From contig NZ_JALIDZ010000001.1 in assembly GCF_025397915.1 (NCBI RefSeq), positions 1-64,000 of the forward strand: a DNA stretch of 64,000 nucleotides. Direction: 5' to 3'. Position 1 is the stretch's first letter. Each line of letters starts with the position of its first letter. The notes under the pieces were generated by a model. It saw nothing but the letters and a program-made list of their open reading frames with translations. It made no database searches and had not been told where the DNA came from. Origin of the DNA: Microbaculum marinisediminis (GTDB lineage Bacteria; Pseudomonadota; Alphaproteobacteria; Rhizobiales; Tepidamorphaceae). Shown here piece by piece: positions 1-64,000 of this stretch. Both the position numbers and the translations under genes were made by a program.

Positions 1-124
1 ATTCGCCGGCCGGCCACACATCCGCCCAACCGCCCGTTAATCCTGTGGCGCTAAGGGTCGATTTCAGTCCGGCATTTCATGATATGGACCCGCCGACCGG
101 GGGCTGGTCGATGGAGGTTTCTGC

Positions 125-1012
125 ATGCGGATGACCCGCAGGCAATTGCTGATCGGCGCCGGAACCACCGCCGCCGCCGGCGTCGGACTGTCGAGCTACG
201 CTTTCGCGATCGAGCCCGGCTTCCGGCTGGTCGTTGCAAAACACACCGTGCGCAGCCCTGCCTGGCCGGCGCGGCACCCGCCGATCCGCATCGCGATCCT
301 CTCCGACCTGCACGCCTGCGAGCCGTGGATGTCGGTGAACCGCATCGAGCAGATCGTGGCGCGCACCATGAAACACGAACCCGATGCGATCGTCATACTC
401 GGCGATTTCGCGGCGGGTCTGCGCAATTTTCGCACCCGTGCAATCGAGCCGGAGGAATGGGCGATCCCTCTGTCGCGCCTGCGCGCGCCGCTCGGCGTGC
501 ATGCGGTGCTCGGGAATCACGACTGGTGGACCGATGTCGATGCCGTGCGCTTCGGCCTGTCGCGCGCCGGCATTCCGCTGTTCGAAAACGACGCGATCCG
601 TCTGAAGAACCGCCGGCGCGAATTCTGGTTCGCCGGAATCGGCGACCAGATCGCCCATCGCACCGACAGCGGATTCCGTGGCGTCGACGACCTGCCCGGC
701 ACGCTCGATCTGGTCCATGACGACGCGCCGGTGATCCTGCTTGCCCACGAGCCGGACATCTTCGTCAACGTTCCCGACCGGGTGGCGCTGACGCTTGCAG
801 GGCACACCCACGGCGGCCAGATCCGCCTGCCGGGGATCGGCAGCCCCGTGGTGCCGTCGGCCTACGGCCAGCGCTTCGCCTACGGCCATATCGTCGAGGA
901 CGACCGGCACATGGTCGTCTCCGGCGGGCTGGGGTGCTCGATCCTGCCGGTGCGTTTCGGCGTGCCGCCGGAGATCACCCTGGTGACGCTGCGCTCGGCC
1001 GCCGAAGCCTGA
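125..1012 (+). CDS. Tat-exported metallophosphoesterase (YkuE/YaeI-like)
   Basis: Calcineurin-like phosphoesterase of 295 residues. A twin-arginine signal (RRQLL near residue 5, then a small-residue hydrophobic stretch) indicates folded export by Tat. The dinuclear metal-site motifs are all present: SDLH (D61, H63), GDF (D94), GNHDW (N131, H132), AHEPD and GHTHGG near residues 225-230. Family members act at the outer face of the inner membrane, some on UDP-diacylglucosamine-like lipids or phosphodiesters; the substrate here is unknown. The ATG at 125 follows a GGAGG ribosome site at 113-117; a second ATG at 131 would still leave an intact Tat signal. It is transcribed alone, and a gene-poor stretch follows. 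Confidence 0.88.
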   Translation: MRMTRRQLLIGAGTTAAAGVGLSSYAFAIEPGFRLVVAKHTVRSPAWPARHPPIRIAILSDLHACEPWMSVNRIEQIVARTMKHEPDAIVILGDFAAGLRNFRTRAIEPEEWAIPLSRLRAPLGVHAVLGNHDWWTDVDAVRFGLSRAGIPLFENDAIRLKNRRREFWFAGIGDQIAHRTDSGFRGVDDLPGTLDLVHDDAPVILLAHEPDIFVNVPDRVALTLAGHTHGGQIRLPGIGSPVVPSAYGQRFAYGHIVEDDRHMVVSGGLGCSILPVRFGVPPEITLVTLRSAAEA

Positions 1013-1365
1013 CATTACTTTTTCGGATGATCCCTGTCCGAATGGCGGAGACCGGCGCCGTTCGGAACCTGTGGCTTGCGCCTTAGCCTTCGGGCGGGGC
1101 TTTGTCCCGGACTGCGCGTCAATCCGTCGCGCCCGCAACGCCGCGATTTATCGGGCGTTAACCTTTTGAGCGCTGCAATTGACGAATGGATTGTGGTTTC
1201 GGCGTCATCTGCGTCGCGACTCCGTTGTCGAACTGTCGTGAACGCGCAACAGATGTCGCAAACTCGGCCTTTCAGTCCGAATATCGGATTGCGATCGCCG
1301 TAGATACGCCACAGTCTCTCACGATATGCCGCGCTCATGGAGACAGCGGTGCATAGAGAGTGATC
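1013..1365. other. intergenic stretch without a convincing gene
   Basis: Lower-GC intergenic DNA after the phosphoesterase. A five-T run lies at about 1019-1023 directly after its stop and may help end transcription, but I see no stable stem before it. A 107-codon leftward reading frame spans this stretch, but it is arginine-rich and looks like a chance open frame. Confidence 0.5.
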
Positions 1366-1560
1366 ATGATGCCCAGGAATTCGTCAGAAGACCCGGTCGA
1401 AGGACAATCGAAACCGCTCGCGGAAGCGAACTGGTGCGGTATCGGCATCAACGCGGTCGCTGCCGCGCAGATGTGCAAGCCCCACGATCACGACCGTCGC
1501 GAACGGGAAACGGAGCCTTGCTGCTTCCCGTTCGTGGAGACCGAGTTCGCGACCGACTGA
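1366..1560 (+). CDS. small cysteine-rich hypothetical protein
   Basis: Possible 64-residue protein that I do not recognise. It starts at one of two consecutive ATGs (1366 or 1369) with a purine-rich AGAGAG just upstream. Four cysteines (one after Trp, one after Met, then an adjacent pair), a hydrophobic GINAVAAAQM segment and an acidic C-terminus are visible. No signal peptide or known motif is seen. It stands alone between the phosphoesterase and a convergent FG-GAP gene. It may be a real small protein or a chance frame; no homology could be tested. Confidence 0.32.
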   Translation: MMPRNSSEDPVEGQSKPLAEANWCGIGINAVAAAQMCKPHDHDRRERETEPCCFPFVETEFATD

Positions 1561-1637
1561 GGTCGCCGTCGAGTAGGTTCGCGTATCGGGCGCCCCGGTG
1601 ACGGGACGCCCGCGAAGGCGATGGCCGATCGCGCCGG

Positions 1638-1684
1638 CGATGATCAGTCCCGGCGATGGCCAGTCCCGGGATGGTCAATCGCGG
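1638..1684. repeat. three-unit ~16-bp tandem repeat over the stop of the FG-GAP gene
   Basis: Units at 1638-1653, 1654-1669 and 1670-1684 share the pattern CGATGRYCAGTCCCGG with a few differences. The last unit contains the stop codon of the leftward gene at 1675-1677, so the array begins at the end of the coding region and extends downstream. It belongs to a set of similar stop-associated repeats in this window. Confidence 0.7.
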
Positions 1685-2526
1685 AAGGCCGCGAACGAGA
1701 CCGTGCCGCGTCGGCCGCCGGCCAGGCTGGCCGAGACGCGCTCCCCCGAAATCGACACCGTCCCGACGACCGGCGCCGGCATCGCGGCCCGGCCGATGAT
1801 CCGCGCGCGACCGCCGGCAAGCGTGACGGCCACCAGCGCGGTGCGGCGCGCATCCGGCAGGACGAGATCGGCGACGCCGTCGCCATCGACGTCGCCGACC
1901 GCGGCAAGGCCCAGGGTCCGCGAGCCGATAACGTGGTTGGAAAAACCGTCCAGCGCGGCGAGACGGGACAGGCCGCCGGCCCGCAGCCGCCAGACCTCGA
2001 GCCGCCCGCCGATATGCGGCGTCCGGACGATGGCGACCTCGAGCCGGCCGTCGCCGGTGAGGTCGGCGATCGCCGCCGGATTGAGCCAGCGCCCCGGCCG
2101 GCCGATCGGCGCCGTCTCGGCGATGTGCACGAACGCATCCCCGCGCATCCCGTACACCGCCAGCGCCGAGCCGCGCGCGAGATAGCTGCGCACCGCGATC
2201 ACTTCGGCACCGCCGTCGCCGTCGAGATCGGCGAGCCGGGGCGTGATGTCCTCGAAGACGGAGTCCCCGGACAGCATGAGGACATGCCGCCGGCCCGCCG
2301 CGTCGCGCACCGCAAGGCCGCCGGCCTCGATCGCGTCGCCGAGCACGCCGTGCGCGTAGCGAGCCGTCGGCGCGACATAGTGGGCCTCGACGACGCCCGA
2401 ACCGCCGGCCCGCGCGGTGCCGCCGTCGGGCAGGCGCGCCTGGGCGTGGGCCGCCTGGGCATAGACTGTTGCGGCGCCCGCCAGGAGCGCCGCCAGAGCC
2501 GCGACGGGGGCCAGGCGGCGCGTCAT
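1675..2526 (-). CDS. exported FG-GAP/VCBS repeat protein
   Basis: A 283-residue protein with an N-terminal Sec signal (hydrophobic to about residue 22, AQA-type cleavage region near 24-30). Three Ca-binding-like blades are visible with Asp/Gly-rich loops (DLDGDG at 100-105, DLTGDG near 155-160, DVDGDG near 212-217), typical of FG-GAP/VCBS beta-propeller repeats. The start is the ATG at 2526, which overlaps the stop of the upstream membrane-protein gene by four bases (ATGA), so the two are translationally coupled. It is probably a periplasmic or surface propeller; ligand unknown. The stop lies in a short tandem repeat. Confidence 0.75.
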   Translation of the reverse strand: MTRRLAPVAALAALLAGAATVYAQAAHAQARLPDGGTARAGGSGVVEAHYVAPTARYAHGVLGDAIEAGGLAVRDAAGRRHVLMLSGDSVFEDITPRLADLDGDGGAEVIAVRSYLARGSALAVYGMRGDAFVHIAETAPIGRPGRWLNPAAIADLTGDGRLEVAIVRTPHIGGRLEVWRLRAGGLSRLAALDGFSNHVIGSRTLGLAAVGDVDGDGVADLVLPDARRTALVAVTLAGGRARIIGRAAMPAPVVGTVSISGERVSASLAGGRRGTVSFAAFRD

Positions 2527-2987
2527 ACCGCCCTCCCCAGGATCAAAAGCGCGGCGCCGGCGAAGGCGCAGAGGCCGCCGAGCAGCCGGTCGGTCTGACA
2601 GGCCCACGCTCCACCGCGCAGGGAGGCCCACAGCGTGAGAAGCATCGGGGCGGCAAGCGCGAGGAGCAGAAGGAAAAAGGCCCCCGAGCGCCAATCGGAC
2701 GCAAAGAGCGACGGCCCGAACGCCAGCCCGAGGATGAAGGCGCTCACGGCGATGACGAGCTGGCTCACCAGACCGCCGGGCCGCGCACCGGAATAAACGA
2801 CCACGCCAACTCCAAGCGCAGCGGCCGGAGCCCCCCACCACGGCAAGGAGATCGCCCGGATCGAGGCCGCTATGGCGACAATGAGCGGCACCGGCAGGGC
2901 GAGCGCAAGCCACCGCGACGCCGGCGACTTGCCCGCCAGAGCGCCGAGCGCGACGGCCAGGGCGATGACATCGATCGGCAACAGCAA
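2523..2987 (-). CDS. small integral membrane protein
   Basis: A 154-residue hydrophobic protein with roughly five predicted membrane segments and no recognised catalytic motif. No ATG is available near the N-terminus; the frame opens with TTG at 2987, preceded by a G-rich run that could serve as the ribosome site. Its stop overlaps the start of the exported FG-GAP protein, implying a two-gene operon. Function unknown; it may anchor or assist the exported partner, which is inference from coupling alone. Confidence 0.62.
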   Translation of the reverse strand: MLLPIDVIALAVALGALAGKSPASRWLALALPVPLIVAIAASIRAISLPWWGAPAAALGVGVVVYSGARPGGLVSQLVIAVSAFILGLAFGPSLFASDWRSGAFFLLLLALAAPMLLTLWASLRGGAWACQTDRLLGGLCAFAGAALLILGRAV

Positions 2988-3068
2988 CGGCAGCCCCCCT
3001 TTATCGGGCCGCTTCCACGGCTCAGGGTTTTCTGCCGGAAAACCAGCGCCGCACGCCAGTCAAAGCTT

Positions 3069-3098
3069 CGTGTGACGCGAACGACCGTGCGTCACACG
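3069..3098. terminator. 10-bp inverted repeat enclosing the SDR stop codon
   Basis: CGTGTGACGC at 3069-3078 and GCGTCACACG at 3089-3098 are perfect inverted copies separated by 10 bases. The stop codon of the leftward SDR gene (3092-3094) lies within the stem. There is no T-run on either side, so a classical intrinsic terminator is uncertain; a stem-loop protecting the 3' end is equally possible. Confidence 0.5.
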
Positions 3099-3844
3099 TG
3101 CTGGCCGCCGTTGATGTGGATCTCGGCGCCATTCACGTAGGACGAGGTCTCGGTGCACAGGACATAGATGATCTTCGCGACCTCCTCGGGCGTGCCGAGA
3201 CGGCGCATCGGGATCTGCTCGACGATCTTCTCGGTGCCGGGCGAAAGGATCGACGTATCGATCTCGCCGGGCGCGATCGCGTTGACGCGCACGCCGAGCG
3301 GGCCGAAATCGTTCGCCATCTCGCGGGTAAGCGCGGCGAGCGCCGCCTTCGACGTGGCATAGGCGGAGCCGGCGAAGGGGTGGACGCGGCTACCGGCGAT
3401 GGAGGTCACGTTGAGGACCGCCCCCCGCGCCGCGGTGAGCTCGTCCAAAAGGCCGCGCGCCAGCATGATCGGCGCGAAGAAATTGACGTTGAACACCGTC
3501 TTCCAGTCGTCGGCGTCTGTGTCGAGCGTGCCCATGCGGCCGCCGCCGGCCTGCTTCGGCGATATGGCCGCGTTGTTGACGAGCGCATTCAGGCGCGAGC
3601 CGTCGGCCTTCAGACGCTCCTTCATCTCGGCGATCGCCGCGACGGTGTTGTGCTGGTCGGCGAGATCCACCTGGATGTGGTCCTCGGGGCCGGCCTCCCA
3701 GGGGCAATCCTCGGGGAAGGAATGGCGCGAACAGGTGATCACCCGCCAGCCGGCGGACGAGAAGCGCTTCACCGTTGCGTGGCCGATACCGCGGCTGGCG
3801 CCGGTCAGGATCAGTGTCTTGCGCGGTTCGTTGGATAGCGTCAT
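3092..3844 (-). CDS. short-chain dehydrogenase/reductase (SDR)
   Basis: Classical SDR oxidoreductase of 250 residues: NAD(P) Rossmann motif TGASRGIG near residues 14-21, NNAA motif in the middle, the YxxxK pair in YATSK, and the PG motif after it. Substrate cannot be predicted. It lies 24 bases downstream of pdxH on the same strand and is probably cotranscribed with it, an arrangement that does not by itself reveal the substrate. The stop codon sits in a perfect 10-bp inverted repeat. Confidence 0.88.
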   Translation of the reverse strand: MTLSNEPRKTLILTGASRGIGHATVKRFSSAGWRVITCSRHSFPEDCPWEAGPEDHIQVDLADQHNTVAAIAEMKERLKADGSRLNALVNNAAISPKQAGGGRMGTLDTDADDWKTVFNVNFFAPIMLARGLLDELTAARGAVLNVTSIAGSRVHPFAGSAYATSKAALAALTREMANDFGPLGVRVNAIAPGEIDTSILSPGTEKIVEQIPMRRLGTPEEVAKIIYVLCTETSSYVNGAEIHINGGQHV

Positions 3845-3868
3845 GTCGGTTTCCTCTGGCGCCCTTGG

Positions 3869-4495
3869 CTACGGATAGAGCCGGTCAACGGACCACGGCC
3901 CCTCGGGCGCGGGGCGACGGTAGACGTGCCGATCGTGCAGGCGGAACGCGCCGTCGCGCCAGAATTCGATCTCGACGGGGCGAATGCGGAAGCCGGACCA
4001 ATAGGCCGGACGCGGGATCTCGCTGACGCCGAACTTCGCGGTATAGCGCGCCACCGCCTTCTCCAGCGCCATCCGGCTTTCCAGCGGTCGCGACTGCTGC
4101 GACGCCCAGGCACCGATTCGGCTGCCGCGCGGACGCGAGGTGAAATACGCGTCGGCTTCCTCGTCCGAAACCGTCTCGACCGGGCCGCGAACGCGCACCT
4201 GGCGGCGCAGGCTCTTCCAGTGAAACCCCATCGCCGCCTTGCCGGCCGACAGGATCTCGCGCCCCTTGGCACTTTCGAAATTGGTGAAGAACACGAACCC
4301 GGCCTCGTCGTAACCGCGCATCAGCACCATGCGCACGTTGGGCAGGCCGTCTTCGTCGACGGTCGCCAGCGCCACGGCGGTCGGATCGTTGGGTTCGCTC
4401 TTTTCGGCCTCCGCCAGCCATTCGCCGAAGCGCTTGAACGGCTCGCCGACATCGGCAGCGTTACCGGAATTTAACCCTTCCACGGTCGAATCCAT
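3869..4495 (-). CDS. pdxH: pyridoxamine 5'-phosphate oxidase
   Basis: FMN-dependent oxidase that makes pyridoxal 5'-phosphate from pyridoxine or pyridoxamine 5'-phosphate, the last salvage/biosynthesis step for vitamin B6. It is about 208 residues when started at the ATG at 4495; an in-frame upstream start would add a low-complexity extension. Family signatures include [46 protein letters not shown] and the C-terminal RPxYWSGFR and RLYP. The divergent lipoprotein gene begins 57 bp away, so the promoters share that gap. Confidence 0.95.
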
Positions 4496-4552
4496 AACCA
4501 AGATCGCACTCCCGCCGGCTCTTGCCGGCTGCAAAATGGCGTTTCGGCATCA

Positions 4553-5074
4553 ATGCCTGGTAAATCGATATATCGGACGAACCCCTGCTTGACGAGATCA
4601 AGCGGATCCCGCCGTCTCCGAAACGCGGCCTTCGCACGCATCGCAGCCATTGCGCTGGCCGCAAGCCTGTCCGCGGCGTGCTCGCTTCCCGTGGAGTTGC
4701 CCCTGGCATCACTCACTGAGAGCAACGAGCCGCTCGAAATCACCGGATCGGTCCCCACCGAGGTGGTCGACGACGGCGTGGAGGAGCGCGTGGGAACCAG
4801 GGCCTGGGCCGCGCTGAAGGCGGCGCTGGTCTCGGCAGCCGAAAACGGCGAGGATGGCGAAGCCTTCGCCTGGAAGAGCCCCGCAGCCGGCGAGGAACTG
4901 CAAATGGAGGGCACCGTGACCGCCGTCGATGCCTTCTTCGACGACGACGGCGCCGTCTGCCGCCGACTCGCCATCACCGCGATCGCCTATGCCCGGGAAC
5001 AGGCCATCGCCGCCAAGGCGTGCCAGCGCGACGGCGGCGGTTGGAACGTGAAGCCGATCGGCGACGGGCGCTGA
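4553..5074 (+). CDS. RT0821/Lpp0805-like surface lipoprotein
   Basis: A 173-residue predicted lipoprotein: basic N-terminus, hydrophobic core and the lipobox LSAAC near residue 43. The C-terminal half has the conserved pattern of the alphaproteobacterial RT0821/Lpp0805 surface-protein family (WAALKAAL, a VDAFFDDDGAVCRRL-type segment and a second Cys before the end). The basic stretch before the hydrophobic core is long, so a start further downstream is possible. Function of the family is unknown. Divergent from pdxH and upstream of dnaJ, a neighbourhood I associate with Hyphomicrobiales. Confidence 0.72.
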   Translation: MPGKSIYRTNPCLTRSSGSRRLRNAAFARIAAIALAASLSAACSLPVELPLASLTESNEPLEITGSVPTEVVDDGVEERVGTRAWAALKAALVSAAENGEDGEAFAWKSPAAGEELQMEGTVTAVDAFFDDDGAVCRRLAITAIAYAREQAIAAKACQRDGGGWNVKPIGDGR

Positions 5075-5185
5075 CGGACTGGTCGTCTGGCCCCCGGGCC
5101 ATTCGCAGGGCTTGCGTTTTCGCTATAAATCCCCACATGGCATGGGAATAAATTCTTCCAATGTCCGAATCCCCGGTAGCGATAG

Positions 5186-6202
5186 ATGGCGCGTGATCCT
5201 TACGAGATTCTTGGCGTGTCCCGCTCGGCGAGCGCCGGCGAGATCAAGAAGGCGTATCGCAAGCTCGCCAAGCAATACCATCCCGACACCAATGCCGACG
5301 ATCCGAAGGCCAAGGAACGCTTTTCCGAGGCAACGGCGGCCTATGACCTCCTGAACGACACGGACAAGCGGGCCCAGTTCGACCGCGGCGAAATCGACGC
5401 GGACGGCAATCCGCGCTTCGCCGGTTTCGAGGGTGTCCACCCCGGCGGCGGGGCGCGTCGCGGCCCGGGCGGCTTCAGCTGGAGCTATACGAGCGGCGGG
5501 CCCGGCGGTACGGGCGCGGGCGGCATCGATCCCGACGACCTGCTCAGCGAGATCTTCGGCATGGGCGGAGGCGGCCGCGGCGGTTTTGGCCCGGGAATGG
5601 GTGGTGCCGGAATGGGGGGCCCCGGAATGGGCGGCGCGGGAACGCGCCAGCGCGCGCGGCGCGGCACCAAGGGCGAGGACGTCACGCTGGCGGTTTCGAT
5701 CGACCTAGCCGACGCGGCCACAGGCGCGACGCGCCGGGTGCGGCTGCCAAGCGGCAAGGACGTCGACGTCAAGATCCCCGCGGGTATCGAGGATGGCAAG
5801 CAGATCCGCCTGCGCGGCCAGGGCCATCCGGGCCAGTTCGGCGGAAAGGACGGAGACGCCCTCGTCACCGTCAAGATCAAGCCGCATCCCCTGTTCAAGG
5901 TCGACGGTCACGATCTCAGGCAAGAATTGCCCGTGTCGCTCTACGAGGCGGTGCTGGGCGGGATCGTGCGCGTGCCAACGCTCGGCGGAGCCGTGGAGCT
6001 GAAGATCCCGCCGAACTCGTCGGGCGGCCGGACGCTGCGGCTGAAGGGCAAGGGCCTGCCGAAGCCGGGCCATACCGATGGGCACGGCCACGGCGACCTT
6101 TACGTGACGTTGCGCATCGTGTTGCCGGAGACGCCCGACCCGGATCTCGAGGCGCTGATGACGGCGTGGCGCGAAGGCAAGCCCTACGACCCGCGCAAGT
6201 AG
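5186..6202 (+). CDS. DnaJ-family co-chaperone without zinc finger (CbpA/DjlA-type)
   Basis: A 338-residue J-domain protein. The J domain covers residues 1-70 with the HPD triad at 32-34, which stimulates Hsp70 ATPase. A Gly/Met-rich linker follows (about 85-160, with repeated [12 protein letters not shown] units). The C-terminal substrate-binding domains run from about 165 to 330. The four CxxCxGxG zinc-finger repeats of DnaJ itself are absent, so this is a type II (CbpA-like) co-chaperone and not the primary DnaJ. It converges on the anti-sigma gene. Confidence 0.9.
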
Positions 6203-6231
6203 GCGGCGTTTACACGCCCCCGAAGATCCCT

Positions 6232-6276
6232 ACTCCGGAAGTCCATTCCCAGAATGTCCATTCCAGGGATGTCGAT
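6232..6276. repeat. three-unit 15-bp tandem repeat just past the anti-sigma stop
   Basis: Units at 6232-6246, 6247-6261 and 6262-6276 are imperfect 15-mers (for example TCCCAGAATGTCCAT and TCCAGGGATGTCGAT). Read leftward they would encode IDIPG-MDILG-MDFRS, but they begin at the stop codon of the anti-sigma gene (6276-6278) and so are not translated in frame. Confidence 0.65.
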
Positions 6277-7151
6277 CACCCTGCGTGATCGGTGTCGCGC
6301 GCGCCCTCGTAGGCGTCGTAGACCCGGTTGGCGATCGCCTGCAGGCGATCGCGATCGGCCGGTCCGTTGACGACCACCGCCACGCCCCTGTCGAGCCAGT
6401 AGCACGCGCCGATATCGCCGTTCAGGTCGAAACGGAACGCCGTTTCGTCCGCACGCGCCGCCCGGGTCACGTAGACGGTGTAGCGGTCGCCATTGCCGGC
6501 TTCGAACATGAACAGGGCCGCGGGGCCGCGACCGCCCGTCGTCAGCCGGCCTCCCACCAGCGTCAGGCCTTCCGCTTCGAGATCCGGCAAGGCGAGCCGG
6601 GTCTCGAGCCGGTTCGACAGCCACTTGACCAGATGCTCGCGTTCGTCCGGGCCGACCTCGACGGGATGGCGCTTCTCGACGGTGTAGACGCGGTAGGCCG
6701 TCTCGGCCTGGGCGGCGATCGTCGGCGCCTCGGGGCGTAGGCCAGGCGCGTATGTACCGATGCCGATGCCCGCGCCCAGGCCGATGGCGAAGGTCGCGAT
6801 CGACGCGGCAATCGCCATGCGCCAACGCGGGCGGCCCGCGGCCGGAACCGGGCCGGTGTCGGCCGCATCCGGCGAAAGGGCGTCGACGTCCGCTTCCCTC
6901 TCCCGGGCGACGGCGTCGGGGGCGCGCGCCTCTCGAGCGCCCTCCTCCGGTCTGCCTTCTGCCGGGCTGCCCTTTTCCGGGGCGAATACCGCGCGGATCA
7001 GCGCATTCTGACGGAGCCAGGCGGCAACGGCAGCGGCCTCCTCGGGATGGCCCGCCAGCCAGGCCTCGACACGCGCGACGTCCTCGGGCGCCAAGGCGCC
7101 GTCGACATAGGCGTGCAGCATGTCCTCCGAGACGGTCTTCTCGTCCGTCAC
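6276..7151 (-). CDS. membrane anti-sigma factor
   Basis: A 291-residue anti-sigma factor for the adjacent ECF sigma factor. The cytoplasmic N-terminus (residues 8-55, DMLHAYVDGAL...HP...AAWLRQN) matches the ZAS-like helical fold of RsiW-type factors but lacks the zinc-binding HxxxCxxC residues. A disordered acidic linker, a single membrane helix (about 112-133) and a periplasmic sensor region follow. The GTG start at 7151 overlaps the sigma stop (GTGA), giving translational coupling and fixing stoichiometry. The signal sensed is not deducible. Confidence 0.8.
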   Translation of the reverse strand: MTDEKTVSEDMLHAYVDGALAPEDVARVEAWLAGHPEEAAAVAAWLRQNALIRAVFAPEKGSPAEGRPEEGAREARAPDAVAREREADVDALSPDAADTGPVPAAGRPRWRMAIAASIATFAIGLGAGIGIGTYAPGLRPEAPTIAAQAETAYRVYTVEKRHPVEVGPDEREHLVKWLSNRLETRLALPDLEAEGLTLVGGRLTTGGRGPAALFMFEAGNGDRYTVYVTRAARADETAFRFDLNGDIGACYWLDRGVAVVVNGPADRDRLQAIANRVYDAYEGARDTDHAG

Positions 7152-7648
7152 TTCACTCTCCTCAATTGCGGCCGGGGCCCGCCCTCGAGCGCCACCCTGA
7201 GCGCCGCGCGGGCGCGCGACAGCCGCGACATCACCGTACCGATCGGAACATCCTGCACCTGCGCCACCTCGCGGTAGCTCAGACCTTCGAGCGCAACGAG
7301 CAGCAGGACCTCGCGCTGCTCCGCCGGCAGCGCGGCGACACCGCGCTCGATGGCGCGCCGGGCCAGCGCATCGCCCGCCGGCGTGCCGAACCGGCGCTCG
7401 TCGAACTCGTCGGTCCCCGGCCTCGCCGCCAGCGCCCTGCGCCGGTTGCGGTCTAGGTTGGTCAGAATGGTGAACAACCAGGCCCGCAGGGAACCGCCGC
7501 GCCACAGGTGTTCGCGCGAAAACGCCCGCGCCAGCGTGTCCTGAACAAGATCATCGGCGAGGTCGCGGTCGCGGGTGAGCGCCAGCGCATAGCGCCTGAG
7601 CGACGGCGCCTGCGCCGCCACGTCCGCCTTGAATGCGTCGCTCGACAC
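7148..7648 (-). CDS. ECF RNA polymerase sigma factor
   Basis: A 166-residue extracytoplasmic-function sigma factor. Region 2 is at about residues 15-75 (ALTRDRDLADDLVQDTLARAF, then LRAWLFTILTNL), and region 4 at about 105-155 with the helix-turn-helix GLSYREVAQVQDVPIGTVMSRLSRAR. Start is GTG at 7648. It is the first gene of a two-gene sigma/anti-sigma operon; such operons are usually autoregulated and released by envelope or oxidative stress, which is inference here. Confidence 0.9.
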   Translation of the reverse strand: MSSDAFKADVAAQAPSLRRYALALTRDRDLADDLVQDTLARAFSREHLWRGGSLRAWLFTILTNLDRNRRRALAARPGTDEFDERRFGTPAGDALARRAIERGVAALPAEQREVLLLVALEGLSYREVAQVQDVPIGTVMSRLSRARAALRVALEGGPRPQLRRVK

Positions 7649-7708
7649 GCCCGCTCCCGCTCCTTTCGCCGGGATTCCCGGCCGTCAGCCAGACTTCACG
7701 CGAATGTG

Positions 7709-7728
7709 AACACCGACGACTTGGTGTT
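7709..7728. promoter_or_regulatory. inverted repeat between the sigma operon and the betaine-binding protein gene
   Basis: AACACC at 7709-7714 and GGTGTT at 7723-7728 form a 6-bp inverted repeat with an 8-base spacer in the 210-bp divergent gap (7649-7858). The surrounding DNA is AT-rich compared with the genome. It could be an operator for either direction; no match to a known site is claimed. Confidence 0.28.
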
Positions 7729-7858
7729 TATTCCGCAAAATATTTCACTGCGAACTCTTGAACCGTTTAACTAAGATAGCGCTGCGGGGATGCTTTCGCA
7801 CGGTAAGCGCGGAGCGTCGCGATCATGGGGTGACCATCGTCTTCGGGGTACGGGACGG

Positions 7859-8821
7859 ATGAACAGGTTGAGGAAACTACTCGCGGTTTCGGCACTGCTG
7901 GCCTCGTGGACCGGCTCGGCAGCGGCCTCCGACGTCGTCATCGGGGTGCCCGACTGGTCGTCGGCAACCGTCACCGCCCATATGCTGGGGGCGCTTCTCA
8001 AAGACGAGTTCGATCTCGACGTCGACCTCGCGGAGGGCACCAACGAAGCGATCTTCGCGGCCATGGATGCCGGAACCGAGGATGTTCATCCCGAAGTCTG
8101 GCTACCCAACCACACCGCCCTCAACGCCGAGTACGTTCTGCGACGCAAGTCCGTGGTCATGAGCCCGAAGGGCGTGCCCGCCCGGCAGGGCATCTGCGTG
8201 ACGCAGGCGACCCGCGAACGCGGCATCCGGTCTGTCACCGACCTCGCCGACCCGGAGAAAGCAGCCCTGTTCGACACCGACGGCAACGGCAAGGGCGAGA
8301 TCTGGATCGGGGCGCCGGACTGGTCGTCGACTCGGATCGAGAGAATTCGTGCGCGCAGCTACGGCTACGACCAGACCATGGACCTGCTCGAAGCCGATGA
8401 AGAGGTGGCGGTGACCGCGATCGACGCGGCGATGGCCTCCGACAAGCCGCTCGTGTTCTTCTGCTACGAGCCGCATCACACCTTCGAACTGCACGATATC
8501 GTGTTTCTGGACGAGCCGGCCTACGACCCGCGCAAGTGGACCGTCGTGACTCCGGAACAGGACCCGGACTGGCTGGAGAAGTCGAGCGCCGCCGTCGCCT
8601 GGCCGCCGTCCTTCTTCCACATCAACTATTCCGCCAAGCTGGCGCAGGAGCGGCCCGACGTCGCCGCGTTTCTCGACGCGATCCGGCTCGACGTCGATAC
8701 GGTGTCGGAGATGACCTACGCCCTGATCGTGGAGCGGCGCGACCCGGACGATTTCGCGGCGGAATGGATCGCGCAGAACGAGGACCGGATTTCCGGCTGG
8801 CGTAACGCGGCCAAGCAGTAG
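7859..8821 (+). CDS. glycine betaine/proline-type ABC substrate-binding protein (OpuAC family)
   Basis: A 320-residue periplasmic binding protein with a Sec signal (about residues 1-22, ending SAAASD). The sequence pattern (VIGVPDWSSATVTAHML, EGTNEAIFAAMDAGTEDVHPEVW, WIGAPDWSS, VFFCYEPHH) is that of quaternary-amine binding proteins such as OpuAC/ProX, whose aromatic cage binds betaine or choline. Start is the ATG at 7859; an in-frame extension to 7790 lacks signal-peptide features. No permease or ATPase gene is adjacent, so it is an orphan here. Confidence 0.82.
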   Translation: MNRLRKLLAVSALLASWTGSAAASDVVIGVPDWSSATVTAHMLGALLKDEFDLDVDLAEGTNEAIFAAMDAGTEDVHPEVWLPNHTALNAEYVLRRKSVVMSPKGVPARQGICVTQATRERGIRSVTDLADPEKAALFDTDGNGKGEIWIGAPDWSSTRIERIRARSYGYDQTMDLLEADEEVAVTAIDAAMASDKPLVFFCYEPHHTFELHDIVFLDEPAYDPRKWTVVTPEQDPDWLEKSSAAVAWPPSFFHINYSAKLAQERPDVAAFLDAIRLDVDTVSEMTYALIVERRDPDDFAAEWIAQNEDRISGWRNAAKQ

Positions 8822-8831
8822 GGAGTGGCAT

Positions 8832-9560
8832 ATGCAGGGGACGACCAAGGGGACGACCAAGCGGATGGGGCTTCTTTCGCGACTCCTCCGGACGCGCATC
8901 TTTGGGGCGCGGGCCGGCCGCTACGCCCTGGCCGGGCTGGTGTTCGCGGCGGGATCGGCGGCCGCGCTCAACGTCAATACGCAGATCTACAATCCCGATA
9001 CCCGCAAATGGGAAGACTACGATCCGCGCCGGGCGATCCTGTATTTTCAGCGCCATGGCCAGACGCCGGCCGCCTTCCAGCGCAAGATCGTCACCTTCCG
9101 CACCGCCGAGAAGCCCGGCACCATCGTCATCGACGGCGACAAGCACTTCCTGTACCTGGTGCTGCCCGACTTCCAGGCCGTGCGCTACGGCATCGGCGTG
9201 GGCCGCGAGGGCTTCGGCTGGGCGGGCATCGTCAATGTCGGGCGCAAGGCGGAATGGCCGGTGTGGACGCCGCCGGCGGAGATGGTGGCGCGCGATCCCA
9301 AGGCCGCGCAGTACGCCAACGGCATGCCCGGCGGCCCCGACAATCCGTTGGGCCCCAGGGCGCTCTATCTCTACGAGGGGAACCGGGATTCAATCTATCG
9401 CATCCACGGCACCACGGAACCCTGGTCGATCGGCCTCAACGTGTCGTCCGGCTGCATCCGCCTCAACAACGACGACATCATCGACCTATACGGGCGCGTC
9501 GAGGTCGGCGCGAAGGTCATCGTCCTGATGCAGGGCGCGGCTCTCTACAAGGGCGTCTGA
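8832..9560 (+). CDS. L,D-transpeptidase (YkuD domain)
   Basis: Peptidoglycan L,D-transpeptidase of 242 residues, forming 3-3 cross-links or attaching proteins to the wall. An N-terminal signal/anchor (about residues 25-45) is followed by the YkuD domain, with the catalytic IHGT (about 190) and SSGCIRL (Cys about 207) motifs. The first codons contain an exact 12-bp tandem repeat (8837-8848 and 8849-8860) giving GTTKGTTK; the Met at codon 12 could be the true start, leaving the repeat untranslated. It lies 10 bp after the binding-protein gene. Confidence 0.9.
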   Translation: MQGTTKGTTKRMGLLSRLLRTRIFGARAGRYALAGLVFAAGSAAALNVNTQIYNPDTRKWEDYDPRRAILYFQRHGQTPAAFQRKIVTFRTAEKPGTIVIDGDKHFLYLVLPDFQAVRYGIGVGREGFGWAGIVNVGRKAEWPVWTPPAEMVARDPKAAQYANGMPGGPDNPLGPRALYLYEGNRDSIYRIHGTTEPWSIGLNVSSGCIRLNNDDIIDLYGRVEVGAKVIVLMQGAALYKGV

Positions 9561-9597
9561 GGCGCCATAACCGGACAGCGCGGGGGGAGAAACCAGC

Positions 9598-9924
9598 ATG
9601 AACGAAGCCTATCCCAGGGCCGGGGCGTGGATCGCGCTCGCCGGCGTCGCCTTGTTGAGCCTCGGTTGCTCGCAGGGACAGCAGGTCGCCGCACCGCAGG
9701 CGAACAGCGTGCGGGCCGCGGTGGAGACCGCGCCGGCCGACCTGCAGCTTCTGTGCGCGGCGGAAGCGGCGAACGTCTATTCGACGCCGGCGGAGAAGAT
9801 ACTCCCGGTGTCCTCCGCCCGGTCCGGCCAGAGCAGCTACGACGTCGAGCTCGACGTCGCCGGCAAGCGGGCCCGCTGCACCATCGACGAGAGCGGAACG
9901 CTGGTCACGGTGGTCGACGCCTGA
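9598..9924 (+). CDS. small putative lipoprotein
   Basis: A 108-residue protein with a signal peptide ending in a lipobox-like LSLGC (Cys near residue 24) and a C-terminal region with two more cysteines that could form a disulfide. It is preceded by a GGGGGAG ribosome site. It follows the L,D-transpeptidase by 37 bp and may be cotranscribed, suggesting an envelope role; I do not recognise the family. Confidence 0.65.
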   Translation: MNEAYPRAGAWIALAGVALLSLGCSQGQQVAAPQANSVRAAVETAPADLQLLCAAEAANVYSTPAEKILPVSSARSGQSSYDVELDVAGKRARCTIDESGTLVTVVDA

Positions 9925-10018
9925 CGTTCCGGCGACCCGGATCGCGACCGTTCGCCACGGGCAAGCCCGGTTTCGGACGTTGCGGCCTTGGCACCCTATA
10001 TAAAGCTGGTGTAACGCT

Positions 10019-10049
10019 TGGGGTCCTGGCGTAACCTCAACGGACCCCA
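10019..10049 (+). promoter_or_regulatory. 8-bp inverted repeat in the dxs leader
   Basis: TGGGGTCC (10019-10026) and GGACCCCA (10042-10049) are perfect inverted copies 15 bases apart, ending 25 bases before the dxs ATG. A CTATATAAAG stretch just upstream (about 9995-10004) could be a -10 element. The repeat may be an operator or an mRNA leader hairpin; neither is proven. Confidence 0.38.
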
Positions 10050-10074
10050 TTCAACACCGGACCCCTTCGCTGTC

Positions 10075-11994
10075 ATGACGTCTCCGAACACGCCGTTGCT
10101 CGACACAGTCCACCTGCCGGAAGACCTGCGCAGGCTCGATGAGTCGCAGCTGACCCAGCTGGCCGACGAACTGCGCAAGGAGATGGTCGACGCGGTTTCG
10201 GTAACCGGCGGGCATCTGGGCGCGGGGCTCGGCGTCATCGAGCTGACGGTGGCGCTGCACTACGTGTTCAACACGCCCGACGACCGGCTGGTGTGGGACG
10301 TCGGCCACCAGGCCTATCCGCACAAGATCCTCACCGGGCGGCGCGACCGCATCCGCACGCTGCGGCAGGGCGGCGGCCTGTCCGGCTTCACCAAGCGGGC
10401 GGAAAGCGAATACGACCCGTTCGGCACCGCGCATTCGTCGACCTCGATCTCGGCGGGCCTGGGCATGGCGGTGGCGCGCGACCTCGGCGGGCGCGACAAC
10501 AACGTCATCGCCGTGATCGGCGACGGGGCGATGTCGGCCGGCATGGCCTACGAGGCCATGAACAACGCCGGCGCCATGGACAAGCGCCTGATCGTCATCC
10601 TCAACGACAACGACATGTCGATCGCCCCGCCGGTGGGGGCGATGAGCGCCTATCTGGCCCGCTCGATCACCGGCCATACCTACATGACGATCCGGCGGCG
10701 CGGCAAAAAGCTGACCTCGCACCTGCCCAAGCAGGTCGACCGGTTCATCACCCGCTGGGTCGAGCACATGCGCGGCTTCGTGACCGGCGGAACCTTGTTC
10801 GAGGAACTTGGCTTCTACTATGTCGGTCCGATCGACGGGCACAATTTCGACCATCTGCTGCCGGTCCTGAAGAACGTGCGCGACGCCGAGGAGGGACCGA
10901 TCCTCGTCCACGTCGTCACCAAGAAGGGCAAGGGCTACGAGCCGGCCGAGAAGTCCGACGACAAGTATCACGGCGTCTCCCGCTTCAACGTCGTCACCGG
11001 CGAGCAGGCCAAGGGCGCGGCCAAGGCGCCGAGCTACACCAAGGTCTTCGCCGAAAGCCTGGTCGAGGAGGCGCGCAAGGACGACAAGATATGTGCCATT
11101 ACCGCGGCGATGCCGTCCGGCACCGGCCTGGACCTTTTCGGCAAGGCGTTCCCGGACCGCACCTTTGACGTCGGCATCGCCGAACAGCACGGCGTCACCT
11201 TCGCGGCGGGGCTATCGACGGAAGGCTACAAGCCGTTCGCGGCGATCTACTCGACGTTCCTGCAGCGCGGCTACGACCAGGTCGTCCACGATGTGGCGAT
11301 CCAGTCGCTGCCGGTCCGCTTCGCCATCGATCGCGCAGGCCTGGTGGGTGCCGACGGGCCGACCCACGCCGGCGCCTTCGATGTCGCCTATCTCGGCTGC
11401 CTGCCCGGCTTCGTCATCATGGCGGCGGCCGACGAGGCGGAACTGAAGCACATGGTGGCGACCGCGGTCACAATCGACGACCGCCCCTCGGCCTTGCGTT
11501 ACCCGCGGGGCGAAGGCGTCGGCGCGGAGATGCCCGCGGCCGGCGTGCCGCTCGAGATCGGCAAGGGCCGGATTTTGCGCGAAGGCGGCAAGGTGGCGAT
11601 CCTGTCGCTGGGCACGCGCCTTGGCGAGGCGCTGAAGGCGGCAGACGAGCTTGGCTCCTACGGCCTGCCGGCGACCGTGGCCGACGCCCGTTTCGCCAAA
11701 CCGCTGGATCACGCCCTGATCCGCCAGCTGGCCAACAACCACGAAGTGCTGATTACCGTGGAAGAAGGCTCGATCGGCGGATTCGGCAGTCATGTCCTGC
11801 AGTTCCTTGCAGAGGACGGACAGCTCGACCGGGGGCTGAAGGTACGGGCGATGGTGCTGCCCGATACCTTCATCGATCAGGACAGTCCGGCCGCGATGTA
11901 CGCCAAGGCCGGACTCGATGCGCAGGGCATCGTCGCGAAGGCCCTTGAAGCGCTCGGCCGCGACGCAGCCAGCGAAACGACCCGGCTGGCCTGA
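10075..11994 (+). CDS. dxs: 1-deoxy-D-xylulose-5-phosphate synthase
   Basis: Thiamine-diphosphate enzyme joining pyruvate and glyceraldehyde 3-phosphate, the first step of the MEP isoprenoid pathway. It is 639 residues from the ATG at 10075, matching the family length; a TTG start 19 codons earlier is unlikely because it would run through the leader inverted repeat. Visible signatures are the [21 protein letters not shown]/Mg motif (about 150-167), the [16 protein letters not shown] segment with the catalytic Glu near 370, and the C-terminal transketolase domain. Monocistronic. Confidence 0.96.
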
Positions 11995-12122
11995 GTTCCT
12001 CTCCTGTCCCGTTGACGATAGTCCGGCGTTTCGCGACGGCCGGAAAGGCAAGCATTGCGTGCTCAAACGACACTATCGGCACAGTGCGCGACGGGCCCGG
12101 TAGCGTAAAGCCCGATAGATCA

Positions 12123-12136
12123 ATTTGAAATCAAAT
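12123..12136. promoter_or_regulatory. AT-rich palindrome upstream of the TadG-like gene
   Basis: ATTTGA-AA-TCAAAT is a perfect 6-bp-arm palindrome about 78 bp before the TadG-like start, in an AT-rich pocket of an otherwise GC-rich intergenic region. It is a candidate operator only. Confidence 0.3.
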
Positions 12137-12213
12137 CGACAGGACCGATTAGTCCCCCGTTGAGACGACGTACCTATCTTGCTTCCAAATCTGGGAGCAG
12201 TGAGGCAACAACC

Positions 12214-13914
12214 GTGTTCACGTCGTTAAGCCGCAGATTTCTGCACGACCGTCGGGGCAATGTCGCGATCATCTTCGCGATGGTGCTTCTCCCCATCGTC
12301 GCAATGATAGGCGCCGCAATCGACTACAAGCGCACGACTTCGGCGCGCGCACAGCTGCTCTCGTCGCTCGACGCCGCGCTGTTGGCGCTAGGCAGTTCGC
12401 CGCCGCGCGGCGACGCCGCTGCCCAGCAGTTCCTGAAGTCGTTTATCGACGCGCAACTGGAGAAACTCGGCTTTCAGGGCACCTGGACCATCACCGGTTT
12501 CAAGCAGTCCGGCAGCCGTATCTCCGCCGATCTCGCCGGCAGCCTGCCGACGACCCTGATGGGTCTGCTCGGCATCGAGCTGGTCAGCTTCGACACGTCG
12601 AGCGCGGTGGTTCGGGAACAGAAAAAGGTCGAACTGGCCCTCGTCCTCGACAATACCGGCTCGATGGGCAGCAAGGGCAAGATGGAAGCGTTGCGCGCCG
12701 CCGCCTCGTCCCTGGTCGATATCATGTATGAAGGCGAGCGTGCCGCAGAGCGGGTCAAGATCGCTCTCGTTCCCTTCGTTACCGGGGTGAACATCAAGGC
12801 GCCGGGCAAGTTCTCCTCGACCTGGATGGATGAGAAGGGCCAGTCGCGTTATCACGGCATCAACTTCGACGAAACGCTCACCAGCAACGGCGACGGGAAC
12901 GGCTACAGCGGCGGCAACGGCGGCTGGGGCAGCGGCGGATCCGGTGGCGGTGGATCCGGTGGTGGATCCGGCGGCGTCGGCTGGTGGGGCGGCGGCTGGG
13001 GCGGCGGCGGCGGATCCGGTGGCGGTGACGACGGCGGCGGCACCAGCGGCGGCTCAGGCCCCGAACCCCTCCCGGCCAATCATTTCAAACTGTTCGAAGG
13101 CATGCCGAACGTCGATTGGAAAGGCTGCGTGGAAGCGCGTCCCGAACCCTATGACACGAACGATACGCCTCCGAGCAGCGCCAACCCGGATACTCTCTGG
13201 GTGCCGTGGTTCTGGCCGGACGAACCCGATCTTTCGTCGAACTTCCACAACGACTATCTGGCCGACCAGATCGCCGGCAACGACGAGCGCCAGCTCTTCA
13301 CCGGCAAGTACAACGGCTTCAATGCCGATATCGACGATACGCCACCGGAGACAACCGGCCCCAACAAGTCCTGCGGCCAGCCGATCCTTCCGCTGACCAA
13401 CGACACGCAGGCGCTGCAAAGCGATATCGCCGACATGTCGCACTGGAGCGGATCGGGCACGAATATCGCGCAAGGCCTGGTCTGGGGCTGGCGGGTGCTT
13501 TCACCGTCCGTGCCCTTCACCGAGGGTGTCGGCTACGAAGAGAAGGACACGCTAAAGGCCATCGTGCTCCTGTCGGACGGCGAGAACATCGTCTCAAAAC
13601 AGTCGAACAACCTGAACTATTCGGACTACAATCCGTACAACTATCTCTCTCGCAACCGGCTCGGCACGACGCATCACCTGCGCGCGGCCGACGAGGTCGA
13701 CAACAAGGTCGCGGAAATCTGCCGGGCGGTGAAGGACAAGGAAATTCGGGTTTACACGATCCTGTTCGACCTGAAATCGCAGAGCCTGCAGACCCTGTTC
13801 CGCGATTGCGCGACAAGCCCGAACCTGTACTTCGACAACCCCTCGCCCAGCGAGCTGGAGACGGTATTCGCCGAGATCGCCTACGACCTCAGCAAACTTC
13901 GCCTCGAACGATAG
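12214..13914 (+). CDS. TadG-like pilus-assembly protein with VWA domain and glycine-rich insert
   Basis: A 566-residue protein. The N-terminal Tad motif (RRGNVAIIFAM followed by a membrane helix, about residues 10-38) and the VWA domain with DNTGSMG near 148 match TadG-family proteins associated with Flp/Tad pili. A Gly/Ser/Trp-rich insert of about 55 residues (about 226-282, GGGSGGG-type repeats) splits the VWA domain. The GTG at 12214 has a GTGAGG ribosome site 8 bases upstream; an in-frame TTG at 12160 is the alternative. No other tad genes lie in the window, so it may be a stand-alone surface protein. Confidence 0.75.
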   Translation: MFTSLSRRFLHDRRGNVAIIFAMVLLPIVAMIGAAIDYKRTTSARAQLLSSLDAALLALGSSPPRGDAAAQQFLKSFIDAQLEKLGFQGTWTITGFKQSGSRISADLAGSLPTTLMGLLGIELVSFDTSSAVVREQKKVELALVLDNTGSMGSKGKMEALRAAASSLVDIMYEGERAAERVKIALVPFVTGVNIKAPGKFSSTWMDEKGQSRYHGINFDETLTSNGDGNGYSGGNGGWGSGGSGGGGSGGGSGGVGWWGGGWGGGGGSGGGDDGGGTSGGSGPEPLPANHFKLFEGMPNVDWKGCVEARPEPYDTNDTPPSSANPDTLWVPWFWPDEPDLSSNFHNDYLADQIAGNDERQLFTGKYNGFNADIDDTPPETTGPNKSCGQPILPLTNDTQALQSDIADMSHWSGSGTNIAQGLVWGWRVLSPSVPFTEGVGYEEKDTLKAIVLLSDGENIVSKQSNNLNYSDYNPYNYLSRNRLGTTHHLRAADEVDNKVAEICRAVKDKEIRVYTILFDLKSQSLQTLFRDCATSPNLYFDNPSPSELETVFAEIAYDLSKLRLER

Positions 13915-13932
13915 ACTATATCCGGTAGCCCC

Positions 13933-13968
13933 AGCACCCCGCGCCGTCGAAAGGCGGTGTGGGGCGCT
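13933..13968. terminator. imperfect hairpin between convergent genes
   Basis: About 14 paired positions (AGCACCCCGCGCCG against CGGTGTGGGGCGCT, with mismatch and G-U pairs) flank a TCGAAA-type loop. It lies between the TadG-like gene (rightward) and the lipase-like gene (leftward), where a bidirectional terminator is expected. Confidence 0.5.
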
Positions 13969-13989
13969 GTCAAAACCGATCGAGGCAGG

Positions 13990-14658
13990 TCAACCTGCAC
14001 TCCCGCGCCGGATCGGCCGTGACAGCCGCATCATCTCGGTGATGACCTTGTCGTGAAGGAAGCTGGCCTTGTCCAGGCTGACATGGCCGAGATCCCTTCG
14101 ATCCTTCAGGTCCATATTGACGAGAGCGGATCGAAAGCCGGGGCCGGGCTTGATGGCAGCTCCGAAGCCGTTGTCCGATTGAAAGAAATTCACGCAACGC
14201 CGGATGTTGGCCGGTGCCGGCCGCGGATGGACCGGATCGAATGTCACGGCCAGTGCGACGGGAATTTCATGATCCTTCAGCCGCTCGGCGACAAGGATCA
14301 CCGCGTCGGCGCCGAGCGAATGACCGATCAGGAACACCGGCTCGGGGTTGCGGACGTCCTTTCGACGCGCGGCGATCTCTGCGGCCACCGTGCTCCAGCT
14401 CGAGTGGTTCAGCACCCTGACCTGAAACCCCTGGTCTCGAAGACGCGCGCCGAGCCTGTCCATTCCCTGCGAAAACACGTTCAGGATTCCGCGGAACAGA
14501 TAGACCTCCCCGGTGCGGTCGCTGGCCTTGGCCATCCGCGGTTGCGTCTGTGTCGCCCCGGCCGCCGCCGTATTCGGAAGCGGTGCGACCGCGCCAAATG
14601 CGAGACCGACGGCCAACACGGTTGCCGGCAACGGAGATTTCAGGATACCAAGCAACAT
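13990..14658 (-). CDS. exported alpha/beta hydrolase (lipase-like)
   Basis: A 222-residue protein with an N-terminal signal peptide (about residues 1-33) and the nucleophile elbow GHSLG (Ser about 114) in a strand-turn-helix context (VFLIGHSLGADAVILVAERL). An Asp (FDPVH) and His (GHVSLD) that could complete the triad follow at plausible spacing. Substrate unknown; the fold suits a periplasmic esterase or lipase. It diverges from the next hydrolase gene across a 226-bp gap. Confidence 0.72.
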   Translation of the reverse strand: MLLGILKSPLPATVLAVGLAFGAVAPLPNTAAAGATQTQPRMAKASDRTGEVYLFRGILNVFSQGMDRLGARLRDQGFQVRVLNHSSWSTVAAEIAARRKDVRNPEPVFLIGHSLGADAVILVAERLKDHEIPVALAVTFDPVHPRPAPANIRRCVNFFQSDNGFGAAIKPGPGFRSALVNMDLKDRRDLGHVSLDKASFLHDKVITEMMRLSRPIRRGSAG

Positions 14659-14884
14659 GTTCAGTCGCTCCGACGTTGGACACCCGGTATAGTCAGTCTC
14701 CTACCCGACTCGGCGAGCAGTACCCGGTGCACATGGGGCCCGTCTATTTTTAACGTGACCGTCAGCGATTCGATCCCGCATGCCTTGGCCCCAGCACTTT
14801 CCTTTCGCGGTACGTGAACGATTGCGCCAGTCCGGTTCGGCATTTATCGATTGGGCCCGGTAACCCACGTTAGTTTGCGAAGCC

Positions 14885-16129
14885 ATGGCAGCGACCTCCG
14901 ACACCGTCAGCAAACGCTGCGTCATATTCCTTGGCGGATACGAGCACGTTTCGGCGAGTGGGCAGTATAACCGGTTCGCCCGGGAGATCGGACGATTCGA
15001 TCGTACCTGGAATTTCGCGACGACCGTCGGAGAGCCGATTGTCCACTCCGATCCCGCTGTTCAGGTTTGGCCGGTGGTCGCACAGGGGCCGAACTGGCGC
15101 GTCGAGACCGAGCTTCGCTACTATTCCTGGAACGATCTGATCGAGGAGGACTTCGCCCGGCCCGACTGGCGCGCGATCCCCGCCGGCATCCTCGCCCTCG
15201 CCGACTTCATCGTGACCGGCACCGCCCTTCGCTACATCGTCGTCGCCTGGCGATACTGGCTGTTTTCCTTCTACCCGTTCGCGCTGTCGGTGCTGTTTGC
15301 CGCCATCGCCGCGTCGATCGTCTACGGTATCTCCAGGCTTGGCGTGCCGATGCCGTGGTTCGCGGGCATAGTGCTCGGCATCGCCATCTTCTGGGGGCTG
15401 GCGCGATGGCCCGGCGACAGGCTGCGCTATCGCTACATGCTGAACGACTGGAGCTTTGCCAGCGCCATCGCCTGGGGGCGGCGGCGCAGCTACCGCGCGC
15501 GGCTCCGGGTCTTCGCCGAGGACTTCGGCAGAACCGTCCGGGAGACCGATGCCGACGAGGTGCTCATCGTCGGGCACAGTCTCGGCGCGGTGCTGGCGGC
15601 GGAGACGCTGTCGGCGGCGCTGAAGCGCGATCCCGGTCTCGCCAGGGCGGGGCCGCCGATCACGCTGATGACCGTCGGCTCGTCTCTTCTGAAGGTCGCG
15701 CTGCACCCGGCCGCGCGCGGCCTGCGCCGGTCGATCGAGCGCGTACTGAACGCCGTCGACATCGCCTGGATCGACTACACCGCGCTGGTTGATCCGCTCA
15801 ATTTCTACCGGACCGACCCGGGCAAGGTTCTCGGGCTGAAGGCGCCGCGCGCGCCCGTGATCCGCACAGCCAGGATCCGATCGATGCTGGGCGAGGCGTC
15901 CTACAAGCTCTTCAAGGGTAATTTCCTGCGGCTACACCGCCAGTTCGTCATGGGCAACGGGGCACGCTACCACTATGACTTCTTCATGGCCTGCTGCGGG
16001 CCGATGACCCAGGCTGCGCGCATCGACGACATGACCGCCTCGATCGACAACTTCGCCGAAGACGGCCGTTATCTTCCGAACGCGGAGGGCCCCGCGAGCG
16101 ATTCCAGGACCGTGAGGCCGGCACCATGA
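14885..16129 (+). CDS. membrane-anchored alpha/beta hydrolase
   Basis: A 414-residue protein. The N-terminal strand (RCVIFLGGYEH) begins an alpha/beta hydrolase fold; two hydrophobic segments (about 105-175) look like membrane helices inserted into it; the nucleophile elbow GHSLG is near residue 231. Substrate unknown. The stop overlaps the start of the methyltransferase-like gene by four bases (ATGA), so it heads an operon with that gene and probably with tlyA and the RNA methyltransferase beyond. Confidence 0.7.
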   Translation: MAATSDTVSKRCVIFLGGYEHVSASGQYNRFAREIGRFDRTWNFATTVGEPIVHSDPAVQVWPVVAQGPNWRVETELRYYSWNDLIEEDFARPDWRAIPAGILALADFIVTGTALRYIVVAWRYWLFSFYPFALSVLFAAIAASIVYGISRLGVPMPWFAGIVLGIAIFWGLARWPGDRLRYRYMLNDWSFASAIAWGRRRSYRARLRVFAEDFGRTVRETDADEVLIVGHSLGAVLAAETLSAALKRDPGLARAGPPITLMTVGSSLLKVALHPAARGLRRSIERVLNAVDIAWIDYTALVDPLNFYRTDPGKVLGLKAPRAPVIRTARIRSMLGEASYKLFKGNFLRLHRQFVMGNGARYHYDFFMACCGPMTQAARIDDMTASIDNFAEDGRYLPNAEGPASDSRTVRPAP

Positions 16130-16710
16130 CCCCGGACATCGCCGAAATCATCTGGGTGGTCGGGGCCGTGGGCTGGTACGTGATCCGGTACCCGCACGAA
16201 CGCCGCTCGCGACGGACCGCCGTCAGCCGCGACCGGGCCGACCGGGTCGAGCTTCTGTTGATGACGATCTCGGCGACCGGCCTCGGCGTCGTGCCCTTCG
16301 TCTACGTCCTGTTCGGCTTCGGCGGGGTCGCGGACTACGGCTTCAGCCCGGCGCAGGGTTGGATCGGGACCGCCCTTTTCGCCGGCTCGCTCTATCTGTT
16401 CTACCGCACGCATCGCGATCTCGGCCGCAACTGGTCGGTGACACTCAAGGTGCGCGAGGCACATCGGCTGATCACGCAGGGCGTCTACGCCTATGTGCGC
16501 CATCCGATGTACACCGCCTTCTTCCTGTGGGCCCTGGCGCAGGCGTTCCTGCTGCCCAACTGGATCGCGGGCCTGTCGGGGCTCGCCGGATTCGGTACGC
16601 TCTATCTGTTCCGCATCAAACGCGAGGAAGCGATGATGCTGGAAACCTTCGGCGACGACTATCGCCGCTACAGCGAGCGGACGAAGCGGCTCGTCCCGTG
16701 GATTTACTGA
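16126..16710 (+). CDS. isoprenylcysteine carboxyl methyltransferase-like membrane enzyme
   Basis: A 194-residue integral membrane protein of the ICMT/phospholipid-methyltransferase superfamily: several helices, then the conserved C-terminal SAM-binding signature GVYAYVRHPMYTAFF and KREEAMMLETFGDDYRRY. Bacterial members methylate small lipophilic or unknown acceptors; isoprenylated proteins are not expected in bacteria. Translationally coupled to the upstream hydrolase, which hints at lipid-related chemistry, though that is inference. Confidence 0.78.
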   Translation: MTPDIAEIIWVVGAVGWYVIRYPHERRSRRTAVSRDRADRVELLLMTISATGLGVVPFVYVLFGFGGVADYGFSPAQGWIGTALFAGSLYLFYRTHRDLGRNWSVTLKVREAHRLITQGVYAYVRHPMYTAFFLWALAQAFLLPNWIAGLSGLAGFGTLYLFRIKREEAMMLETFGDDYRRYSERTKRLVPWIY

Positions 16711-16731
16711 TCAGCTGAAGGGATCACCGCC

Positions 16732-17478
16732 ATGCCTCGCGTTCGGCTGGACGAGGTTCTGGTGCGGCGCGGGCTGGCGCCGAGCCGGGCGCGCGCGCGC
16801 GACGCGATCCTGCGCGGGCGGGTCAGCGTCGACGGCCGCCCGGCCGTCAAGCCCGGATCGGCGGTCCCCGACGACGCGGCCATCCACGTCGACGACCCCG
16901 CCCTCGAATGGGTCTCGCGCGCCGCGCTGAAGCTGGTTTCGGGTCTCGACGCCTTCGCCTTCGATGTCGCCGGCAAGACCTGCCTCGATATCGGCGCGTC
17001 GACCGGCGGCTTCACCCAGGTCCTGCTGGCGCGCGGGGCGGCGCGTATCCACGCCATCGACGTCGGCCACGGCCAGCTCGCCCCCGAGGTCGGCGAGGAT
17101 CCGCGCGTGGTCAGCCACGAGGGCGTGAACGCGCGGGCGCTGACGGCCGCCGATATCGCCGATCCGATCGCCGTCGTCGTCTGCGACGTCAGTTTCATCT
17201 CGCTGCGGCTGGCCCTGCCCCCCGCGCTGGCGCTCGCCGAGCCCGGCGCGATGCTGGTGGCGCTTGTCAAGCCGCAGTTCGAGGTCGGCCGCGAGGCACT
17301 CGGCAAGGGCGGCATCGTCCGCGATCCGGCCGAGGGCAAGCGGGTCGCGCACGCGATCGCCGACTGGCTGGCCGCGCAGGGCTGGACCGTCCTCGGCCTG
17401 ATCGCCTCGCCGATCGCGGGCGGAGACGGCAACCAGGAGTTCCTGCTCGGTGCGCGGAAGGGAGCAGGCCATGGCTAA
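16732..17478 (+). CDS. tlyA: TlyA-family rRNA 2'-O-methyltransferase / hemolysin-A-like
   Basis: A 248-residue protein with an N-terminal S4 RNA-binding domain (RLDEVLVRRGLAPSRARARD, residues 3-60) and an FtsJ-like Rossmann methyltransferase domain (CLDIGASTGGFTQVLL near 84-99, KPQFEVGRE near 180). TlyA methylates ribose of cytidines in 16S/23S rRNA in mycobacteria; short-form homologues elsewhere modify one of the two sites. Its last eight bases overlap the start of the next RNA methyltransferase. Confidence 0.88.
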   Translation: MPRVRLDEVLVRRGLAPSRARARDAILRGRVSVDGRPAVKPGSAVPDDAAIHVDDPALEWVSRAALKLVSGLDAFAFDVAGKTCLDIGASTGGFTQVLLARGAARIHAIDVGHGQLAPEVGEDPRVVSHEGVNARALTAADIADPIAVVVCDVSFISLRLALPPALALAEPGAMLVALVKPQFEVGREALGKGGIVRDPAEGKRVAHAIADWLAAQGWTVLGLIASPIAGGDGNQEFLLGARKGAGHG

Positions 17479-18715
17479 ATCGACTGTCGAAACGGTCACG
17501 ATCACCCGGCTCGGCCATCTCGGCGACGGGATCGCCGAGACGGAGACGGGCACGGTCTTCGTGCCGTTCACGCTGCCCGGCGAGCGCGTCGAGATCGAGC
17601 GCACGGGCGACCGCGGCAGGCCGCTGAAGATCCTGGAGACAAGCCCGGCGCGCACCGCGCCGACCTGCAGGCATTTCGGCGCCTGCGGCGGCTGCGCCCT
17701 GCAGCACATGAAGCCGGAGGCCTATCTCGCCTGGAAGCGCGAGCAACTCCGCGTGCCGCTGGCCCAGCGCGGCGTCGAGGCCCCCGTCGCGCCGGTGGTG
17801 CCGGTGTCAACCGGGTCGCGGCGGCGCGCGGTCTTCGCGGCGCGCCGCGTCGGCAAGCAGGCGGTCTTCGGCTATCACGCGCGCCACAGCCATCGCATCG
17901 TCGCCATCGAGGAATGCCCGATCCTGCGGCCGGAGATCGCCAATGTGCTGCCGGGGCTCGCCAAGCTCGCCGGCCCGCTGACGCCGTTCAAGGGCGAGAT
18001 CCGCATCGGTGTCACCGCGACCGATACCGGCCTGGACGTCGCCTTCGAAGGCCCGCGCCCACGCCCGCCCGCGCTGGCGCCGCTCGCCGCACCGTTGCTG
18101 CAGCAACTGGGGATCGCACGGCTCTCGATCGCGGGCGAGCCGGTCATGACCTTCGCCGAGCCGACGGTGACCGTCGACGGGATGCAGATCGCCCTGCCAC
18201 CGCTCGCCTTCCTTCAGGCTGCCGCCAGCGCCGAGACGGTCATGGGCCGGCTGGTGGGCGACGCGGTCGCCGGCGCCGGCCGCATCGCCGATCTCTATGC
18301 CGGCATCGGCACCTTCGCGCTCAGGCTGGCGCGGCAGGTGCGCGTGCTGGCCGTCGAGGGCGACGGTCCGGCGCTGACGGCGCTCGCCGAGGCGGCCCGG
18401 CGCGCCAGGGGCGTGAAACCGATGGAAACGCTCAAGCGCGATCTTGCCCGCATGCCGATGAGCGCGGGGGAACTGTCGGCGTTCGACGCGGTGGTGTTCG
18501 ACCCGCCGCGTGCCGGCGCCGACGCGCAGGCGCGCGAGATCGCCGCCGCGAACGTCGCGAAGGTCGTCGCCGTGTCCTGCAATCCCGCGACGCTGGCGCG
18601 CGACCTCAAGACCCTGGTCGACGGCGGCTATCGGGTCGACCGGATCACACCGGTGGATCAATTCCTGTACTCACCCCATATTGAGGCCGTAGCAGAACTG
18701 TCGCGCGATACCTGA
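17471..18715 (+). CDS. TrmA/RlmD-family 5-methyluridine RNA methyltransferase
   Basis: A 414-residue class I SAM RNA methyltransferase. A TRAM domain (about 1-60) precedes the 4Fe-4S ligands CRHFGACGGC (Cys about 67, 73, 76) and ECP (Cys about 149); the SAM motif DLYAGIGTFAL, the FDPPRAG motif and the catalytic Cys in SCNP (about 370) follow. It therefore makes m5U in rRNA (RlmC/RlmD type) or tRNA (TrmA type); the Fe-S cysteines favour the RlmC/D side. The ATG at 17471 overlaps the tlyA stop, giving a coupled RNA-modification pair. Confidence 0.9.
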   Translation: MAKSTVETVTITRLGHLGDGIAETETGTVFVPFTLPGERVEIERTGDRGRPLKILETSPARTAPTCRHFGACGGCALQHMKPEAYLAWKREQLRVPLAQRGVEAPVAPVVPVSTGSRRRAVFAARRVGKQAVFGYHARHSHRIVAIEECPILRPEIANVLPGLAKLAGPLTPFKGEIRIGVTATDTGLDVAFEGPRPRPPALAPLAAPLLQQLGIARLSIAGEPVMTFAEPTVTVDGMQIALPPLAFLQAAASAETVMGRLVGDAVAGAGRIADLYAGIGTFALRLARQVRVLAVEGDGPALTALAEAARRARGVKPMETLKRDLARMPMSAGELSAFDAVVFDPPRAGADAQAREIAAANVAKVVAVSCNPATLARDLKTLVDGGYRVDRITPVDQFLYSPHIEAVAELSRDT

Positions 18716-18732
18716 ACATCAGGAGCACAGGC

Positions 18733-19797
18733 ATGGCGACCGCGATCGAACGGATTGGGCTGCGGGCCGGCTACGGCCTTCGTCAGGGCCCGCGCATCGC
18801 CTGGTATCTGGCCCACGGCTATGCCATGGGGCGGCTCAGGCGAATGGCCGAGGAGAAACACCCGGACGCCCGGCGACAGAGCAGCGCGACGAAGCCGACA
18901 CCGAACCGCGACCGGCTGTGGCGCGACCTCGCGGCCCTGTTCGCCCGCGATCTCGCCAATGTCGAGGCCGGTATCTATCCGATGCCGAACGACCATGACG
19001 GCGCACTGCCGGAGCGGTTCGACCGCAGCCGCGCATTCTTCCTCGACCTGCCGGAGATTTTCACGCGCCGCCGCGAGGAGGCACACCAGGAGGTGTTCTC
19101 GGAGGAATTCCGCGGCCGCTTCCCGCGCTACTACCTGCAGAACTTCCATTACCAGTCGGGCGGCTACCTCTCGGAAGGGTCGGCGAAGATCTACGACCTG
19201 CAGGTCGAGGTGCTGTTCAACGGCACGGCCAACGCCATGCGCCGCCAGGCGCTGGTGCCGATCCACGCCGCGCTGAAGGGCCGCGACCAGCGCACCGTCG
19301 CCCTGACCGACGTGGCGTGCGGCACCGGGCGCTTCCTGCGCGCGCTGACCGACGCCTTTCCCGGCGTGCGGCCGACAGGCTTCGACCTGTCGGAGCCCTA
19401 TGTCGAGGAGGCCCGCCGCCACTTCAGGCGCCGCGGACGCGCCCGCTTCGCCGTCGCCAACGCCGAGGCGCTGCCGCTGCCCGACGACAGCCAGGACGTG
19501 GTGACGACCATCTTCCTGTACCACGAACTGCCGCCGAAGGTCCGCCGCATCGTGGCGCGCGAGTTTGCCCGCGTGCTCAAGCCCGGTGGCACGCTGGTCT
19601 TCATGGATTCGCTGCAACTGGGCGACGTGGCCGACTACGACGGCCTGCTGGAGATGTTCCCGAGCGGCTTCCACGAGCCGTTCTACGAGAGCTATACGCG
19701 GGAAGACCTCACCGCCCTGTTCGGCGAGGCTGGCCTGGAGCCGGTCTCCGCGACCCCGGCCTTCGTGTCGAAGGTCATGGCGTTCAAGAAGCCGTAA
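18733..19797 (+). CDS. class I SAM-dependent methyltransferase
   Basis: A 354-residue protein whose C-terminal two-thirds is a class I methyltransferase: motif I DVACGTGRFL near residue 192, FDLSEP, DDSQDVVTTIFLYHELP and ARVLKPGGTLVFMD. The N-terminal 130 residues include a YYLQNFHYQSGGYLS segment characteristic of a small methyltransferase family of unknown acceptor. It follows the RNA methyltransferase by 17 bp and is probably part of the same transcript. Confidence 0.8.
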   Translation: MATAIERIGLRAGYGLRQGPRIAWYLAHGYAMGRLRRMAEEKHPDARRQSSATKPTPNRDRLWRDLAALFARDLANVEAGIYPMPNDHDGALPERFDRSRAFFLDLPEIFTRRREEAHQEVFSEEFRGRFPRYYLQNFHYQSGGYLSEGSAKIYDLQVEVLFNGTANAMRRQALVPIHAALKGRDQRTVALTDVACGTGRFLRALTDAFPGVRPTGFDLSEPYVEEARRHFRRRGRARFAVANAEALPLPDDSQDVVTTIFLYHELPPKVRRIVAREFARVLKPGGTLVFMDSLQLGDVADYDGLLEMFPSGFHEPFYESYTREDLTALFGEAGLEPVSATPAFVSKVMAFKKP

Positions 19798-19883
19798 CAG
19801 AACGGCCGCACGGCCTTCACATTGCCGACGCATAGTCCGCAAATCGCCAACGAGATCTCCGATATGGCGAACGCGGTCACACG

Positions 19884-20186
19884 ATGCTCTACGCGCTCGT
19901 CCTCAAGCCATTCGCCATCCTGGCGCTGATCGCCGGCGCCATCACCGTGCCGACCCCGCTGCCGACGGGCGCGCCGCTGATGGCGCTCGGGCTGGCCCTT
20001 CTCGTCGCGACCAGCTCGACGGCGCGTCGCTGGCTCAGATCCGTCCGACGACGATCAAACCACCTCGACAGGCTGATCCGTATCGCCGAACCGCGGTTCG
20101 GGCGGCGGCTCGGGGTCGCGCTCAGGCGGACACGGCCGATCGTTCCGGCGGCTGCGAGGCGGGACCGGTCCACGGCGCCGGAATAA
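19884..20186 (+). CDS. small membrane protein (PGPGW-like)
   Basis: A 100-residue protein with a hydrophobic N-terminal half containing the turn TVPTPLPTGAPLM between two membrane segments, similar in shape to PGPGW-domain small membrane proteins, and a very basic cytoplasmic C-terminus. Function unknown. It lies 86 bp after the methyltransferase and 53 bp before an ECF sigma gene. Confidence 0.55.
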   Translation: MLYALVLKPFAILALIAGAITVPTPLPTGAPLMALGLALLVATSSTARRWLRSVRRRSNHLDRLIRIAEPRFGRRLGVALRRTRPIVPAAARRDRSTAPE

Positions 20187-20239
20187 ATTCGCCCCGCCCG
20201 CCAAGGATTTGCCAAACGCCGTCGTCTAATACTGTCGAG

Positions 20240-20776
20240 ATGGCCGAAACGAGCGACGCGACTCTGGTGGAACAGGCGGCGCAGGGCGACCGCGACGCGT
20301 TCGCGGCGCTGCTGGCGCGGCACTATCCGTTCATCTTCCGCGTCGCCTACAAATGGTGCCGAAACGTCGGCGAGGCCGAGGACCACGCCCAGGACGTCTG
20401 CGTCAAGCTCGGCAAGGCGATCCGCTCGTTCGACGGGCGCTCGGCGTTCACGAGCTGGCTCTACCGGGTGACGCTGAACACGGTGCGGGACGCCGCGAAG
20501 TCGCGCGCCCGGCGCGAGAAACGGGCAGCGGACTTCGCCATCATGGCCGAGACGCAGGCGCAAGCCGCCGATTGCGACGCGCCCGCCGATGCCCTCTGGG
20601 ACGCCGTGGACCGGCTGCCGGACGCGGAGCGCGACGTGGTGCTGCTCGTCTATTCGGAGGGGCTGAGCCACGCGGAGGCCGCCGGCGTGCTCGGCTGCGC
20701 GGAAGGCACCATCGCCTGGCGCATCTCGAAAGCGAAGGGGCGCCTGAAAACGTTGCTCGAAGGCGAACTGCAATGA
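20240..20776 (+). CDS. ECF RNA polymerase sigma factor (second locus)
   Basis: A 178-residue ECF sigma factor: region 2 (LLARHYPFIFRVAYKWCRNVGEAEDHAQDVCVKL..., about 22-75) and region 4 (LPDAERDVVLLVYSEGLSHAEAAGVLGCAEGTIAWRISKAKGRL, about 118-170). The start is the ATG at 20240. Its TGA overlaps the ATG of the VWA membrane protein (ATGA), so the downstream product is the natural candidate for its regulator. No conventional small anti-sigma gene is present. Confidence 0.9.
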   Translation: MAETSDATLVEQAAQGDRDAFAALLARHYPFIFRVAYKWCRNVGEAEDHAQDVCVKLGKAIRSFDGRSAFTSWLYRVTLNTVRDAAKSRARREKRAADFAIMAETQAQAADCDAPADALWDAVDRLPDAERDVVLLVYSEGLSHAEAAGVLGCAEGTIAWRISKAKGRLKTLLEGELQ

Positions 20777-22833
20777 CCGACGACCTCGACAAGCTGAAAC
20801 ACGTGACCGTGCCGGAGCCGTCGGCGGACGCCCGTTCGGCAGCGATTCAGGCCGGTCTTGCCGCATTCGACGCTTCGCGTGCGGACGAAAAATCGCGCGA
20901 GCGCCAAGGCGCGGGCGACAGGCGTCGTCTCAAGGGTGGGGCTTGGAGCAACCCTTGGAGATGGCTCATGGACCACACCCGCATTTCCGCGCCCGTCGCG
21001 GCCTCGCTACTGATCCTGCCGGCAGCGGCGCTGCTCGCCTATCAGGTCTTCGAAAACTATCCCTTCGCCCCGACGGGGCCGCACACGATCGTCAGCGGAG
21101 ACCGCGACGCCGGGGGTCGGGTCTCGGAACGCAAATCGGCGCCGACCGTCGGGCAGCCGAGCCCGCCGCCGGCGCCGGACAGGACCGACCAGCTCGCCGA
21201 TGTCGGCGTCCCCGCCCCGGAGCCGGGGCAGCTGCGGGCCGTCACCGCGAACGAAGCGGCCCACCCGGCTCTCACCGGCAGGCCGGCGCCGGCCGGCGGA
21301 TCGGTGCAGGCCGAGAAGCGGGCACCCGGCATCCTGCCGCAGGCGCCGGCGGACCAGGTGATCGCCACGCAGGACGCCGCGCGCGACAGCTTTACGGCCT
21401 TCGAGTCCAATCCGGTGAAATCGGTCAAGGCCGAGCCGGTCTCGACCTTCTCCGTCGACGTCGACACGGCAGCCTATTCGTTCGTGCGGCGCATGCTGAC
21501 CGAGGGACGGATGCCGCCGCGCGACGCGGTGCGGGTCGAGGAGATGATCAACTACTTCCCCTACGACTATCCGCTGCCGGCGGACGCGGAGACGCCGTTC
21601 TCCACCAACATCGCGGTCTATCCCACGCCCTGGAACGCCGACACCAAGCTCCTGCATGTCGGGCTGAAGGCCTATGACGTCGTGCCGACGGCACGGCCGG
21701 CCACGAACCTGGTGTTCCTGATCGACGTGTCGGGCTCGATGAACGCGCCGGACAAGCTGCCGCTGCTCAAGACCGCCTTCCGCATGTTGCTCGACCAGCT
21801 CGGGGCCGACGACACCGTGTCGATCGTCACCTATGCCGGCGAGGCCGGGACGGTGCTGGAGCCGACGTCCGCGAGCGAGAAGACCAAGATCCTCGACGCC
21901 ATCGACACGTTGCAGCCCGGCGGCTCGACGGCCGGCGCGGCCGGTATCGAGGCGGCCTACAGGCTGGCCGAAGAGGCCAGGCGCGAAGGCAGCGTCAATC
22001 GCGTGCTTCTGGCCACCGACGGCGATTTCAATGTCGGCCTGTCCGACCCCGAGGCGCTGAAGACCTTCATCGCGCAGAAGCGCCAGAGCGGCATCTTTCT
22101 GTCGGTGCTCGGGTTCGGTCAGGGCAACTACCAGGACAGCCTGATGCAGACGCTGGCGCAGAACGGCAACGGCGTGGCGGCCTATATCGATACGCTCAAC
22201 GAGGCGCGGAAGGTGCTGGTCGAGGAAGCCGGGGCGGCGCTGTTCACCGTCGCCAAGGACGTCAAGGTGCAGATCGAGTTCAATCCGGCGACCGTCAGCG
22301 AGTACCGGCTGATCGGTTACGAGACCCGGGCGCTCGCCACCCAGGACTTCAACAACGACCGGATCGACGCCGGCGACATCGGATCGGGCCACACGGTGAC
22401 GGCGATCTACGAGATCACGCCGGCGGGCAGCCCGGCCCAGCTCGTCGACGACCTGCGCTATGGCCCGGCCGGCGAACCCGCCCCGGACGCGGCGACGGCC
22501 GCCTCACCCGACACGTCCGGCGACACCTCCGGCGAGTACGCCTTCCTGAAGCTGCGCTACAAGCTGCCGGACGAAGACACCTCCACACGGATCACCGTGC
22601 CGGTGACGACGGCGATGGAGCGCGACTCGATCGGTGCGCTGTCCGACGACTATCGTTTTGCGGCGAGCGTCGCGGCCTTCGGCCAGGCGCTGCGCCACGA
22701 CCGGTTCGTCGACGACTATGGCTACGACGCGATTGCCGACCTGGCGGCCGGTGCGCGCGGCGCCGATCCGTTCGGCTATCGCAGCGAGTTCGTCGGCCTC
22801 GTGCGGCTGGCCAAGACGCTCGACCGGAACTGA
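20773..22833 (+). CDS. membrane VWA protein (YfbK-like), candidate anti-sigma partner
   Basis: A 686-residue protein. Residues 1-70 are charged and cytoplasmic, a single membrane helix lies at about 75-92, and the rest is predicted periplasmic. A proline-rich linker leads to the VWF N-terminal module (FSVDVDTAAYSFVRRML, about 228), a VWA domain with the MIDAS motif DVSGSM near 318, and a C-terminal DUF3520-like region. Coupling to the upstream ECF sigma gene and its type II topology suggest that the N-terminus restrains sigma while the VWA part senses an envelope ligand; that role is inferred. Confidence 0.85.
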   Translation: MTDDLDKLKHVTVPEPSADARSAAIQAGLAAFDASRADEKSRERQGAGDRRRLKGGAWSNPWRWLMDHTRISAPVAASLLILPAAALLAYQVFENYPFAPTGPHTIVSGDRDAGGRVSERKSAPTVGQPSPPPAPDRTDQLADVGVPAPEPGQLRAVTANEAAHPALTGRPAPAGGSVQAEKRAPGILPQAPADQVIATQDAARDSFTAFESNPVKSVKAEPVSTFSVDVDTAAYSFVRRMLTEGRMPPRDAVRVEEMINYFPYDYPLPADAETPFSTNIAVYPTPWNADTKLLHVGLKAYDVVPTARPATNLVFLIDVSGSMNAPDKLPLLKTAFRMLLDQLGADDTVSIVTYAGEAGTVLEPTSASEKTKILDAIDTLQPGGSTAGAAGIEAAYRLAEEARREGSVNRVLLATDGDFNVGLSDPEALKTFIAQKRQSGIFLSVLGFGQGNYQDSLMQTLAQNGNGVAAYIDTLNEARKVLVEEAGAALFTVAKDVKVQIEFNPATVSEYRLIGYETRALATQDFNNDRIDAGDIGSGHTVTAIYEITPAGSPAQLVDDLRYGPAGEPAPDAATAASPDTSGDTSGEYAFLKLRYKLPDEDTSTRITVPVTTAMERDSIGALSDDYRFAASVAAFGQALRHDRFVDDYGYDAIADLAAGARGADPFGYRSEFVGLVRLAKTLDRN

Positions 22834-22845
22834 TCGCACTTACGA

Positions 22846-22870
22846 AAGGGCGGCCCTGTCGGCCGCCCTT
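22846..22870. terminator. 10-bp hairpin between convergent genes
   Basis: AAGGGCGGCC (22846-22855) and GGCCGCCCTT (22861-22870) form a perfect stem with a 5-base loop in the 62-bp gap between the VWA gene and ald, which face each other. Strong stem, no T-run: probably a bidirectional terminator or 3'-end stabiliser. Confidence 0.6.
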
Positions 22871-22895
22871 CGGATCGCCGCGCTCAAAAAGCCCG

Positions 22896-24014
22896 TCAGA
22901 GCTTCAGCGCGGCTTCCGGCTTCACATATTCGCGGCCCTGGGCATCGGCGACCGGCTTGCAGGTCACCATGCCCTCGATGACGTTGAGGCCGTCGCGCAG
23001 GTACTGGTCCTCGGCCAGCGCGACCCGATAGCCCTTGTCGGCGATGGCGAGCGCGAAGGGCAGCGTCACGTTGTTGAGCGCGAAGGTTGAGGTGCGCGCA
23101 AGCGCGCCCGGCATGTTGGTGACGCAATAGTGCACCACGCCGTCGACCACGTAGGTCGGCTCGGAATGGGTGGTAGGCCGGCTGGTCTCGCAGCAGCCGC
23201 CCTGGTCGATCGCGACGTCGACGATGACCGAGCCGGTCTTCATGCCGGCGACCATCTCGCGGGTCACCAGCTTCGGCGCCTCGGCGCCCGGCACCAGCAC
23301 CGTTCCGATCACCAGGTCGGCGCCGGTGACGAGCGTCTCGATGGCGTCGCGGGTGGAGAACATGGTGCGGATCGAGGTGCCGAACTCGGCGACCAGACGG
23401 CGCAGCACGTCGGCGGAGCGGTCGACTACGGTCACCGTCGCGCCCATGCCCAACGCGATCAGCGCGGCGTTGGTGCCCGCGACGCCGCCGCCGAGGATCA
23501 CCACGTCGCCCGCCGGCACGCCCGGCACACCGCCGAGCAGGACGCCACGGCCGCCGGCCTCCTTCTCCAGGCAGCGGGCGCCGACCTGCACCGACATGCG
23601 GCCGGCGACCTCCGACATCGGGGTCAGCAGCGGCAGCGTGCGGTTCGGGCTGGTCACGGTCTCGTAGGCGATGCAGATCGCGCCGGACGCGATCAGGTCC
23701 TCGGTCTGTTCGACATCGGGCGCCAGATGCAGATAGGTGAACAGGACCTGGCCGGGCCGCAGCTTCTTGCGCTCCACCGCCAGCGGCTCCTTCACCTTCA
23801 CGATCATGTCGGCCCGGGCGAAGATCTCGTCTGCGGATCCGGCGATCGTCGCGCCCGCGGCGACATAATCCTCGTCGGACTGGCCGGCGCCGACGCCGGC
23901 ACCGGTCTCGACGACGACGTCGTGACCATGATGAACGAGTTCGCGAACGGACGAGGGAACGAGACCCACGCGATATTCGTGGTTCTTTATCTCCTTCGGC
24001 ACACCGACCAGCAT
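22896..24014 (-). CDS. ald: alanine dehydrogenase
   Basis: NAD-dependent L-alanine dehydrogenase (372 residues) interconverting alanine with pyruvate and ammonia. The N-terminal [20 protein letters not shown], the substrate Lys in MIVKVKEP, His in YLHLAPD (about 96), the nucleotide motif [10 protein letters not shown] and the [19 protein letters not shown] block identify the family. An Lrp/AsnC-type gene diverges from it across 180 bp, the usual arrangement for a substrate-responsive activator of ald. Confidence 0.95.
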
Positions 24015-24101
24015 TGCGGATTCTCCCGAAATTGGTTGTCACGACGCCGATGCGCTGCCCAACGGGCGGGCGGCCTGTCCGTCGCTATTGAAAAAAGCAT
24101 G

Positions 24102-24141
24102 CCACGGGCGTTACGCAAGGTGATTGAAATATCACCCGTGG
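24102..24141. promoter_or_regulatory. nested inverted repeats in the ald/Lrp divergent region
   Basis: An inner inverted repeat GGTGAT-N6-ATCACC (24119-24136) sits within an outer pair CCACGGG (24102-24108) and CCCGTGG (24135-24141). Both lie midway in the 180-bp gap between ald and the Lrp/AsnC gene, which also contains AT-rich tracts. Lrp-family proteins bind degenerate inverted repeats of this sort, so this is a reasonable operator candidate. Confidence 0.45.
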
Positions 24142-24194
24142 ATTGTTTATTTTGCGCAACGTTCCGCCACGTTTAGAGAGAAGGCTCGAATAAT

Positions 24195-24662
24195 ATGCCA
24201 CATATCGAGCTCGACGCCCGCGACCGTGCGATCCTGCACGCCCTGCAGGAGAACGGCCGGCTGACCAACGCGGAACTGGCCGACCGGGTCGGCCTGTCGC
24301 CGTCCGCCTGCCTGCGACGGGTGCGCCTTCTCGAGGACTCCGGCCTCGTCGCCGGCTACGCGATGATCCTGGACCAGAAGGCCTGCGGCCTGCCCGGGAC
24401 GGCCTTCGTGTTCATCACGCTGGACCAGCAGGGCCGGCAGGCGCTCGATGCCTTCGAAGCCGCGGTCAGGGCCGTACCGGAGATCCCGGAGTGCCACCTG
24501 CTCGCCGGCCAGTCGGACTTTCTGGTCCGCGTCGTCTATCGCGACGCCGCCGACCTCGAGCGGATCCACACGGACGTCCTCACCCGCCTGCCCGGCGTCA
24601 TGCGGGTGAACTCGACGCTGGCGCTGCGCGAGGTCAAGCGCACGACGGCGCTGCCGGTCTAG
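24195..24662 (+). CDS. Lrp/AsnC-family transcriptional regulator
   Basis: A 155-residue feast/famine regulator: N-terminal helix-turn-helix (LDARDRAILHALQENGRLTNAELADRVGLSPSACLRRV, residues 6-43) and a C-terminal RAM ligand-binding domain. Divergent from ald, so it probably activates alanine catabolism in response to L-alanine, as AldR/AldB homologues do. Its stop codon lies in an inverted repeat shared with the stop of ribB. Confidence 0.92.
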   Translation: MPHIELDARDRAILHALQENGRLTNAELADRVGLSPSACLRRVRLLEDSGLVAGYAMILDQKACGLPGTAFVFITLDQQGRQALDAFEAAVRAVPEIPECHLLAGQSDFLVRVVYRDAADLERIHTDVLTRLPGVMRVNSTLALREVKRTTALPV

Positions 24663-24683
24663 GGCGCCGACCGGCCGCCCTAG
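24659..24683. terminator. inverted repeat containing both convergent stop codons
   Basis: CTAGGGCG (24659-24666) and CGCCCTAG (24676-24683) form a perfect 8-bp stem with a 9-base loop. The TAG of the Lrp gene (24660-24662) and the TAG of the leftward ribB (24680-24682) occupy mirror positions in the stem. It is a compact bidirectional 3'-end structure. Confidence 0.55.
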
Positions 24684-25786
24684 CCCTCGAAGATCTCGGT
24701 GTCCTCGATCTCGATGCCGAAGCCGCCGAGGCCGACATAGTGGCGGGCACGGGTGGCGGTGACCAGGCGAATGGTGGAGATGCCGAGGTCGCGCAGGATC
24801 TGCGCGCCGAGCCCGACTTCAAGCCATTGCTCCTCGCGGGACTGGGCGGTGGCGTGCGCCTCGTCCTCGTGGCGGGATCGCAGGCTGCGGCCGCGGGCCA
24901 CGCCCACCGATCCCTCGCGCAGGTAGACGACGACGCCCCTGCCGCCTTCGGCGATGTGCTTGACCATGTCGTCGAACTGGGAGTGGGCGCCGAACACGTC
25001 GTCGAGCACCGTCTCCAGATGCAGGCGCACCGGAACGCTGCGGCCATCTCGGATATCGCCGAAGACGACGGCCAGATGCTGCATCGGATCCCACGGCGTC
25101 GCATAGGTGATCGCGGTCGCCGGGCCGGCGAAGGTGTCGATATGGACTTCCTCGATGCGCTCGACCAGCCGCTCCTGGCGCTGGCGGTAGGAGATCAGGT
25201 CGGCGACGGAGACGAGCTTCAGGCCATGCGTCTCGGCGAAGGCGGAAACCTGCTCGCCGCGGGTCACCGAGCCGTCGTCGTTGACGAGCTCGCAGATGAC
25301 GCCGACCTGCGGAAGTTCGGCAAGCCGACACAGGTCGACGGCCGCCTCGGTGTGGCCGGAGCGCATGAGAACGCCGCCTTCCTTTGCGATCAGCGGGAAG
25401 ATGTGCCCGGGGCGGACGAAATCCGCCGGACCGGCGTTCGGATTGGCGAGCGCGCGCACGGTGGCGCAGCGGTCCTCTGCCGAAATTCCGGTGGTGGTGC
25501 CGAATTTGTAGTCGACAGAGACCGTGAACGCCGTACCATGCGGAGCGTCGTTGTCGGAGACCATCGGGTCCAGCCGCAGCTTGCGGGCTTCTTCGCGCAC
25601 CATCGGCGTGCAGACGATGCCGGAGGTGTGGCGCACGATGAAGGCCATCTTCTCCGGTGTCGCATGGACGGCGGCCACGACCAGATCGCCCTCGTTCTCG
25701 CGGTCGTTGTCGTCGGTGACGACGACGATCTCGCCCCGCTCGAAGGCGCGGATCGCTTCAGCGACGCGGCGCATGTCTTCTGTCAT
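24680..25786 (-). CDS. ribB: 3,4-dihydroxy-2-butanone 4-phosphate synthase with degenerate GTP-cyclohydrolase-II domain
   Basis: Riboflavin enzyme of 368 residues. The N-terminal RibB domain (1-205) is intact: DNDRENEGD (acidic loop near 25-33), the RHTSGIVC block, GTAFTVSVD and the RSGHTEAAVDL segment. The C-terminal RibA-like domain (about 210-368) has the fold pattern (HLETVLDDVFG, VVVYLREGSVG) but lacks the zinc cysteines and the catalytic RxxSECLTGD motif, so it is probably not a GTP cyclohydrolase. Such fused, inactive RibA domains occur in several proteobacteria. Downstream of aroC, 16 bp away. Confidence 0.9.
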   Translation of the reverse strand: MTEDMRRVAEAIRAFERGEIVVVTDDNDRENEGDLVVAAVHATPEKMAFIVRHTSGIVCTPMVREEARKLRLDPMVSDNDAPHGTAFTVSVDYKFGTTTGISAEDRCATVRALANPNAGPADFVRPGHIFPLIAKEGGVLMRSGHTEAAVDLCRLAELPQVGVICELVNDDGSVTRGEQVSAFAETHGLKLVSVADLISYRQRQERLVERIEEVHIDTFAGPATAITYATPWDPMQHLAVVFGDIRDGRSVPVRLHLETVLDDVFGAHSQFDDMVKHIAEGGRGVVVYLREGSVGVARGRSLRSRHEDEAHATAQSREEQWLEVGLGAQILRDLGISTIRLVTATRARHYVGLGGFGIEIEDTEIFEG

Positions 25787-25802
25787 TTACGCTCCTCGAA
25801 AC

Positions 25803-26891
25803 TCAGGCGCCGACCTGCGCCCTATGACGCAGATAGTGGTCGGCAATCGTTATGGCCAGCATCGCCTCGCCGACGGGCACGGCGCGAATGCCGACACAGG
25901 GATCGTGACGGCCCTTGGTGGAAATCTCGGCGTCCGTGCCCGCACGGGTCACGGTCCGGCGCGGGGTCAGGATCGACGAGGTCGGCTTGACGGCGAAGCG
26001 GGCGACGACGGGCTGGCCCGTCGAGATGCCGCCGAGTATCCCGCCGGCGTTGTTGGACATGAAGCGGACCGATCCATCGTTGCCCATCCGCATCTCGTCG
26101 GCGTTCTCCTCGCCCGACAGCGCGGCGGAGGCAAAGCCCGCGCCGATCTCGACGCCCTTCACCGCGTTGATCGACATCAGCGCGGAGGCGACGTCCTGGT
26201 CGAGCTTGGCATAGATCGGCGCGCCCAGGCCGGACGGCAGGCCCTCGGCGACAACCTCGATCACCGCGCCGGTGGAGGAACCCGCCTTGCGGACGGCGTC
26301 GAGATAATCGGCCCAGATCGCGGCGGTGCCGGCGTCGGGACAGAAGAAATCGTTGTTGTCGACCTCGTCCCAGTCCCAGCGCGCGCGATCGATGGCATGG
26401 GGGCCGACCTGCACCAGCGCGCCGCGCACCGTCAGCCCCGGCACGACCTTGCGCGCAACGGCGCCGGCGGCGACCCGCATCGCGGTTTCGCGGGCCGAAG
26501 ACCGGCCGCCGCCGCGCGGATCGCGGATGCCGTACTTCGCCTCGTAGGCGAAATCGGCGTGGCCGGGCCGGTAGCTCTCGGCGATCGCCGAATAGTCCTT
26601 GGAGCGCTGATCGACATTCTCGATCATCAGCGAGATCGGCGTGCCGGTCGTCACCTGCTCGCCGTCGGCGTCGGTGAAGACGCCCGAAAGGATCTTCACC
26701 GCGTCGGGTTCGCGGCGCTGGGTCGTGTATTTCGACTGGCCGGGCCGGCGCTTGTCCAGCCACGGCTGGATATCGGCCTCGGTCAGCGGAATCCGCGGCG
26801 GGCAGCCATCGACCACGCAGCCGATCGCGGGCCCGTGGCTTTCGCCCCAGGTGGTAACGCGGAAGAGATGGCCGAACGTGTTGTGTGACAT
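25803..26891 (-). CDS. aroC: chorismate synthase
   Basis: FMN-dependent last enzyme of the shikimate pathway, converting EPSP to chorismate (362 residues). The signatures are [16 protein letters not shown] near 17-32, the [11 protein letters not shown] motif near 125-135, the [13 protein letters not shown] block near the C-terminus and conserved RPGHAD. In a leftward gene group between a histidine-phosphatase gene and ribB. Confidence 0.96.
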
Positions 26892-26965
26892 TGCCGAAGC
26901 GGTCCGAATGTGGCCGAAACGTTCTAGAAGGCGGCCGCGGCGGCGTCAAACGACCCGGCCACGGC

Positions 26966-27568
26966 TCAAATCCACTCCGCCCGGCCGTCGCGCCAGACGT
27001 AAATCTTGTCCTGCGGAATGAGCGTGACCGGAATCTCCGTGCTCGGGATACCTTCCAGCATACCGCGGACGACGCGGGTGATGCCGCCATGGGCGACGCA
27101 GACCGTGTCGCGGCTCAGACCGTAGAGCCAGGGCCGGATGCGCGCCGACAGCATCTCGTAGCTCTCGCCGCCGGCGGGCACATAGGCCCATTTGTCGGCC
27201 TTGCGGGCGGCATGGCCTTCCGGGTCGCGGACCTTCACTTCCTTCAGGGTCTCGCCCTCCCATTCGCCGAACGACACCTCGCGCAGGGTCGGATCGGCGC
27301 GGTAGTCGGCGGGATCGAGGCCCATCTCCCGGCGGAGGATCTCCATGGTGTCGCGGGCGCGCCTGAGCGGGCTCGCCACCCAGTCGACATCGGTCTCCCC
27401 AAGCCCGTCGGTCTCCAACAGCCCGGCGAGCACCGTGCCATTGCGGGCTGCCTGGGCGCGGCCGCGGGCGTTCAGGTCGATATCCTTGGTGCCCTGCAGT
27501 CGGCCCTCGACGTTCCAGTCCGTCTCGCCGTGGCGGATCAGGTAGAGAGACGCCTTCAGTTCGCTCAC
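26966..27568 (-). CDS. histidine phosphatase family protein (phosphoglycerate-mutase-like)
   Basis: About 200 residues starting from the GTG at 27568, which overlaps the preceding gene's stop (GTGA). The catalytic LIRHGETDWN motif is at residues 9-18, the second Arg in SPLRRARDT, and the second His in VAHGG. Substrates in this family range from phosphoglycerate to small phosphoesters; here it is not determinable. Placement between an oxidoreductase and aroC in a fabI-led run is a common alphaproteobacterial context. Confidence 0.88.
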   Translation of the reverse strand: MSELKASLYLIRHGETDWNVEGRLQGTKDIDLNARGRAQAARNGTVLAGLLETDGLGETDVDWVASPLRRARDTMEILRREMGLDPADYRADPTLREVSFGEWEGETLKEVKVRDPEGHAARKADKWAYVPAGGESYEMLSARIRPWLYGLSRDTVCVAHGGITRVVRGMLEGIPSTEIPVTLIPQDKIYVWRDGRAEWI

Positions 27569-28566
27569 AGCTTGAGGACCAGCTTTCCGAAATTGCCGCC
27601 GGTGTAGAGCAGGTTGAGCACGTCCGGAAAGGCTTCGATACCGCCCTCCCGCACGTCCTCGCGCATCCTCAGCCGCCCTTCGGCGTGCCACTGGCCCAGC
27701 TTCTCGTTGGCCTCGGCCATCCTGTCCTGGAAGTCGAAGACGATCAGGCCGCGCATCGTCAGGCGGTTGACCAGGATCGAGCGCAGGTTCTTCGGGCCAG
27801 GCTGTGGTTCGGTGGCGTTGTAGGCCGAGATCAGCCCGCAGACCGGGATGCGTCCGAACAGGTTCATCATCGGCAGCACGGTATCGAGGATCTCGCCGCC
27901 GACATTCTCGTAATAGACGTCGACGCCGTCCGGGCAGGCCGCCTTCAACTCCTCGGCGAGGTTACCGCCCTTGTAGTCGGCGCAGGCGTCGAAGCCGAGC
28001 TCCTCGACCACGTAGCGGCATTTCTCCGGTCCGCCGGCGATACCGACGGCACGGCAGCCGACGATCTTGGCGATCTGGCCGACGATCGAACCGACCGCGC
28101 CCGACGCCGCGGAGACGACGACGGTCTCGCCGGGCTTCGGCTTGCCGACCTCGAGCAGGCCGAAATAGGCGGTCTGGCCGGGCATGCCCAGGCCGCCGAT
28201 CCAACGCTCGAGCGGCGCCTTGGTGGGATCGACCTTGAAGCAGCGCTCGCCCTTCGACACCGCATAGTGCTGCACCCCGAGCAGGCCGGCGACGGCATCG
28301 CCCACCTTGTAGTCGGGATGGTTGGACTGATCGACGTGGCCGGCGGCGAACCCGCGCATCACCGCGCCGATCTCGACCGGCGGCACGTAGGACTTGCCGG
28401 CGGCGATCCAGCCGCGCATGGCCGGATCGAGCGACACGTACTCGATCCTGACGCGGAACTCGCCCTCGCCGGCGTCGCGTGCGGGCTCGTCGACGATCTC
28501 GAAATCGTCGCGCCTGACCATCCCGACGGGACGGCTCCTCAGCCGGACGAGGCGGTTCGTTGTCAT
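27565..28566 (-). CDS. NADP-dependent medium-chain reductase (alkenal/curcumin reductase type)
   Basis: Zinc-independent MDR oxidoreductase of 333 residues: N-terminal GroES-like domain (YVSLDPAMRGWI is the family signature), then the Rossmann domain with VSAASGAVGSIVGQIAK and YYENVGGEILD. Homologues (CurA/YncB, 2-alkenal reductase) reduce alpha,beta-unsaturated carbonyls with NADPH, often as aldehyde detoxification. Lies four bases past fabI and is coupled to the phosphatase gene. Confidence 0.88.
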   Translation of the reverse strand: MTTNRLVRLRSRPVGMVRRDDFEIVDEPARDAGEGEFRVRIEYVSLDPAMRGWIAAGKSYVPPVEIGAVMRGFAAGHVDQSNHPDYKVGDAVAGLLGVQHYAVSKGERCFKVDPTKAPLERWIGGLGMPGQTAYFGLLEVGKPKPGETVVVSAASGAVGSIVGQIAKIVGCRAVGIAGGPEKCRYVVEELGFDACADYKGGNLAEELKAACPDGVDVYYENVGGEILDTVLPMMNLFGRIPVCGLISAYNATEPQPGPKNLRSILVNRLTMRGLIVFDFQDRMAEANEKLGQWHAEGRLRMREDVREGGIEAFPDVLNLLYTGGNFGKLVLKL

Positions 28567-28570
28567 GGCG

Positions 28571-29392
28571 TCATTCGTCCTTGACGACCGAGATATCCGG
28601 GGCGTCGACCGACTTCATGCCGACGACGTGGTAGCCGGAATCGACGTGATGGACCTCGCCGGTCACCGCGCGGCCCATGTCGGACAACAGATATAGGGCG
28701 GACTGGCCGACCTCGTCGATGGTAACGGTGCGCTTCAGCGGCGCGTTGTATTCGTTCCACTTGAGGATATAGCGGAAGTCGCCGATGCCCGAGGCGGCGA
28801 GCGTCTTGATCGGGCCGGCGGACAGGGCATTGACGCGGATGTTCCTGGCGCCGAGGTCGACGGCGAGATAGCGCACGCTGGCCTCCAGCGCCGCCTTGGC
28901 GACGCCCATGACGTTGTAGTGCGGCATCACCTTCTCGGCGCCGTAGTAGGTCAACGTCAGCATCGAGCCGCCATCTCCCATCAGCTTCTCCGCGCGCTGC
29001 GCGATCGAGGTGAAGGAGTAGCAGGAGATGAACATCGTCTTGTTGAAATTGTCGGCAGTGGTGTCGACGTAACGGCCGTCGAGCTGCTCCTTGTCGGAGA
29101 AGGCGATGGCGTGAACCAGGAAGTCGAGGCCGCCCCACAGCTTGCGGCATTCCTCGAAAACGGCGTCCAGGCTCGCCTCGTCGGTGACGTCGCAATGGCC
29201 GACAACGGTCGCGCCGAGCTCCTGGCTGAGCGGATCGACGCGCTTCTTCAGCGCCTCGCCCTGATAGGTCAGCGCCAGGCTCGCGCCTTCCGACGCGCAC
29301 GCCTTGGCGATGCCCCAGGCGATCGAACGGTTGTTGGCGATCCCCATGATGAGACCACGCTTGCCGGCCATCAGACCCCGGGATTCGCTCAT
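28571..29392 (-). CDS. fabI: enoyl-[acyl-carrier-protein] reductase
   Basis: NADH-dependent FabI that completes each fatty-acid elongation cycle (273 residues from the ATG at 29392). It carries the GIANNRSIAWGIAKA nucleotide motif near residues 17-31, the Tyr-x6-Lys catalytic pair in YYGAEKVMPHYNVMGVAKAA and the NALSAGPIKTLAASGI block. It appears to head a leftward operon running through the MDR reductase, phosphatase, aroC and ribB. Target family of triclosan-type inhibitors. Confidence 0.95.
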   Translation of the reverse strand: MSESRGLMAGKRGLIMGIANNRSIAWGIAKACASEGASLALTYQGEALKKRVDPLSQELGATVVGHCDVTDEASLDAVFEECRKLWGGLDFLVHAIAFSDKEQLDGRYVDTTADNFNKTMFISCYSFTSIAQRAEKLMGDGGSMLTLTYYGAEKVMPHYNVMGVAKAALEASVRYLAVDLGARNIRVNALSAGPIKTLAASGIGDFRYILKWNEYNAPLKRTVTIDEVGQSALYLLSDMGRAVTGEVHHVDSGYHVVGMKSVDAPDISVVKDE

Positions 29393-29719
29393 ATTCTGCC
29401 CTCTACTCAAAAATCGTGCCGCCGCGCCGGTTCCTATGGCATGGCGGTCGGAATACCGCAAGGCGCAGGCGGGTGCCCGCGCCTGCGCGTGGGGACAGGA
29501 TCACGTCCGGCCCCATTTCCGCCGACGCAGGCTTAGACCGCACCGGATTTCAGCTAAGAAACTGAGAAAATAGGCGTAATCCGGGCGATGGCAGGAGATG
29601 CCCGGTGCCGGTCCGGGCCAGACGGGAAACGGCGAGGCCCTGCCATGCGCCCCCGGGCCCTGGATCAGGTCCAGGGCACGCGGGTCGGGGCGCCCAGCTC
29701 CGGCCCCCGGGACGCGCGG
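29393..29719. other. 327-bp intergenic region with hairpins upstream of fabI
   Basis: No gene is supported. It contains a 9-bp perfect hairpin GCGCAGGCG/CGCCTGCGC at 29463-29488, in the leader region of the leftward fabI transcript, and an 8-bp hairpin GCCCTGGA/TCCAGGGC at 29657-29677, downstream of xseB. The latter is a candidate xseB 3'-end structure, without a T-run. The fabI promoter should lie in this region but no clear -35/-10 pair is visible. Confidence 0.5.
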
Positions 29720-29977
29720 CTAGTCGACGTCGAGCGGCTCGGTGCCGGCGGCCCCGCCGTCCTTGACGACGATCTTCTCGACCTTCGCTTCCGCCGACTT
29801 CAGCAGCCCCTCGCAATGCTTCCGCAGCGCATCGCCGCGCGTATACATCTCGATGGACCTCTCCAGCGGAACGTTGCCGCCTTCGAGCTGCTCGACGATT
29901 TCCTCGAGCTTCTTCAGCGCGTCCTCGAAGGACAGATCGGCAATATCCTGCGGTACCGGGGCTACTCGCGACGTCAT
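29720..29977 (-). CDS. xseB: exodeoxyribonuclease VII small subunit
   Basis: An 85-residue protein with the XseB pattern: [33 protein letters not shown] then the second helix [16 protein letters not shown]. It pairs with the large subunit XseA (not in this window) to degrade single-stranded DNA. It is 37 bp downstream of the deacetylase-family gene; HDAC-xseB adjacency is common in Hyphomicrobiales, where dxs and tlyA usually follow. Here those two genes lie elsewhere in the window. Confidence 0.92.
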
Positions 29978-30014
29978 TCTTTTCCTCTTCTACCTCTTGT
30001 CGACACTTGCCCCG

Positions 30015-30941
30015 TCACGCTCTCATCAGCGCGCGCACATGCGCGGCGGCCGAAAGCGCAAGCCCCTGGAGATCGTAGCCGCCTTCGAGCAGCGAAACGA
30101 CCCTGCCGTTGCAGGAGGTGTCGGCGATTTCCATCAATCGCTTGGTTATCCACGCGAAATCCTGCTCCACCAGATTGAGGTTGGCGAGCGGATCGCGGGC
30201 ATGGGCGTCGAATCCCGCCGACACGATCACGAGATCGGGCGCGAATCGCTCCAGCGCCGGCAGGATCACGGCCTCCATCGCCTCGCGGAACTCGGAGCCG
30301 CCGTCGCCGGGCTGCAGCGGCGCGTTGACGATGTTGCCGGCGCCGGTCTCCGAAATCGCGCCGGTGCCGGGATATAGCGGCATCTGGTGCGTCGAGCCGT
30401 AGAACATGTCCTTGTCGTCCCAGAAAATATCCTGGGTGCCGTTACCGTGGTGGACGTCGAAATCGACGACGGCGACCCGCTCGGCGCCGTGCTTTTGCCT
30501 GGCGTGGTAGGCGGCGACGGCCGCGTTTCCGAACAGGCAGAACCCCATCGCCTTGACCTTCTCGGCGTGATGGCCGGGCGGGCGGACGCCGCAGAAGGCA
30601 TTGCGGACCTTGCCTTCCATCACCTCGTCGACGGCCGTGGTCGCCGCGCCGACGGCCCTGAGCGCTGCCTGCAGGCTGCCCGGCGACATGGATGTGTCCG
30701 CATCAAGCTGGACGATACCCTCCGCCGGCGCAGCGGCCGCGATCCTCTCCACATAGGCCTGCGGATGGGCGAGAGCGGCCTGCTCCAGCGTGCCGAGCGG
30801 GGCCTGCTCGCGAATCAGGTTGTGGAACGCCTCGTGTTCCAGCGCCCGTTCGATCGCGCGCAACCGGTCCGGGCGCTCCGGATGGCCGAAGCCGTTGTCG
30901 TGGTCCAGGCAATCGGGATGGGTCAGATAGAGGGTCGACAC
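30015..30941 (-). CDS. histone deacetylase family protein (AcuC/APAH-like)
   Basis: A 308-residue zinc-dependent amidohydrolase of the HDAC superfamily: RPPGHHAE (catalytic His pair), VDFDVHHGNGTQDIFW (zinc-binding Asp and His) and SAGFDAHARDPL (second zinc Asp). Bacterial members deacetylate acetyl-lysine proteins, acetylpolyamines or acetyl-CoA synthetase. Start is GTG at 30941. Upstream of xseB on the same strand. Confidence 0.9.
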   Translation of the reverse strand: MSTLYLTHPDCLDHDNGFGHPERPDRLRAIERALEHEAFHNLIREQAPLGTLEQAALAHPQAYVERIAAAAPAEGIVQLDADTSMSPGSLQAALRAVGAATTAVDEVMEGKVRNAFCGVRPPGHHAEKVKAMGFCLFGNAAVAAYHARQKHGAERVAVVDFDVHHGNGTQDIFWDDKDMFYGSTHQMPLYPGTGAISETGAGNIVNAPLQPGDGGSEFREAMEAVILPALERFAPDLVIVSAGFDAHARDPLANLNLVEQDFAWITKRLMEIADTSCNGRVVSLLEGGYDLQGLALSAAAHVRALMRA

Positions 30942-31028
30942 GGGGCTGCTTGCTTTCTCGGCGTCATCAAGAGGTCAAACTAGAATTTCGCAGGACGTAG
31001 GTGAAGGGCGTGGAAAGCCGTTCGCGGC

Positions 31029-31895
31029 CTACGCGCCGACCTTCTTCAGGCTGGCCGGGGCGACGCTGTCGTCGGGGACGAAAAAGTCCTGTTGCAGGTC
31101 GACGGACGGATCGACGCGGTACTTGTCGAAATCGCGCTCGCCCGCCTCGTGGAGCAGCGAGTCGTCGATGCAGAAATTTCCGGTGAAGTCGCGGGAGGGC
31201 CGCGACAGGATGGCGTGCGCGGCGTCGCCCATGATGTCGGGCGTCCGGCTCGCCTGCATCAGCGCGTCGCCGCCGAGCAGGTTCCTGACGGCGGCGGTCG
31301 CGATCGTCGTGCGCGGCCACAGCGCGTTGACGGCGATGCCCCTGGCCTTCAGTTCGCCGGCAAGCCCCAGAACCACCATGCTCATGCCGAACTTCGCCAT
31401 CGAATAGGCGGTGTGCGGGGCGAACCACTTGGTCTTCATGTCGAGCGGCGGCGACAGCATCAGGATATGCGGGTTCTCCGCCTGCTCCAGATGCGGAACG
31501 CAGTACTTGGAGACCATGAAGGTGCCGCGCGCGTTGATCTGGTGCATCAGGTCGAAGCGCTTCATGTCGGTCTCGAGGATGCCGGTCAGCGAGATGGCGC
31601 TGGCGTTGTTGACGCAGGCGTCGATGCCGCCGAAGCGATCGACGGCTTTCGCCACGGCGTCCTTGACCTGGTCTTCCTCGCGGATGTCGCAGACGACCGG
31701 CAGGGCCTTGCCGCCGGCGGCCTCGATCTCCTCGGCCGCGGTAAAGATCGTGCCGGGAAGCTTGGGATGCGGGTCGGCGGTCTTGGCCACCACGGCGACA
31801 TTGGCCCCGTCGCGCGCCGCACGCAGGGCGATGGCGAGACCGATGCCGCGGCTCGCACCGGTGATGAAGAGGGTCTTGCCCTGAAGCGTCGTCAT
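31029..31895 (-). CDS. SDR oxidoreductase (HSDL2-like)
   Basis: SDR of 288 residues with TGASRGIG near 12-19, NNASA, and an active-site block YSMAKFGMS. The long N-terminal insert KTADPHPKLPGTIFTAAEEIEAAGG and the SPPLDMK segment are characteristic of the hydroxysteroid-dehydrogenase-like 2 branch, usually linked with fatty-acid metabolism. Located 77 bp downstream of an acyl-CoA dehydrogenase, consistent with a lipid-catabolic pair. Confidence 0.87.
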   Translation of the reverse strand: MTTLQGKTLFITGASRGIGLAIALRAARDGANVAVVAKTADPHPKLPGTIFTAAEEIEAAGGKALPVVCDIREEDQVKDAVAKAVDRFGGIDACVNNASAISLTGILETDMKRFDLMHQINARGTFMVSKYCVPHLEQAENPHILMLSPPLDMKTKWFAPHTAYSMAKFGMSMVVLGLAGELKARGIAVNALWPRTTIATAAVRNLLGGDALMQASRTPDIMGDAAHAILSRPSRDFTGNFCIDDSLLHEAGERDFDKYRVDPSVDLQQDFFVPDDSVAPASLKKVGA

Positions 31896-31972
31896 TGCGG
31901 TTCCTCCCGACCCGGCTTTTTCCTGCCAGGTTCTCCACCTGCTCCGCGAATCCCCGCGACTGCGGAACTTGC

Positions 31973-33754
31973 CTAGGACGCCAGCGCGGCGTCGGTATCG
32001 AGCACCGTGTCGGCACCGCCGACGACCGTTTCCGCCAGGCCGTCCGCCGCAGGGCAGACATTCTCGGCGAAAAATCGGGCGGTGGCGATGCGTGCCGCGT
32101 TGGCCGGGCTCGCGTCCAGCCCATGGGCGATCAGCGCGCCACGGGCAAGCGCGGCGCCGCCGCCGGCAAGCGAGATCAGCCGCAGATAGGGCGTCGCACC
32201 GGCGAGCGCGTGATCGGGATTGCTCTTCAGCGCCTCGAACATCCACGTCGTCGCCCGCTCCAGCGCGTCGATGGTCGCGTCGAGGCGATCGCCCATGCGG
32301 CCGAAGGCGGGGTGGTTGGCCTCGGCCACCTGACGGACGACCTCCCGCAGATCGCCGATAAAGGCCGTCACCGCCGCGCCGCCCGACATCGACAGCTTGC
32401 GCGTGACGAGATCGATCGCCTGGATACCGTTGGTGCCCTCGTAGATCGGGGCGATGCGGGCATCGCGCAGGTGCTGGGCCGCGCCCGTCTCCTCGATGAA
32501 GCCCATGCCGCCGTGGACCTGCACGCCCATTGAGGCGACCTCGACGCCGATATCGGTCGAGAACGCCTTGGCGAGCGGGGTCAGCAGATTGGCGCGCTCC
32601 TGCGCGGCCTTGCGCCCGGCCTCGTCGGCGGACCGATGGGCGAGATCGGTCGCCACCGCCGTCTCGTAGCAGATCGCGCGGGCGGCCGCCGTCAGCGCGC
32701 GCATGGTCATCAGCGTGCGCTTGATGTCCGGATGGGCGACGATCGGCACGGCCTCGTCCTGGCTCATGCCGGGCACCCGGCCCTGCTTGCGCTCGTGGGC
32801 ATAGGCCAGCGCCTGCTGATAGGCGGTCTCCGCGATCGCGACGCCCTGGATGCCGACGGAAAGGCGGGCGTTGTTCATCATCGTGAACATGCAATTGAGG
32901 CCGCGGTTCTCCTCGCCGACCAGCCAGCCGACCGCCCCGTCGTTGTCGCCGAAGGCCATGACGCAGGTGGGGCTGGCGTGGATGCCGAGCTTGTGCTCGA
33001 CGCTCTGGCACCAGACGTCGTTGCGCTCACCGAGCGAGCCGTCGTCGTTGACCAGGAACTTCGGCACCAGGAACAACGAGATACCACGCGTGCCGGTCGG
33101 CGCGTCGGGCAGGCGGGCGAGCACCAGATGGACGATATTGTCCGTCAGGTCGTGCTCGCCGTAGGTGATGAAGATCTTGGTGCCCTTGATCGAATAGGTG
33201 CCGTCGCCGCGCGGCTCGGCGCGGGCGCGCAGGAGGGCGAGATCCGAGCCGGCCTGCGGCTCGGTCAGGTTCATGGTACCCATCCATTCGCCGGAGACGA
33301 GCTTGGGCAGATAGGTTTGCTTCAGCTCATCCGACGCGTGGGTATGAAGCGCCTCGATGGCGCCGAAGGTCAGCGTCGGGCCGATGCCATAGGCCATCGA
33401 GCCGGAATTCCACATCTCCTGGGTGGCGATCGACAGGGCTATCGGCAACGCCTGACCGCCGAAGTCCTCCGGGCCCGTCAGGCTCGCCCAACCGCCCTCG
33501 ATCCACTTGGCATAGGCCTCTTTCCAGCCGGGCGGCATGGTGACCGCGCCGTCCCGTAGCGGCGTGCCGAACTTGTCGCCGGGCGCATTCAGCGGGGCGA
33601 TCTCCTCGCTCGCGAACCGGCCGGCCTCCTCGAGCACGGCGTCGACCAGGTCGGCGCTGAGATCGCCGAAGGTGCCGCGCTCCAGTTCGCCGTCGAGACC
33701 GGCGATATGGCGCAAGGTGAAGGCGATGTCGGACACCGGGGCGCGATAGCTCAA
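31973..33754 (-). CDS. acyl-CoA dehydrogenase (long, DmdC-like)
   Basis: FAD-dependent acyl-CoA dehydrogenase of 593 residues, the length of the family carrying an extra C-terminal domain (includes 3-methylmercaptopropionyl-CoA dehydrogenase, DmdC). The visible signatures are MNLTEPQAGSDL, KIFITYGEHD, QVHGGMGFIEE and the catalytic Glu in IYEGTNGIQAIDL. The start codon is TTG at 33754 with a strong GGGAGG site six bases upstream. The substrate cannot be fixed; no other DMSP genes are nearby, so a generic medium- or long-chain role is equally likely. Confidence 0.9.
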   Translation of the reverse strand: MSYRAPVSDIAFTLRHIAGLDGELERGTFGDLSADLVDAVLEEAGRFASEEIAPLNAPGDKFGTPLRDGAVTMPPGWKEAYAKWIEGGWASLTGPEDFGGQALPIALSIATQEMWNSGSMAYGIGPTLTFGAIEALHTHASDELKQTYLPKLVSGEWMGTMNLTEPQAGSDLALLRARAEPRGDGTYSIKGTKIFITYGEHDLTDNIVHLVLARLPDAPTGTRGISLFLVPKFLVNDDGSLGERNDVWCQSVEHKLGIHASPTCVMAFGDNDGAVGWLVGEENRGLNCMFTMMNNARLSVGIQGVAIAETAYQQALAYAHERKQGRVPGMSQDEAVPIVAHPDIKRTLMTMRALTAAARAICYETAVATDLAHRSADEAGRKAAQERANLLTPLAKAFSTDIGVEVASMGVQVHGGMGFIEETGAAQHLRDARIAPIYEGTNGIQAIDLVTRKLSMSGGAAVTAFIGDLREVVRQVAEANHPAFGRMGDRLDATIDALERATTWMFEALKSNPDHALAGATPYLRLISLAGGGAALARGALIAHGLDASPANAARIATARFFAENVCPAADGLAETVVGGADTVLDTDAALAS

Positions 33755-33889
33755 GCGAACCTCCCTGACATTCTACAAGCGAATTCCACGGTTCCGCGCG
33801 CTTGACGGCGCGCTCCCGGCCGGGCCTATAGCGAGCCCAGCGATCGAAGCGCACTTTAGGCTTGGCGGGCGCATCGTCAACGGCTCGAT

Positions 33890-34885
33890 ATGGAACTCTG
33901 GCACGTCAACGAGACTTCCCCTGAAGAATACGACACGCGGACGAGCGCCGCCGCGCGGCATCTCGCCGCCGGCGCGCTCGTCGTGGTGCCGACCGAGACG
34001 GTCTACGGGCTGGCGGCGGACGCCACCAACGGCGAGGCGGTCGCGCGACTCTACGCCGCCAAGGGCCGGCCGCGCTTCAACCCGCTGATTTCGCACGTTT
34101 GCGGCCGCGACATGGCCGAAACACACGGCATCTTCGACGAAACCGCATCGAAACTGGCCGACCGCTTCTGGCCGGGGCCGCTGACCCTGGTCGTGCCGAA
34201 ACGCCCGGACTCCGGCATTTCCGATCTCGCCACGGCCGGGCTCGACACCGTCGCTCTCCGATGGCCGGACAGCCCGGTGACGCGCGCGATCATCGAGAAA
34301 CTCGGCCGGCCGGTCGCCGCGCCGAGCGCCAACCGGTCGGGCCGGGTGAGCCCGACAACGGCGGAGGCGGCAAGCGCGGAAGTCGGCGACTCCGTCGCCC
34401 TGATCGTCGACGCGGGGTCGTGTCGCGTCGGCCTGGAGTCGACCATCGTCGCCTGTACGGGCGACCGGCCGACCCTGCTGCGGCCGGGCGGCATCCCGAC
34501 CGGGGAGATCGAGGCCGTCCTCGGCGCCCCCCTCGCCCGCCATGCCGGCGATACGGGGCCCGATCCGGAGGCGCCGGCCGCGCCGGGGATGCTCGCGTCC
34601 CACTACGCGCCGCGGGCCAAGGTCCGGCTCGCCGCAGACCGCGTCGGCGCGGACGAGGCGCTGCTGGCCTTCGGCCCTGCCCTGCCCCAAGGCGCGGACG
34701 CGGCCAGGGCGGTGCTCAACCTGTCGGAGCGCGGCGATCTCGTCGACGCGGCGGCGAACCTGTTCACCTACCTGCGCGAACTGGACGCCTCGGGCGCCGG
34801 CACCATCGCGGTCATGCCGATCCCCGAAACGGGCCTGGGCGAAGCGATCAACGACCGGCTGCGGCGCGCCGCGGCGCCGCGGTGA
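33890..34885 (+). CDS. L-threonylcarbamoyladenylate synthase (Sua5 type)
   Basis: A 331-residue two-domain enzyme making threonylcarbamoyl-AMP for the t6A37 modification of ANN-decoding tRNAs. The YrdC domain (about 1-200) has VVPTETVYGLAADATN, KGRPRFNPL, the APSANRSGRVSPT motif and STIVAC. The C-terminal Sua5 domain (about 225-331) follows after the PGMLASHYAP linker. Isolated, facing a convergent cyclase gene. Confidence 0.92.
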   Translation: MELWHVNETSPEEYDTRTSAAARHLAAGALVVVPTETVYGLAADATNGEAVARLYAAKGRPRFNPLISHVCGRDMAETHGIFDETASKLADRFWPGPLTLVVPKRPDSGISDLATAGLDTVALRWPDSPVTRAIIEKLGRPVAAPSANRSGRVSPTTAEAASAEVGDSVALIVDAGSCRVGLESTIVACTGDRPTLLRPGGIPTGEIEAVLGAPLARHAGDTGPDPEAPAAPGMLASHYAPRAKVRLAADRVGADEALLAFGPALPQGADAARAVLNLSERGDLVDAAANLFTYLRELDASGAGTIAVMPIPETGLGEAINDRLRRAAAPR

Positions 34886-34908
34886 TAACCACGCAACCGG
34901 ACAGTCGG

Positions 34909-34928
34909 CGCTCGGCTGCAACCGAGCG
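34909..34928. terminator. 7-bp hairpin between convergent genes
   Basis: CGCTCGG (34909-34915) and CCGAGCG (34922-34928) with a 6-base loop, in the 50-bp gap between the Sua5 gene and the leftward cyclase gene. Likely bidirectional terminator; there is no T-run. Confidence 0.5.
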
Positions 34929-34935
34929 ATAGCCA

Positions 34936-36750
34936 TCACTCCGGCAGGCCGGCGGCGCGCATCAGATCGTGCATGCGGCGGCGATCGTCCGGCGAGCGGA
35001 TGAGTTCGAAGAAATTCCAGTGTTCAAGCCGGAAGGCGGGAAACCTCTCGGCCAGCCGCGCCGCCACGCGCGCGGCCTCCTCGCGCCGGCCGAGCGCCCA
35101 ATACGCCGTCGCCGCCCAGCACAGCACGGGCGGGCCGACCGGGCCATGGCGCGCGATATTTTGCTCGAAGGACGCAACGGCACCTTCGTAGTCCTGCCCG
35201 ATCGCCTTGATCACGCAGCGCAGGTTCAGATACGGCCCGTTGACGAACTGCGGATTGAGCCGAAGCGCCTGATCGATCGGATCCACGCCGAGCTCGGGAT
35301 GGCCGGACAGGGCCAGGAAGAAGGCCCGGTAGGCATGGGTGTCGGCATCGTTCGGCTGGAGGGCGTGGGCCTTGTCGATCGCGATCATCGCCTCGTCGTG
35401 GCGCCCCTGCAGCAACAGCGCCTGGGCAAGCGCCACGTAGGACCAGCCAAAGCTGTCGTCGCATTCGACCGCCTTGCGGGCCAGCGCCTCGGCGCGGGCC
35501 GCGGTTTCGGCCATGTCGACATGGCCGAAAATGGCGGAGAATCCGAGCATCCAGGAGACCCCGGCGTATCCACCGGCATAGTCCGGGGCCATCTCCATGA
35601 CCTGCTCGAACATCTCCCGGGCGGCGTTGATGCGCTCGGGAATCGGGGGAAACGGCGTCGCCTTGGCGCGGACATAGAGCTCGTAGGCATCCAGGTTGTG
35701 GGTGTGGACCCGGTGCAGGCGTTCGGTCTCGTCGCCCCGCAACCGCACCGACAGGGCCGAGACCACCTTGGCGCCAACGTCGTCCTGCAGCTCGAAGACG
35801 TTGTCGACGCTGCCGTCGTACCGCTCGGCCCAGAGATGGCCGCCGCTGAGCGCGTCGATCAGCTGCACGTTGATACGGACATGCGCGCCGGCCTTGCGCA
35901 CGCTGCCTTCCACCACGTAGCGCACCCCCAGCCGCTGCGCCGCCTCGCGGATATCCACCGACTTGCCCTTGAACACGAACGAGGAATTGCGCGCCACCAC
36001 GAACAGGCCCGAGACCTTGGACAGGTCGGTGATCAGGTCCTCGGTCATGCCGTCAGCGAAATACTCCTGTTCCGGATCGCCCGACATGTTGTCGAAGGGC
36101 AGCACCGCGACCGACGGCTTCGACGGCAGTTCGAGCGGCTCGGCGCCATTCGGCGCCGGGGCCAATACGGGGGTCGGCGCAGGGGCCGGCCCGGAGCTCG
36201 GCCCAAGGGCCGCAGGTTGCCCGCGATGGTCCCGCCAGCGCCAGATCCGGATCGGCCTGGCGATGTTCTTGGCCTCGTGCTCGCCGCCGTCTTCCCACGC
36301 GACCTCGAGGCGGTCGCGGACCTGCCGGTAGGCATCGTCCGACAGGCTGATGCCGCCGGGCTCCGACAGGGGCTCGATGCGCGCGGCGATGTTGACGCCG
36401 TTGCCGAAGATATCGTCGCCCTCGATGATGATGTCGCCGACATGCACGCCGACCCGAAGGCGGATGGCCCGGTCGTCGGCGACGCCCTGGTTGCGCGCGG
36501 CGAGCCCCTGCTGGACGGCGATGGCGCACTCCACGGCGGCGACGACCGAGGGAAACTCCAAGAGCAAACCGTCGCCCGTCGTCTTGACGATGCGGCCGCC
36601 GTGCCTGCCGATCATGGGATCGACGAGTTCGGACCGACAGGCGCGCAGCGCGGCGAGCGTGCCGATCTCGTCCGCCCCCATCAGACGCGAATAGCCGACC
36701 ACATCGGCCGCCACGATCGCTGCCAGCCTGCGTTGCGTTTCCTCCGCCAT
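34936..36750 (-). CDS. class III adenylate/guanylate cyclase with TPR domain (copy 1)
   Basis: A 604-residue cytoplasmic protein. An N-terminal CHD cyclase domain (1-175) keeps the metal aspartates D16 and D60, K56 and the transition-state pair N120/R124, so it should be active. A proline-rich linker (about 180-210), a TolB-like region (SVAVLPFDNMSGDPEQEYFADGMTEDL... near 215-320) and TPR repeats (about 355-590) follow. This architecture is greatly expanded in rhizobia. cAMP is the likely product. A second, diverged copy sits upstream on the same strand. Confidence 0.9.
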   Translation of the reverse strand: MAEETQRRLAAIVAADVVGYSRLMGADEIGTLAALRACRSELVDPMIGRHGGRIVKTTGDGLLLEFPSVVAAVECAIAVQQGLAARNQGVADDRAIRLRVGVHVGDIIIEGDDIFGNGVNIAARIEPLSEPGGISLSDDAYRQVRDRLEVAWEDGGEHEAKNIARPIRIWRWRDHRGQPAALGPSSGPAPAPTPVLAPAPNGAEPLELPSKPSVAVLPFDNMSGDPEQEYFADGMTEDLITDLSKVSGLFVVARNSSFVFKGKSVDIREAAQRLGVRYVVEGSVRKAGAHVRINVQLIDALSGGHLWAERYDGSVDNVFELQDDVGAKVVSALSVRLRGDETERLHRVHTHNLDAYELYVRAKATPFPPIPERINAAREMFEQVMEMAPDYAGGYAGVSWMLGFSAIFGHVDMAETAARAEALARKAVECDDSFGWSYVALAQALLLQGRHDEAMIAIDKAHALQPNDADTHAYRAFFLALSGHPELGVDPIDQALRLNPQFVNGPYLNLRCVIKAIGQDYEGAVASFEQNIARHGPVGPPVLCWAATAYWALGRREEAARVAARLAERFPAFRLEHWNFFELIRSPDDRRRMHDLMRAAGLPE

Positions 36751-36866
36751 GGCGGAAGTTTACCGGCGCAGCATCCAGGAATCCACGCGTAACGTGGCGG
36801 CCGGAGCGCTGCCGCGAACACGGCGCCCCCGGGCGCCGCCGACAGGCCGGACCGAGGCACGGCGCC

Positions 36867-38597
36867 CTAGTCCTCCAGACCCGCCTTTCGCAGGCCGTCG
36901 AGCAGAAGATCCATATCCGCCTCGCGCCGGTACGCGACGATGGCGCGCGCCTTCGACAGCGAAAAATCCGGACTGATCCGACGGACCTCGGCCAGCGCCT
37001 CGTGGGCGCGCCCGGTCTCGCCGAGCTGGCCGCAGGCGGCGGCGAGAAAGAACTGGGAGGGCAGCGACTCCGGATTGTGCGCCACGGCCCGCGCGATCAT
37101 TTCCACGGCTTCGCCGAAGCGGCGCATGGTGAACAGGGACTGGCCGACATAGAGCGTGTAGTAGAAGGGATAATAGGGGTTGAGCCGCTTGGCCTTCTCG
37201 ATCAGCCCGGCGACCCGTTCGGGCTGGCCGCCGAAGTGCAACACGCCGGCAAGCCCGGCGTAGGCTTCGGCATTGCCGGGCTCGACCTCGACCCAGCGCA
37301 CGGCATCGGCGATCGCCGCGTCGTGCCGCCTCTTGAAGAGATGGACGGAACTGAGCGCCTCGTAGACCAGCGGCAGCGTCGGATCGAGGTCCCTGGCTTT
37401 CCGCGCCAGCTCCTCGGCCCGGTCGAGCGCGCCGGGAACGCCCATGAACCACTCGTGCAGATAGGTCTCGGCCAGGGCCGCGTGCGCCGCGGCGTAGCCC
37501 GGGTCGAGCGCGATCGCCCTGTCGTAGAGCGTGCGGGCGGCGAGATTTCCGTCCCTCGAGAAGCGCCGATACTGCTCGCGCCCGCGAAGCAGGCAGTCAT
37601 AGGCCTCGGCGACGGTCGTTTCGACGCGGGGCGGCATCGCCCCGGCGAGCCGGACCTCGAGGCTGCGCACGATCCTGTCCGTGACATCGTCCTGGACGGC
37701 GAAGATATCGTCGAGGCCGCGGTCGTAGCGCTCGGCCCACAGATGCCCGCCCGACGCGCCGTCGATGAGCTGCGCGGTGATCCTCACGCGGTCGCCCGCC
37801 TTGCGGACGCTGCCCTCCAGCACGTAGCGGACACCGAGATCGCGGCACACGTCCTGGATCTTCACCGCCTTGCCCTTGTAGGTGAAGGTCGAGTTGCGCG
37901 CGATGACCGTCAGCCCGGCGATCTTCGAGATCTCGGTGATGATGTCCTCGGTGATGCCGTCGGCGAAATACGCCTGCTCGCTGTCGCCGCTCATGTTGTC
38001 GAAGGGCAGGACCGCGATGGACGGCCTGGCGTCGACCGGCGGCGCCGAACCCTCGGCGGCAACGGCCGCGGCCGGGCGGACGCGGCCGGGATGCCACTGC
38101 CAGACCCGCAGGGGACGATCGATGTTCTTCAGGTCGCGGGGGCCCAGGTCCTCGAAGGCCAGGTCCGTACGGTCGCGCACCTGGTCGTGGACGGCATCGG
38201 AGATGCACAGCCCGCCCGGCGGCGCGAGGCTTTCCAGACGCGCGGCGACGTTGACCCCGTCGCCATGGATGTCGTCGCCGTCGACCACCACGTCGCCGAG
38301 ATTGACCCCGCAACGCAGCGCGATACGCCGATCGGCCGGCAGCGCGGCGTTGTTCTCGGCCAGGCGGGCCTGAATCGCCGCGGCGGCGCGCACGGCGCCG
38401 ACGGCACTGGCGAACTCGGCCAGGATGCCGTCGCCCATCAGCTTGACGACGCGGCCGCCGAATTCACCGAAGGCGGGATCGACGACCTCCGTCCGCAAGG
38501 CCTTGAACGCCACAAGGACAGCCTCCTCGTCGGCCCGGACCAGCCGCGAGTAGCCGACGACATCGGCGGCGAAGATGGCGGCGAGACGGCGTTGCAT
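36867..38597 (-). CDS. class III adenylate/guanylate cyclase with TPR domain (copy 2)
   Basis: A 576-residue protein with the same layout as its neighbour: CHD cyclase domain (1-170) with D12, D56, K52 and N116/R120, TolB-like segment starting SIAVLPFDNMSGDSEQAYFADG, then TPR repeats. The paralogues differ throughout, especially in the TPR part, so this is an old duplication. Its 5' end and upstream DNA have a decayed copy at 41493-41577. Separated by 116 bp from copy 1, which may be cotranscribed. Confidence 0.9.
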   Translation of the reverse strand: MQRRLAAIFAADVVGYSRLVRADEEAVLVAFKALRTEVVDPAFGEFGGRVVKLMGDGILAEFASAVGAVRAAAAIQARLAENNAALPADRRIALRCGVNLGDVVVDGDDIHGDGVNVAARLESLAPPGGLCISDAVHDQVRDRTDLAFEDLGPRDLKNIDRPLRVWQWHPGRVRPAAAVAAEGSAPPVDARPSIAVLPFDNMSGDSEQAYFADGITEDIITEISKIAGLTVIARNSTFTYKGKAVKIQDVCRDLGVRYVLEGSVRKAGDRVRITAQLIDGASGGHLWAERYDRGLDDIFAVQDDVTDRIVRSLEVRLAGAMPPRVETTVAEAYDCLLRGREQYRRFSRDGNLAARTLYDRAIALDPGYAAAHAALAETYLHEWFMGVPGALDRAEELARKARDLDPTLPLVYEALSSVHLFKRRHDAAIADAVRWVEVEPGNAEAYAGLAGVLHFGGQPERVAGLIEKAKRLNPYYPFYYTLYVGQSLFTMRRFGEAVEMIARAVAHNPESLPSQFFLAAACGQLGETGRAHEALAEVRRISPDFSLSKARAIVAYRREADMDLLLDGLRKAGLED

Positions 38598-38639
38598 CGG
38601 CTCCCTCCGCGGCGAAGCCTAGAGCCGAAGCACGACAAT

Positions 38640-38661
38640 AGCCATCGATTGCAGAGGCCGC
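38640..38661. repeat. 22-bp direct repeat, copy 1
   Basis: A 22-bp sequence beginning AGCCATCGATTGCAGAGG, located 43 bp upstream of cyclase copy 2. It recurs identically at 41556-41577, beside the cyclase remnant, so it marks a duplication of the cyclase upstream region and is not an independent element. Confidence 0.85.
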
Positions 38662-38752
38662 AGGTCACCCAGACCCGATGGCCCCGCACGTGGCGGAAGG
38701 CGAGAAGGCCCGACGTGCGCCGCGCCATCCTGGTGACGCCGATCCCCGCAGG

Positions 38753-39604
38753 CTACGAACCGGCGGACTCGTTCGAAATGTCCTTGAGAAAATCCGCCCC
38801 GAATTCCGACTTTATGTAGTCATACTCAGGCTCGCAAACGGTCGCGATGTGCTTCTTGACCTTGTCGCTCAGAACGACCTTGCCTGACTTGGAATTGTTC
38901 TTATCTCTTATATTTTTGTATTCCATTTCATCAAGGCCGTATTTTATTTCAATATTACGCAAAATATCCTCTGGTCGAACAATTATATCCTTGAACGACA
39001 CGACGTTCACGCCCTTGAAATACTTCTTAAGAAGCGGAATGGACCGAGAATACTTTCCCCTGAGCACCTGCCCCGCATCAATGTGACCGATAATATCGTT
39101 GTCCTCAACGCTCTTACGCCTGCCCTGAACGCGCCGGACCCACATGCTTGTTCCTGAAATCATCCTCCTGACCGGATCCCTGACGATCAAGACCGGCTCG
39201 ATATCAGGCAGCAGTTTGGCCATATGCATGAAGCCGCGCTCCGGCATGGCCATATAGCTGGGAGAGGCCTCCATGAAGACGATATCGCCCCCCTTCCGCA
39301 TCAATTGCCTGTTCTTCGGCTTTTTCAGAAAAATATTCTTATACCACTCATCCGTATATGCATTATTCGGATCCAAAACATATTCTATGTAATCCTTGTA
39401 GGCCTTAGTCTTCCCTTCTGTACTGACCCATTGCCCCGACAATATTGTCTTTTTTCGCTTCTCAAATGAAAAATTCTTACGACACACCCTATCGAAATAG
39501 TGAATTTCCTTCTGGAAGGCAAATCCAACCCGAGGCTGCTGCTTGATCATAGAAAACAACCATGTGGTGCCGGCCTTTTGCGCGCCAACGATGACCAGAT
39601 CCAT
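38753..39604 (-). CDS. sulfotransferase-domain protein on a low-GC island
   Basis: A 283-residue PAPS-dependent sulfotransferase homologue: 5'-phosphosulfate loop GAQKAGTTWLF (residues 7-17) and 3'-phosphate-binding motif VRDPVRRMISG (141-151). It is probably cytoplasmic, transferring sulfate to a carbohydrate or lipid acceptor, possibly a surface polysaccharide. Base composition is far more AT-rich than the neighbours and Lys/Ile/Asn are abundant, indicating recent acquisition. Adjacent genes offer no PAPS or polysaccharide context. Confidence 0.82.
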   Translation of the reverse strand: MDLVIVGAQKAGTTWLFSMIKQQPRVGFAFQKEIHYFDRVCRKNFSFEKRKKTILSGQWVSTEGKTKAYKDYIEYVLDPNNAYTDEWYKNIFLKKPKNRQLMRKGGDIVFMEASPSYMAMPERGFMHMAKLLPDIEPVLIVRDPVRRMISGTSMWVRRVQGRRKSVEDNDIIGHIDAGQVLRGKYSRSIPLLKKYFKGVNVVSFKDIIVRPEDILRNIEIKYGLDEMEYKNIRDKNNSKSGKVVLSDKVKKHIATVCEPEYDYIKSEFGADFLKDISNESAGS

Positions 39605-40062
39605 TACACGACTCTCTTCTTCTGATTTTTTGCGACAGACGCCATTCTGAATTGAAGCTTCTTACGCGCGGCCGCTACTTACATCTCTGGCGCCGAATAG
39701 GAGTGATTTGAACGCCTGCCCCGAACGGGGTTCGATTCGACAGCGTTCCGCCGCCCCTTCGATTCACCCCGTCCATGAAATTGAACGTCGTCGCAGTCAG
39801 AGTGCCGGAGACATCTCCCGGCGGCGCCTGCGGCGTGGGACGTGCCGATCATTTAACGTGACGCCGTGTAGGCCGTAAAGAGCGCATGTCCGCTAGCACC
39901 GGGCCTACAACGGCAACCGCTGCGATATGCTAGGCTAACGGAATTGTCGCCGCTAATAGTACGAACAGGCGAGCTTGACGGCTCCGCCGGTTCCGTGCCG
40001 CCCTTCCGTCCGGTCCCGACAAATCGACCTCCCTCAGGCGGGTGACTTCTGGAGAATGCCTC
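39605..40062. other. 458-bp intergenic region at the island edge
   Basis: No gene is supported. GC content climbs from the sulfotransferase side to the oxidase side. A GTTCGATTC stretch at about 39730 resembles a tRNA T-loop but has no matching stem. The oxidase promoter probably lies near 39930-39970, where the DNA is AT-richer (CTAATAGTACG), and a GGAGA ribosome site is at 40051-40055. Confidence 0.4.
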
Positions 40063-41478
40063 ATGGCCCATGCGATTGCCCCGGAGCTCATCGCCCGGTT
40101 CGCGGCACTCGTCGGCGACAGATACGCCATCACCGACACGCACGAGATCGAGCCCTATCAGCGCGAGCGCCGCGACCTCTATCGCGGGCGCGCGCCGCTG
40201 GTGCTGCGGCCCGGCTCGGTCGCGGAGGTCTCGGCGATCCTGGCGCTCGCCAGCGAAACCGGCACCGCGGTCGTGCCGCAGGGCGGCAATACCGGGCTGG
40301 TCGGCGGACAGATCGCGCATGACGGCGAAATCGTGCTGTCGCTGTCGCGGCTGAACGCCATCCGCTCGGTCGATCCGGACAACGACACGATGACGGTCGA
40401 GGCCGGCGTCGTGCTCGACGACATCCACAAGGCGGCCGACTCGGCGGACCGGCTGTTCCCCTTGAGCCTCGGCTCGGAGGGCTCGTGCCAGATCGGCGGC
40501 AACCTGTCGACGAATGCCGGCGGAACCGCCGTACTGGCCTACGGCAACACCCGCGACCTGGTGCTCGGGCTCGAGGTGGTTCTCGCCGACGGGCGCGTGT
40601 GGAACGGGCTCAGGAGCCTTCGCAAGGACAATACCGGCTACGACCTGAAGGACCTGTTCGTCGGCGCCGAAGGCACGCTCGGTATCGTCACCGCGGCGGT
40701 GCTCAAGCTGTTCCCCAAGCCACGCGAGATGGCGACCGCGTTCGCCGCCGTCGCGAGCCCCGCCGCCGCGCTGGCGCTGTTCGCCACGGCGCGGGCCAAG
40801 GCCGGCACGCAGCTGACCGCCTGCGAGATCCTGCCGCGCGTCGGGCTCGACTTCGTGCTGCGCCACGCCGAGGGCTCCCGCGACCCGATGGCCGAGCCCC
40901 ATCCCTGGTACGTGCTGCTGGAACTGTCCTCGCCGCTGAAGGGCGCGGATGTCGACGCGATGATGCAGGCGATCCTGGAGGACGCCTTCGAGGCCGGCAC
41001 GGTGCGCGACGCGGCCGTGGCAGCGTCCGTCGCGCAGGCCGAGGCGTTCTGGCAGATCCGGCTGATGCTGTCGGAGGTGCAGCGCAAGGAAGGCGGCTCG
41101 ATCAAGAACGACGTCTCGGTGCCGGTCGGCATGGTGCCGGAGATGCTGGAGCGCGGCATCACCACCGTCAGCGCGATGATCCCCGGCGTGCGGCCCGTGC
41201 CCTTCGGCCATATCGGCGACGGCAACCTGCACTTCAACTTCTCGCAGCCCGAGGACATGGCGCGCGACGACTTCATGGCGCAATGGGGCGCGGTCACCGA
41301 CGCGATCGACGACATCGTGCTGGCGCTGAACGGCTCGATCTCGGCGGAGCACGGCATCGGCTTCATGAAGCGGAACCTGATGGAGCACATCAAGGACCCG
41401 GTCGAGCTGGAGATGATGCGCGCCATCAAGGCGACGCTCGATCCCAAGGGCATCCTCAATCCGGGCAAGGTCGTGTAG
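40063..41478 (+). CDS. FAD-linked oxidase (D-2-hydroxyacid/glycolate dehydrogenase family)
   Basis: A 471-residue VAO-family flavoprotein: PP-loop FAD-binding domain (VVPQGGNTGLVGGQ near 71-84, GSEGSCQIGGNLSTNAGGT near 135-153, GAEGTLGIVT) and C-terminal FAD-oxidase domain with the HIGDGNLHFN metal motif and the ending DPKGILNPGKVV. Homologues oxidise D-2-hydroxyglutarate, D-lactate or glycolate and pass electrons to the quinone pool or ETF. Start is ATG 40063. The last ~70 bp plus trailer are duplicated at 43081-43178. Confidence 0.9.
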   Translation: MAHAIAPELIARFAALVGDRYAITDTHEIEPYQRERRDLYRGRAPLVLRPGSVAEVSAILALASETGTAVVPQGGNTGLVGGQIAHDGEIVLSLSRLNAIRSVDPDNDTMTVEAGVVLDDIHKAADSADRLFPLSLGSEGSCQIGGNLSTNAGGTAVLAYGNTRDLVLGLEVVLADGRVWNGLRSLRKDNTGYDLKDLFVGAEGTLGIVTAAVLKLFPKPREMATAFAAVASPAAALALFATARAKAGTQLTACEILPRVGLDFVLRHAEGSRDPMAEPHPWYVLLELSSPLKGADVDAMMQAILEDAFEAGTVRDAAVAASVAQAEAFWQIRLMLSEVQRKEGGSIKNDVSVPVGMVPEMLERGITTVSAMIPGVRPVPFGHIGDGNLHFNFSQPEDMARDDFMAQWGAVTDAIDDIVLALNGSISAEHGIGFMKRNLMEHIKDPVELEMMRAIKATLDPKGILNPGKVV

Positions 41479-41498
41479 AAGCGCCGGCTTCTCCGCCG
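41415..41498 (+). repeat. 3' end of the FAD oxidase gene, direct-repeat copy A
   Basis: This 84-bp stretch covers the last codons, the stop and about 20 bp of trailer of the oxidase gene. It matches 43081-43178 (98 bp), with perfect identity in the outer blocks and a short insertion plus substitutions in the middle. The two copies flank the flavocytochrome gene. Confidence 0.85.
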
Positions 41499-41577
41499 AA
41501 TTCGCCCAACGCGGGCTCGACGACATCGGCGGCGAAGATGACCGGAGGGGACGAAAGCCATCGATTGCAGAGGCCGC
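41493..41577 (-). pseudogene. decayed remnant of a class III cyclase gene 5' end
   Basis: Read leftward this encodes VIFAADVV joined to EPALGEFGG, the start of the cyclase domain of copy 2 (IFAADVV...VDPAFGEFGG) with 25 codons missing. In copy 2 the missing 75 bp lie exactly between two CGACGAC repeats (38480-38486 and 38555-38561), so the deletion is explained by slippage between them. The 23-bp block at 41518-41540 and the 22-bp upstream block at 41556-41577 are identical to copy 2. The start codon region is also deleted. Not functional. Confidence 0.8.
41556..41577. repeat. 22-bp direct repeat, copy 2
   Basis: Identical to 38640-38661. Here it lies beside the cyclase remnant, only about 17 bp from the residual coding sequence compared with 63 bp in the intact gene, showing a second deletion that removed the start codon. 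Confidence 0.85.
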
Positions 41578-41710
41578 GATGCGCCTCCGGTTTGACCTGG
41601 AACAAACCACGCCACCGGTTTTTCTGGTTTTGTAGCCACGCGGGCGGCTTTAAAGATTGCAGGATCATGCCCAGTGGTCCGGCGGTCGAAATCGAGACAG
41701 GTCGACGACA

Positions 41711-43054
41711 GTGAAAGCCATATCCCGCGTGTTCTGGGGCGCCCTGGCGCTCCTCATCGTTCTTTGGACGGCGTTCAACCTCCAGATATTCCAGGCACGG
41801 GGCTTCTTCGCCCTGCGCAGCGACATGGTGCAGCTCACCGGCATCCTCGCCGTCGCCGCCATGAGCTTCGCCATGGTGCTGGCGCTGAGGCCGCGCTGGC
41901 CGGAAGCCCGGTTCGGCGGCCTCGACAAGATGTACCGCCTGCACAAGTGGTTCGGCATCGCCGCGCTCGTCCTCGCGGTCGTCCACTGGCTCTGGGCCAA
42001 GGGACCGAAATGGGCGGTGGGATACGGCCTGCTGTCGCGGCCGGAACGCGGGCCGCGCCCGGAAATCACCAATCCGCTGGAACAGCTCCTGTCGAGCCAG
42101 CGCGGCACGGCGGAGGGCCTCGGCGAATGGGCCTTCTACGCGGCGGTGCTGCTGATCGTGCTGGCGCTCGTTCCGCGATTTCCCTACCGCCAGTTCTACA
42201 AGACCCACAAACTCATCGCGATCGCCTACCTGGTGCTGGTGTTCCACTCGGTCGTGCTGGTGCAGTTCTCTCACTGGACCACGCCGATCGGGATCGTGGT
42301 GGCGCTGCTTCTGATCCCGGGAACCTATGCGGCGCTCGTCGCGCTGACCGGCCGGATCGGCGCCGGCCGCCAGGTGCACGGCACGATCTGCCTGTTGCGC
42401 CGCTATCCCGGCGTACGCGCCCTGGAATCGGAAATCGCCATGGAACCGGGATGGCCGGGCCACAAGACCGGCCAGTTCGCCTTCGCCACGTCGGACGCGC
42501 ACGAGGGCGCGCATCCCTACACCATCGCATCGGCCTGGGATCCGGCCGACCCGCGCATCACCTTCGTCACCAAGGCGCTCGGCGACCACACCAGCCTTCT
42601 GGCCGACAAGCTCAGCATCGGCCAGAGGGTGAAGGTCGAAGGTCCCTACGGCTGCTTCACCTTCGACGACGACCGGCCGAGGCAGATCTGGGTCGGCGGC
42701 GGCATCGGCATCACGCCGTTCATCTCCCGGATGAAGTATCTCGCGCGGGCGGAAACGGACCGCCGTGGCCAGGTCGTCGACCTCTTCCACACCACGGCGG
42801 ACGTGGACGAGGACGCCCTGGCGCGGCTGGCGGAAGACGCCAAGGCCGCCGACGTTCGACTGCACATCCTGGTGGACGCGCGGCACGGCCGGCTCAGCGG
42901 CGCGCGCATTCGCGAGGCCGTGCCGGACTGGCGCGAGGCGAGCATCTGGTTCTGCGGGCCGACCGGCTTCGGCAAGGCGCTGCGAACGGACCTGGCCGCC
43001 CACGGGTTCGACGTGGAGGCCCGGTTCCATCAGGAGCTGTTCTCGATGCGGTGA
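41711..43054 (+). CDS. ferric-reductase-like flavocytochrome b oxidoreductase
   Basis: A 447-residue membrane oxidoreductase of the FRE/NOX superfamily. Six membrane helices (about 1-225) carry the haem-ligand histidine pairs (LHKWFGIAALVLAVVHW and THKLIAIAYLVLVFHS). The FAD domain (HPYTIAS near 285) and NAD(P) domain (VGGGIGITPFISR near 335, WFCGPTGFGKAL near 415) follow. It passes electrons from NAD(P)H across the membrane to an unknown acceptor (iron, oxygen or a periplasmic protein). The GTG at 41711 is the best start. The gene is bracketed by duplicated oxidase-gene ends, suggesting insertion as a unit. Confidence 0.85.
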   Translation: MKAISRVFWGALALLIVLWTAFNLQIFQARGFFALRSDMVQLTGILAVAAMSFAMVLALRPRWPEARFGGLDKMYRLHKWFGIAALVLAVVHWLWAKGPKWAVGYGLLSRPERGPRPEITNPLEQLLSSQRGTAEGLGEWAFYAAVLLIVLALVPRFPYRQFYKTHKLIAIAYLVLVFHSVVLVQFSHWTTPIGIVVALLLIPGTYAALVALTGRIGAGRQVHGTICLLRRYPGVRALESEIAMEPGWPGHKTGQFAFATSDAHEGAHPYTIASAWDPADPRITFVTKALGDHTSLLADKLSIGQRVKVEGPYGCFTFDDDRPRQIWVGGGIGITPFISRMKYLARAETDRRGQVVDLFHTTADVDEDALARLAEDAKAADVRLHILVDARHGRLSGARIREAVPDWREASIWFCGPTGFGKALRTDLAAHGFDVEARFHQELFSMR

Positions 43055-43080
43055 TCGGGGACGCGGGTCGGACCGGAGCC

Positions 43081-43178
43081 GATGCGCGCCATCAAGACCG
43101 ACGCTCGCCCCCGATGCCCAATCCGAAGGGCATTCTCAATCCGGGCTAGGTCGTGTAGAAGCGCCGGCTTCTCCGCCG
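43081..43178 (+). pseudogene. duplicated 3' end of an FAD oxidase gene (copy B)
   Basis: A 98-bp copy of the end of the oxidase gene at 41415-41498, including the trailer. It encodes ...NPKGILNPG and then a TAG where copy A reads AAG, and it has about 14 extra bases centrally, so it may derive from a related oxidase gene and not be an exact duplicate. It begins 27 bp after the flavocytochrome stop and ends just before the ribosome site of the GNAT gene. Confidence 0.82.
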
Positions 43179-43191
43179 TCAGGAGGCGCCC

Positions 43192-43629
43192 ATGCCCAAG
43201 CTCACCGTCACCGAAATCACCAACGCCGATGTCGAGGCCGTGGCCGACCTGTGGGCGCGCTGCGGCCTGACCCGGCCGTGGAACGATCCGCACACCGACA
43301 TCGCCTTCGCCCGCGCGGCGCCGAGCGCCACGATCCTCGTCGGCCGCGCCGACGGGGCCATCGCCGCCAGCGCCATGGTCGGCCACGACGGCCACCGCGG
43401 CACCGTCTACTACGTCTGCGTCGATCCGCGACGCCAGGGCAGCGGGCTCGGCCGCGAGATCATGGCCGCAGCCGAGGACTGGCTGCGCGGCCAGGGCGTG
43501 TGGAAGCTCAACCTGATGGTGCGCACCGACAACACCAAGGTGATCGATTTCTACACATCGGTCGGCTACGACGTCGAGGAACGGGTCAACATGGCGAAAT
43601 GGCTCGATCCGGCGAAGAAACCTGCGTGA
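43192..43629 (+). CDS. GNAT acetyltransferase (YpeA-like)
   Basis: A 145-residue GNAT protein. The acetyl-CoA binding motif (YYVCVDPRRQGSGLGREIM, about 73-91) and the terminal DFYTSVGYDVEERV helix-strand match the YpeA branch. Acceptor unknown. An AGGAGG ribosome site precedes the ATG at 43192. The DNA immediately before it is the duplicated oxidase end. Confidence 0.88.
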   Translation: MPKLTVTEITNADVEAVADLWARCGLTRPWNDPHTDIAFARAAPSATILVGRADGAIAASAMVGHDGHRGTVYYVCVDPRRQGSGLGREIMAAAEDWLRGQGVWKLNLMVRTDNTKVIDFYTSVGYDVEERVNMAKWLDPAKKPA

Positions 43630-43711
43630 TATCCGGTCGCCGCATCAACACAGCGTCACCGCTGGGCCGGTCAGGGCATGCGGCCTGAGAACCGGGTGAA
43701 GCGGCCGCACC

Positions 43712-44470
43712 TCACAGCAGGTTCATCTGGCCGTCGTCCTTGTCGGTCTTTCTCGTCGGCTTTTTCGGCGCCTCGCGCGTTTCCGCCGGCGGTGTCGTCG
43801 CCTCGGCAAGCGGCGTCTGGATGGCCGGATCGTCGTTGGCCACCGAATTGACCCGCGTCGAGATCGGGAAGGCCTCGAAGAAATCCTCCGGCGCGGGCTC
43901 GAGGATATCGGCGACATCCTTCGGCGCGTTCGCCTCTGCGTCGAGCCAGCGGTCGAAATCGCGCGGCTGCACCACCACCGGCATGCGGTCGTGCAGCGGC
44001 ATCAGCGTCTTGTTGGCGTCGGTGGTGACGATCGTGGCGGTGTCGAGCTCGCTGCCGTCGGCACCGAGCCAGGTTTCCCACAGCCCCGCGAAGGCGAAGG
44101 GCCCGCGATCGGGCCGGCGGATCAGGTGCGGCACCTTGCGCCCGAGATCGGTCTTCTGCCACTCGTAGAACCCGTCGGCGGGGATGAGGCAGCGGTGATG
44201 ACGCATGGCGCCGCGAAAGGCGGGCTTGGTCGCCACCGTGTCGCCGCGCGCGTTGATCAGGGTCGGGAATCCCTTGGGATCCTTCAGCCAGGAGGGCAAC
44301 AGCCCCCAGCGCATCAGCGCGAAGGAACGCTGGCCGTGGACGAGACGGACGACGGCGATCGGCTGGGTCGGCGCGATGTTGTAGCGCGGCGGATAGTTGG
44401 GCTGTTCGGGAAAGCCGAAAAAGGCGCGTATCTCCTGCGGCGGCAGGGACAGGCTGTAGCGGCCGCACAT
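43712..44470 (-). CDS. SOS response-associated peptidase (SRAP/YedK/HMCES)
   Basis: A 252-residue SRAP protein that crosslinks to abasic sites in single-stranded DNA through its N-terminal Cys. MCGRYS at the start gives Cys2; the conserved RYNIAPTQ, MRWGLLPSW, NARGDTV and HRCLIPADGFYEW (catalytic His and Glu) blocks are present. The C-terminal 30 residues are low-complexity and not part of the fold. Faces the upstream GNAT gene and diverges from a Nudix gene. Confidence 0.93.
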   Translation of the reverse strand: MCGRYSLSLPPQEIRAFFGFPEQPNYPPRYNIAPTQPIAVVRLVHGQRSFALMRWGLLPSWLKDPKGFPTLINARGDTVATKPAFRGAMRHHRCLIPADGFYEWQKTDLGRKVPHLIRRPDRGPFAFAGLWETWLGADGSELDTATIVTTDANKTLMPLHDRMPVVVQPRDFDRWLDAEANAPKDVADILEPAPEDFFEAFPISTRVNSVANDDPAIQTPLAEATTPPAETREAPKKPTRKTDKDDGQMNLL

Positions 44471-44556
44471 GCGCTTGCCTCCATGTCGATGCCGCTTTGA
44501 AGCACAGTCGACGGGATGGCATCAACGCCCGCTTCACCGTGCTAGTCTCGCCGGCA

Positions 44557-45012
44557 ATGACGCGCTCGACCGATTCCGACCCCCGCGCCTATCCGAAGAC
44601 GCCGCTTGTCGCCGTATCGGCCTCGGTGTTTCGCGAGGATAAGGTGCTGCTTGCCCGCCGCGGCCGGCCGCCGCTCGACGGCCTCTGGAGCCTGCCCGGC
44701 GGGCTGGTCGAGCCGGGCGAGGCCCTCAGCGCGGCCGCCGCGCGCGAGGTTTTCGAGGAGACGGGGGTAAGGGCGGAGATCCTCGGCGTCGCCGACGTGG
44801 TCGAGGTGATCCGGCATGACGCGGCCGGCGCGGTGGCGCGGCACTACGTCATCGTGTCGTTTGCCGCGCGCTGGCTCTCCGGCAACGGCGAAACCAGCCC
44901 GGAAGCCGCGGAAATCGCCTGGCGGCGTCCCGACGACCTGTCCGGGCTGCCCCTGACCGACGGCACGCCGGCGGTGGTCGACAAGGCGGCGGACCTGCTG
45001 GCGCGCGAATAG
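44557..45012 (+). CDS. Nudix hydrolase
   Basis: A 151-residue Nudix protein with a full catalytic box (GGLVEPGEALSAAAAREV followed by FEETGV, about residues 46-69), which binds Mg and cleaves nucleoside-diphosphate-X bonds. ADP-ribose-type substrates are common in this branch but not proven. Start is ATG 44557. Next to the TIGR02301 gene, an adjacency I associate with Hyphomicrobiales. Confidence 0.9.
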   Translation: MTRSTDSDPRAYPKTPLVAVSASVFREDKVLLARRGRPPLDGLWSLPGGLVEPGEALSAAAAREVFEETGVRAEILGVADVVEVIRHDAAGAVARHYVIVSFAARWLSGNGETSPEAAEIAWRRPDDLSGLPLTDGTPAVVDKAADLLARE

Positions 45013-45066
45013 CCGCACGGGGAGAGCCGATTGAGATCGGCGGCGCGGCGGACTAGATATGGTCCC

Positions 45067-45492
45067 ATGGAGAAACGGAAGCCCGCCATCGGCAAGGCCG
45101 CGCGCGCCGGTGTGATCGCCCTGGCGGCGGCACTGGTGCCGGCGCTTGCGCCCGTATCGGGCCCGGCGACCGCCCAGACTCTGCCGACGGCACCGCCCTA
45201 CGAAAGGGAAATGCACCGGCTCGCCGAGATCCTCGGCGCCGTGCACTACCTGCGCCAGCTCTGCGACGCCGACGAGGGCCAGACCTGGCGCACGATGATG
45301 CAGCAACTCATCGACGCGGAGAATCCGTCCACGGAACGGCGCGCCAAGCTGGTCGACAGCTTCAATCGCGGCTATCGCGGCTTCGAGCAGACCTATCATA
45401 CCTGCACCGAGACCGCCGTCTGGGTGATCAACAACTACATGGCCGAGGGCGCGGAGATCGCGCAACGCATCGCCACCCGCTACGGGCAGTAG
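45067..45492 (+). CDS. TIGR02301-family exported protein
   Basis: A 141-residue protein with a signal peptide (about residues 1-35, ending ATAQT). The mature part has the conserved family pattern (LAEILGAVHYLRQLCDADEGQTWR, FNRGYRGFEQTYHTCTETA) with two cysteines likely to pair. The family is restricted to alphaproteobacteria and its function is unknown. Its stop is only four bases from the stop of the convergent LysE gene. Confidence 0.82.
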   Translation: MEKRKPAIGKAARAGVIALAAALVPALAPVSGPATAQTLPTAPPYEREMHRLAEILGAVHYLRQLCDADEGQTWRTMMQQLIDAENPSTERRAKLVDSFNRGYRGFEQTYHTCTETAVWVINNYMAEGAEIAQRIATRYGQ

Positions 45493-45496
45493 CGGA

Positions 45497-46144
45497 CTAC
45501 GGAATGATGTGAGTCAGCAGGACGTCTAGGATCAGCGCGCCGCCGAAGGCGGCGAGCAGGATGCCGGAGACGATGTTGATGCGCCGCAGCGTCCTTTCCG
45601 ACAGCAGATGGCGGATGCGCGAGACGAAGGCGGCGAGCCCGGCCCACCACAGCAGCGCTCCGCCGCTGACCGCCAGAACCATCAGTCCCGCCGCCGTATA
45701 GTCGCCCTCCGGCAGCAGGTCGTTGCCGATCATGCCGCCGAAGATGCCGATGAAACCGAGCAGCGCGCCGGGGTTCGTGATGGTGATCAGGAAGGTCGCC
45801 GGCACGATGCGCACCGCGGAATCGCCCATATGCGCGGCGGCGCGGGGCGAGCCGTGCGGCGGCGTCGCGATGATGAACCCGCCAAACACGATCAGGATGA
45901 CGCCGCCGACAAGCTTGATGAACTCGCTGTGGCTGGTGACGGCCTCGGCCGCGGCGCTGATGCCGAACGCCGCGATCAGTGCCAGAAGCCCGTCGCCGAG
46001 CGCCGCGCCGACGCCGGCGAGAACCGCCGGCCAGAAGCCGAAATGCAGGGCGCGGCCGATGCAGATGACGTTGACGGGTCCGACCGGCGCCGAGACGACG
46101 ATACCAATCAGGAGTCCGACCGGGATGACCAACAGGCTGTTCAT
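45497..46144 (-). CDS. LysE-family amino-acid exporter
   Basis: A 215-residue inner-membrane protein with six predicted helices and the LysE/RhtB N-terminal signature GLLIGIVVSAPVGPVNVICI. Family members export lysine, arginine, threonine or homoserine lactones; the substrate is not predictable. Convergent and almost abutting with the TIGR02301 gene, with no room for a separate terminator. Confidence 0.87.
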   Translation of the reverse strand: MNSLLVIPVGLLIGIVVSAPVGPVNVICIGRALHFGFWPAVLAGVGAALGDGLLALIAAFGISAAAEAVTSHSEFIKLVGGVILIVFGGFIIATPPHGSPRAAAHMGDSAVRIVPATFLITITNPGALLGFIGIFGGMIGNDLLPEGDYTAAGLMVLAVSGGALLWWAGLAAFVSRIRHLLSERTLRRINIVSGILLAAFGGALILDVLLTHIIP

Positions 46145-46319
46145 ATCCCTCGAGACTACCGGCGCGCCTTTAAGAAATCTCTCGTCTTTCGTTCTTATGG
46201 CGTCCGGGCCGCCGTCACAACAGGCTCATTGCCGCCAGGCCTGTCGCCGCGACGGGTCGAACCGGGCGCGTTGCGAACAGGCGACTTGACCGGGCCGCCC
46301 GCACGGCGATCATGGCGCC

Positions 46320-47045
46320 ATGTATCCCGATCAGACCACGATCCTGGCCACCATGCTGTTCGCCGCCGCGATTGCGGCCGCGCCGGCCGCCGCCCCTACA
46401 GCGTTCGCGCAGACCCCAACGTTCGCGCAGAACCCAGCGTTGGCGCAGAACCCGGCGTTCGCACAGAACAAGGTGAAGACGGAAACGATCCAGGTCGCGC
46501 CCGTGGACGAAGACGCCGCGGAGGACGGCGCGCCGGAGGATGTCCCGCCGGGGGACGGCATACCGGCGGATGGGGACGCGCTGCCGCAGGTCCTCTACGA
46601 CTGGTCTCTGCTGCCACCGCCGGTCAGGCGCATGCGCGAGCAGATCATGGAGGCGGCCCACAGCGGCGACCTCGAACGCATGCGCGTCGTGCTCGAATCC
46701 AACGAGCTGCCGCCGATCGTCTCCTTCGGCGGCGAGACCGATCCGATCGACTACTGGAGACAGGCCGGCGGCGACCCGGAGGGGCGCGAGATCCTGGCGA
46801 TCATGATCGAGATCCTTGAAGCGGGCTTCGTCCATCTCGACGAGGGCACGCCGCAGGAAATGTACGTGTGGCCCTACTTCCAAGCCCTGCCTCTCGACTC
46901 GCTGACGCCCTCGCAGGAGGTCGAGCTCTACAAGCTGATCACGCCGCATGACCGGCAGGGCATGGAGGAATTCGGCGCCTACATGTTCTATCGGCTCGGC
47001 ATCGGCCCGGACGGCACCTGGCATTTCTTCGTCGCCGGCGACTGA
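46320..47045 (+). CDS. exported hypothetical protein with AQNPx repeats
   Basis: A 241-residue protein: signal peptide (about 1-30), then four tandem hexapeptides of the FAQNPA type, an acidic linker, and a conserved-looking C-terminal region (LPPPVRRMREQIMEAAHSGDLERMRVVL... through TWHFF). The HSGDLERMR segment resembles an ankyrin-like helix pair, though no full repeat is seen. Periplasmic function unknown; similar proteins seem common in Hyphomicrobiales. Confidence 0.7.
   Translation: MYPDQTTILATMLFAAAIAAAPAAAPTAFAQTPTFAQNPALAQNPAFAQNKVKTETIQVAPVDEDAAEDGAPEDVPPGDGIPADGDALPQVLYDWSLLPPPVRRMREQIMEAAHSGDLERMRVVLESNELPPIVSFGGETDPIDYWRQAGGDPEGREILAIMIEILEAGFVHLDEGTPQEMYVWPYFQALPLDSLTPSQEVELYKLITPHDRQGMEEFGAYMFYRLGIGPDGTWHFFVAGD
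46404..46475 (+). repeat. four 18-bp tandem repeats in the signal-peptide exit region
   Basis: Units at 46404-46421, 46422-46439, 46440-46457 and 46458-46475 follow the pattern TTCGCGCAGAACCCAGCG, giving [18 protein letters not shown] and FAQNKV. In frame, so repeat-number changes would only lengthen or shorten the linker after the signal peptide. Confidence 0.85.
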
Positions 47046-47069
47046 GCCCACGCGCCCGCCCTGCATTCC

Positions 47070-47087
47070 CGGCCCCGATCCGGGCCG
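47070..47087 (+). terminator. weak hairpin after the AQNPx gene
   Basis: CGGCCC (47070-47075) and GGGCCG (47082-47087) with a 6-base loop, 25 bp past the stop; a short CTTT follows at about 47093. Possible terminator. Confidence 0.35.
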
Positions 47088-47266
47088 CCCCGCCTTTACC
47101 ACGTGGCGGCGAACGGCTTGCCAACCGGGAACGATTACGCCACGCTGCGAATCGTAGTCGGCTTTATTCCAGAAATCCCAGCGATTTCAAAGACTAACTT
47201 CTCGTGTCTTCCCGCACGGAGATCACGGTACCGGCGGGGGGCTATCGTGCCTGCAGGAGGAACCCG

Positions 47267-48826
47267 ATGAGGATTTCGCGTCGCCGTTTGTCTTTCGCTG
47301 CCGCCGCTGCCTGCTTTGGCCTGATAGCCGCCTTCCCCGCCTTCGCGCCGCGCGCCGACGCGCAGCGTCTCGAACGCAGCATGCCGTGGATCATGCCGTT
47401 CGATGTCGGACAGCCGCTGCCGAGCAGTCCCGCGAAGGCCATCACCAGCCAGCGGCAGGTCTACGATTTCATGTGGGAGAGCTTCGTCGCCATCAACTGG
47501 CCGCAGCTGAACAGCGGCAATCGCGCCCAGCCCGACCGGAACGCCACGCTCGCGCACTGGGGCAGCGGCCTGGAATCCGAAGGGCCGGTCGTGTGGCAGA
47601 GCTACCGCAGGCCGAACGAGGTTTTCGTGAAGCCCAAGCAGTGGCCGATCAGGTGGAACGACACGCCGAACCTGCAGTCGCTCTGCACGACGCCGGGCAT
47701 CGGCCAGCCGATGACGGTCAATTCGTTCTCGACCAACTACTCCGACTTCTCCGACGGGCTGAACCAGCCGTTCATCCAGGCCAACTATCCGACCGGCCCG
47801 GTGACCGACCAGAACGGCAACTACCTGCGCTACGAAGTCGGCATGAACCAGGCCTACTTCACGTATGTCGGCCGCTACCGCTACTACAACGCCAACAAGC
47901 AAGTGAGGGCGGTCGCCCGCTACATCGACTTCGTGGAGAAGCGCGGCAAGGCCCCAGCGCCGTCAAACAAGCGCAAGGCCAAACGCTTCCAGCCGCTGCC
48001 GAACGGCACGGAGGCTTATCTGAGCAGCTTGCCCGACTATGCCCGCCAGGGGATCGTCGAATGGAAGGCGGCCTGGAAGATCCTGGGCGGGGACGACGTT
48101 CCGGAGCGCTTCTACCGCCGCGCGGCGTATTTCCTGAATCCCGACGGCAGCTGCGTGGGGCCCTATATCGCCGGTCTCGTCGGCCTGCATATCCACCGCG
48201 TCACCAAGAACGGCGGCCATATCGGCGCCACCTTCGAACAGGTCGACAACACCAGCCTGCAGCCCGAGTACAGCTCACGCAGGGTGCCCGGCGCGGCCGG
48301 GCTTCCCCCGCACGCCTCGCTCAACCCGGGCGGCGAGACCCCGCCGGCCTATCCGAACGGCTACGCGATCTGCGGCCCGCTGGGGATCGGATGCCAGTCG
48401 GGCATCGGCGGCAACCTGCCGGCGCCGATCAAGGACGGCGCGGCCCTGCCGGGCGCCCCGCAGATCACCAATGTCGTTCGCGCGGTGCCGATTCCGGCCG
48501 AGGTGCAGGACGTCAACGCGAAGTGGCGGTCACGGCTCAAGGGAAGCGTCTGGTTCTACTACCAGATGATCGGTGCCCAGAACCGCAACATCGACGTGCC
48601 CAATCCCGATCTCGGTCCGGGCGTGCGCGGGGCGCAGGTCTCCAACACGACCAACCTGATCAACACCACGCTGGAGTCCTATACCCAGAAGGGCTGGAGC
48701 TGCGCGCAGTGCCACCAGAACGCGTTTCCGCTGGGCGTGAGCCAGCCGCTGCCGCCGTTCGGGCAGGCCTGGGACCCGCTCCACACGATCAGCTTCCTTT
48801 TGCAGAACGCCCAGACCAACAAGTGA
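47267..48826 (+). CDS. exported protein with a single c-type haem motif
   Basis: A 519-residue exported protein I do not recognise beyond a general cytochrome-c-family label. Signal peptide at about 1-35 (RISRRRLSF then hydrophobic; Tat or Sec). The bulk is Tyr/Asn/Pro-rich with several blocks that look structured (YDFMWESFVAINWP, YFTYVGRYRYYNANK, IVEWKAAWKILG). One CAQCH haem-binding motif is at residues 479-483 near the C-terminus. An AGGAGG site precedes the ATG at 47267. No redox partner is adjacent. It may be a periplasmic mono-haem oxidoreductase or binding protein. Confidence 0.75.
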   Translation: MRISRRRLSFAAAAACFGLIAAFPAFAPRADAQRLERSMPWIMPFDVGQPLPSSPAKAITSQRQVYDFMWESFVAINWPQLNSGNRAQPDRNATLAHWGSGLESEGPVVWQSYRRPNEVFVKPKQWPIRWNDTPNLQSLCTTPGIGQPMTVNSFSTNYSDFSDGLNQPFIQANYPTGPVTDQNGNYLRYEVGMNQAYFTYVGRYRYYNANKQVRAVARYIDFVEKRGKAPAPSNKRKAKRFQPLPNGTEAYLSSLPDYARQGIVEWKAAWKILGGDDVPERFYRRAAYFLNPDGSCVGPYIAGLVGLHIHRVTKNGGHIGATFEQVDNTSLQPEYSSRRVPGAAGLPPHASLNPGGETPPAYPNGYAICGPLGIGCQSGIGGNLPAPIKDGAALPGAPQITNVVRAVPIPAEVQDVNAKWRSRLKGSVWFYYQMIGAQNRNIDVPNPDLGPGVRGAQVSNTTNLINTTLESYTQKGWSCAQCHQNAFPLGVSQPLPPFGQAWDPLHTISFLLQNAQTNK

Positions 48827-48846
48827 GCGCCGGGAATTGAGCGCCG
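48824..48846 (+). repeat. repeated stop-codon 9-mer after the haem protein
   Basis: TGAGCGCCG, containing the stop codon at 48824-48826, recurs 14 bp later at 48838-48846. Short, but it follows the same stop-associated pattern seen elsewhere in the window. Confidence 0.5.
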
Positions 48847-48847
48847 C

Positions 48848-49330
48848 TCACTCGGCCTCGTCGGCGAGGGCATCGAGCCCCTTGCCTAAGAGGGCGTGGG
48901 CGACCATGGGCTCGGACCGGCTACCGAGGCTCTCGTAGAAACCGGCCGCCTCCTCGTTGCCCGGCACCGCCGTCCACCAGACGAAGCCATGGCCGCGCCT
49001 GCGGCATTCGGCGGCGACGCGGGCGACGAGCCTGCGGGCCAGGCCGTGCCGGCGGAAGGCCGGGGCGACAAAGAGGTCGATCAGATAGAAGCCGGCGGCG
49101 GCATGCTCGGTCTCGTAGGTGTCGCACCAGGCGGCATAACCGGCGGCGACAGCATCGACCTCGGCGACGATCAGCTCGAAGCGCGGCGTCTCGCCGAACG
49201 CGTCGCGCAATAGGAGATCGCGGGTCATCTTGCCGGCGACGGCGCCGACATGTGCGTTGAGGCCGTCGATCATCGCCAGCAACCGGTCGGCGTCGGCCGG
49301 GGCGGCGGGGCGGACGAGGATCGATGCCAT
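48848..49330 (-). CDS. GNAT acetyltransferase
   Basis: A 160-residue GNAT protein: N-terminal VRPAAPADADRLLAMIDGLNAHVG, acetyl-CoA loop LFVAPAFRRHGLARRLVARVA (about 92-112) and the terminal NEEAAGFYESLGSR. Acceptor unknown. It follows dihydroorotase on the same strand by 27 bp and is probably cotranscribed. Confidence 0.87.
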   Translation of the reverse strand: MASILVRPAAPADADRLLAMIDGLNAHVGAVAGKMTRDLLLRDAFGETPRFELIVAEVDAVAAGYAAWCDTYETEHAAAGFYLIDLFVAPAFRRHGLARRLVARVAAECRRRGHGFVWWTAVPGNEEAAGFYESLGSRSEPMVAHALLGKGLDALADEAE

Positions 49331-49340
49331 GAACGGCCCC

Positions 49341-49369
49341 AGCTTCCCTAGCTTCCCCTAGCTTCGGGG
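49341..49369. repeat. three-unit ~10-bp tandem repeat over the dihydroorotase stop
   Basis: AGCTTCCCT, AGCTTCCCCT and AGCTTCGGGG follow each other; the leftward stop codon (49358-49360) is built from the repeat unit, and near-copies of it continue downstream. Confidence 0.6.
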
Positions 49370-50692
49370 CAGGGTCTCGAGGAAGCGCACCGGCTCGCCG
49401 GTGGCGGGGGCGAGCAGATCGCCCTCCCACATGACGACGCGGCCGCGCACCATCGTGCCGACCGGCCAGGCCGACACGGTGTGGCCGGCATAGGGGGTCC
49501 AGGCGCATCGCGAGGCGATCCAGTCGTCGGTGATCTCCTGCCGGCGGCGCATGTCAACGATGGTGAAGTCGGCGTCGTAGCCTGCCGCGATGCGGCCCTT
49601 GCACGCGATCTGGAACAGCCGCGCGGGGCCCGCGCTGGTCATGTCGACGAAGCGCTCGATCGACAGGCAGCCCGCGTTGACCTGATCGAGCATGATCGGC
49701 ACCAGCGTCTGCACGCCGGCCATGCCGGAGGGCGAGTCGGGATAGGGTTTGGCCTTCTCCTCCAGCGTGTGCGGGGCGTGGTCGGAGCCGAGAATGTCGG
49801 CGGTGCCGTTGGCGAGCCCCGCCCACAGTCCGATGCGATGGCGCGAATCGCGGACCGGCGGGTTCATCTGCAGCTTGGTGCCCAGGCTGGCGTAGCTGTC
49901 GGCGGTCAGGGTCAGATGGTGCGGCGTGACCTCGACGCTGGCGACGTCCTTGTGGTGGGCGAGGAAGGCCATCTCCTCGGCCGTCGAGACGTGCAGGATA
50001 TGGATGCGCCGGCCGGCGGCGCGGGCGAGCCGCACCAGCCGCTGCGTGGCCAGCATCGCCGCCGTCTCGTCGCGCCAGACCGGATGGGTCTCCGGCCTGC
50101 CGGGCTCGCGCAGGCCGGCGCGCTCGCGCAGGCGCGGCTCGTCCTCGGCATGGAAGGCGGCGCGGCGGCGGATATGGCGCAGGACGACGTCGATGTCCTC
50201 GTCGTCCTCGAGCAGCAGCGTGCCTGTGGAGGAGCCGACGAACACCTTCACGCCGGCGCAGCCGGGCAGCATCTCCAGCTCGCCGAGCTCACGGGCGTTC
50301 TCGCGGGTGCCGCCCATGAAGAAGGCGTGGTCGCAATGCATGCGCCCGCGGGCGCGCTCCAGCTTGTCCTCGAGCGCGGCGGCGCTGACCGTCTGCGGAT
50401 CGGTGTTGGGCATCTCGAACACGGCGGTGACGCCGCCGAGGACGGCGGCGCGGGAGCCCGATTCCAGGTCCTCCTTGTGCTCGGCGCCCGGCTCGCGGAA
50501 ATGCACCTGGGTGTCGATGACGCCAGGCAGGATGGTGAGGCCGAAACAGTCGATGGTCTCGCCGGCCGAAGCCGATCCGAGATCGCCGATTGCCATGATG
50601 CGCCCGTCGCTGACGCCGATATCGCGAACGCCGACGCCATCATGGTTGACCACGACCCCGCCCTTGAGGATCACATCGAATGTCGCGCCCAT
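49358..50692 (-). CDS. pyrC: dihydroorotase (Q-V-H metal-motif type)
   Basis: Amidohydrolase of 444 residues closing carbamoyl-aspartate to dihydroorotate in pyrimidine synthesis. The carboxylated-Lys region (GCAGVKVFVGSSTGTLL), HAEDE, ILHVSTAEEM and GSDHAPH motifs are present. The first metal motif reads DTQVHFREPG, with Gln in place of the usual first His of HxH (Q62-V-H64); a known dihydroorotase branch has this change. The start at 50692 gives the family length; an in-frame ATG at 50758 adds 22 residues. Confidence 0.87.
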   Translation of the reverse strand: MGATFDVILKGGVVVNHDGVGVRDIGVSDGRIMAIGDLGSASAGETIDCFGLTILPGVIDTQVHFREPGAEHKEDLESGSRAAVLGGVTAVFEMPNTDPQTVSAAALEDKLERARGRMHCDHAFFMGGTRENARELGELEMLPGCAGVKVFVGSSTGTLLLEDDEDIDVVLRHIRRRAAFHAEDEPRLRERAGLREPGRPETHPVWRDETAAMLATQRLVRLARAAGRRIHILHVSTAEEMAFLAHHKDVASVEVTPHHLTLTADSYASLGTKLQMNPPVRDSRHRIGLWAGLANGTADILGSDHAPHTLEEKAKPYPDSPSGMAGVQTLVPIMLDQVNAGCLSIERFVDMTSAGPARLFQIACKGRIAAGYDADFTIVDMRRRQEITDDWIASRCAWTPYAGHTVSAWPVGTMVRGRVVMWEGDLLAPATGEPVRFLETLPRS

Positions 50693-50829
50693 GCCTTCCG
50701 CCCGGCCCTCCGCCTGCCTGCTTGCCTCGACCACCGTCGAGAAATACCTAATGTCCATGCCGGCCGATTGAAACCGGCGTACACGGTATCAACGCGAAAC
50801 GGAAAACCAGCGCAAGGGGCAACGTTCAC

Positions 50830-51762
50830 ATGTCGGACCATCAGGCGACCGTTCTCGGCGGCCGCAGCGTGATCGCGGTTTCCGGGCCGGAAGCCCGCGA
50901 TTTCCTGCAGGGCCTCGTCACTTCGGACGTGGAAACCCTGGCCGAGGGGACGGCGCGCAACGCCGCGCTTCTGACGCCGCAGGGCAAGATCCTGTTCGAA
51001 TTCATGATCTTCCGGGCCGGCGCGGACCAGTTCCTGCTCGATTGCCCCGCCGACACGGTGGCAGAGCTCGCCAAGCGCCTGACCTTCTACAAGCTGCGGG
51101 CGAAGGTCGAGATCGCCGCGCAGCCGGACAAGGCGGTGGTGGCGCTGTGGGACAGCGACGCGCAGCCGCACCCCTCCGCCTTCGCCGATCCGCGGCTTGC
51201 CGCGCTCGGCTGGCGCGCGCTGCTTCCCGCGTCCGAGGCACAGACCGTCGCCGGGCAAGGCGGGAGCGTGCACGAAGCGGACTATCATGCGCGGCGCATC
51301 GCGCTCGGTGTCGCCGAACTGGGAGCGGACTACGCGAGCAGCGCCGCGTTCCCGCACGAGGCCAATCTGGATCAGCTCGGCGGCGTCGACTTCAAGAAGG
51401 GCTGCTATGTCGGCCAGGAGGTGGTGTCGCGCATGCAGCATCGCGGGACCGCCCGCAGCCGCTTCGTGCCGGTGGCGATTAGCGGCACCGCGCCGGATGC
51501 GGGGCCGACGGTGGAAGCGGGGACGACGGTGGAAGCGGGCGGCAAGGCGGTCGGCACCATGGGCTCCTCGTCCGGCGACACGGGACTGGCGCTGCTGCGG
51601 CTCGACCGGATCGGCGATGCGGTCGCGGCCGGCAACCCGATCACGGCCGGCGACGCGACGCTGACGCCGCACAAGCCCGACTGGGCCGGGTTCGACTGGC
51701 CAGTGGAAGACCAACAGGCGGGAGACCAACAGGCGGGGCAGCACTCCGGCGCGACCTCATGA
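50830..51762 (+). CDS. ygfZ: folate-binding Fe-S maintenance protein YgfZ (GcvT-like)
   Basis: A 310-residue GcvT-fold protein with the diagnostic KGCYVGQEVVSRMQHRG motif (near 195-211) that binds tetrahydrofolate and supports repair of iron-sulfur enzymes. Two in-frame tandem duplications are visible: PTVEAGTTVEAG (51505-51540) and, at the C-terminus, DQQAGDQQAG (51709-51738). It diverges from pyrC and overlaps the HD gene by four bases (ATGA). Confidence 0.9.
   Translation: MSDHQATVLGGRSVIAVSGPEARDFLQGLVTSDVETLAEGTARNAALLTPQGKILFEFMIFRAGADQFLLDCPADTVAELAKRLTFYKLRAKVEIAAQPDKAVVALWDSDAQPHPSAFADPRLAALGWRALLPASEAQTVAGQGGSVHEADYHARRIALGVAELGADYASSAAFPHEANLDQLGGVDFKKGCYVGQEVVSRMQHRGTARSRFVPVAISGTAPDAGPTVEAGTTVEAGGKAVGTMGSSSGDTGLALLRLDRIGDAVAAGNPITAGDATLTPHKPDWAGFDWPVEDQQAGDQQAGQHSGATS
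51709..51738 (+). repeat. two-unit 15-bp tandem repeat near the ygfZ 3' end
   Basis: GACCAACAGGCGGGA at 51709-51723 and GACCAACAGGCGGGG at 51724-51738, in frame, extending the C-terminal tail just before the stop. Confidence 0.8.
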
Positions 51763-52358
51763 CCGACACCGCGCGCGCGTGGCAGCGCATGCTGTCGGGC
51801 CGGCGGCTCGACCTGCTCGACCCCTCCCCCCTCGACGTCGAGATCGCCGATATCGCGCTGGGCCTGGCCCGCGTCGCGCGCTGGAACGGCCAGACGGTCG
51901 GCAAGCATGCGTTCTCGGTCGCCGAGCACAGCCTGCTGGTCGAGGATCTGTTCGGACGGCTCAATGCCGACACCGAGCGGCGCTGGCGGCTGGCCGCGCT
52001 GCTGCACGATGCGCCGGAATACGTGATCGGCGACATGATCAGCCCGTTCAAGGCGGTGCTCGGCGGCGACTACAAGGCGGTGGAGCACCGCGTCCAGGAA
52101 GCCGTGCACCTGCGCTTCGGCCTGCCGGCGGTGCTGCCGGCCGCGGTCAAGAAAGCGATCAAGCGCGCCGATATCGCCGCCGCCTTCCTGGAGGCGACTC
52201 AGCTCGCCGGCTTCTCCCGTGCCGAGGCGACGAAGTTCTTCGGGCGGCCGGGCAAGATCGGCGGGGAGACACTGGAAAGCCTGTTCATGCTGGAGGCGCA
52301 GCCGGTCGCCAGGGCCGAGACGCGGTTCCTGGAGCGGTTCAAACAGCTTTCGGGCTAA
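51759..52358 (+). CDS. HD-domain phosphohydrolase (YfbR-like)
   Basis: A 199-residue HD hydrolase: metal ligands in KHAFSVAEHS, LLHDAPEYVIGDMISPFK and a later RADIAAAFLEA helix. YfbR homologues are 5'-nucleotidases acting on deoxynucleoside monophosphates; the match suggests, without proving, that activity. Coupled to ygfZ by a four-base overlap. Confidence 0.85.
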   Translation: MTDTARAWQRMLSGRRLDLLDPSPLDVEIADIALGLARVARWNGQTVGKHAFSVAEHSLLVEDLFGRLNADTERRWRLAALLHDAPEYVIGDMISPFKAVLGGDYKAVEHRVQEAVHLRFGLPAVLPAAVKKAIKRADIAAAFLEATQLAGFSRAEATKFFGRPGKIGGETLESLFMLEAQPVARAETRFLERFKQLSG

Positions 52359-52377
52359 CGCCCCCGGCGCAGGGGCG
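52359..52377 (+). terminator. hairpin directly after the HD gene stop
   Basis: CGCCCC (52359-52364) and GGGGCG (52372-52377) with a 7-base loop, starting at the first base after the TAA. No T-run; probable 3'-end structure. Confidence 0.35.
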
Positions 52378-52474
52378 GAAATCCGGCGAACCGACACCGT
52401 GTGGACTTCATGCGCTGGATTCTCGGGTCGCGCGGGCCCATATAGGGGACTTACCGCAACCAGAGCACCGAACC

Positions 52475-52999
52475 ATGCCGGCCATCCACGTCTGTTCTCT
52501 CGCCAAGATCGCCAACGTCGTCGACAAGACGGGCGCAAGCCATCTGGTGACGCTGATCACCGAGGGCACAGAGGTACCGCGGCCGGCCGTGATCGCGCCG
52601 GAGCGGCATCTGTTCCTGGCCATGCACGACATCACCGAGGCGATGGAGGGCATGGTGCTGCCGTCGCAGAGGCACGTCGAGGACTACCTCGACTTCGTCG
52701 AGGCCTGGGAGCGCGACAGCCCGATGGTGGTGCACTGCTTCGCCGGCATCTCGCGCTCGACCGCGGCCGCGTTCATCGGCGCCTGCGCGCTCAATCCGAA
52801 GATGGACGAGGAAGACCTGGCCCTGCAGATCCGCGAGGCCTCTCCGACCGCGACGCCGAACGCCAGGCTGGTGGAGATCGGCGACGCCCTGCTCGGCCGC
52901 CAGGGGCGCATGAGCCGGGCCGTGAAACGGATCGGGCGCGGCGACTTCGCCTATGAGGGCGTGCCCTTCGCGCTGCATATCGGCCCGCGCGAGGACTGA
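52475..52999 (+). CDS. tyrosine/dual-specificity phosphatase family protein
   Basis: A 174-residue protein with the P-loop HCFAGISRST (Cys and Arg of CX5R near residues 88-95) preceded by a conserved HDITEAMEGM segment that may supply the general acid. Bacterial homologues lie in the ygfZ-HD neighbourhood of Hyphomicrobiales; physiological substrate unknown. Starts at ATG 52475, 116 bp after the HD gene. Confidence 0.85.
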   Translation: MPAIHVCSLAKIANVVDKTGASHLVTLITEGTEVPRPAVIAPERHLFLAMHDITEAMEGMVLPSQRHVEDYLDFVEAWERDSPMVVHCFAGISRSTAAAFIGACALNPKMDEEDLALQIREASPTATPNARLVEIGDALLGRQGRMSRAVKRIGRGDFAYEGVPFALHIGPRED

Positions 53000-53012
53000 C
53001 CCGCGCGCCCCG

Positions 53013-53459
53013 TCAATTACCCGCCGCCGGCACCTCGTCCTCGTCCGGTTCGCGAATTCCCGAGACCGTCGTCAGCAGCGCGTGCAACTGGGCGATATCG
53101 CCGCCCAGCTCCTGAGCCACGCGTTTCTGTGCCGCGCGCCAGTGCGGCAAGGCGCGCGCGACCGTCTCCCGGCCCTTGTCGGTCAGCGCCACCTGCTTCA
53201 CCCGCTTGTCCTCTCCCGCCGACACTGAAACATCGCCGCGTTCGACGAGCGGCCTGATCGTGCGCGTGAGCGTGGAAGCGTCCATGCCCAGCGCCTCGGC
53301 CATGCCCGACATCGGCAGCGGGCCGGTGGTGGCGATCATCGCGAGCACCGAGAACTGGGTCGCGGTCAGGCCGGCCTCGCCGAGGGCGTCGTCATAAAGC
53401 GCAGTGATGCGCCGCGTCGCCTTGCGCAGCCGGAAGAAGGTGCAGTTGAGGTCTGTCAT
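53013..53459 (-). CDS. MarR-family transcriptional regulator
   Basis: A 148-residue MarR protein with winged-helix DNA-binding domain (FSVLAMIATTGPLPMSGMAEALGMDASTLTRTIRPLVERGDV, about 36-78; the wing continues SAGEDKRVKQVALT). Divergent from a thioesterase gene across a 118-bp AT-rich gap that contains a pseudo-palindrome, the usual autoregulated layout. Confidence 0.9.
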   Translation of the reverse strand: MTDLNCTFFRLRKATRRITALYDDALGEAGLTATQFSVLAMIATTGPLPMSGMAEALGMDASTLTRTIRPLVERGDVSVSAGEDKRVKQVALTDKGRETVARALPHWRAAQKRVAQELGGDIAQLHALLTTVSGIREPDEDEVPAAGN

Positions 53460-53524
53460 GTGAGGTATGCCATGGCCAGCGCCGCTCGATCATAGTCTTG
53501 TCGGCGAAGATTTTATTGTATATG

Positions 53525-53539
53525 CATCTATTATCGATG
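53525..53539. promoter_or_regulatory. candidate MarR operator
   Basis: CATCTAT-T-ATCGATG is a 15-bp pseudo-palindrome (6 of 7 arm positions match) in a notably AT-rich stretch (53510-53540) between the marR and thioesterase genes. The size suits a MarR dimer. The thioesterase start is about 40 bp away. Confidence 0.45.
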
Positions 53540-53577
53540 TCCACACCCGGAATTTAGCTGCGAAGGAGCGCCCCAAC

Positions 53578-54081
53578 ATGTCGGAAGTCTACAGCCGGAT
53601 CGCCGCGGTCCCCCGGTTCGACGTGTTGCCGCTCGCCGAGGTCAAGGACATGGACGGGCTCACGATGCTGCGCGCGATGCTGGCCGGCGACCTGCCGCCG
53701 CCGCCGATCGGCAAGACGCTCGGCTTCATCCTGACCGAGGTTGACGAGGGGCGCGCGGTGTTCAAGGGCATGCCGTCGTTCGACTACATGAACCCGCTGG
53801 GCACGGTGCATGGCGGCTGGACCGGTACCCTGCTCGACTCCGCCCTCGGCTGCGCGGTGCACACGACGATGAAGCCGAGCGAGGCCTACACGACGGTGGA
53901 ATTCAAGGTGAACCTGGTCCGGCCGATCATGCCGGAGACCGGCGAAGTGACCTGCGAGGGCCTCATCGTCCATCGCGGCGGGCGCATCGCCACGTCGGAG
54001 GCGACGCTGAAGGACGCCGGCGGCAAGCTGCTCGCCCACGGCTCGGAGACCTGCATCATCTTCCCGATGAAGACGGGGTAA
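53578..54081 (+). CDS. PaaI-family hotdog thioesterase
   Basis: A 167-residue hotdog-fold protein: FDYMNPLGTVHGGWTGTLLDSALG (helix with the HGG active-site motif, about 78-101) and TVEFKVNLVRPI. It probably hydrolyses an aromatic or short-chain acyl-CoA. Start at ATG 53578 with a GAAGGAG ribosome site; an upstream in-frame start would lie in the operator region. Likely controlled by the divergent MarR protein. Confidence 0.85.
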   Translation: MSEVYSRIAAVPRFDVLPLAEVKDMDGLTMLRAMLAGDLPPPPIGKTLGFILTEVDEGRAVFKGMPSFDYMNPLGTVHGGWTGTLLDSALGCAVHTTMKPSEAYTTVEFKVNLVRPIMPETGEVTCEGLIVHRGGRIATSEATLKDAGGKLLAHGSETCIIFPMKTG

Positions 54082-54098
54082 GGCGGGACGCGCCGAGC

Positions 54099-54139
54099 GA
54101 TCCGCCCTGGAGTCCCGCTTTCGCGGGAATGAGCGGATC
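54099..54139. repeat. nested palindromic repeat between convergent genes
   Basis: An outer stem GATCCGC/GCGGATC (54099-54105, 54133-54139) encloses an inner hairpin TCCCGC-TTTC-GCGGGA (54113-54128). The TCCCGCTTTCGCGGGAATGA core is like palindromic intergenic repeats widespread in proteobacterial genomes. It probably doubles as a bidirectional terminator between the thioesterase and reductase genes. Confidence 0.7.
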
Positions 54140-54230
54140 TAGTAAAGCCTCGTCCCTCCCCTCCAGGCCGTCATTGCCGGGCGTGACGTGCGGTGGGCTG
54201 GCCATGCCGGTGGCTGGCTAGCCGGCGGCC

Positions 54231-55223
54231 TCAGCCGATATTCACCACGACGCGGCCGCGGATCTTGCCGGCGAGGATATCGGCGGCGGCGGCCTGCACG
54301 CCGTCGAGGCCGATCATCGTCGTCATCGCGGCGATCTTGGCGTGGTCGAGGTCACGGACGAGGCGGGCATAGGCCTCGATGCGGCGGGCCTTCGGCGCCA
54401 TCACCGAATCGACGCCGATCAGGCTGACGCCGCGCAGGATGAAGGGGGCGACCGAGGTCGGCAGGTCCATGCCGCCGGCCAGGCCGCAGGCGGCGACCGC
54501 GCCGCCGTATTTGGTCATCGACAGCACGTTGGCGAGCGTCTTGGAGCCGACCGCGTCGACGCCGCCGGCGAAGCGCTCCTTGCTCAGCGGGCGCGGATCG
54601 CCGGAGAGCTCGTCGCGCGGAATGATCTCGGAGGCGCCAAGGCCCTTCAGGTACTCCGCCTCTTCGGGGCGGCCGGTCGAGGCGACGACCTCGTAGCCAA
54701 GCTTCGACAGGATCGACACCGCCACAGAGCCAACGCCACCGGCGGCGCCCGTCACCACCACCGGGCCCTTGTCGGGCGTCACGTCCTGGCGTTCCAGCGC
54801 AAGCACGCAGAGCATGGCGGTGTAGCCGGCCGTGCCGATCGCCATCGCCTCGGCGCCGCTCAGGCCGTCGGGCAGGTGGATCAGCCAATCACCCTTCACC
54901 CGGGCCTTGCCGGCGAAGCCGCCATAATGGGTCTCGCCGACGCCCCAGCCGTTGAGCACGACCTTGTCGCCGGGCTTGAAGTCGGGATTGTCGGAGGATT
55001 CCACGGTGCCGGCGAAGTCGATGCCGGGGATCATCGGCCAGCGGCGCACCACCGGCGCCTTGCCGGTGACGGCGAGGCCGTCCTTGTAGTTGACGGTCGA
55101 GTGATCGACAGCGACGACGACATCGCCGTCCATCAGATCGTCGAGCCCGAGCGTGACCTGCTCTACCTTCTGCCCCTTCTCGCCTTCCCTGGAGACGAGG
55201 ATCGCCGGAAACCGGTCTGACAT
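54231..55223 (-). CDS. acuI: acryloyl-CoA reductase-type MDR oxidoreductase (YhdH/AcuI)
   Basis: A 330-residue zinc-free MDR protein: [21 protein letters not shown] (residues 39-59) is characteristic of the YhdH/AcuI branch, followed by the Rossmann motif [16 protein letters not shown] and the [15 protein letters not shown] segment. AcuI reduces acryloyl-CoA to propionyl-CoA with NADPH, protecting cells from this electrophile. Start at ATG 55223. The long acyl-CoA dehydrogenase at 31973 is DmdC-like, but the two loci are not linked. Confidence 0.87.
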
Positions 55224-55445
55224 ATCGGAACTTCCCTGCTGACCTGCCGTTGGTGCTGCCGTAGTAGCGCGTCGGAGCGCGGCGGGGCAAGGGCGAGGCA
55301 GCGCGGGACTCGATTCGGGCGGCTTTGAAATTGCCACCGTCCGTCGGCGCGGTTAAATCATACCGATCATCGCATCCATCAGATCCGCCGAACCTTGTTT
55401 GTATCTGCAATATAATCGGCGGACGGCATAGGAAAGGACAGGCCG

Positions 55446-56240
55446 ATGACAGCGGAAACCGAGAACGCGCTGGGTCTGGCGCTCGCCGACGCGCGCCTTG
55501 AGGGGCAGCCGATCGATCCGGGCGCCGTGGCGGCGGCCGGCGACTGGCCGCCGGCGGATGCCGAGACCGCAGAGCGCATCGGCGAGATTGCGACGCAGGC
55601 AATGGGCGAGCCGGTCGCCGGCTGGAAGATCGGCGCGACCAGCCCGGAGGCGCAGGCGATCATGGGCTGCGACGGGCCTTTCCTCGGGCCGCTGTTCGCC
55701 CCGCGCATCCACGCCGACGGCACGACGATCCCCTACGCGCCCGGCACGCTCGGCGTCGAATGCGAGTTCGCCTTCCGGATCGGCACGAAACAGCCGACGG
55801 GCAAAGCCGACTACGACGCGACCTCCGTTGCCGCCCTCGTCATGTCGTGTCATCCCGCGCTGGAGATCGTCGGGCGGCGCACACGCGGCGACGCGTTTCC
55901 CGGGGTCACCGAGGCGATCGCCGACTTCGCTCTCAATGTCGCCTTCGTGCACGGACCGGCGATCATGGACTGGCAGGACGTCGATCTCGGCGCGGCCGAG
56001 GTCCGCGGGCTCGTCGACGGCCAGCAGACCAACGCCGGACACGGGCGCAACGTCCTCGGCCATCCGCTGAACGCGCTCGCCTGGCTGGCCAACGCGCTGG
56101 CCCTGCGCGGGAATGGCTTGAGGCCCGGCGACTGGGTGTCCACGGGCACCTGCCTGGGCGTCGTGCCGGCGGCGGCCGGGACGACGGTCTCGGGCGACTA
56201 CGGACCGCTCGGACGGGTCGCGGTCACGTTCGAGGGGTAA
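55446..56240 (+). CDS. 2-keto-4-pentenoate hydratase / fumarylacetoacetase-family protein
   Basis: A 264-residue MhpD-like protein: GWKIGATSPEAQAIMGCDGPFLGPLF (residues 60-85), the metal-site pattern GVECEFAFRI (Glu-x-Glu, near 103-107) and TGTCLG at the end. The family includes vinylpyruvate hydratases and 4-oxalocrotonate decarboxylases; no aromatic-degradation genes are close, so the substrate is open. The stop codon lies in a tandem repeat. Confidence 0.85.
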   Translation: MTAETENALGLALADARLEGQPIDPGAVAAAGDWPPADAETAERIGEIATQAMGEPVAGWKIGATSPEAQAIMGCDGPFLGPLFAPRIHADGTTIPYAPGTLGVECEFAFRIGTKQPTGKADYDATSVAALVMSCHPALEIVGRRTRGDAFPGVTEAIADFALNVAFVHGPAIMDWQDVDLGAAEVRGLVDGQQTNAGHGRNVLGHPLNALAWLANALALRGNGLRPGDWVSTGTCLGVVPAAAGTTVSGDYGPLGRVAVTFEG

Positions 56241-56311
56241 GCGCGGGGCCGAGGCATAAGCGCGGGGCAAACGCCGGCGCGCCATCGTCAGGCCTGCGCG
56301 CCACCGCCGGG
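56232..56311 (+). repeat. tandem 19-bp repeats over and after the hydratase stop
   Basis: Units 56232-56250 and 56251-56269 (GAGGGGTAAGCGCGGGGCC and GAGGCATAAGCGCGGGGCA) both contain the TAA triplet; the first is the real stop. After a 4-bp gap, two further 19-mers (56274-56292, 56293-56311) match each other at about 15 of 19 positions. Confidence 0.7.
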
Positions 56312-56387
56312 CGACAACAACCAGGGCGTGGATATCGCGCCCTTTCGCCCTTGGGTCGTGCTGCGAAACACGTTTATAGTCAAACTC

Positions 56388-57425
56388 ATGCAAGAAAATC
56401 TCTCGAAATCAATGCCTTCACCATCCATGCCGTCCCTCGCCTACACGCCTGAGATCGCCCGCGAGACCGCCGCGCTCTACGAGCGTGTCGCCACCGTGAT
56501 CCCGCCGATCGAGTGGCCCTTCCACGCGCCCTATATCAAGGCGATCAACGACCTGAAGCGCGAGCGCGGGGCGGTGATCCTGGCGCACAACTACATGACG
56601 CCGGAGATCTTCCATTGCGTCGCCGATGTCGCCGGCGACTCGCTGCAGCTCGCCATCGAGGCGACGAAGGCCGACGCCGACATCATCGTCCAGTGCGGCG
56701 TGCACTTCATGGCCGAGACGTCGAAGCTGCTCAATCCCGAGAAGACGGTGCTGATCCCCGACCTGCGCGCCGGCTGCTCACTCGCCTCATCGATCACCGG
56801 CGCGGACGTGCGCGCCCTGCGCGAGACCTATCCGGGCGTGCCGATCGTCGCCTATGTCAACACGTCGGCGGACGTGAAGGCGGAGATCGACATCTGCTGC
56901 ACCTCCTCGAACGCGGTCGCGGTGGTGGAGTCGCTGGGCGCGGACCGCGTGATCTTCCTGCCCGACGAATATCTGGCGGCCTATGTACGCTCGCAGACGG
57001 ACGTCGAGATCATCACCTGGAAGGGCCATTGCGAGGTGCACGAGCGCTTCACCGGCGCCGAGCTGAAGGCCTATCGCGACGCCGATCCGGCGATCCGCAT
57101 CATCGCCCATCCCGAATGCCCGCCGGACGTGCTGGCCGAGGCCGATTTCACCGGATCGACGGCGAAACTGATCGACTGGGTGAAGTCCGAACGGCCGGAC
57201 AAGGTGATGATGGTCACCGAATGCTCGATGGCCGACAACGTCGCCGCGGAGACGCCGGACGTCACCTTCGTGCGCCCCTGCAACCTCTGTCCACACATGA
57301 AGCGGATCACGCTGCCGAAGATCCTCGACTCGCTGGTCAACATGCGCGAGGAAGTGACGATCGATCCGGAGATCGCGACGCGGGCGCGGGCGTCGGTTCA
57401 GCGGATGATCGATCTGAAGACATGA
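56388..57425 (+). CDS. nadA: quinolinate synthase
   Basis: 4Fe-4S enzyme condensing iminoaspartate with dihydroxyacetone phosphate to quinolinate in NAD synthesis (345 residues). The visible signatures are [31 protein letters not shown] (cluster Cys), [16 protein letters not shown] (cluster Cys), VTECSMADN and [12 protein letters not shown] (third cluster Cys). ATG 56388 is the probable start, with alternatives at the next Met codons. The leader contains GTTT-N6-AAAC (about 56372-56385), which could belong to a regulatory site. Followed by nadB and nadC. Confidence 0.95.
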
Positions 57426-57459
57426 CGGCCAGACGTTGAAGGACGGCCTGACGTTGAAG
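57424..57459 (+). repeat. two-unit 18-bp tandem repeat at the nadA stop
   Basis: GACGGCCAGACGTTGAAG (57424-57441) and GACGGCCTGACGTTGAAG (57442-57459) differ at one base. The first begins within the nadA stop codon (57423-57425). Confidence 0.85.
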
Positions 57460-57515
57460 ACTGCGGATGGGCATTCCTCCGGAATAGAAGGTCGCGCGGT
57501 GTGGGGCGGATCACG

Positions 57516-59126
57516 ATGCCAGCCGACATGAGCGACAGCGGCATTGCCGTCACCGACGATGTCGTCATCGTCGGCGGGGGGCTCGCCGGGCTGTTCTGCG
57601 CGCTGAAGATGGCGCCGAGGCCCGTGACGCTGATCACCGGCGCGCGGCTCGGCGAAGGCGCGGCGTCGGCCTGGGCGCAGGGCGGTATCGCCGCCGCCGT
57701 CGGCCCTGGAGACACGCCCGACAAACACGCCCAGGACACCATCGTCGCCGGCGACGGCATCGTCGACGCACGCATCGCCAGGCTGATGACCGGTGCCGGG
57801 CCGGAGCGGATCCGCGACCTCATCGACTACGGCGTGCCCTTCGACCGCGACAACGCGGGCAATCCGATCCTGTCGCGGGAGGCCGCCCACGGCGAGCGGC
57901 GCATCGTGCGCGTGCGCGGCGACCTCGCCGGCCAGGAAATGATGGCCGCCCTCATCCGGGCCGTGCGCGAGACGCCGTCGATCCGGGTGATCGAGAACTA
58001 TTCGGTAGAGGACCTGACCAGGGACGGCGGCCGCGTCGCCGGCCTGATCGCGATCGCCACCGACGCGGACGCGGGACCGCCGGAAATCCGGCTCGCCGCC
58101 CGCGCCGTGGTGCTGGCGACCGGCGGCGTCGGGGCGCTTTACGCGGTGACGACCAACCCGCTGCAGGCGCGCGGCCAGGGCGTTGCGATCGCCGCGCGCG
58201 CGGGCGCGCTGATCGCCGATACCGAGTTCGTGCAGTTCCATCCCACCGCGATGGATGTCGGCCAGGATCCGGCACCGCTGGCGACCGAGGCGCTGCGCGG
58301 GGAAGGCGCGAGCCTGATCAACGCGGCCGGCGCGCGGTTCCTGGCCGGCGTCCACCCCGACGCGGAACTCGCCCCGCGCGACATCGTCGCCCGCGCCGTG
58401 TTCGCGGAAGTACAGGCGGGGCGCGGCGCCTTCCTCGATTGCCGCAGCGCCATCGGCGAGCGGTTCGAAGACGCGTTTCCGAACGTCTACAAGGCCTGTA
58501 CGGCGGCGGGCATCGATCCGGCGCGCGCACCGATCCCGATCGCCGCGGCGGCGCACTACCACATGGGTGGGGTCCTGACCGACGCCAACGGGCGGACCAG
58601 CATCGACGGGCTGTGGGCCTGCGGCGAGGCCGCCTCGACCGGGGCGCACGGAGCCAACCGGCTCGCCTCGAACTCGCTGCTGGAGGCCGTCGTCTTCGCG
58701 GCACGGGTGGCCGAGGACATCCGCGCCATCTATCCCGCGCCGCAGCCGATGCCGCCGCCCGAGGTCGTCTCCGACGCGGAGGGACCGGGCCTGTTCCTGG
58801 AGAGCGCCGCGATCGCGCGGCTGCGCCGGAGGATGAGCGACGATGTCGGCGTCGTGCGCGATCACGACGGCCTGGTGGCGGCGCTCGGCGACATCGCCGA
58901 CCTGGAGCGGCAGGGCGGCCCGTCCTACGGCTTCCGCAACATGATCACCACGGCGCGGCTGATCGCCGGGGCCGCCTTGTTGCGCACCGAAAGCCGCGGC
59001 GCGCATTTCCGCTCCGATTTCCCCGACGCCGATCCGGCCCAGGCGAAACGCAGCATCTTCACCCTGCGTTCCGTCGAGACGGTCGCGCGCACCGCGGTTC
59101 CAGCCAGCGAGAGCACCTATGCCTGA
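57516..59126 (+). CDS. nadB: L-aspartate oxidase
   Basis: FAD enzyme oxidising L-aspartate to iminoaspartate for NadA (536 residues from the ATG at 57516, which has GGGGCGG upstream). Signatures are [14 protein letters not shown] at the N-terminus, [42 protein letters not shown] and [16 protein letters not shown]. Shorter than succinate dehydrogenase flavoproteins at the C-terminus, as expected. Overlaps nadC by 8 bp. Confidence 0.95.
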
Positions 59127-59997
59127 AGACATTTCCCCGCGAAGCGAGGCTGGCCCCGACGCGCCGCCGCGCGGCCTCGTCGTCGAGGCGGTTGCCCGCG
59201 CGCTCGCCGAGGATTTCGGCCTTGCGGGCGACATCACCTCCGCGGCGACGATCGCCGCCGACGCAACTGCGCGGGGCACGATCGGCGCGCGCAAGCCGGG
59301 CACCATCGCCGGCCTCGACATCGCCCGCGAAGCCTTCGCCCAGGCGGACCCGCGGATCGCCTTCACCGCGCTTGTCGCCGACGGCGAGCGGGTGGAGGCC
59401 GGGACGCCGGTCGCGGCGGTCGACGGGCCGGCGCGCGCCGTCCTGTCTGGCGAGCGGGTGGCGCTCAACTTCCTGTGCCATCTCAGCGGCATCGCGACCC
59501 TGACCCGCCGCTTCGTCGATGCGGTCGACGGCACCAACGCGCAGATCGTCTGCACACGCAAGACCATGCCGGGCCTGCGTGCGCTGCAGAAATACGCGGT
59601 CAGATGCGGCGGCGGGCGCAATCACCGGTTCGGCCTGTTCGATGCGGTGCTGATCAAGGACAACCACGTCGTCGCCGCCGGCGGCATCGGCAAGGCGGTG
59701 GCGGCGGCGCGCGCCCATGCCGGCCACATGGTCCGCATCGAGGTGGAGGTGACGAGCCTGGCCGAACTGGACGAAGCCCTGTCGGCCGGCGCCGATATCA
59801 TCATGCTCGACAATATGGACGCCGCGACCATGCGCGAGGCCGTCACGCTATCGGCCGGCAAGGCGATCACCGAGGCGTCCGGCAGGGTCGACCTCGACAG
59901 CGTGCGCGCCATCGCAGAGACCGGCGTAGACCTCATATCCGTCGGCGCCCTGACCCACTCCGCTCCCGTCCTCGACCTGGGCCTCGATTTCGAATAA
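59119..59997 (+). CDS. nadC: nicotinate-nucleotide pyrophosphorylase (quinolinate phosphoribosyltransferase)
   Basis: A 292-residue enzyme converting quinolinate and PRPP to nicotinate mononucleotide with CO2 release. Signatures are [66 protein letters not shown] and [10 protein letters not shown]. Last gene of the overlapping nadB-nadC pair, downstream of nadA: a complete de novo NAD route from aspartate. Confidence 0.96.
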
Positions 59998-60040
59998 ATG
60001 CAGATCCACTGACGGCAACGACAGATCCTGAGAGGCGCCC

Positions 60041-60643
60041 ATGACCGCTCCCACGACGCTGCTCGCCCTCGCCGGCGCCAATCTCGCTCCCGCGTCCCTG
60101 TCGCAGGCCGCCCTTGTCATCGTCGATGCGCAGAACGAATATCTCGACGGCACGCTGGCCCTGCCCGGCATCCAGCCCGCGCTCGACGAGATCGGCACGC
60201 TGCTGGAGCGGACGCGCGCGGCGGGACGGCCGGTTATCCACGTGCGCCATCTCGGACAGCCCGGCGGCCTGTTCGACGCGGAGGGCCGTGCCGGCCAGAT
60301 CGTCGACCTGCTGACGCCGCTTGCCGGCGAGACGGTGATCGGCAAGCGCCTGCCGAATTCCTTCGCCGGGACGGACCTCAAGCAGACGATCGACGCGCTC
60401 GGCGTCAAGCAGCTCGTGGTCACCGGGTTCATGACGCATATGTGCATCAGCGCCACGGTGCGCTCGGCGGTCGATCAGGGCCTGTTCTCGACGGTGGTCG
60501 CATCGACCTGCGCCACCCGCGACCTGCCCTCGGCGACGGGCGGCGCGCCGGTCCCGGCGAAGGCGGTGCATGATGCGACGCTCGCCGCGCTCGCCGACCG
60601 GTTCGCGGTGGTGGCGGAGAAGGCGGGCGACGTACCGGACTAG
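60041..60643 (+). CDS. isochorismatase-family cysteine hydrolase
   Basis: A 200-residue cysteine hydrolase with the catalytic triad Asp in LVIVDAQNEY (about residue 28), Lys in GKRLPNSF (about 103) and Cys in FMTHMCISAT (about 137). The nicotinamidase metal motif (DxHxxxH) is not evident, so it is more like the YcaC/isochorismatase branch. It is 43 bp after nadC and may belong to the same transcript, making a pyridine-nucleotide link possible but unproven. Confidence 0.82.
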   Translation: MTAPTTLLALAGANLAPASLSQAALVIVDAQNEYLDGTLALPGIQPALDEIGTLLERTRAAGRPVIHVRHLGQPGGLFDAEGRAGQIVDLLTPLAGETVIGKRLPNSFAGTDLKQTIDALGVKQLVVTGFMTHMCISATVRSAVDQGLFSTVVASTCATRDLPSATGGAPVPAKAVHDATLAALADRFAVVAEKAGDVPD

Positions 60644-60764
60644 GCACCGCGATACCATCTGCCTGAGCGCCTGGGATAACAGCAAGTGTCAGGTCTTAAT
60701 CGGCGGCAAGGAATGACCGTACGACCTGCCCGCCCGGCTCGCAGGATACCGGTCCTGGCCGTCC

Positions 60765-60905
60765 TTCGAGACGCGCCGTTGGCGCTCCTCAGGATGAGGC
60801 TTCCGATCCCGGCTGGCTCACCATATCCCGGCTGGCTCACCATATCCCCGGTCCTCATGGTGAGGAAGGCGCGACAGCGCCCGTCTCGAACCATGGCCGC
60901 GGTGC
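60765..60905. repeat. dispersed palindromic intergenic repeat with internal 19-bp tandem
   Basis: The arms read CCTTCGAGACGC...CTCCTCAGGATGAGG on the left and GGTCCTCATGGTGAGG...CGTCTCGAACCATGG on the right, a motif I recognise from many Hyphomicrobiales genomes as an intergenic repeat. Between the arms, CCCGGCTGGCTCACCATAT occurs twice in tandem (60808-60826, 60827-60845). It lies between the convergent isochorismatase-family and SleB genes. Confidence 0.7.
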
Positions 60906-60910
60906 GAGCC

Positions 60911-61999
60911 TCAGCGCTGGCCGGGGCGGAGCTGATAGAAGATGTGGGTGCCGACCCGCTCGACCTTCTTGAGGTAGCGGCTCCAGCGCGGACGCACATA
61001 GGTGGCGTGATAGTGCGTCGCCTCGCCGATCCCCTCGTCGAAATAGTCGCCGACGAGCGCGTCCTCGGCGACCTTGACGGCCTTTGCCCACGACCCCTTG
61101 TCGTTGATGCTCTCGGGCCGGCCGTCGCAGGCGAAGGAGAACTGACAGCGGTTGCGCCAGGACTGGTTCTGGAACACGACGCCGCAGACGGTGCTGGGAT
61201 AGCGGCTGTCGAGCACGCGGTTCAGAACCACCTGGGCGACGGCGCGCTGGCCGTCCTCGGATTCGCCGCGGGCCTCGAAGTAGACGGCGGTCGCCAGGCA
61301 ATGGCGGTCGCGTTCGAAATCGTCGATCTCGATGCGGCCGCGCCAGACCTCCTCGAGCGGAGAGGCGAGCAGCGGCTGGAAGGCGATGACGTGCTTCAGG
61401 CCGATCTGCGGATCGAGCGAAGCGACCATGACCGGCTTGCCGTTCTTCGGCGGATCGACCTTCAGGAACGACTGGATCATCGGCTTGTCGGCCGGTTCCG
61501 GCGGGTCGATGACATAGCGGGGAATGCGGACCATGCCGCCGGCATCGGGATTGACCTTGAAGCGCTCGCCGAAGCCGGCGCGGCTCATCATCAGGTCGCC
61601 CTTGGTCTCGCGCACCACTTCCGGATAGCTCGGGGTTTCCGGCCCGGCCTCACCGATGGAGCCGGTGACGACCGGGTCGCCATCCCTCGATTGTCGCGCC
61701 ACGACGATCGTCTCGGAGGGAACGCCGAGGCTCGAAAGGCTGATACCGATCGGCTTGTCGAAATCCGCGTCCTGGTCGCGCAATGGCAGGGCGACCTTGG
61801 CGGCATGGACGGAGCCGTAGGGCTGCGCGACGAGCGTCGCCATCCAGCGTGGTGACGAGGCGGCCTCGATGTCGACGACGGCCGTGGCGTCCTGATAGGC
61901 CGCCTGCACCGTCGACGCCAGAAATCCGCCCAATGCCAGGAGGTAAGGAGCAAAGCTCCGAACGCGGTATCCCCCCGAAAGCGCTGCGATACGCCGCAC
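60911..61999 (-). CDS. SleB-type cell-wall hydrolase
   Basis: A 362-residue envelope protein: signal or anchor helix (about 14-32), a long low-complexity middle part, and a C-terminal SleB/CwlJ hydrolase domain (YFEARGESEDGQRAVAQVVLNRV, then CGVVFQ, RNRCQFSFACDG and ATHYHATYV). The family cleaves peptidoglycan (spore-cortex enzymes in Bacillus, septum or wall remodelling in Rhizobiales). The GTG at 61999 is preferred, with GGAG eight bases before it; the open frame extends to a TTG at 62059. Confidence 0.85.
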   Translation of the reverse strand: MRRIAALSGGYRVRSFAPYLLALGGFLASTVQAAYQDATAVVDIEAASSPRWMATLVAQPYGSVHAAKVALPLRDQDADFDKPIGISLSSLGVPSETIVVARQSRDGDPVVTGSIGEAGPETPSYPEVVRETKGDLMMSRAGFGERFKVNPDAGGMVRIPRYVIDPPEPADKPMIQSFLKVDPPKNGKPVMVASLDPQIGLKHVIAFQPLLASPLEEVWRGRIEIDDFERDRHCLATAVYFEARGESEDGQRAVAQVVLNRVLDSRYPSTVCGVVFQNQSWRNRCQFSFACDGRPESINDKGSWAKAVKVAEDALVGDYFDEGIGEATHYHATYVRPRWSRYLKKVERVGTHIFYQLRPGQR

Positions 62000-62160
62000 T
62001 ACGCCTGCTCCGTCGCTAGTCAAACACGTCCCGCATCCGAAAATGCGGACGAGCCGCAATCTTCAGATCCTGCTGACCAATACGGAGACCCCTCCGTCCC
62101 CGACGAAGGAGGAATTTGACCCGAAAGTCTTTAAGTTCGCTTAACCTTGATATCGGGCGG

Positions 62161-62184
62161 GAAACGGGGCTTTCACCGGCCCCA
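62161..62184 (-). terminator. hairpin with T-tract after the dikinase gene
   Basis: On the minus strand GGGGC (62183-62179) and GCCCC (62170-62166) pair around an 8-base loop and are followed by GTTTC, 25 bp past the dikinase stop. This is the most terminator-like hairpin in the window, although the T-tract is only three bases. Confidence 0.4.
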
Positions 62185-62207
62185 CCCGATCACCGGTGTG
62201 GCGCGGA

Positions 62208-64000
<1,793 letters not shown>

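Follow-up and report, generated by a model that had tools for sequence, protein, structure and literature searches.

In the SNAP model, as set out by Brandis and Hughes (2020; PMC7055797), duplication is followed by divergence and by the loss of different genes from each copy, leaving a rearranged gene order. The segments described in that paper range from tens of kilobases to more than 1 megabase, arise via recombination between repetitive sequences, and are kept by selection. Pseudogenes that have an active counterpart are proposed there as a sign by which such events could be traced, and the authors state that further bioinformatic tests are needed on how far duplication and differential loss have shaped bacterial gene order. 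A related process, tandem duplication-random loss, is described for animal mitochondrial genomes (PMC5745709, PMC4223735), where gene order is likewise altered by duplication and loss.

Here, we analyze a locus in a 64,000-nucleotide stretch of Microbaculum marinisediminis DNA, hereafter the window, in which a flavocytochrome b gene stands between a FAD-linked oxidase gene and a GNAT acetyltransferase gene. We conclude with reasonable confidence that the locus holds the worn remains of a small local tandem duplication that was followed by losses and changed the gene order.

The locus and its two partial gene copies

The left part of the locus is occupied by cyc2, a class III adenylate/guanylate cyclase-TPR gene (36867..38597, minus strand; Pfam Guanylate_cyc and TPR), and by a sulfotransferase gene of low GC content (47% GC; 38753..39604, minus strand; Pfam Sulfotransfer_3) located between cyc2 and the oxidase. 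The oxidase gene is intact (40063..41478, plus strand; Pfam FAD_binding_4 and FAD-oxidase_C); its product is GlcD-like, yet falls well under the NCBIfam GlcD cutoff. Then comes the NOX/ferric-reductase-like flavocytochrome b gene (41711..43054, plus strand; Pfam Ferric_reduct), which appears intact and for which we propose a GTG start. To its right lie the native GNAT leader, beginning TCAGGAGG..., and the GNAT acetyltransferase gene (together 43179..43629, plus strand; Pfam Acetyltransf_1), the product of which is above the NCBIfam NF002959 cutoff. Simple consensus scans of the segment between the oxidase and GNAT genes found no promoter or terminator. Misassembly of the locus is unlikely because it lies within a 648-kb contig of a genome that is 98.7% complete and because the copies described below have diverged.

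Scraps of lost copies can mark tandem duplication-random loss, and the flavocytochrome gene is accompanied by a scrap on either side. On the right, the end of the oxidase gene and its trailer recur, as the first-pass annotation had noticed. That recurrence holds (91 of 109 aligned columns are identical in the gapped alignment), whereas the extent first given to it was too short: the intact end and trailer of the oxidase gene (copy A) span 41390..41498, plus strand, and their duplicate (copy B) spans 43055..43178, plus strand, starting 26 bases earlier than had been proposed, on the base that follows the flavocytochrome stop codon (43052-43054). The local alignment score of the two copies is 75, whereas none of 1949 randomly paired stretches of this GC-rich window scored above 41. 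An ungapped core of 67 nt (41432-41498 vs 43112-43178) is 91% identical, and a 26-nt stretch, GTGTAGAAGCGCCGGCTTCTCCGCCG, is identical in both copies, with no third site in the window at up to three mismatches and none in shuffles. Copy B contains a TAG at 43147-43149, an insertion of 13-14 nt near 43108-43121, and two 1-nt insertions. Because of these insertions and the early TAG, it cannot encode an oxidase end, in agreement with its earlier description as a dead fragment bearing a TAG and an insertion; we regard it as the end of a second oxidase copy. Elsewhere in the window, the only direct repeats of at least 60 nt within 12 kb are a Gly-rich repeat and the pair of paralogous cyclase genes.

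The best match of copy B in this genome is the oxidase next door. A search for a separate parent oxidase gene, as the first-pass annotation had proposed, found none in this genome: copy A is the sole strong non-self match, and the next has an E value of 0.05. The oxidase paralogue on C13 was considered as a source of copy B and rejected; it matched copy A (E 1.8e-8) and was absent among the matches listed for copy B.

On the left, the segment begins with a remnant of a cyclase gene (41493..41577, minus strand), a copy of the cyc2 5' end and upstream region (38455..38661, minus strand) that lacks two internal stretches. That a cyclase remnant is present had been recognized from the outset and is borne out here: with long deletions allowed, 76 of 85 columns are identical, in the same orientation. 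For 41499-41577, the chain score is 40.6, and none of 4862 control windows exceeds 19.0. The full 85-bp remnant scores 46.6 with cyc2, 17.5 with the cyc2 of a relative from the same genus (G001), and 14.0 with the second local cyclase, cyc1. Its best match in the genome is cyc2, with the parent gene ~3 kb to the left. A 22-mer from the upstream region, AGCCATCGATTGCAGAGGCCGC, occurs at exactly two sites in the 5.1-Mb genome, both of them the expected ones, even when three mismatches are allowed, and its reversed control has no genome match. The first deletion in the remnant is flanked by 7-bp CGACGAC direct repeats; the ends of the second are uncertain, but GCGGCGAAG, which both sequences share, is close by.

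The trailer of copy A enters the copied cyc2 5' end, in direct orientation, through CCGCCG (41493..41498, plus strand), a 6-bp microhomology that is present in both parents and that we presume to be the duplication junction. At least 6 bp were shared at 745 of 200,000 random position pairs. We infer that the joint was probably made by template switching or microhomology-mediated joining.

The corresponding site in related genomes

We compared eight family genomes, including this one, the others being two from the same genus and five other members of the family. In five of the seven relatives (G001, G002, G003, G004, and G006), the GNAT match starts 5-37 bases past the oxidase match, so the arrangement that the first-pass annotation had suggested looking for, the oxidase gene followed by the GNAT gene without the 1.6-kb segment, does exist in the family. 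The remaining two are not counted as empty sites because one (G005) has 934 bases with another open frame between the two genes and the other (G007) has its GNAT gene on a separate contig. A flavocytochrome match covering the haem domain was found in none of the seven relatives; there was no match in G001, and the weak matches in the others were limited to the reductase domain. As G001, G002, and G003 are 85%, 86%, and 74% complete, absence of the flavocytochrome gene from elsewhere in these three genomes is not certain, while the empty junctions themselves are observed.

The most informative relative is G001, which belongs to the same genus and has an oxidase protein 80% identical to that of the window. 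Its cyc2 orthologue (81% identity over 149 amino acids before the contig end) also lies to the left of the oxidase gene, which makes cyc2 a native neighbor and the source of the remnant local. The spacer of G001 reads GTGTAGAAACGCGCGCTTCCGTTTCGTCAGGAGGCGCACCATG, corresponding to GTGTAGAAGCGCCGGCTTCTCCGCCGTCAGGAGGCGCCCATG in copy B, and continues like that of copy B with TCAGGAGGCGC..CCATG; the GNAT leader of the window likewise agrees with the G001 empty site. Thus, copy B retains the native link to the GNAT gene, copy A retains the native link to the oxidase gene, and the stretch between them was gained. These data support a lineage-specific gain of the segment between the oxidase and GNAT genes, and in this respect the original proposal of an insertion has stood up.

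The copies differ from each other at 18 of 109 columns; compared with G001 over 107 columns, copy A shows 18 differences and copy B shows 27. Four-point sums computed from the difference counts favor the grouping of A with B and of G001 with G006 (43 vs 47 and 47), by a slight margin of 4. Because A and B have diverged about as much from each other as A has from G001, the relative age of the event rests mostly on the empty site and on the shared trailer, which is identical in A and B and different in G001. A second oxidase tail downstream of the oxidase gene was clear of the null in none of the seven relatives (scores of 16-22, vs nulls of 17.5-22, and 73 in the window). The full duplicated state was seen in no relative, and the duplication is therefore deduced from its two ends.

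What lies between cyc2 and the oxidase gene varies: G001 has a zinc metallopeptidase gene (Pfam Peptidase_Mx) and no match to the sulfotransferase at this locus, in place of the 47%-GC sulfotransferase gene found here. A search of the window for a trace of the metallopeptidase found none, the best E value being 0.98 at a location elsewhere in the window. In what would be the first unit of a duplication, lenient blastn matched 38672-38775 to part of the flavocytochrome gene (42812-42912; nominal E 1e-6). The DNA score of this stretch was 36, and the best of 3084 control windows reached 35. A frameshift-tolerant family profile gave no support to 38672-38775, with 1765 of 5594 control windows scoring equal or higher, and we set this candidate trace of a flavocytochrome gene in the first unit aside as unproven after that control. 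For the stretch between the cyclase remnant and the flavocytochrome gene (41578-41710), no credible counterpart was found in that unit.

The flavocytochrome gene and its family

The flavocytochrome looks intact from its sequence: its four haem histidines are present, and its motifs for FAD and NAD(P)H are largely conserved. The histidine pairs H78/H92 and H166/H179 each occur in 81 of 81 family rows; HPYTIAS is kept in 77-81 of 81 rows per position and GGGIGITPF in 67-81 of 81. We take the bis-His pairs to be the haem ligands, HPYTIAS the FAD motif, and GGGIGITPF the NAD(P)H-binding motif. Residues 137-428 match PDB 8qt6 by sequence (E 2.8e-25), an entry that is presumably the bacterial NADPH oxidase SpNOX. 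The window protein resembles SpNOX, as that enzyme is presented in PMC11031084, in its bis-His pairs, its FAD and NAD motifs, and the 8qt6 match; it differs in that its first 136 residues fall outside the matched stretch and its nearest relatives (≤69% identity) are mostly alphaproteobacterial.

One genome-contig scan gave 190 flavocytochrome loci, 80 of which were kept; 63 of these extend for almost 5 kb to either side, and the rest are shorter, down to 3.3 kb in total. Judged by the families named in their titles, the 80 loci come mostly from Alphaproteobacteria, with some from Beta- and Gammaproteobacteria and one from an Ignavibacteriota bin. In the tree, four Hoeflea sequences are the neighbors of the window protein (support 95/86), which has an end branch of 0.31, vs a median of 0.12. 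Among the 80 loci kept of 190, there is no close donor, the best match being 69% identical over 408 columns. The LysE-type gene of the window was matched at one of the 80 loci, and the other neighbors searched for at none. The family seems to be mobile: five sphingomonad records of different genera encode identical flavocytochrome proteins, and the surrounding 7.6-11.3 kb show 99.97-100% identity.

Origin of the segment

Several features of the locus point to tandem duplication. The end of one unit is joined directly to the start of the next, in direct orientation. The end of the second unit, copy B, adjoins the native right flank as in G001. Both unit-end copies derive from local genes. The unduplicated state is found in five of seven family genomes, in G001 also with cyc2 on the left. 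A unit end leading into a unit start, and the end of the second unit leading into the native flank, are the signature of a tandem duplication. We prefer this explanation because it accounts at once for both scraps, of the cyclase and of the oxidase, for the order and orientation in which they lie, and for the intact native GNAT leader.

In general terms, the event can be rationalized as follows. After the split from G001, a unit reaching from inside the cyc2 5' end to the oxidase trailer would have been duplicated in tandem, with the new joint forming at CCGCCG, where the oxidase trailer meets codons close to the cyc2 start (the sequence of the joint is observed, and its formation is our reading of it). 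The sequence shows what losses have left of the second unit: small deletions, one or more of them between short direct repeats, reduced the cyclase 5' end to a scrap of 85 bp, and the oxidase was lost save for its last ~90 bp and the trailer. The middle of the second unit would now be the intact flavocytochrome gene, for which two histories can be envisaged: it may already have lain between cyc2 and the oxidase gene before the duplication and survived only in the second unit (complementary loss), or it may have arrived later in that redundant unit. That it was duplicated with the cyclase and the oxidase by microhomology, after which the first unit alone retained the oxidase and the second alone the flavocytochrome, is a tentative proposal to which we give somewhat less than an even chance. 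As the presumed outcome, an oxidase gene and a GNAT gene that are adjacent in the five relatives are here separated by a functional-looking gene for an NAD(P)H-flavocytochrome b.

The cyclase scrap also bears on the other ways of bracketing a gene with direct repeats. Homologous exchange between oxidase-gene ends, which the first-pass annotation had favored, is less well supported: it leaves unexplained both the cyclase 5' copy at the left end of the segment and its fusion through a 6-bp microhomology. Close to it is a Campbell-type single crossover, in which circular or imported DNA carrying the flavocytochrome gene and an oxidase end recombined with the resident oxidase end, so that one copy is the host's and one the donor's. 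Such integration yields an insertion flanked by direct repeats and an empty site in relatives, and the apparent mobility of the flavocytochrome family, with identical proteins in the five sphingomonad records, speaks for it. The donor must, however, also have carried a copy of the cyc2 upstream region, which has no further occurrence in the genome; a match to the oxidase, either cyclase, or GNAT is absent from all 80 flavocytochrome loci kept of 190; and copy B has no separate oxidase parent in this genome. We therefore consider a Campbell-type event unlikely. Alternatively, a sister strain with the order cyc2-flavocytochrome-oxidase could have supplied the segment through homologous recombination, joined unequally to the resident locus; this would produce the same anatomy and is formally a tandem duplication between two haplotypes. 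The variable site between cyc2 and the oxidase gene fits such a history, but no strain of this order is present among the two same-genus and five other family genomes, and we judge it quite improbable.

An insert bracketed by a direct repeat could also reflect target-site duplication by a transposable element or an integron-like cassette. Usual target duplications are far shorter than the repeat of ~109-124 bp seen here, which is also diverged, and the segment starts with a copied scrap of the native cyclase. No sign of a transposon was found within it, as had been thought from the start: eight other scanned frames of at least 80 amino acids overlapping the segment gave no Pfam match, and no inverted-repeat pair links its ends among the 25 listed of 31. 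This origin is thus very hard to credit.

The tandem duplication favored here adds nothing to knowledge of the enzymes; the event is instructive yet of an ordinary kind. Worn cases in which both unit ends are still legible would allow such events to be counted, and the pattern to search for is an intact gene set between two scraps, one from the 5' end of the upstream neighbor and one from the 3' end of the gene just before it. Compared with the segments described for SNAP (PMC7055797), the unit is small, ~3 kb in present coordinates, and its joint is a 6-bp microhomology. It differs from mitochondrial tandem duplication-random loss in lying on a bacterial chromosome and in that the flavocytochrome gene was only putatively part of the unit before duplication. 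If the gene was indeed there, the locus would represent a small bacterial event of the SNAP or tandem duplication-random loss type, with both unit ends readable.

Cyclase pair and the gap before the oxidase gene

Two cyclase-TPR genes lie adjacent and in like orientation at 34936-38597, sharing 76% DNA identity across a 170-nt stretch. Between the class III cyclase-TPR gene at 36867-38597 (minus strand) and the GlcD-like FAD-linked oxidase gene (40063-41478, plus strand), the window carries a sulfotransferase gene (38753-39604) of low GC content (47%), present as a single copy in the Microbaculum marinisediminis genome, whereas the same-genus genome G001 has a zinc metallopeptidase at this position. 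The gap is a variable site.

The oxidase-GNAT junction in a second genome

In G005, another genome of the family, the oxidase-GNAT gap is occupied by a hydrophobic open frame of 304 aa (L089:8449-9363). This is an independent gain at the junction that holds the flavocytochrome gene (41711-43054, plus strand) in the window; no repeated oxidase tail stood out at the L089 locus.

Flavocytochrome homologues in sphingomonads

Five records from different genera (Sphingobium, Novosphingobium, Sphingomonas, Sphingopyxis, and Rhizorhabdus; L159-L163) encode identical flavocytochrome proteins. Against L162 as the reference, DNA identity is 100% for L163 (11.3 kb), L159 (9.0 kb), and L160 (7.6 kb), and 99.97% for L161 (7.6 kb). 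This near-identical stretch may be a mobile block that these genera have shared recently, or the records may be contaminated or mislabelled.
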